The notes under the pieces: generated by a model | What the model saw: only the letters and a program-made list of their open reading frames with translations | Told to the model about the DNA's origin: nothing | Databases searched by the model: none | Source: a virus | Reading direction: 5' to 3' (one strand) | DNA: 24,695 nt | Virus record (IMG/VR): IMGVR_UViG_3300022072_000128 | Span: 1 to 24,695 of that record | Shown here: positions 1 through 24,695 of the stretch, in pieces | Layout of the letters: each line of letters begins with the position of its first letter | How positions within the stretch are numbered: position 1 is the stretch's first letter | Position numbers and translations under genes: made by a program

Positions 1-3000
1 TTTTTCTTTACTTAATGAAGCTGTTGGAGGTAGTTTTCTTTTCTTAATTACAGCCTTAGTTAGTTTTACTTGAGCCATGTTATATAACGCAACCATCGTA
101 CCTGTTGCCATAGTAACTTGATCAGTTACATCTTTCGAACGGTAAAGTACATCAGATATGGCTCTATCTATAGACTTACCTAAAGTTTCTTTTACATGTT
201 TTGTAATATCTTCTTGTTGTTTATCTGTAAGAGTGTAATTAGATAGTTTAACATCATCCATTACAGGCACTGAATTACCTTCCCAAAATACATCGTTCCA
301 ACCTTTTAATTGAATGCGTTCAGGTGAGTTAATAGGGGTACCTATAGCAGCAGATACATCCATATAAAACTTAGCAAGAAAACCCTCACCAGATTTAGCC
401 CCGTAAATTAAACCTGATACAAGTGCTTTTAATGAACCACCATACACAGTAGATGTAACCCCTGCTTTAGAAGCATTACGTTCAAATATTTCACCAAAGC
501 CAACAAAAGATACTTGGTCTTTTAAAAATGCCCATGCTTTAGCTGTATCATCAGACAGTTCATCATTAGCTTTCATATTTTTTAAGTTATTTGTAGCTTC
601 ACCTGAAATAGTCTGGTACATATCCATCATTGCAGGGTCATGATGGGTATCTGTAGCATCTAGGCTATCTTTTAAACCACCCATAGCTAAAAGTCTTTTA
701 AGGTCGTACCCTTTCGCATCTACAATTCCCATACCATAAGCCCAATTACTATGAAATACCCCGTTAGTTTTACCATCTACTTCGATAGGTAAAGGTTTTT
801 GAGTGTACCCATTAAAAATTGAATCAAGTGCCTCAATATACTCAACTGTAGGAGCTTTATAGTTTAAACTTTCTTCTCTTTGCCATGCTAAAAACTCAGG
901 AATAGTCTTAGCTTTACTTAACTTAATTTCTTTACCTAACAAAAATAACTTAGCAAAAGTTTCTTTAAGACTTATTTCGTTAGATTGTTTATCTACTTTT
1001 ACACCTAAGCCTAAACCTAATGCCAACACATAATGTTTTAATGCACTAGTAGGGTTAGATTTGTAATTTTTAACTAACTTCGCCCTTGAACCATGGACTT
1101 TAATGTTTCCACGGTTAAAAGAAGTACGGACTAAAATACGGTGAAGTTTGTTTGCTTGAGGATTAACTTCCCCCTCAAAAAACTGTCTACCATTGGCAGA
1201 AAAAAATGATGAATAATATATTGGAACAGATTTCTTGTAGTAAGGTGACTTTTCGTTTGATGACTCTTCTTGTAAACGAATATACAGCGCATACGCACTT
1301 GTAAACTCAGCTTTATAACCTTCTTTTTTACCTATTTTAGCTAGTTGATCATTTACATTTAAAGGTAAAATTGTAGTCTCGACTTTATTAATTAAACGTG
1401 TACCTCCCAATATATCTATATCTTCTGGCTCATGTAAGTATTGTTCTACAAAAGCAGTAGCAGTTGCTTTTAAATCAGTCTTACCATCTACCTTTACAAG
1501 GACACTTTTAAGCATCAACTCAAATTTAACATTATCTAAGTAAAATGGAGTACTTTCTGTAAGCTCAGCCATTTCTCTGGCCTTCACAGGTAAGTGTGAA
1601 TAGTCTGTATTCGGTGGAGTACCTATATGGTTTAATCTATTTCGTTTAACACCATACTCTGCTTTAAGTATTTTAGTATCACCTTTTAATAGTAAAGAAC
1701 TTAAATTTACTTCAGGGTTACGCGTATACCCATAATACGATTTATTATTATGTTTTACTGTAACCATATCAACACCTTTAGTATCACCAATCATACGTGT
1801 GACTGCAGAAGCTAAAAAAGTATTTAAAGCAGGTAAATACTGGTTTTGGTCGTAAGCTTCAACTAGTTTTGTGTTACGGGCTACAGCACCACTAATTACA
1901 CTATCTGGGATAAAAGTACCTTTACCTGCAAAAGTAGATTGCAGCGAAGTATTACCTCTATCAATCTTTTCTACATACATTTTAAGCTGCTTACGTGGTA
2001 AGTATTTAGTGTGTCCAATATATTCCATACCTTCAGCATAACTTAAAAACGAAGTCTGAATAAAATGTTCTGGTATGTTCCCATATTCATCTATAAGTAA
2101 AACTGAAACTCTACCCATATTTACACTAGTATTTAGTGGTGTACTTTTAATAGCTTGATGTATGTTGTTTTCAAACTTAGTTTTAAACTGAGCATAGTCT
2201 TGAACCAGTGCCATTACATCCTCTACTAATACATCGTGCTTCTCAGCAAATTCAGCCATAGCTACAGTATTATCTGAAGTAAGATTAAGTATTGAAGACA
2301 TATCCCATAAAGCAGACTCTTTAAATGAACCTAAAGAAGTTTTTAAAGGATTATCTTCTTTAAGTGAATTAAGTAATGCTTTGGCAGGATGGCCATCAGG
2401 CATAGTACGGATATCTTTAGCAAATTTCTGTCTAAAAGATTCTTGAATAGCGGGTAAAGTTTTAATACCCAACCTTTTTTTACCTCCCCTTTTACCTACT
2501 AAACTTTCCTCAACTAAACTTCCTAGTGTAAAAATACTATCTTGGATATAAGCTTCAACAGTACTTTTTGCAGCGTCCTTAGAAAGAATATTAGTTTTTA
2601 TTTCATCAGCAATTTGCTGAGAAATACTTTTAGTAGACTTTGTTTCACCTCTTACAATTGCCTTAAGTACTGCAGGCTTCATACCTATAGCCACAGCTAA
2701 AATATCAAGGTTATATTTAGCAATTGCAATAGTTTCAGCTATTGAATTAATACGTGAATATTGACTATGTGTAGCAGCTTCCATGTCATAAGAAGTTTTA
2801 CCTTCTTTTGCCATACGAGCAGATTGCTGTTTAGCAACTTTAACTTCTGTAGTTTTTTGGCTAACTTCTTCTGCTACAAAATACTTACTTCTTACTTTAT
2901 TAAATAAAAGAATACTATTTTTAAGGGCTTCCTCTAATTCTTTAACTTGAGTAACTAACTCAACTCGCTCAAGTTTAATTTCATTTAAATTAGATTTAAC

Positions 3001-6000
3001 TTCTAACTGTTTAGCTGCTACATCTTCTCTATTTGTTTTAGATGTTACTTTAGCTCTAGCTGCTTCACCTTTTAGTTTTTTACGTAAAGTATTATTAACT
3101 ACATATGCTTTAGACAGCTGTCCAAGACGTTTACGTAACGTGCGAATTTCTTGGTACATGGAAGCAAACGCTCTGCGTTTGGTTATATACTTTTTTTGCT
3201 CAACTACTGAACCGCTTATTCTTTCCAATGGTTCAGGTAGTAAATCATTCATAGCTGTAAAGCTCTCAGCAGCAGCCTCAGAAGCTATTACCTCTTCTGC
3301 GGCTAATTGCTTAACTTCTTCAGTTAACACCTCAGAATACGCTTTTAAAGCTTCAGTTGTACGGTCTTCTTGCGAAGATACAAAAGGAGCGTCTGCTAAA
3401 AATAATTTATAAGCATCAAACCAGATAGACTTATTAGCATCTGTAAGTAGCCCTGATTTAACAATATTAGCATATATAGTACCTTTACTGCTTAAAGGTA
3501 TATTCTTCATCTTACCTAAGATAAGTTTAAGTATTTCTTCTGCAGGCATGTTTTTAATAACATTTTCTTCAACACCTGTTATTTCACTGATACCCGTAAC
3601 TACTGCAGGAGTAGCTAAGACTGAACCAGATAAAATATCTGTAGGAGTTAAAGTATGTAATACTTTTGTTTTTACTTTAAATACCTCTTGTTTAGTAGGT
3701 GCAATCATACTCATATTTGCTTGTATAAGTTGACTAAGTGCTGTGACACTTTTACTTGAAACACCTAAAAGTTCTACAATGTGTTTTACAAAAGTATCTA
3801 AAAAACTAGAGTTTAGTTTGTTAACTTTAACTGAACCAAGATAGTTAATAAAATCAGTGTTACTCATTCCCATTACAATAAATTCTTGAATATTATTTAA
3901 TGGATAAGCCCACTTAATTGCATCTTCTTTAGATGCTTGTTTTTTAACTTGTTTTAATAAATTTGTAATTTGGGTATAAAATACTTTTTGCTCAGGTGTA
4001 TTACTTTCTTTCGGTTTAGCAGAATTCCATAAAAAACTATGAAGCAACTCGTGTAAGATAACCTCACCTTTTAACTTGAGGTCAGTTATGTTATTAGCAA
4101 TATATACTTTACCTTCCGTTGCTTTATAAGTACCTAGTGCATGGGAGCCATCAGAATGTTTTATAAGTTTATCTGAGTTAGGTTCTACATAAATAACTTC
4201 AGTATCTTTAGGTAAAGCGTTTTTTAATGCTTCTGCAACTTCAGTTAAGTTACCATACACACCTGACTCAATTTGTACCGTAAGGATTTCAGCACCATTA
4301 GTAACAACAGATGTAGAAGCTTTATTATCTTCTTTAATCTTTGACCATACACCTGAACCAGAATCTACTTCCTCGTAACCTTTAAAAGACAAGTATTGAG
4401 CTAATCTACCTTCTCCTGTCTTATTATAACTTCTGTTTCGTGCTTCAAAATTGTCTGCAATAATAGTGGCACCTGCCTCTACTGCTTTATTAACTTCCTT
4501 AGCTGTAGCTGATTGAGCACTAAACTTCTTACCATTCTCCCCATTTACACTTACAAAAACAGTATCGTCTGCAGAATAAACACCTGTATTAGCTTTTTCT
4601 CCCCAAGCTAATCGGTATTCTTCTGTAGACGTATCTTTGGCACCAAAGCCAATAAATTTATTAGCTTGGTCAGACTTCCTTTGGTCTTTATTAAGTAACT
4701 CTGTAGTTAACCTACCTGAACCAGCGAGCACTACCTTAGTAGGTTCAGCTTTCTTTCTTAACACCACCTGTGCATCATGCTGTATAACATTACCATCATT
4801 GTCAGTGAGTGTGACTGTAGCAGTTATACGACCATCACTTCCTTCACGAATTTCACTAATTTTAGTTATAACAGTATCTTCAGGCAAAGAATCGAGGGCT
4901 ACTTCATACCCTGTTCCTTCAAGACCTACAACAATACCAACAGAAGTGATATCCCTTTGTGTTGTGGGTTTGTCACTTCTATTAGAAGAGAATGTAGTGG
5001 TAGTAATACCATCATCACTTACTTTAGTACTCTTAAAGAATGTACGGGTTCTACCCTTTCTATCCGTAGAGGTAAGAGTTCCCATTGGAGACTCTGTAGT
5101 AGGTTTAGTAACAACTTCTTCTTCAACCTTCTTACCTTCAGGGTCAAGGATGTCCCTAGCCAGTGTATCAATTTGATTTAAGGTATCTAAATCCTTTGAA
5201 ACTGCATCAATAGTGCGTTGCAGTCTACCCATACCTTTATAAGTAAAGCTTTTTGAACCTTTACCCATTGCACCAGATGTATCCCATACTGCTTTACCTA
5301 ATGAAGGGTCAGCTTTTAAACCTTCAAGAGCTGCTAGCTTACCAGTCTGGTTAGACTGTAAATAGCCTATAAACAAGTCATAAACAGCTTCTGCTTCCTG
5401 AGTATTACCTTTACCTAAAGCTGTAAGAAATGTGTCTACATGTTTACCTAAAGTACGATCACCTTTACTACCAAATAGTTCAGCACGTACTCTTTCAGTA
5501 CCTGTAAGCGGTTTACCTTTAGTATCTACTTCATTGGCTCTAAGTGTTGAGACAAACTCAAATAACTTTTGCTTATCAACATCTTGGGTAGATTGAGCAA
5601 ATAGATCAAGAGTTTCCCCTGACAACTGGCTTAGTTTATCTTCAGAATATAAAACTACATCTCCTATAGTCTCGATTAAAGCATCTACTTGTGCTGTTGA
5701 ACTATCCTGACCTAGTTCAGTCTTTTGCTTTATTAAAGACATTACTAACTGTTCTGTATCACCTACTTCAATATTATTAATTACTTTAGCTACAGTGTTA
5801 TAGTCAGCTTTAGCACTATCTAAAGGGTTAAGAGTCGTAGCTAAGTTAGCAATTGTTTGCGCATCTTTTTCAGATAAATCCGAATTACTAAGTAACTTAA
5901 CACCTGCCACAGTTAAATCCGTGTTGTCAGTTTGTGCTTTGTAAAGTGACTGACCAATAGCTTCAAAATCTTTACCATCCTTACGTAAGTTTTCTTCAGA

Positions 6001-7563
6001 TAAATCTGTATTCAAAGTATGTTCTAGTACTGAATTAACATAAGATTTTACCTCAGCATTATCTGTTTCATAATTTGAATAAGTATCAATAACTTCCTTA
6101 GTTCTACTAGCTACTTCTACCTCATCTTCTACAGGCGCTCTTTCAGGGGCATACCTTTCTATTACATTATTCGGTTCAGCTTTAGAAGTACCTGCCTCTG
6201 GTTCCTTATTTTTTATTGTAGCGTTGTTATTTTCTTCTTGCAGTTCTTGTACAGCTTCAGCTAATTCTGTAGAATTTTGATCAACACGAGCTTGAGAAAG
6301 TTTTTCAACTGCTTTAGTAACAGTTCTTCCTGCACCTGCCATTACACCACCAGATAAACCACCTGCTGCAAGACCTGCACCTGCAGATTCACCTACACCT
6401 TCAAGTGCATCTTTAGACTCATCACCTTCTTTAACTTGTATATTTGAAACAAGTTGTCCTGCACCCGATTGAACTGTTTCTTCAACTGCTTCAACTGCTG
6501 CGCCTTTAGCGGTTGATTTAATTATACCTTTTTTAACACCTTTATTTAATACGTTACCAAACGTATCTGCAGCACCTGTAGCTTTACCTACTAAAGCAGC
6601 AATTGAACCAGAAATAATTGCTGTGTCACGAGCACCTTCTTCAGCAAATTGTAAACGTACTTCTTCAAAAGTAGCGTTAGGCATCTTCTTAGTTAATTCT
6701 TGAAAGTCACTAGACTGTTTAAGTACTTCTGGAGTAAGGTTTAATATTGCATCCCGAGTTTGAATAGCATTATTGGTACCCTCAGACACACCTGTATAAA
6801 CTGCACCTGTTATTCCACCTGCTTTAGTTGCAGCTTTTTGCCCTGCTTTAGCTATAAAAGCTTTTGAAGCAGCACTTTCAGCCACACTTTTACCTAACTT
6901 TTTCTTTATTCCCGACTTAACTGCAACTTTTGCAGCTCCACCAATAATACCACCAGTTGCAGCCATCGCAACTAGGTCAGCAGAACTCTTAGCAGCCTCA
7001 GAAACAGCAGCTAATGGATTAGTTATGTAATCACCAACCGTACCAAAGAACTCGCTTAGAGACTCTCCTGCGGAGATGTTACCATCACCCATTTGTATAG
7101 CTTTGCGTTCTGCAGCAGCATTAACAATATTTGCTTTAGCTTGACGTAAATCCATTGAATATTCTTTTTCGGATTCTTCAGCTTCAGCTTGCTGAGTAGC
7201 AACACCTTCCCAACCAAATTTAGATAAAGCATCTGAATTAACTGCATCCCCTATTAAACCTGTTACACCATAACCTGTTTGAGCAAGCCTATCACCGAAT
7301 GCAATACCAAGGTCAGTACCTAAATCTTCCATGGTTCCTTGGTTTCTTGTTGCCTTAAATATTCTCTGTTGGTTGAGAAAGTTTCTCATGTCTAGTGAAT
7401 TAGCCGTAGGATTTTGAACCATGAACTCCTCAAGAGGAGCTACTAGTTGAGCATCGGTAAAAGCAGTTTGTTTTTTAAGATGAGCTTGACCCACCGCCTC
7501 TGCTTTCGCAGAAGTGATGTTTAAATTCATTGTGCGTTGGAAGAGATTGTCAGGTGTAACCAT
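1..7563 (-). CDS. Giant virion RNA polymerase (N4 vRNAP-like) with zinc-peptidase motif, partial
   Basis: Open in one frame from ATG 7563 to the left edge (at least 2521 residues; C-terminus missing). Upstream AAGG lies about 10 bases before the ATG, 24 bases after the previous stop. Residues about 182-421 are Ala/Gly-rich and hydrophobic, followed by a Glu/Gln linker and helical repeats. About 800-960 is beta-rich. About 962-1080 is a compact domain (FIGFG, IIADN, GEGRLAQYL). HELLH is at 1171-1175 with a possible third zinc ligand at E1227 (NNIQEF). A Lys/Glu-rich coiled coil spans about 1452-1580. The polymerase part starts near 1700: SANGR (R2126) followed by NPQAN (2134-2138, as in T7 GRVYAVSMFNPQGN), motif A DGKTNG (D2263), motif B R2362-x3-K2366-x7-Y2374-G. 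Spacings match N4 vRNAP (R424, D559, K670, Y678 of its central domain). In N4 this enzyme is packaged, injected and transcribes early genes. Motif C must lie off-window. Role of the N-terminal 1700 residues is unknown. Confidence 0.88.
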   Translation of the reverse strand, partial: MVTPDNLFQRTMNLNITSAKAEAVGQAHLKKQTAFTDAQLVAPLEEFMVQNPTANSLDMRNFLNQQRIFKATRNQGTMEDLGTDLGIAFGDRLAQTGYGVTGLIGDAVNSDALSKFGWEGVATQQAEAEESEKEYSMDLRQAKANIVNAAAERKAIQMGDGNISAGESLSEFFGTVGDYITNPLAAVSEAAKSSADLVAMAATGGIIGGAAKVAVKSGIKKKLGKSVAESAASKAFIAKAGQKAATKAGGITGAVYTGVSEGTNNAIQTRDAILNLTPEVLKQSSDFQELTKKMPNATFEEVRLQFAEEGARDTAIISGSIAALVGKATGAADTFGNVLNKGVKKGIIKSTAKGAAVEAVEETVQSGAGQLVSNIQVKEGDESKDALEGVGESAGAGLAAGGLSGGVMAGAGRTVTKAVEKLSQARVDQNSTELAEAVQELQEENNNATIKNKEPEAGTSKAEPNNVIERYAPERAPVEDEVEVASRTKEVIDTYSNYETDNAEVKSYVNSVLEHTLNTDLSEENLRKDGKDFEAIGQSLYKAQTDNTDLTVAGVKLLSNSDLSEKDAQTIANLATTLNPLDSAKADYNTVAKVINNIEVGDTEQLVMSLIKQKTELGQDSSTAQVDALIETIGDVVLYSEDKLSQLSGETLDLFAQSTQDVDKQKLFEFVSTLRANEVDTKGKPLTGTERVRAELFGSKGDRTLGKHVDTFLTALGKGNTQEAEAVYDLFIGYLQSNQTGKLAALEGLKADPSLGKAVWDTSGAMGKGSKSFTYKGMGRLQRTIDAVSKDLDTLNQIDTLARDILDPEGKKVEEEVVTKPTTESPMGTLTSTDRKGRTRTFFKSTKVSDDGITTTTFSSNRSDKPTTQRDITSVGIVVGLEGTGYEVALDSLPEDTVITKISEIREGSDGRITATVTLTDNDGNVIQHDAQVVLRKKAEPTKVVLAGSGRLTTELLNKDQRKSDQANKFIGFGAKDTSTEEYRLAWGEKANTGVYSADDTVFVSVNGENGKKFSAQSATAKEVNKAVEAGATIIADNFEARNRSYNKTGEGRLAQYLSFKGYEEVDSGSGVWSKIKEDNKASTSVVTNGAEILTVQIESGVYGNLTEVAEALKNALPKDTEVIYVEPNSDKLIKHSDGSHALGTYKATEGKVYIANNITDLKLKGEVILHELLHSFLWNSAKPKESNTPEQKVFYTQITNLLKQVKKQASKEDAIKWAYPLNNIQEFIVMGMSNTDFINYLGSVKVNKLNSSFLDTFVKHIVELLGVSSKSVTALSQLIQANMSMIAPTKQEVFKVKTKVLHTLTPTDILSGSVLATPAVVTGISEITGVEENVIKNMPAEEILKLILGKMKNIPLSSKGTIYANIVKSGLLTDANKSIWFDAYKLFLADAPFVSSQEDRTTEALKAYSEVLTEEVKQLAAEEVIASEAAAESFTAMNDLLPEPLERISGSVVEQKKYITKRRAFASMYQEIRTLRKRLGQLSKAYVVNNTLRKKLKGEAARAKVTSKTNREDVAAKQLEVKSNLNEIKLERVELVTQVKELEEALKNSILLFNKVRSKYFVAEEVSQKTTEVKVAKQQSARMAKEGKTSYDMEAATHSQYSRINSIAETIAIAKYNLDILAVAIGMKPAVLKAIVRGETKSTKSISQQIADEIKTNILSKDAAKSTVEAYIQDSIFTLGSLVEESLVGKRGGKKRLGIKTLPAIQESFRQKFAKDIRTMPDGHPAKALLNSLKEDNPLKTSLGSFKESALWDMSSILNLTSDNTVAMAEFAEKHDVLVEDVMALVQDYAQFKTKFENNIHQAIKSTPLNTSVNMGRVSVLLIDEYGNIPEHFIQTSFLSYAEGMEYIGHTKYLPRKQLKMYVEKIDRGNTSLQSTFAGKGTFIPDSVISGAVARNTKLVEAYDQNQYLPALNTFLASAVTRMIGDTKGVDMVTVKHNNKSYYGYTRNPEVNLSSLLLKGDTKILKAEYGVKRNRLNHIGTPPNTDYSHLPVKAREMAELTESTPFYLDNVKFELMLKSVLVKVDGKTDLKATATAFVEQYLHEPEDIDILGGTRLINKVETTILPLNVNDQLAKIGKKEGYKAEFTSAYALYIRLQEESSNEKSPYYKKSVPIYYSSFFSANGRQFFEGEVNPQANKLHRILVRTSFNRGNIKVHGSRAKLVKNYKSNPTSALKHYVLALGLGLGVKVDKQSNEISLKETFAKLFLLGKEIKLSKAKTIPEFLAWQREESLNYKAPTVEYIEALDSIFNGYTQKPLPIEVDGKTNGVFHSNWAYGMGIVDAKGYDLKRLLAMGGLKDSLDATDTHHDPAMMDMYQTISGEATNNLKNMKANDELSDDTAKAWAFLKDQVSFVGFGEIFERNASKAGVTSTVYGGSLKALVSGLIYGAKSGEGFLAKFYMDVSAAIGTPINSPERIQLKGWNDVFWEGNSVPVMDDVKLSNYTLTDKQQEDITKHVKETLGKSIDRAISDVLYRSKDVTDQVTMATGTMVALYNMAQVKLTKAVIKKRKLPPTASLSKEK

Positions 7564-7587
7564 TAAGAGTCTGCCTTAGTTTTATGT

Positions 7588-8925
7588 TTAGTTTGTACCT
7601 ATTTGCAGGTTAAATAGGTTTTGCTTTGCTTGCATAGTATTTATATCAGTTAAGTTCTTAGTTTTAAGTTCACTTAAATCTGTATCTTTTTGACGTATAA
7701 CTATGGAATCATCTGTTGCTTTCTTTACAGCTGCTTCCATATCATCAGGGTCAATCGCCCCAAGTGAAAACCAAGGGTCACCATGAACCGCATCACCCTG
7801 CGAAATAGCTTGGGAGATAATATAATTATCCCACTTATCATCGCCTATAGGAAGTAGTGGTTGTTTTTTTGCTTTTCTTGCTTTGTTAGCTTCTACTAAT
7901 TTACCTGTAATAATCTTTCGCATCTTAGGTACTAAATTCTGTACTTCAATTTGAACCGCAGTCATATCATCTTTATTGACTCGGTTATTACCTGCTAAAG
8001 CCTGACTAATAACATTTTGACCTGTTTGAGAAGGGTCTGTTGCATAGTTACGATACTCGGTCATACGATTAACTAAACCCTGATCATCACCTGTAATCGC
8101 TTTAACCTGTGCCGCATAATCTCTTTCTACAGCAGCTTGTTTATTAGACATACCTGTAGTCTGTGCTTGAGTAGGAACAAGACTTTGGTTCAACGCTGTT
8201 GCTTTATTTTGTAAATAGTTAGGTATTTGAGTAATATCAATATCATCTTGACCTGACTCATTAGTAAGACTTAAACGCGCTTTTTCTGTTACCCTTGCAT
8301 TAAGAACTTGCAGCTGCTCCTGAAGTCCTTTGAAATTAGCAAGTAAATCAGCATCGTCTTGAGTACCATTTTTACCTATAACAAAGTTACCATCTTGGGG
8401 TATAATTGTACCTTTCTCTACTCCCTCAATTAGGCTTGTACGAGTTTTAAGTAGATTTGCACCTATCTTATCAGCTTCAGCTCCAACACCTGTTAAAAAC
8501 TTCTGAGTGTTTATACCAACCCGCTTAGCAAGAGCACTGTCATCCAACTCCTGTTGATAACGTAGTTCAGCAACATTACTATTTCGGGTACGAGCTGTTT
8601 CTTGCTGGTTCTCAAAGTTTTGTTGCGCAGCATCTGCATCTAATCCTATTTGCTTTTCAGCTAAACGACTGTCCATTGTAAGTGCGTCATAGCCACCACC
8701 GAGAGCACTAGCAGCTAAAGCTAGACCTTCACCCCGTACAGGGGCAAAGTCTATTGTAGCTCGTTGTGCGGCTATAGGGGACAGTTGAGATGAACCTTGA
8801 TTTCGTTGTTGTAGCTTACGTTGAATTAACTGTTCAACATCACTCATACCAGTAGATTGCCCAGAACCACCTAATCGAGACTCAAATAAATTACTAACTA
8901 AACCTTCATATTGTTCATCTTTCAT
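7588..8925 (-). CDS. Probable internal virion protein, 445 aa
   Basis: I do not recognise a family. The protein is predominantly helical, rich in Gln, Ala, Asp and Lys, with no signal peptide or membrane segment. A long helical stretch (about residues 85-250) includes a run of Gln/Glu-rich heptad-like sequence. The start ATG at 8925 shares its A with the stop of the upstream gene (TAATG), and AAAGGA sits 8 bases upstream, indicating translational coupling. It lies directly before the giant RNA polymerase gene, the position held by N4 gp51/gp52-type internal or polymerase-associated proteins. A packaged protein or assembly partner of the polymerase is therefore a reasonable inference from position only. 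Confidence 0.85.
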   Translation of the reverse strand: MKDEQYEGLVSNLFESRLGGSGQSTGMSDVEQLIQRKLQQRNQGSSQLSPIAAQRATIDFAPVRGEGLALAASALGGGYDALTMDSRLAEKQIGLDADAAQQNFENQQETARTRNSNVAELRYQQELDDSALAKRVGINTQKFLTGVGAEADKIGANLLKTRTSLIEGVEKGTIIPQDGNFVIGKNGTQDDADLLANFKGLQEQLQVLNARVTEKARLSLTNESGQDDIDITQIPNYLQNKATALNQSLVPTQAQTTGMSNKQAAVERDYAAQVKAITGDDQGLVNRMTEYRNYATDPSQTGQNVISQALAGNNRVNKDDMTAVQIEVQNLVPKMRKIITGKLVEANKARKAKKQPLLPIGDDKWDNYIISQAISQGDAVHGDPWFSLGAIDPDDMEAAVKKATDDSIVIRQKDTDLSELKTKNLTDINTMQAKQNLFNLQIGTN

Positions 8926-9839
8926 TAGCTGTATCCTTTAACTGAATTACGTATCTTGTTATTTTTTAGAAGCATATCTAGTTCTTCTTGCCTTTGACCT
9001 AAAGCTTGTCTTCCTTGGCTCAACTGCTCTTTTTGCATACTTCTGTCATTAAAGAAACCAGCAAGACCTAACCCAAACTGACCTGCTGACTGTATTCCCT
9101 TCAATTTAGCTTCTGCAGAAAGATCATCCCAAAAATTATTTCCGCCTTCTCCGCCTTCGTAATTAGCGTTATACATATCATCAAAATCTATGTCTTCCTG
9201 TGTAATTTTCCCATTATTGTAAGGCATTTGGGTAGTATTACTGCCTCCTATAGTAGTTCCCCATCCATTTTTAGGTTCAGCTGTAAAAGATTCTTTTGAA
9301 AACATACCATTAAAATCCATAGCTTGAAACGGCTGCTGTTGTTGAGCAAAAAAGTTATTATCTGTTCCAGATGTAGATACACCTGACATTGGATTAACTG
9401 TAACAGGTGTAGGGTTAAGTGCATATGGCGCACCTAATCCAGCCTGATTACCATTTGAACCTGTCCCCATAAAACTATCTACACCAAACTGCTGGTTCAT
9501 ATTACTTGCAACATTTGCATAATTTCCAATAGGAGCAGATCCGTTTAAAGGGTATGTATTAACGGGAACATCATTGCTGTTCAAAGTCATTGGACTTCCC
9601 ATCTTGTTTTGTCTTGGGGTATTTACAGAATTTTTATAAGCATCCATAAACTCAACTCCAGCTTGTTGAGTAACTTGATCATTTAAAGCCTTAAATCTTA
9701 CACGTTGGGCATCTTGCGCTGCACGGTTATTACCTACGCTAAACTTAGACATAAAGTCTTCTAAACCAAAATTAGTTTCACCAAAAACATTACTATTAGG
9801 TTGTAACCAAGGTTGATAGTTGTTTTTAAAATCTGCCAT
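8925..9839 (-). CDS. Asn/Gln-rich structural protein, 304 aa
   Basis: Unrecognised. Residues 1-200 are low in hydrophobic content and rich in Asn, Gln, Gly, Pro, Met and Phe, with motifs such as NNYQPWLQPNSN near the start and FFAQQQQPFQAM in the middle, suggesting a largely extended or disordered segment. The C-terminal quarter has a short Gly/Phe-rich hydrophobic helix (QFGLGLAGFF) followed by a charged Gln/Glu-rich helix. AAGGA lies 7 bases before the ATG. It starts 10 bases after the 681-residue gene and overlaps the next gene by one base, so the block is one transcription and translation unit. Probably a minor virion protein of the ejected set; function not shown by sequence. Confidence 0.82.
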   Translation of the reverse strand: MADFKNNYQPWLQPNSNVFGETNFGLEDFMSKFSVGNNRAAQDAQRVRFKALNDQVTQQAGVEFMDAYKNSVNTPRQNKMGSPMTLNSNDVPVNTYPLNGSAPIGNYANVASNMNQQFGVDSFMGTGSNGNQAGLGAPYALNPTPVTVNPMSGVSTSGTDNNFFAQQQQPFQAMDFNGMFSKESFTAEPKNGWGTTIGGSNTTQMPYNNGKITQEDIDFDDMYNANYEGGEGGNNFWDDLSAEAKLKGIQSAGQFGLGLAGFFNDRSMQKEQLSQGRQALGQRQEELDMLLKNNKIRNSVKGYS

Positions 9840-9849
9840 TATTTATTCC

Positions 9850-11895
9850 TTACGCAAGTATTCTTGCAGAGTTAATTGGGGAGTATACTCTACCAGTATA
9901 ACGCATGGCATCGGTATAATCTTGGGTTGCTCTAATGAGTAAATCATTATTTTGTATTGTCCCTAATGTATTTGCTACATAAAGGTTAGTACCTAAAATT
10001 TTATTCGTATCCTGAAGCTGTGAAGCTACAACTATACCAGATATATCATCAAATCCAATTAAGTCATTTAACTTCTCTATTTCAGCTATTTCTTTTTCAA
10101 TTTCATTACTTAATGCAGTATATTCTTTCATCTGCTTCATAGCACTACTTCTTTGATATGCTCTTGCTGTATCTAAAGCTAAGTTAACATATTGTGTAGT
10201 AGTAAGTACTGTAGCTGCAGTGTCTACTGCAGTAGTTACAACTTCAGCACCTTTTACTACAGCTTCCGCAGTTGTAGCTGCACTTGTTATAGCATTTGTT
10301 AATTTACCTGTAGCATAATATGCAACAATTACTGCTAACACTGCACCAAGTTCTTCACCAAAAACGTCTTGTAAAATTTTAGTAATAACTGGTGTAAGTG
10401 CTTGCATAACTAACATTACAGCAATTTTTATTGCGACTTGAGTTAATACGTGTAAAGTTGCTCCTACAGGAGGGTAAAGTATTGTAATAACAATCTGTAC
10501 AATAAACACAATAATACTGAACCAGTTAGTTTTATGTTTAACTCTAAGTTTGTCATTTAACTGCATACGTACAGCAACATTAATTAAATCATGTCCCTTG
10601 ATCTTACCCATCTGCTTAAACACTTCTCGGTGTAAAGGAGCTGTTACTTTTTCACCATCTTGCGTAGCGTCTTCTGGCTCAAATAATTCCTCTGCAGTGT
10701 AATAAGTAGTTTTTCCTACTACATCAGATGAAAAACCTAAACCTCTTATTTCAACCTGAGTATATGTCCCATTAGAATTTTGTCTCCTGTAGTAAACACT
10801 TGAATCAGAAAAATAATTACGTCCTAAAGTTTTACGGGGTAAAACCTCCATTGAAGTAGTGTAACTACCATTTTTAAGTAATTTATTTTTATCGTCTCTA
10901 AGATTACCTTGTACAATACTTTCCTTGATATACGACCAAGACAAAACGTTTGTAAAGTTTTCTTCTTCAATGGTAACGTTATTTCTAGGAGGTAATATAT
11001 TACGCTCATTAGCTTCTTCCCACTGATCATATTCACTTTTTACCACGCGAGAAGTTTTACTCATTTCTTCAAAATACCTAAATAAATACTCTTTTCCTAC
11101 TTTGCTAGTTGTGTTTAAAGGCACTCCTAAATAAATGTAGGCTTCTTCTAAAGGATTAGGTTTTCCGTCATGTTCATTTTTATCTGACATTTTTTGAACA
11201 TTGTCACCTAATTCTTTTGGATTTAAACCAAGGTAACGGCAAGCTTTACGAATATCTTTTTTATATAAAGGATTGTCATCCCATCTTTCCCCATCTACCC
11301 TAAAAGGAATAATAGGGTAATACGGGCTTGAAGCAGAACCTGCAGTTAAACTTAAAAACTCAAAATTATCAGGTGTAGCATCTGCAGAGTTAAACCACCA
11401 TAAGTAATATACATCTGGGTCAGTATCTTTAACATACTCCACTATGTAGTACATACCTGAACCAAATTCAAATGATACTCTTGAGTTAGGTTCAGTTAAA
11501 TCATTAGGTAAATTTGGTGTAGCAGGAATAGTCCATTCTTTGCCTACATCTGTAGATGGGTTTGCATTTTGATCCAGTGTAACGTAAGTAACGGTTATTG
11601 CTTCACCTTGTTCTTTACTAATAATCATCTCAATATAATCACGAGTTTTGATTGATACATTTTTTGTATACTGTTGAGCTAACCCCCATTGGTACTTCCC
11701 ACTTGCACCGTATTTATAAAACTTTTCTATATTTTTAACATCTGAATTTAAAATATTTTCCAGCAAAGTACCTGATAAGCTTCTGTTTGAAGCAGTAGCA
11801 CTTACTATAGACTGTTTAAGCATCCCTGCAGTATTTTCATCATACAACGGCATAGTTGAAGTAGTATAATAAGTAGTGCTACCGCCACCAAACAT
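9850..11895 (-). CDS. Large virion protein with hydrophobic segments, putative ejection protein, 681 aa
   Basis: Residues 1-440 look globular, soluble and Tyr/Trp-rich, beginning MFGGGSTTYYTT. Residues about 455-510 form one or two strongly hydrophobic stretches (FSIIVFIVQIVITILYPPVG, then a Val/Ile/Met-rich helix), followed at about 513-560 by an Ala/Thr/Val-rich region. A charged coiled coil near 575-605 precedes a helical C-terminus. Structural proteins with such segments, encoded beside an injected polymerase, often enter or span the host envelope during DNA delivery. That role is inference. AAGG lies 8 bases before the ATG. It sits in the N4 gp52-gp54 region of the gene order, but I cannot assign a one-to-one match. 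Confidence 0.85.
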   Translation of the reverse strand: MFGGGSTTYYTTSTMPLYDENTAGMLKQSIVSATASNRSLSGTLLENILNSDVKNIEKFYKYGASGKYQWGLAQQYTKNVSIKTRDYIEMIISKEQGEAITVTYVTLDQNANPSTDVGKEWTIPATPNLPNDLTEPNSRVSFEFGSGMYYIVEYVKDTDPDVYYLWWFNSADATPDNFEFLSLTAGSASSPYYPIIPFRVDGERWDDNPLYKKDIRKACRYLGLNPKELGDNVQKMSDKNEHDGKPNPLEEAYIYLGVPLNTTSKVGKEYLFRYFEEMSKTSRVVKSEYDQWEEANERNILPPRNNVTIEEENFTNVLSWSYIKESIVQGNLRDDKNKLLKNGSYTTSMEVLPRKTLGRNYFSDSSVYYRRQNSNGTYTQVEIRGLGFSSDVVGKTTYYTAEELFEPEDATQDGEKVTAPLHREVFKQMGKIKGHDLINVAVRMQLNDKLRVKHKTNWFSIIVFIVQIVITILYPPVGATLHVLTQVAIKIAVMLVMQALTPVITKILQDVFGEELGAVLAVIVAYYATGKLTNAITSAATTAEAVVKGAEVVTTAVDTAATVLTTTQYVNLALDTARAYQRSSAMKQMKEYTALSNEIEKEIAEIEKLNDLIGFDDISGIVVASQLQDTNKILGTNLYVANTLGTIQNNDLLIRATQDYTDAMRYTGRVYSPINSARILA

Positions 11896-11919
11896 AAGTG
11901 TTACCTTCTAAGTTAAATA

Positions 11920-12864
11920 TTAAACAGTTTCAATCGTACGTGGATACGTTATAGGAGAACTATCAACTCTAGGTACACCTACTCCTGTAGAAGGAATTGT
12001 ATCACTATTGTGTCGAGTTGTTCCAACACCTGTTAATAACTTATCCATTACATTTCTACCTGTAACAAAGTCATACCCGAAGTTTTCAGGTTGAGCATAA
12101 GCATCATCAGAATTACTTGCATACATTGTAGCAAACACATCTGTATACATTTTAGCTGCTTTTTGCTCAGCATCTCGTAAAAATGATTCTTTCTGAACAG
12201 TCTTAAGACTCATCTCAACACCAACTAAACCGCCAATAGTTCCACCATCAGCACCTATAAATGTACCTTCAATCTGAGCTTGTTCAGTTAATTTTTTCTG
12301 CTCTAAAATTCCAGTTTCTGCAAGAGTTTTATTGTAAGCTGCTAAGTTTGTTCCGCCTGTAGGAGTAACCGTTTGATCTTTAGCTGCTTCAATTTGTTCA
12401 TCAACTAAATCTTCTTGTTTGCCTACTAAAGCACGTTGCGCAGCTGCTTGTTGTACCTGTTCATTAACTAAAACTGTTTGAGCAGATATTTGAGCTGTCT
12501 GGTTTACAAGCATGTCGTATTGCTTTGGCTGCATAAAATCACGGTTAAACTCAGTCATTGTAAGATCGACTGCAGCTTGACTTTTTTGTGTAACTAAAAG
12601 TTCTTTTTGAAGAACTGCCTGTGCAATTTGTTCGTCCATCAATAACAGCTGTTTATTGGTAGTTTCAAACTGTAACGAGTACTGTGTAGCTACCTGTAAT
12701 ACGTTCTGTAAGGCACCTAAATACACTTGTGAGTATGCTTGCTCAGTAATACGACCTTCGCTTAATTCGAGGTGTACATGAGCTTTAACAGTTCTCATGA
12801 GTTCATCGAAAATACCATTACCCGCTATCTCACCTGAAGTAAGTGTTCTTTGACTTATAGACAT
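11920..12864 (-). CDS. Helical structural protein, 314 aa, paralogue of the next upstream gene
   Basis: The N-terminal 100 residues are helical and related to the 98-residue protein encoded just upstream. Shared features are a GRI-x6-(S/A)QVY block and a following Gln/Leu-rich helix. Residues about 75-150 continue as coiled coil with many Gln and Ala, then a Gly/Thr-rich break (PTGGTNLAAY). The C-terminal third is of mixed composition, ends in a Pro/Ser/Thr-rich tail and has a Gly-rich patch (GADGGTIGGLVGVE). No membrane segment. Position between the capsid gene and the ejection-type genes matches the N4 gp54/gp55 region. A head-to-tail or internal core component is plausible, not proven. Confidence 0.85.
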   Translation of the reverse strand: MSISQRTLTSGEIAGNGIFDELMRTVKAHVHLELSEGRITEQAYSQVYLGALQNVLQVATQYSLQFETTNKQLLLMDEQIAQAVLQKELLVTQKSQAAVDLTMTEFNRDFMQPKQYDMLVNQTAQISAQTVLVNEQVQQAAAQRALVGKQEDLVDEQIEAAKDQTVTPTGGTNLAAYNKTLAETGILEQKKLTEQAQIEGTFIGADGGTIGGLVGVEMSLKTVQKESFLRDAEQKAAKMYTDVFATMYASNSDDAYAQPENFGYDFVTGRNVMDKLLTGVGTTRHNSDTIPSTGVGVPRVDSSPITYPRTIETV

Positions 12865-12876
12865 TATATTTTCCTC

Positions 12877-13173
12877 TTATGTGTACTGTGCAATACGATT
12901 TATACCATGACGTTCTTTCATGATAATTAATTGTTCTTCTGCTTGTAGCTTTTGCTCGACAAGTAAATCTACTTGACCTGCAGAAATATCTTTACCTAAT
13001 AAAAAACTTTGAGCTTGAGCCATACTTGATTGGACAGCTGCAATGTATACCTGAGCATAATCAGTTCCCTGTATACGACCTTTATCAAATTGAGCACTAA
13101 GGTGCGTTTCAATATGTGTGAGTAACTGGCTAGACAAAGTAGTTAACTGTTCAGCAGTATATGTAGTTGTCAT
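12877..13173 (-). CDS. Small helical protein, 98 aa, short paralogue of the following 314-aa protein
   Basis: The ATG at 13173 is preferred over the one at 13182. The sequence AGGAT lies 7 bases before the former, while it abuts the latter. Residues about 15-95 align by eye with the N-terminus of the 314-residue protein: HIETHLSAQFDKGRI-x6-AQVYIAA against HVHLELSEGRI-x6-SQVYLGA, then Leu/Gln-rich helix with (Q/D)LL-(V/M)-(E/D)E-(Q). It lacks everything after the first helical domain of its neighbour. Located immediately downstream of an intrinsic terminator, so probably made at lower level than the capsid. Function unknown; the pair may co-assemble. Confidence 0.82.
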   Translation of the reverse strand: MTTTYTAEQLTTLSSQLLTHIETHLSAQFDKGRIQGTDYAQVYIAAVQSSMAQAQSFLLGKDISAGQVDLLVEQKLQAEEQLIIMKERHGINRIAQYT

Positions 13174-13193
13174 AAGTATCATCCTGTAAATAT

Positions 13194-13217
13194 AAAAAAA
13201 GGGAGCTAATGCTCCCT
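13194..13217 (-). terminator. Intrinsic terminator after the 170-aa gene
   Basis: Read on the minus strand, AGGGAGC-ATTA-GCTCCCT forms a perfect 7-bp stem with a 4-base loop and is followed at once by seven T. It begins 26 bases past the stop of the 170-residue gene and just before the Shine-Dalgarno of the 98-residue gene. No promoter is obvious between them, so it likely works as an attenuating, leaky terminator. Confidence 0.88.
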
Positions 13218-13242
13218 AGTATATACTGATTTAACTAAAAAA

Positions 13243-13755
13243 CTAAACAGACTGTCGTTTACTTTGATCAGACGCTAATTGATCTAACTCTTTCTGGGTC
13301 AAAGCAGGTAATATCTCTAACTGGAATTCTTTACGCATATTACGCACGGGCACTAGTTTACCGTCAAAATTCTTCTTTTCTTGGACAATTGCATACTCAC
13401 GAGACTTAATTAAGTTAAGTAGCATATGTTCAACATGAGTTTCACTTTCAAAAGGAATGAACCGTGTAATAGTACTAATTACACTATTACCAGTACGGAA
13501 CCATTCACCTTCAGAATGTTTTTTGTTTGGGTTTAAGTTTGTTACTCTCACACGAATAAGCTTTGTTGCTTCTCGAATCAGCGAACTATTTTTAGTTAAC
13601 GTTGACTCCACTTTAGGAGTTGCAGGAGCAAGTATTCCATTCACTTTTTCACGTAAAGATTTTACACCAATATTTGGGCTATATTTAATACCCATATCAT
13701 CTGCACGTTCTTTTAGTACTTGTAGTTCTGTTGGTTGTTCAATTGTATCTGTCAT
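13243..13755 (-). CDS. Capsid-associated small protein with HeH/SAP-like N-terminus, 170 aa
   Basis: Residues about 10-42 (LQVLKERADDMGIKYSP followed by GVKSLREKVNGIL) resemble a HeH/LEM or SAP helix-extended-helix motif, a small fold often found in phage proteins next to capsid genes. The rest is a compact mixed domain with RVRVTNLNPNKK and an acidic/aromatic strand region, ending in a polar tail. AAGGA lies 8 bases upstream of the ATG. The gene follows the major capsid gene and is flanked on both sides by intrinsic terminators, giving it its own expression step. It occupies the N4 gp55 position. A role in head completion or capsid binding is inference. Confidence 0.82.
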   Translation of the reverse strand: MTDTIEQPTELQVLKERADDMGIKYSPNIGVKSLREKVNGILAPATPKVESTLTKNSSLIREATKLIRVRVTNLNPNKKHSEGEWFRTGNSVISTITRFIPFESETHVEHMLLNLIKSREYAIVQEKKNFDGKLVPVRNMRKEFQLEILPALTQKELDQLASDQSKRQSV

Positions 13756-13784
13756 GGTTAGAGTCCTTGGATACTGTTTAAATT

Positions 13785-13812
13785 AAAAGGGAGAAGCGTT
13801 AACTTCTCCCTT
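13785..13812 (-). terminator. Strong intrinsic terminator after the major capsid gene
   Basis: On the minus strand AAGGGAGAAG-TTAACG-CTTCTCCCTT is a perfect 10-bp stem with a 6-base loop, followed by TTTTAATT. It lies 22 bases after the capsid stop codon and before the 170-residue gene. Such placement reduces readthrough after a very highly expressed capsid message. Confidence 0.9.
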
Positions 13813-13834
13813 AGCTTACATTACTTTATATCTT

Positions 13835-15046
13835 TTAGCTACGTGCTACAGTCTTAATTACAGCTAAGCGTTCAGGACGCATAACCAAAGTACCATACCA
13901 GAATTTAATAGACATAAAACCAATCTCACCAAATGGATCAGCAGAACTGTAAGAAATGTTATCACCTGGAAATGAATGCTTAATCTTGAACTTAGTAGAC
14001 TTACCATCAGTTTGGAAACCAATAGTAGCAAACGATTGATCACCAACAACTAACATTGGGAATACATCGTACTTAGAACCAGTAACTTGATAACCAGCAT
14101 TACTACCAGTTGCAGTTTCACCTGCACCAGACCACTTCATCATTTCAGGAACTTGGATAATGCGGAAATCACCACACTTACCAATTTCACCATTGATAGA
14201 ATTAACACCTGAAACACCTGAATGTGCATAATGCTCAACACCAACAAATGCAGCATTACCGTGGTGATCTGTCATACGGCTTAAAGTAGGAACCATTTCA
14301 GAACCAACATACATGTACAAGCCTGAAGCAACAACATGAGTATCAACTAAACGAGAACCAACAATAACATTAGTTTTCTTAGGTGTACGGTTGTTAAACA
14401 AATCAATAGCTAAACGCTGCATGTCATCATAGCTTACTTCAGTAATACCTGAAGCTTCACCAGAAATAGTTGCATCTGAAGTAGCAGTACCTGAATACTT
14501 AACAACACCTGCACCATTTAGTAGATCCATTTGCAATAAGTCTTCTTGTAACTCATTAGCAGCCATAATCATCTCACGAGATAAATGACCATATAATTCG
14601 TTATCAGTATCGAAGTCTAGTGCATCACGAGAAAATTCAGTGAAGAAACCAACTTTGGTAATCTCACCTTCAATAACTTTACGTGAAGAACCTACACGGT
14701 TATTACGTCCACCAGTTTCACCTAAAAGTGGGATCTTACCATTTACAGTAGTAACGTCTTTACTTGAACCATAAAGGTTACCATCAGAAATAGTTGCACC
14801 TGAAGCATCAATACCTTGATCGTTAACGTTGGCATCGTCAAGAATAGGTAAGTAATGGTACATTGAAATCTTTTTACCATAGTGCTTAGGCATATTTTTA
14901 GCTGAAGATAACTGACCGAAGTAAACTTCTTTAGCAGCTTCAATTAAAGACATTTTGTGGTGGTATTCAGTATTAATCTGACGACCAGTACCTTGATCAA
15001 TTGTTGCAGGAGTTCCGCCAGCTGGATCATTATAATTTGTTGACAT
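13835..15046 (-). CDS. Major capsid protein, N4-gp56 family
   Basis: A 403-residue protein with the layout of the N4-gp56 family (HK97-fold major head protein). It begins with a polar tail (MSTNYNDPAGGTPATIDQ), then a helix leading into LIEAAKEVYFGQLSSAKNMP. Further typical blocks are IPLLGETGGRNNRVGSS, the strand/helix segment VGFFTEFSRDALDFD, the MIMAANELQEDLLQMDLLNG helix and the C-terminal MSIKFWYGTLVMRPERLAVI. Length is typical for the family. AAGG lies 9 bases before the ATG. It follows the scaffold-like gene by 11 bases and is ended by a strong terminator. Assignment to the family is from recognition of these blocks; I could not run a profile search. Confidence 0.93.
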   Translation of the reverse strand: MSTNYNDPAGGTPATIDQGTGRQINTEYHHKMSLIEAAKEVYFGQLSSAKNMPKHYGKKISMYHYLPILDDANVNDQGIDASGATISDGNLYGSSKDVTTVNGKIPLLGETGGRNNRVGSSRKVIEGEITKVGFFTEFSRDALDFDTDNELYGHLSREMIMAANELQEDLLQMDLLNGAGVVKYSGTATSDATISGEASGITEVSYDDMQRLAIDLFNNRTPKKTNVIVGSRLVDTHVVASGLYMYVGSEMVPTLSRMTDHHGNAAFVGVEHYAHSGVSGVNSINGEIGKCGDFRIIQVPEMMKWSGAGETATGSNAGYQVTGSKYDVFPMLVVGDQSFATIGFQTDGKSTKFKIKHSFPGDNISYSSADPFGEIGFMSIKFWYGTLVMRPERLAVIKTVARS

Positions 15047-15057
15047 AGTTGTATACC

Positions 15058-16125
15058 TTATATTTGGATGTTATTTATCTTCAAGAACTCAGCATCATCC
15101 ATAGCAAGATAACTATTTTTTGGTTTAGCTATTGTTTTGGATGAACTTCTTGAAGAAGTAGCAGCTTTTCTCTTTTTAGAGAGAGCATTATCTAAAGGCT
15201 TAATTTCAGTTCTTGCTACAGGTTTTGCTTGTGGGGGGGTTAAAGTCCCTGCTTGCATCATCTGTGCTCCAACTGTTTTATAAGCTTCAAAGTCTGACAC
15301 ACCACTTAAACCACCGAACATTTTAACACGTTCAACTTCTGCGTTTACTTTATCGAAGATGCCAGCTTGCATTTGTTCGTTAAGGTTACGTATTAGTTCT
15401 GGTTCTTGTGTAAGTAGCTGTTTACTCTTCGCATCCCATTGGTTGCCTACAAGGTCTATACATTTATCATAAGTAGGTGTACTCTCTAAACTTTCGAGTA
15501 CCTGCTCAAGTTGTACGGCTTGTTCGCTAACTTGGTGATTTGTAGGGGTATACTCTACATTGTCTTCTTCATTATCAAAACCTTCTGGCTCATAGTTAGA
15601 ATCTTTAATTAACTTAGCTATGGCTTTTGGATCGTTTTTACTTAAATCAATTAAGTAGTTTAACTTAGTTTCATCGAGAAGTTCATGCTTCTCTAAAGTT
15701 TTAAGAACTTTCAAGTTTGGAGACAGCTCTTGCATCTTCTTAGTGTAATTAGCACCAAGCTGCATAAGAGTTATTGCCTCATCTGCGTTCTTCACTTGCA
15801 CATCTTTACCATTTGCACGGAAAGGTTGCAAGACTTTTTCTAAATCTAAAGGTTCTGATACCTCCTCAGAAGCTTCCTCTTCAAGAGTTTCTTCTTCGGA
15901 AGGTAATTGGTCAAGAGGTTCTTCTTCTGTTTCCACAGGGTCTTCTGAAGGCTCCTCTGACTCATCTTCTAAACCAGAGTCTACTATATCGGTAGCTTCT
16001 TCGCTAGTACCCTCTGGTAAAGTATCTAAATTATCTTCTTGGGGAATATCTACATCATCCCCACCCATTAAAGACTCACCTTGGTTTAAAAAGTCTTTAT
16101 CACTCATATTTAAAAGATCAGACAT
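15058..16125 (-). CDS. Scaffold-like acidic protein, 355 aa
   Basis: Residues about 18-95 are extremely acidic and Ser/Pro-rich (runs such as EEEPLDQLPSEEETLEEEAS), followed by a helical core with KVLQPFRANGKDVQVKNADE, a leucine-rich helix pair and a basic, Ser-rich region near 315-335 (KKRKAATSSRSSSKT). An acidic N-terminus and a basic C-terminal helix next to the capsid gene are typical of capsid scaffolding or assembly proteins. The Shine-Dalgarno GAGGAT is formed by the last two sense codons of the upstream gene, 6 bases before this ATG, so translation is coupled. It is in the N4 gp57 position. Scaffold function is inferred from composition and context. Confidence 0.85.
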   Translation of the reverse strand: MSDLLNMSDKDFLNQGESLMGGDDVDIPQEDNLDTLPEGTSEEATDIVDSGLEDESEEPSEDPVETEEEPLDQLPSEEETLEEEASEEVSEPLDLEKVLQPFRANGKDVQVKNADEAITLMQLGANYTKKMQELSPNLKVLKTLEKHELLDETKLNYLIDLSKNDPKAIAKLIKDSNYEPEGFDNEEDNVEYTPTNHQVSEQAVQLEQVLESLESTPTYDKCIDLVGNQWDAKSKQLLTQEPELIRNLNEQMQAGIFDKVNAEVERVKMFGGLSGVSDFEAYKTVGAQMMQAGTLTPPQAKPVARTEIKPLDNALSKKRKAATSSRSSSKTIAKPKNSYLAMDDAEFLKINNIQI

Positions 16126-16128
16126 AAT

Positions 16129-16482
16129 TTAATCCTCGTATAAATCAAGACTACTTTCTAACTCTCGGGCAGCTATTAAACTATTTTCTGATTGAGCACC
16201 CATAGCTTTTACACCACGAAAATAATGATTGAGTTCACCTATCGAATCAATCTTACGTGTATTTGCTTCCATAATTTCAGGAACGCCTCTCATTTCAGGC
16301 ATACCACGCTGCATAACTAAGTTATTTGAAAAATCTTTAAAAAATCCTGTTTCAATTACAGTTTTAAAATCAGGCTGACTTTCCAACCGAACCAATGCAT
16401 CTCGCATTGCTATAGCTTTTTTAGCTTGTTCGATCTCTGCGTTTAAATTACGTGTTTGTACTTCTTGGTCTTGTTCAATCAT
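16129..16482 (-). CDS. Small helical protein between portal and scaffold, 117 aa
   Basis: Unrecognised family. I chose the ATG at 16482 because GAGGAAA lies 8 bases upstream; the in-frame ATG at 16497 contains that Shine-Dalgarno and has none of its own. The N-terminal half is a charged Gln/Glu/Lys helix (QEVQTRNLNAEIEQAKKAI), the middle contains PEMRGVPEIMEANTRKID and the C-terminus is helical and acidic. No membrane segment. It starts 24 bases after the portal stop and its last codons supply the ribosome site of the next gene. Probably a minor head or assembly protein (N4 gp58 position). Confidence 0.82.
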   Translation of the reverse strand: MIEQDQEVQTRNLNAEIEQAKKAIAMRDALVRLESQPDFKTVIETGFFKDFSNNLVMQRGMPEMRGVPEIMEANTRKIDSIGELNHYFRGVKAMGAQSENSLIAARELESSLDLYED

Positions 16483-16506
16483 TTTAAGTTTCCTCATATA
16501 GAGACT

Positions 16507-18660
16507 TTAGTTAATGGGTGTATCTTTATTAAGATCTGCTTTAAGAATTTCCAATGCCATATTACCTTTAGCTTGGGCTTGATTCTGTTGCATCTCTCTT
16601 GCGTGCTTGGTTCCTGAGTTTTGCTCAAGGAAATCCAAATTCTTCTGATCCGTATCGGATGCAGTATTACCTGCTTTTGCTCCTGCTTCATTAGCCTTAG
16701 CCATATCAAGTTGAGCTGCAGTTTGTAATTTCTGAGTTTTAGCTTGTAATTCAGCCAGTTCAAGTTGTAACTTTGCTAACTCTAACTGTTGTAGCTGCTC
16801 TTGTACAGGGTCTGGAGCAGGTTTAAATTCTTCAATACGTTTTGCCAAGTTAGGCATTTTACGTAAACGAGCAATATCACCTAACACTATCTGTGACATC
16901 TCCATAGGTAAAGTGTTACCCATAGTCTGTAACATAAATGCTAATTCTTGTGCTTTTGTATCATCTGCTTCAGCAGTTGAAATACTAACTTCAATATCAT
17001 AGTTACCCTCTAAATCTTCTCTACGGATAGTTACAAAGTCTTCATCAGTTACACGAATGATCTCTTCATCAGAAAGAAAAGCACCATTCATTGCCACAAT
17101 CTTTTTAGCTACTTTTTCCATAGCCCTAGCGTATCTACGAAGTATTCCAGTTTCACGTTTAGTAGCCGCATCAAGTACTCCACGAATACCTGTAGCTGTT
17201 GCGCCTAACGCATCACCACTCATACCACCTGAATAAGGTTTAACACCTGTAAGACTTTCAGCTTCATTATTTTGCAAGCCAATCATTAAACTTACACTGT
17301 TAGGTATTTCAGGGTAAGTATGTTCAACCATAGCCTGTCTAGGATCAACCATAGGATTAAACTCATAGTCTTCACCTTGAGCGTACTTTCTTTTGTTTAC
17401 AACATCTAGTGCATCCTGTCTCATACCTTTTTGACCTACAGCACTTCGTGCCATAGTATCAATAGCTCCACGGTAAACAGCACCAATAATAGCTTGGTTG
17501 TCCTTAAGTAAAGCACCATCTGGTTCACCATACAAACTTTTACGTACAGGAAGATATTGAGTATCTACAAATGGGATACATTTATCAGGGTATGGGTTTT
17601 CTTCAAACCGAACCATAACAGAATTAACCCAAGTAGCTACAAAAGGAACAGGTACCCCTGTTTCTTCCATATCCCAATATCCCCAGTATTCATATGCAAC
17701 AAATTTTGCACGAGGATCATCTTTAAAATTAAAAGCACTATCACCAGATATTTCATGGTCAGGTGCGTTTAATAAACTAGAGGTATCTACGTTAATTTTA
17801 TCAAGGTTAAAATATCTATCAGGTTCTTTAGCAAGTGCTCCTTTAGAAGTCTCAAAAGAATAAATAGCAAAACCTGCTTTCTCCATGTTACCTTCACAAC
17901 TTGGATCAATTACAAGATTGTTAGAATTACATACTTCTATCGTAGGTTGATTTTTAATTAAAACTGTTTCGGTAACTTCTTGCATTTCTTGTAACACAGG
18001 ATAAATAGGTTGACCTTGTTGAGTTGTTAACGATAATGCTTTCTGAATATGTTCTGGTACATGAGCTTTAAATGCATACGGGTCTTGTTGTTGAACCATA
18101 GCTGCTTTTTGTAACTCTTCTACTTGTCCTTGCTGTGTAGCAGGATAGTACTCATAAATAGGTACTTCTTTTGTAACTTCTTTTTCTTCACTTTCCCAAC
18201 TTATACGTAAAAAAACAGTACCTTCATCAATACCTGTACGGGAGAACTCATCTACAAAAGCAACTTTGTCTATTTGGTTATTCCACTGGTAATTTAAAAG
18301 TGTACTATTCTGCTGCGCAGAAAGCTTATCTTCGTGTGTTCTAGGGTGCAAAGTAAACATGTCAGGAGTTGAAAGAAAAGCTTCTGAAATTGCTGCATAG
18401 CGCCACTCAGCATGTTTACGTATGAGCTTAGGTTGTACAGCACTTTTACCTTTTTTCTTTTTAAGTATAGCTGAACCAGTAATATTTAAATGGTCTAAAC
18501 TGTCTGTACGCTTAATCATCTGAGCGTCATGGTAAGGTTTAGCATCTTGGAAATTTTGTTTAAGGTCAGCAATGTTAGGGAGATTTACCCAACCTTCTGG
18601 AGCGTGCCCTTCAGGAATTGCAAGTTCTTCGCTGTCGTCACTATTTGTGTTTTCATTCAT
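16507..18660 (-). CDS. Portal protein, 717 aa
   Basis: Large portal of the P22/N4 podovirus type, which forms the dodecameric ring through which DNA enters and leaves the head. Visible features are an early helical block with KRTDSLDHLNITGSAILKKK and the stem/wing region LIRKHAEWRYAAISEAFLS. Next come the core block FVDEFSRTGIDEGTVFLRISW, the NNLVIDPSCEGNMEKAGF segment typical of these portals and the SGGMSGDALGATATGIRGVL clip/wing segment. After about residue 610 there is a long Gln/Leu coiled coil (barrel-like) and a Gln/Asn/Ala-rich tail. The ATG at 18660 is preferred over the TTG at 18681; GAG lies 10 bases upstream, a rather weak site. It is followed by the capsid assembly genes. Confidence 0.9.
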   Translation of the reverse strand: MNENTNSDDSEELAIPEGHAPEGWVNLPNIADLKQNFQDAKPYHDAQMIKRTDSLDHLNITGSAILKKKKGKSAVQPKLIRKHAEWRYAAISEAFLSTPDMFTLHPRTHEDKLSAQQNSTLLNYQWNNQIDKVAFVDEFSRTGIDEGTVFLRISWESEEKEVTKEVPIYEYYPATQQGQVEELQKAAMVQQQDPYAFKAHVPEHIQKALSLTTQQGQPIYPVLQEMQEVTETVLIKNQPTIEVCNSNNLVIDPSCEGNMEKAGFAIYSFETSKGALAKEPDRYFNLDKINVDTSSLLNAPDHEISGDSAFNFKDDPRAKFVAYEYWGYWDMEETGVPVPFVATWVNSVMVRFEENPYPDKCIPFVDTQYLPVRKSLYGEPDGALLKDNQAIIGAVYRGAIDTMARSAVGQKGMRQDALDVVNKRKYAQGEDYEFNPMVDPRQAMVEHTYPEIPNSVSLMIGLQNNEAESLTGVKPYSGGMSGDALGATATGIRGVLDAATKRETGILRRYARAMEKVAKKIVAMNGAFLSDEEIIRVTDEDFVTIRREDLEGNYDIEVSISTAEADDTKAQELAFMLQTMGNTLPMEMSQIVLGDIARLRKMPNLAKRIEEFKPAPDPVQEQLQQLELAKLQLELAELQAKTQKLQTAAQLDMAKANEAGAKAGNTASDTDQKNLDFLEQNSGTKHAREMQQNQAQAKGNMALEILKADLNKDTPIN

Positions 18661-18693
18661 GTGTAAGTTTCTCACTACCAAATATTAAATATA

Positions 18694-18972
18694 TTAAACT
18701 GCGTAATTAACTAGTAGTTCAGGTATTGATACAACTAAACTAGTCTCAGAGTTTACAAGCACCAATACAGGTTGAGTGTACTCATCATTAATTTTTAACT
18801 CAATAGTAAAAGTACCTTCCACTAAGTTAAAGTTATATAAACCATCAATGCCTATTTCAACTTTAGCAGTTCCACCTATAAAAGTAACTGTACTGTCATT
18901 TGCAGTTATTCTTACAGTACTTGCTACTTCTGTATTAGAAGGGTCAACTAGTGTCCCTGTAACTTGTATCAT
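18694..18972 (-). CDS. Stand-alone homologue of the fibre N-terminal domain, 92 aa
   Basis: The ATG at 18972 has AGAAGGA 6 bases upstream, a near-ideal site, whereas the longer frame from 18993 would start with MCSEGFK and has no such site. The whole protein aligns by eye with residues 1-92 of the tail fibre encoded upstream: MI-x-(V/I)-TGTLVDP at the start, then R-x-TA, GLY-x-F-x-L, DE(Y/F) and VLV-(N/D)-S near the end, with SI-x-EL and YA at the C-terminus. The fold is probably a small beta-sandwich of the Phage_tail_N (PF08400) or carboxypeptidase-regulatory-like type. It is the first gene of the portal-capsid unit. Role unknown: virion decoration protein, fibre docking partner or chaperone are all possible. 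Confidence 0.85.
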   Translation of the reverse strand: MIQVTGTLVDPSNTEVASTVRITANDSTVTFIGGTAKVEIGIDGLYNFNLVEGTFTIELKINDEYTQPVLVLVNSETSLVVSIPELLVNYAV

Positions 18973-18988
18973 TTTAAATCCTTCTGAG

Positions 18989-19012
18989 CACAAATAGGAT
19001 ACATACTAACAT
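18989..19012 (-). promoter_or_regulatory. Putative late promoter element, copy A
   Basis: Minus-strand sequence ATGTTAGTAT-N8-TTTGTG, ending 17 bases before the ATG of the 92-residue gene. The same gapped motif with identical spacing occurs at 24392-24415, also just upstream of a gene cluster. No convincing sigma70 -35/-10 pair with 16-18 spacing is evident, although TTGACT occurs upstream of copy A. Probably a phage-specific or activated promoter. Confidence 0.6.
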
Positions 19013-19031
19013 CTAGTCAATACGTATCCTA
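18995..19031. repeat. Inverted repeat overlapping promoter element A
   Basis: Plus-strand arms taggatacata (18995-19005) and tacgtatccta (19021-19031) match as inverted repeats at 10 of 11 positions with a 15-base centre. The arms overlap the gapped promoter-like motif. No T-tract follows on either strand, so this is not a classical terminator; an operator or mRNA leader hairpin is possible. Confidence 0.55.
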
Positions 19032-19058
19032 GTGCTTTATATTACCTTAACTTTTTAA

Positions 19059-22000
19059 CTAACCTTCACTTGAAGTTAACGATAGTCGTTGACTCGGTGT
19101 CCAGTTAGTCCCTTGCATAAAGTTAGTGCGTGATGTCATTAATAATCTGTACGCTCTAATATCACTTGAATAGTCGCTGTCGTAAAATGTGAAACCACGA
19201 TTTAATGATTGATATCCTGAGTTAATCCATCTACCTTCGCCTTCTGATTCGTATGTACTGTAGTAAACCCCTCTTTCACCTAATAGTGATCTACTTGCTT
19301 TATCAACCCATACACCCCCCAAATATTGTTGAAACACAACAATACACTCAGGTACAGGTATGTCTTGGGTGGTTAATTCAGAAGAACCATAAGGGTTATT
19401 ATATCGTGAATTAAGACTTACAGAGTAGTTAACAGCAATTAAACCTTCATTCGAACCTATCGAGATATCTACATTCGCAGTGTCTGCAAGATCTGAAGTT
19501 GCTTTAGAAGTTTGTAACGCGCCACTGATTATCGTGCCACCAAAATAAGCATCACCATCTGTTGTAAGATACGTAATAGCATTAGATTTAGTTACATTTG
19601 TGTAGTTAATTATATTGTCTGCAGGATCCCCCACTAAATGCCTTTCACCAAACCACTCAATAAATTGACCTGATGAACCAAACCCATCTGCTGCTGAAAT
19701 ACGCATGTGAGAACTACCTACATACTCAATTTTAGGTGAACGAAGTCCTACGTTTGCAACAATTTTTTCCGTGGTTATTACATTTGCAGCTAGCTTATCT
19801 GTTGTAATAGTTTCCGTAACTAAAGCTTCAGCTGCAACTGTACCATGAACTAGCTGGTTTCCGTTTACAACGTCAATAAAGTTTTCCCACGTTGTACCGT
19901 TGTACAGGTAATCTAAACGAAATCTTAAAGTTTCATCTGAGGCAGAATCATTTACATAACTCAATACATCTTTGTTTTGAGGTTGTTTACTTACAGCAGA
20001 TACAAAATCACTTGTTTTAATTGAATTAGACTTAGTAGCAATTGAATTTTCAGATGTTGTATTTGGAACAATAATAATGTAACTACCTGAACCAAACTCA
20101 CCATTAGTACCTGATGCACCTGAAGGCCCAAAAGCTATTCCAGTTATACTTATATCTGGATAATCAGCTGTACAATCAAATCTATACGCACCACTAGGAA
20201 CATTATTTGAAGTGTAAAACACTGTCCCATTTTTAAGGTAAGTTACTTCTTTAGTATCATTTACAACTGTTAAAATATCCGAAGGAGCATAAGAAACCCC
20301 TGTATCCAAGGTAAATACTCCCTCTTCATAGATATATAATAAATTATTACGACCTAAAATGGCATAATCTATCGTACTGTAATGAGGTGAAGTTCCTATA
20401 TCATTTGAAATACCAAACATTAATCCTTCAGTACCTGTGGCTTCTGAAAATACAGCTGTAGAAAAACAACCACCAGAATAAGACTCGGCAGAGTAAGCTC
20501 CTGCATTCCAAGCTGTGTTTGTCCCCACATGTGTTTTCTTAAATGTATTCTGGCTAACAACTCCGTATGCTGGAGCAGAACTTATTAGTGTAAAAAAAGA
20601 TACACCATCAGTTCCGTTAACACTTGCTACTACAGCATCTTCCCAATCATTTACAACAATATTTTCTGTAAGAACTTCAGCTGAAGAAGTTACAGGTGCA
20701 ACAGTTATCCACAACTTGTTCCCCTCTCCAGTACTACTTGGGCGAGTTGTTTGCCAGTTTCCACTAGAAGTTGCAGTAATTTTTTGAGTGGCAAACTCAA
20801 AAGTAAGTGTTTCTGCAGGTAAACTTACACTGTTAACATTTGAACCAGTAACTTGGTAAAGATACGCAGTAGCAAACTTAACACCATTTTTATTTAATAA
20901 GTCTACATCCCAATTATCAATACTTGGATCAATATCCAGTTTAGAAAAAGCAATACCCGAAGCTAACCATAAAGGTAAATTTGACTCAGGAGGTAATTGT
21001 TGACTCCATCCTGCAGTATTACCTGAAATATTTGTTGCAGTTTTAGTAACAAAATTATAACTCCAATTACCAACTGTACTATCGGTTGGGTTAGTTGCTG
21101 ACCTAGTGTACAAAAATAATGGAAAAGATTTATCACCATAATCTATACCTAGTTCAGGTTTAATTTTAGTTGCCCCTACCCAAGGAGTAGTAGTGTATGT
21201 TCCAGTTACAGCTAAGTCCCAATCAATACCTAAATCAGTATTACGTGCAGCTTGATAAGCTGCTTGGTTATACCACCAAACAGTTCTTTCATACTTGTAA
21301 ACATCATCATTTACTAAATTTTTATGCCAATCCACAACACTAGGAGTTACTGCATTAAACGCAGCAGTACCATCTGAACCATAGTAAACTTCAAACTCAG
21401 GTATCCAACCATCCTGCCCATCACTTCCTCTAATTCTTTCTGGTTCACGCCAGTCTCCAATACCTGTTTCGTTAAGTACTTCCCGCTGTCTTCTCCATAC
21501 ATCATTAACAGCATAAACACTTCGCCAAATATTATTAACTAAATCTTGTTCACTAGCATATTGAGTCTGTAAATAATAAGTATCACCTACTAAACCATCT
21601 TGTGCTGCAAGTTTGACATATTGAATTACCCCAGTAAGTTCACTGGTATTATCTGCATAAAGTGTAACTTGACTGTCTTTTCTCCAAATATCTCCTTCAA
21701 CATAGACTACATGCCAAGGGTTATTTAAACCTTTGTCAGTTGAGTATTCATATTGCCAAGATAACGTGCTACCATCGGCACCTTTAAAATCTTGTGGGTT
21801 ATTTACAGTTAAATTACCAAACAGGTTTACTTCATTTGCTTCTGTGTCAAATTCTACAAGGGGAACTCCATCTCTACCTTGGATAATACTTTTATCTACT
21901 TGAGTAGTTAAATTAATTCCTGTGCTGTCTGCAAATAACTTTTGAAAACCTTCAATGGGATTGCCATTTTTACTATATTTAAGTCGTATTCCCTTTTCAA

Positions 22001-22910
22001 ATAAAGCGTCAACTAAATCATTAGCATCTACATACTTAATTTCTTCTTTAGTGTAGACCTCACCTTCGTGAATACCCTCACCTGCTTTATAACTTTTATT
22101 TGAAGCTGTTACAGAGGCACTTTGAGCTGCCCCACCTTCAGGTGTGTACGTTTGCTCAAGTTTTAAAGTTTCGGTGCTCTCAGCACTACCTAGGAGGCTA
22201 ATACTAGAATGTGTAACGTCAATATCGGTAAGAGTTAAGTCGTTTATTACTGAACCCACTGAACCAGTGAAAGATGTGGATTGAGTTGCTTTTTCCTGTC
22301 CGTTTGAACTTTGAAATATCCCAAAAGTAGTTACTCCATTTAAAATAGGAGTTGTAAATTCTTGAGTATTGCCTAAAGCATAGTTGGCACTATTGTCAGA
22401 ATAACTGAGTAACTGGGTAGACTGATTACTTAAACCAGTGCTAAGAGAAAAGTTTTCTGCTGCCAAATACTGTTCTGAATTCTTATGTATAGTTTTTTGT
22501 TCATTTGAGTAAACACCATCTAAACTTACTTGGTGCTCATCTACAAAGTTCCACTCATCACTATTAATTGTTTGGTTAAAAAGTGTTTCCCATACAGTAG
22601 GTAACTCACTAGAAATAGTTACTACAACTGGAGAAGCGTATCTAATTAATTCTTGAATACTAATATTAGAAGGAGTACTCGAATCTACTAATACTGTACC
22701 TGAAATATGAAATTCATCTGTATATAAAACTTCTAAAAGATACCGTCCATTTTCCAGTGGAAAAGTATATAACCCAGCTTCATCGGAAGTATGAGTTGCA
22801 TCCATTTGATTTAAGATTTCACCTGTTGTACTTAAAGCGGTAAGTCTTATACTAGCTAAAGGAATTACACCCTGCATAGGATCGACTAATGTACCTGTAA
22901 TAGTTATCAT
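19059..22910 (-). CDS. Tail fibre / receptor-binding protein, 1283 aa
   Basis: Residues 1-92 form a prophage-tail-fibre N-terminal domain (Phage_tail_N, PF08400 type: MITITGTLVDP, GLYTFPLENG), probably the virion attachment module. Two related segments at about 390-405 and 455-472 (WHVVYVEGDIWRK and WRSVYAVNDVWRR) suggest repeated domains, followed by GSDGQDGW. About 770-930 looks like a jelly-roll/SPRY-like lectin domain, ending in a short collagen-like GPSGASGTNGEFGSG. About 1035-1055 has TETITTDKLAANVITTEKI and near 1120 DAYFGGTIISG, sequences typical of lambda-J/DUF1983-type fibres. The C-terminal 140 residues would be a variable tip. AGG lies 7 bases before the ATG. It follows the lysis genes. 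Receptor binding is inference from architecture. Confidence 0.9.
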   Translation of the reverse strand: MITITGTLVDPMQGVIPLASIRLTALSTTGEILNQMDATHTSDEAGLYTFPLENGRYLLEVLYTDEFHISGTVLVDSSTPSNISIQELIRYASPVVVTISSELPTVWETLFNQTINSDEWNFVDEHQVSLDGVYSNEQKTIHKNSEQYLAAENFSLSTGLSNQSTQLLSYSDNSANYALGNTQEFTTPILNGVTTFGIFQSSNGQEKATQSTSFTGSVGSVINDLTLTDIDVTHSSISLLGSAESTETLKLEQTYTPEGGAAQSASVTASNKSYKAGEGIHEGEVYTKEEIKYVDANDLVDALFEKGIRLKYSKNGNPIEGFQKLFADSTGINLTTQVDKSIIQGRDGVPLVEFDTEANEVNLFGNLTVNNPQDFKGADGSTLSWQYEYSTDKGLNNPWHVVYVEGDIWRKDSQVTLYADNTSELTGVIQYVKLAAQDGLVGDTYYLQTQYASEQDLVNNIWRSVYAVNDVWRRQREVLNETGIGDWREPERIRGSDGQDGWIPEFEVYYGSDGTAAFNAVTPSVVDWHKNLVNDDVYKYERTVWWYNQAAYQAARNTDLGIDWDLAVTGTYTTTPWVGATKIKPELGIDYGDKSFPLFLYTRSATNPTDSTVGNWSYNFVTKTATNISGNTAGWSQQLPPESNLPLWLASGIAFSKLDIDPSIDNWDVDLLNKNGVKFATAYLYQVTGSNVNSVSLPAETLTFEFATQKITATSSGNWQTTRPSSTGEGNKLWITVAPVTSSAEVLTENIVVNDWEDAVVASVNGTDGVSFFTLISSAPAYGVVSQNTFKKTHVGTNTAWNAGAYSAESYSGGCFSTAVFSEATGTEGLMFGISNDIGTSPHYSTIDYAILGRNNLLYIYEEGVFTLDTGVSYAPSDILTVVNDTKEVTYLKNGTVFYTSNNVPSGAYRFDCTADYPDISITGIAFGPSGASGTNGEFGSGSYIIIVPNTTSENSIATKSNSIKTSDFVSAVSKQPQNKDVLSYVNDSASDETLRFRLDYLYNGTTWENFIDVVNGNQLVHGTVAAEALVTETITTDKLAANVITTEKIVANVGLRSPKIEYVGSSHMRISAADGFGSSGQFIEWFGERHLVGDPADNIINYTNVTKSNAITYLTTDGDAYFGGTIISGALQTSKATSDLADTANVDISIGSNEGLIAVNYSVSLNSRYNNPYGSSELTTQDIPVPECIVVFQQYLGGVWVDKASRSLLGERGVYYSTYESEGEGRWINSGYQSLNRGFTFYDSDYSSDIRAYRLLMTSRTNFMQGTNWTPSQRLSLTSSEG

Positions 22911-22926
22911 TTAAAAGCCTGTTAAA

Positions 22927-23430
22927 TTATTTAGAGTTACGTACTAGAGTATCAAATTGTTTACTTGTTCTTGAGGCAAAGTACCAACCAACTGCAGTGG
23001 AAGTTAAACCTGTTGTAGATAATACTACAATTCGGTATAAACCTAATAGTTCATCTGAACTAAAGGCTGTTAAACCTCCTGTAAGTGTTTCTAAAGCAAT
23101 AAGTATAGTGTAGGTCTGATACATTAATATACCTAGTATAGCGGGGCGTATAAGAGCTTTGAGGTGTTCTGCAAACTTACTTGTAGTTGTCTGACTTAAC
23201 TGAAAAGCTTTAGCTTCTAATTTTTCAACTACTAGCTCACCCGCAACACGAGCTGTTTCAATTCCCATCTCAGCCATTTGGAGTGCTGCATCAGTCTTTG
23301 CTGCAACCATATCCAGTTCATGGTTTAAAGTCATTTGTATGCTAGCTCTTTCTTCACGTTTTGAAAGGTATCCAAAGATACCTCCTAAAGCTGAACCAAA
23401 ACCAGCTGAACCAAGTATATCTAGTAACAT
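22927..23430 (-). CDS. Holin-like protein (GTA_holin_3TM-like), 167 aa
   Basis: The N-terminus (residues 3-23) is Gly-rich and hydrophobic, followed by a long helical, amphipathic section (about 25-80). Two clear membrane helices lie at about 92-112 (ALIRPAILGILMYQTYTILI) and 130-151, and the protein ends in a charged tail. This arrangement resembles the three-helix holin family first described in gene transfer agents (PF11351). AAGGA overlaps the stop of the upstream gene (TAAGGA), 6 bases before the ATG. Located in the lysis cassette between a two-helix membrane protein and the tail fibre. Holin function is probable but not certain. Confidence 0.8.
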   Translation of the reverse strand: MLLDILGSAGFGSALGGIFGYLSKREERASIQMTLNHELDMVAAKTDAALQMAEMGIETARVAGELVVEKLEAKAFQLSQTTTSKFAEHLKALIRPAILGILMYQTYTILIALETLTGGLTAFSSDELLGLYRIVVLSTTGLTSTAVGWYFASRTSKQFDTLVRNSK

Positions 23431-23439
23431 AAACTTTCC

Positions 23440-23676
23440 TTAATCTTCTTGTTTAACCTGAGTGTTGTTAATACACTTTACAAACGCACCTAACAACGCA
23501 GCTACAAACGCAAAAAAACCTGCAACACTTTCTACACTTAAAGTAGTATGATTATTTTCATAGAAATCCCAAACTTTAAGTAACATGTAACCTAAAAAAC
23601 AAACACTACCTATTGCTAGTATCCTGTATTGTTTTAAAGAAGTATGTAAAGGTTGTTTTCCAATGTGCTTGATCAT
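23440..23676 (-). CDS. Putative two-helix holin, 78 aa
   Basis: Small membrane protein with two hydrophobic helices, about residues 19-38 (ILAIGSVCFLGYMLLKVW) and 49-67 (AGFFAFVAALLGAFV), a basic N-terminus (MIKHIGKQPLHTSLKQYR) and a short polar C-terminus. This is the size and topology of class II phage holins, which release endolysin to the periplasm. Its ATG overlaps the endolysin stop (TAATG), so the two are translationally coupled, which strongly supports a lysis role. It could alternatively be an antiholin to the 167-residue protein. Confidence 0.78.
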   Translation of the reverse strand: MIKHIGKQPLHTSLKQYRILAIGSVCFLGYMLLKVWDFYENNHTTLSVESVAGFFAFVAALLGAFVKCINNTQVKQED

Positions 23677-24017
23677 TATTTGCTTCCATTATGTTCTAAA
23701 GAATAATGGTTACCATCATTAAATCTACCACCCCATCTACAATCAGGGTCTAACGATTCCCAGTATAATCCAAATGGTTCATGATCTTTATCAGTAGTTA
23801 AGTAAACACCATCTTTAAATAAGTTTAAATCTAATGCTAATCTAATTTTGTGGCAGGAATTGCGATGTCCGTAAGCTTTCTTTTTTCCAATATGTCCGTG
23901 AATTCTTGGATCTCTAAATGCGTCACCAAAGGTAATTTCATACCCCCGTGCATGTATAAAATCTAATAAATTAGAAATTAACCTAGTAAACTTTTTTTGT
24001 TTATCACCTAAACTCAT
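23676..24017 (-). CDS. M15-type peptidoglycan peptidase (endolysin), 113 aa
   Basis: Single-domain enzyme of the VanY/Peptidase_M15 family, which cleaves peptide cross-links of peptidoglycan. The zinc site is visible: SCHKIRLALDLNLF gives the SxH-x6-D motif (H about residue 56, D about 63), and WGGRF-ND-GNHYSLEH near residues 95-110 gives the downstream WGG...D..H block. There is no signal peptide and no cell-wall-binding domain, consistent with a holin-dependent lysin of a phage of a Gram-negative host. AAAGG lies 7 bases upstream. It precedes two holin-like genes. Confidence 0.9.
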   Translation of the reverse strand: MSLGDKQKKFTRLISNLLDFIHARGYEITFGDAFRDPRIHGHIGKKKAYGHRNSCHKIRLALDLNLFKDGVYLTTDKDHEPFGLYWESLDPDCRWGGRFNDGNHYSLEHNGSK

Positions 24018-24041
24018 ATTAAAACCTTTTTAAAATAGTTA

Positions 24042-24365
24042 CTAAAAAATATTAGGCATGTTTGCTTTTATAAAATCAACAAAGTAAACGACTACCGTTG
24101 CAATTAATCCCCATTTGGTAACCGCTACAGCAAAATTTTGTAAAACTTTTACTATACGAAATAACCCTACAGCATCTCGGTGTAGTTGCATAATCCCACG
24201 AGCTTCTTCAGCAAGTTGTTTATGTGATGCAGTGTTTGCTGCTATTGCTTCGACTAATGATTCCATAAAGTGTTTATTCTCTAAACGGTCGTTAACGTAG
24301 TTCAAAGAATGTTCTTCTCGCCACTTTTCTAACTTTTCAATTCTAACTACGTAAGGACAATCCAT
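24042..24365 (-). CDS. Membrane-anchored small protein at head of lysis cassette, 107 aa
   Basis: Residues 1-70 are charged and helical (IEKLEKWREEHSLNYVNDRL), followed by one hydrophobic helix at about 80-101 (TKWGLIATVVVYFVDFI) and a short tail. The layout, cytoplasmic coiled helix plus C-terminal membrane anchor, resembles haemolysin XhlA-type or other phage lysis accessory proteins; a spanin-like role is less likely because no signal anchor or lipobox is seen. No good Shine-Dalgarno precedes the ATG, although the putative promoter element lies 27 bases upstream. First gene of the lysis and fibre unit. Confidence 0.8.
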   Translation of the reverse strand: MDCPYVVRIEKLEKWREEHSLNYVNDRLENKHFMESLVEAIAANTASHKQLAEEARGIMQLHRDAVGLFRIVKVLQNFAVAVTKWGLIATVVVYFVDFIKANMPNIF

Positions 24366-24391
24366 AAGTAAACATCAACCCGAAAAATAAA

Positions 24392-24415
24392 CACAAAGAA
24401 CATAGATACTAACAT
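24392..24415 (-). promoter_or_regulatory. Putative late promoter element, copy B
   Basis: Minus-strand ATGTTAGTAT-N8-TTTGTG, identical in both half-sites and spacing to copy A at 18989-19012; the 8-base centres differ. It ends 27 bases before the ATG of the 107-residue gene. Confidence 0.6.
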
Positions 24416-24447
24416 TGACGTATTTATCAAACAAGAAACGCTTTAAA

Positions 24448-24475
24448 TAACATTAACTTCTGGTTAACATTAACC
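24448..24475. repeat. Direct repeat and palindrome in control region
   Basis: Plus-strand taacattaac occurs at 24448-24457 and 24465-24474 (17-base period). The second copy lies within ggttaacattaacc (24462-24475), whose six-base arms are perfect inverted repeats. It lies about 35 bases upstream of motif B in the transcription direction, a fit for an activator or repressor site. The sequence is AT-rich, so chance cannot be excluded. Confidence 0.4.
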
Positions 24476-24502
24476 TTTAGTTTTGCCCTTACCCCATTCA
24501 CC

Positions 24503-24695
24503 TTAAAAAGGTGCCCACCTATTATGTTTTTCTACTGCATACTCTGTTTTACAGTGATCTGTTTCCCAGAAAAACAACATATCAATTGCTTTCTCAATAT
24601 ACTTCCAACCCTTTAACTGTAGCACCTGTGCGCAATAATGTGTTCGGGCTGAAAAAGTGTAAAACCTACACCCTCCTGTAAGTCCATTTAAAAAA
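24503..24695 (-). CDS. Unidentified protein, 3' end only (window edge)
   Basis: An open minus-strand frame enters from the right edge and ends at TAA (24505-24503), giving 63 residues. Its composition is protein-like, with GWKYIEKAIDMLFFWETDH and ending EKHNRWAPF, rich in aromatic, Lys and Glu residues and with several Cys. No start is needed inside the window. It lies on the same strand as the rest and stops just before the control region. I do not recognise it. Alternative: a chance open frame, less likely given the aromatic-rich pattern. Confidence 0.55.
   Translation of the reverse strand, partial: FLNGLTGGCRFYTFSARTHYCAQVLQLKGWKYIEKAIDMLFFWETDHCKTEYAVEKHNRWAPF

Follow-up and report, generated by a model that had tools for sequence, protein, structure and literature searches.

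A zincin-type metallopeptidase domain N-terminal to the polymerase in the virion RNA polymerase of an N4-like phage

INTRODUCTION

The fusion of a zincin-type metallopeptidase domain to the virion RNA polymerase (vRNAP) of N4-like phages is already known. Iyer et al. (2017) described a zincin at amino acids 2130 to 2448 of the N4 vRNAP (PMC5512222), a 2021 review showed one in Cbunavirus (PMC8472413), and in the 2025 cryo-EM study of N4 by Bellis et al. the HExxH motif is located in the vRNAP subdomain C1 (residues 2124 to 2375), between the polymerase and the C2 domain (PMC12633501). The zincins of the polyvalent proteins of phages and conjugative elements, for which 12 clades are given by Iyer et al., likewise combine HExxH with a downstream glutamate in large injected proteins and vary in position and copy number. 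In the literature consulted, we found no demonstrated activity, zinc content, or substrate for any vRNAP zincin; the preliminary description of the present DNA, which knew of no such activity for the N4 vRNAP, was therefore right about the activity, but the domain itself had been published in the three papers cited above.

Here, we analyzed a viral DNA stretch of 24,695 nucleotides (IMGVR_UViG_3300022072_000128; hereafter, the window), which encodes a vRNAP of the same family with a domain homologous to the C1 zincin of N4. What differs is its place: the motif of N4, HELVH at residue 2228, follows the polymerase, whereas that of the window protein, HELLH at residue 1171, precedes it.

RESULTS

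Domain architecture of the vRNAP

The vRNAP gene is an open reading frame on the minus strand that runs from position 7563 to position 1 and continues past the window edge, which cuts its 3' end; 2521 residues are encoded in the window. By its sequence, the product belongs to the N4-like virion RNA polymerases (Schitoviridae): it matches the virion RNA polymerase family PHROG 2206 (E = 2.4e-62), and the surrounding genome block also contains the genes for the portal and the major head protein, along with further virion genes of the N4 type. A near-identical viral contig, IMGVR_UViG_3300025645_000062 (L018/L001), shares 2517 of the 2521 residues and provides the whole protein of 4299 amino acids; residue numbers in the L018 and L001 listings are 4 higher than those of the window protein. 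Scans for close relatives with the zincin domain or the polymerase alone matched this contig and one weak relative only.

The order of the domains in the full-length protein is an N-terminal domain (residues 72 to 408), an accessory domain (953 to 1076), the zincin (1088 to 1280), the polymerase (2068 to 2675), a segment with HELTH at residue 2999, and C2 (3451 to 4270). The N-terminal domain (positions 6340 to 7350, minus strand) aligns in BLAST with residues 108 to 439 of the N4 vRNAP (E = 2e-10) and is 47 to 50% identical to vRNAPs of Vibrio Schitoviridae. The part of the polymerase domain detected in the window, from residue 2068 on, occupies positions 1 to 1362 of the minus strand, with the TxxGR region at 1209-1129, motif A at 795-739, and motif B at 477-424, i.e., within residues 2119 to 2380. 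Motif C lies beyond the window edge and is present in the full-length copy, in which the polymerase homology contains TxxGR and motifs A, B, and C and the C2 domain is matched to N4 by BLAST at 1e-40. Approximately 900 residues separate the HELLH motif from the first detected polymerase homology. The proposal that the zincin and the polymerase share one polypeptide is thus borne out by the vRNAP zincin profiles described below together with the PHROG match and the polymerase motifs.

The accessory domain (positions 4336 to 4707, minus strand) is located directly upstream of the zincin. In the Vibrio phages Kuja and SUMAE, it occurs as a stand-alone gene that adjoins those for ribonucleotide reductase, and it gives a weak match to SLOG/LSDAT (0.005).

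The HELLH motif and its conservation

The zincin domain, which is delimited by vRNAP zincin profiles and an AlphaFold2 model, corresponds to positions 3724 to 4302 of the minus strand. HELLH (residues 1171 to 1175; positions 4053-4039, minus strand) contains two predicted zinc ligands, H1171 and H1175, and the predicted general base, E1172. The predicted third ligand, E1227 (positions 3883 to 3885, minus strand), lies in NNIQEF, 52 residues beyond H1175. The coordinates and residue numbers of both motifs had been given correctly in the preliminary description. HELLH is the sole HEXXH among the 2521 amino acids of the window protein, and shuffled proteins of the same composition contain 0.017 such motifs on average.

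Across 26 aligned relatives, which are 14 to 24% identical to the window domain except for the near-identical copy, the sole invariant columns are H1171, E1172, H1175, and E1227; the conservation of all four residues in homologues and the choice of E1227 as the third ligand, both raised beforehand, agree with this result. The same four columns (H, E, H, and E) are also the highest of all 204 columns in an alignment of 73 zincins from the usual place after the polymerase (98.6%, against 38% for the median column), the one deviant row being a degenerate second copy.

Searches with residues 1080 to 1290 in tblastn returned, mostly with weak E-values, vRNAPs of Acinetobacter, Erwinia, and Pectobacterium Schitoviridae and the RNAP-associated protein of the crAss-like phage phi14:2. 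A profile built from nine usual-place vRNAP zincins matches residues 1107 to 1280 at 54.9 bits, and one built from 73 zincins of other vRNAPs matches residues 1108 to 1271 at 77.7 bits, the window protein being left out of both. In the reverse direction, the sequence profile of the window domain detects an internal virion protein at 3e-24, the solved N4 vRNAP entries that contain the HExxH domain at 2e-10, and gp48, an ejection protein of PhiM1, at 2e-8. A Pfam search of the domain gave no peptidase family above its cut-off.

Predicted fold of the zincin domain

The AlphaFold2 model of the domain has a mean pLDDT of 78, with most of the core at 91 to 95. It consists of a helix (residues 1104 to 1116), three strands (1122 to 1126, 1144 to 1147, and 1152 to 1156), the helix that contains HELLH (1162 to 1181), and the helix that contains E1227 (1225 to 1234), which is the core described by Iyer et al. 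for such peptidases (PMC5512222). A β-strand pattern had been proposed ahead of HELLH; KVYIA (residues 1152 to 1156; positions 4096 to 4110, minus strand) is indeed modeled as a strand ahead of the active-site helix, but LKGEVIL belongs to the HELLH helix itself, which starts at residue 1162.

The model resembles injected or internal phage proteins. A fold search against predicted viral structures gave matches with a probability of 1.00 to gp65 of Cellulophaga phage phi14:2 (TM 0.64), T7-like internal core proteins, vRNAPs, and crAss-like proteins, including a crAss "RNAP associated protein fused to zincin protease." The best fold matches, phi14:2 gp65 (a crAss-like RNAP-associated protein with approximately 29% identity to the window domain over the matched part) and phiKMV-like internal core proteins, are virion or internal proteins; unlike the window domain, they are separate proteins without an N4-type polymerase in the same chain. 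The search against the PDB gave no significant match; the resemblance to solved zincins outside phages is thus weak, which counts against the assignment, although the best hit was Certhrax (E = 0.086) and IrrE and selecase likewise ranked high. Taken with the profile matches, the model leaves little doubt that residues 1088 to 1280 form a zincin.

Position of the zincin among vRNAPs

To place this arrangement, 118 nonredundant vRNAPs with a detected polymerase and C2 domain were surveyed; in 10 of them, fewer than 300 residues are visible ahead of the polymerase. The zincin follows the polymerase and precedes the C-terminal domain in N4 and in nearly all of its relatives. HExxH is found after the polymerase in 115 of the 118 (114 by script, plus L249, in which the C2 start was miscalled and HEILH at residue 2452 follows the polymerase) and before the polymerase in seven, including the window protein. 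Each of the three that lack the usual HExxH (L125, L209, and L152) has the motif N-terminal to the polymerase, and no vRNAP of the 118 lacks it at both places. The association between loss and an N-terminal motif is significant (Fisher p = 0.0002 to 0.0005 at 90, 70, and 50% clustering); it is based on three vRNAPs, and L125 and L209 are related in both their N-terminal zincins and their polymerases, so that at least two and perhaps not three events are represented. Because these three carry an HExxH upstream of the polymerase, the presence of the domain appears to matter more than its position, and the survey suggests that N4-like vRNAPs always keep at least one zincin-type HExxH domain. The injected polymerase of each surveyed phage thus has at least one HExxH, usually in a clear zincin domain.

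The seven N-terminal domains are not of one kind. The usual-zincin profile matches four of them (the window domain at 78 bits, L152 at 36, L181 at 35, and L046 at 31), and those of L036, L209, and L125 represent another subtype, which also has a downstream glutamate. These six uncultured vRNAPs resemble the window protein in having HExxH upstream of the polymerase; their N-terminal zincins are 23 to 24% identical to the window domain or have no clear sequence relation to it, and their HExxH is located 133 to 259 residues ahead of the polymerase, as opposed to approximately 900 in the window protein.

The usual place and the origin of the N-terminal domain

In contrast to N4, the usual place in the window lineage holds a divergent segment, which lies beyond the window and is seen in the full-length near-copy as HELTH at residue 2999 with IQEYAAHL downstream. 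The downstream glutamate aligns with that of the zincins. The nine-sequence and 73-sequence profiles score this segment at -1.9 and -0.4 bits, respectively; i.e., the usual-place profile matches the window domain and not the segment that occupies the usual place. The segment is poorly modeled (pLDDT of 52), and a fold search with this model gave no match. A further motif in the full-length copy, HEVLH at residue 3753, lies within the C2 homology region and was taken as a chance occurrence.

We considered three origins for the window zincin, i.e., a C1 domain that moved, a duplicate, and a capture from other phage proteins, and the sequence trees favor none of them. Among the polyvalent-protein clades, the window domain falls between the vRNAP clade and the non-vRNAP zincins, without firm support.

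A second segment that matches the zincin profile follows the usual zincin in 51 of the 118 vRNAPs (e.g., residues 2943 to 3078 of L048, 2836 to 2975 of L036, and 2916 to 3068 of L046; see also 2566 to 2757 of L014). HExxH is lost in 50 of these 51 copies, often with E/Q-Q-V-E-A in its place, and only Vibrio phage 1.238.A keeps the motif, as HELSH. This pattern suggests a tandem pair of zincins, the second of which has decayed.

DISCUSSION

On the evidence above, residues 1088 to 1280 would constitute a zinc metallopeptidase of the kind found in the polyvalent injected proteins of phages, in which H1171, H1175, and E1227 would hold the zinc ion and E1172 would activate the water molecule. Catalysis is favored because the general base is strictly conserved, and from the sequence conservation the domain is likely to be active. 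The zincin would be carried into the host as one of the domains strung along the ejected vRNAP and would act after ejection on another protein, either a host protein or an ejectosome partner, and not in the maturation of the vRNAP itself; the cleavage of a host protein after injection, an idea already raised in the preliminary description, is possible. As a whole, the reading of a movable, probably active, injected metallopeptidase whose target, once it has been ejected, is a protein of the host or of the ejectosome seems to us a reasonably probable one. A broader form, in which N4-like vRNAPs need an active zincin irrespective of its place in the chain, N-terminal zincins were gained more than once and can replace a lost C1, and the domain is an injected effector that acts in trans on a host target, is offered tentatively and is less probable than not. 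With an active site that is strictly conserved and independent of position, the change of one glutamate would test directly for a peptidase function early in infection.

The zincin may instead cut the giant protein itself, in the head or after ejection, and so free the polymerase from its N- or C-terminal parts; in the window protein, the segment to be cut would be the long one that separates the N-terminal zincin from the polymerase. Autoprocessing was proposed for polyvalent-protein zincins by Iyer et al., and P1 DdrB is cut before packaging (both PMC5512222); the approximately 900 residues between HELLH and the polymerase homology would also leave room for a cleavable segment. However, the vRNAP of N4 enters the virion without being processed (PMC5512222), and the recombinant N4 vRNAP with its intact zincin was not degraded when purified (PMC12633501); self-cleavage in the head is therefore unlikely in N4, which disfavors the earlier suggestion that the giant protein is processed during assembly. 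In the other N-terminal cases, moreover, HExxH is only 133 to 259 residues from the polymerase. We regard self-cleavage as improbable, at roughly one chance in a few.

Less probable still is a purely structural bead, or a scaffold that binds zinc but has no peptidase role, comparable to N4 C1, which contacts the polymerase through the D2012-R2279 salt bridge and helps to hold the C-terminal domain (PMC12633501). The C-terminal region of N4, zincin included, is reported to be needed for encapsidation (PMC5512222), which allows a noncatalytic role, and the decayed second copies indicate that the fold can persist without HExxH. On the other hand, the catalytic glutamate varies no more than the ligands do, and the N-terminal copies retain HExxH and the downstream glutamate even though they are away from the C1-polymerase contact. 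A purely structural role at the contact between the polymerase and the C-terminal domain is disfavored because the zincin is indifferent to position. Finally, the notion that HELLH is a chance motif, for which the Pfam result might be cited, has a negligible probability and was rejected: known zincins from other vRNAPs are homologues of the domain, with H, E, H, and E invariant, only 0.017 motifs are expected per protein, the profile scores are 54.9 to 77.7 bits, and the fold matches have a probability of 1.00.

Other genes in the window

Two further loci, both on the minus strand, were noted. A protein of 113 amino acids (positions 23676 to 24017) resembles M15-type endolysins, with a Pfam match of 5e-4, which is below the cut-off of that database, and a PHROG endolysin match of 9e-10. 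A tail-fiber-like protein of 1283 amino acids (positions 19059 to 22910) resembles at its N terminus the 99-amino-acid protein of the neighboring open reading frame (positions 18694 to 18993); both start with xTGTLVDP, which points to a possible duplication.
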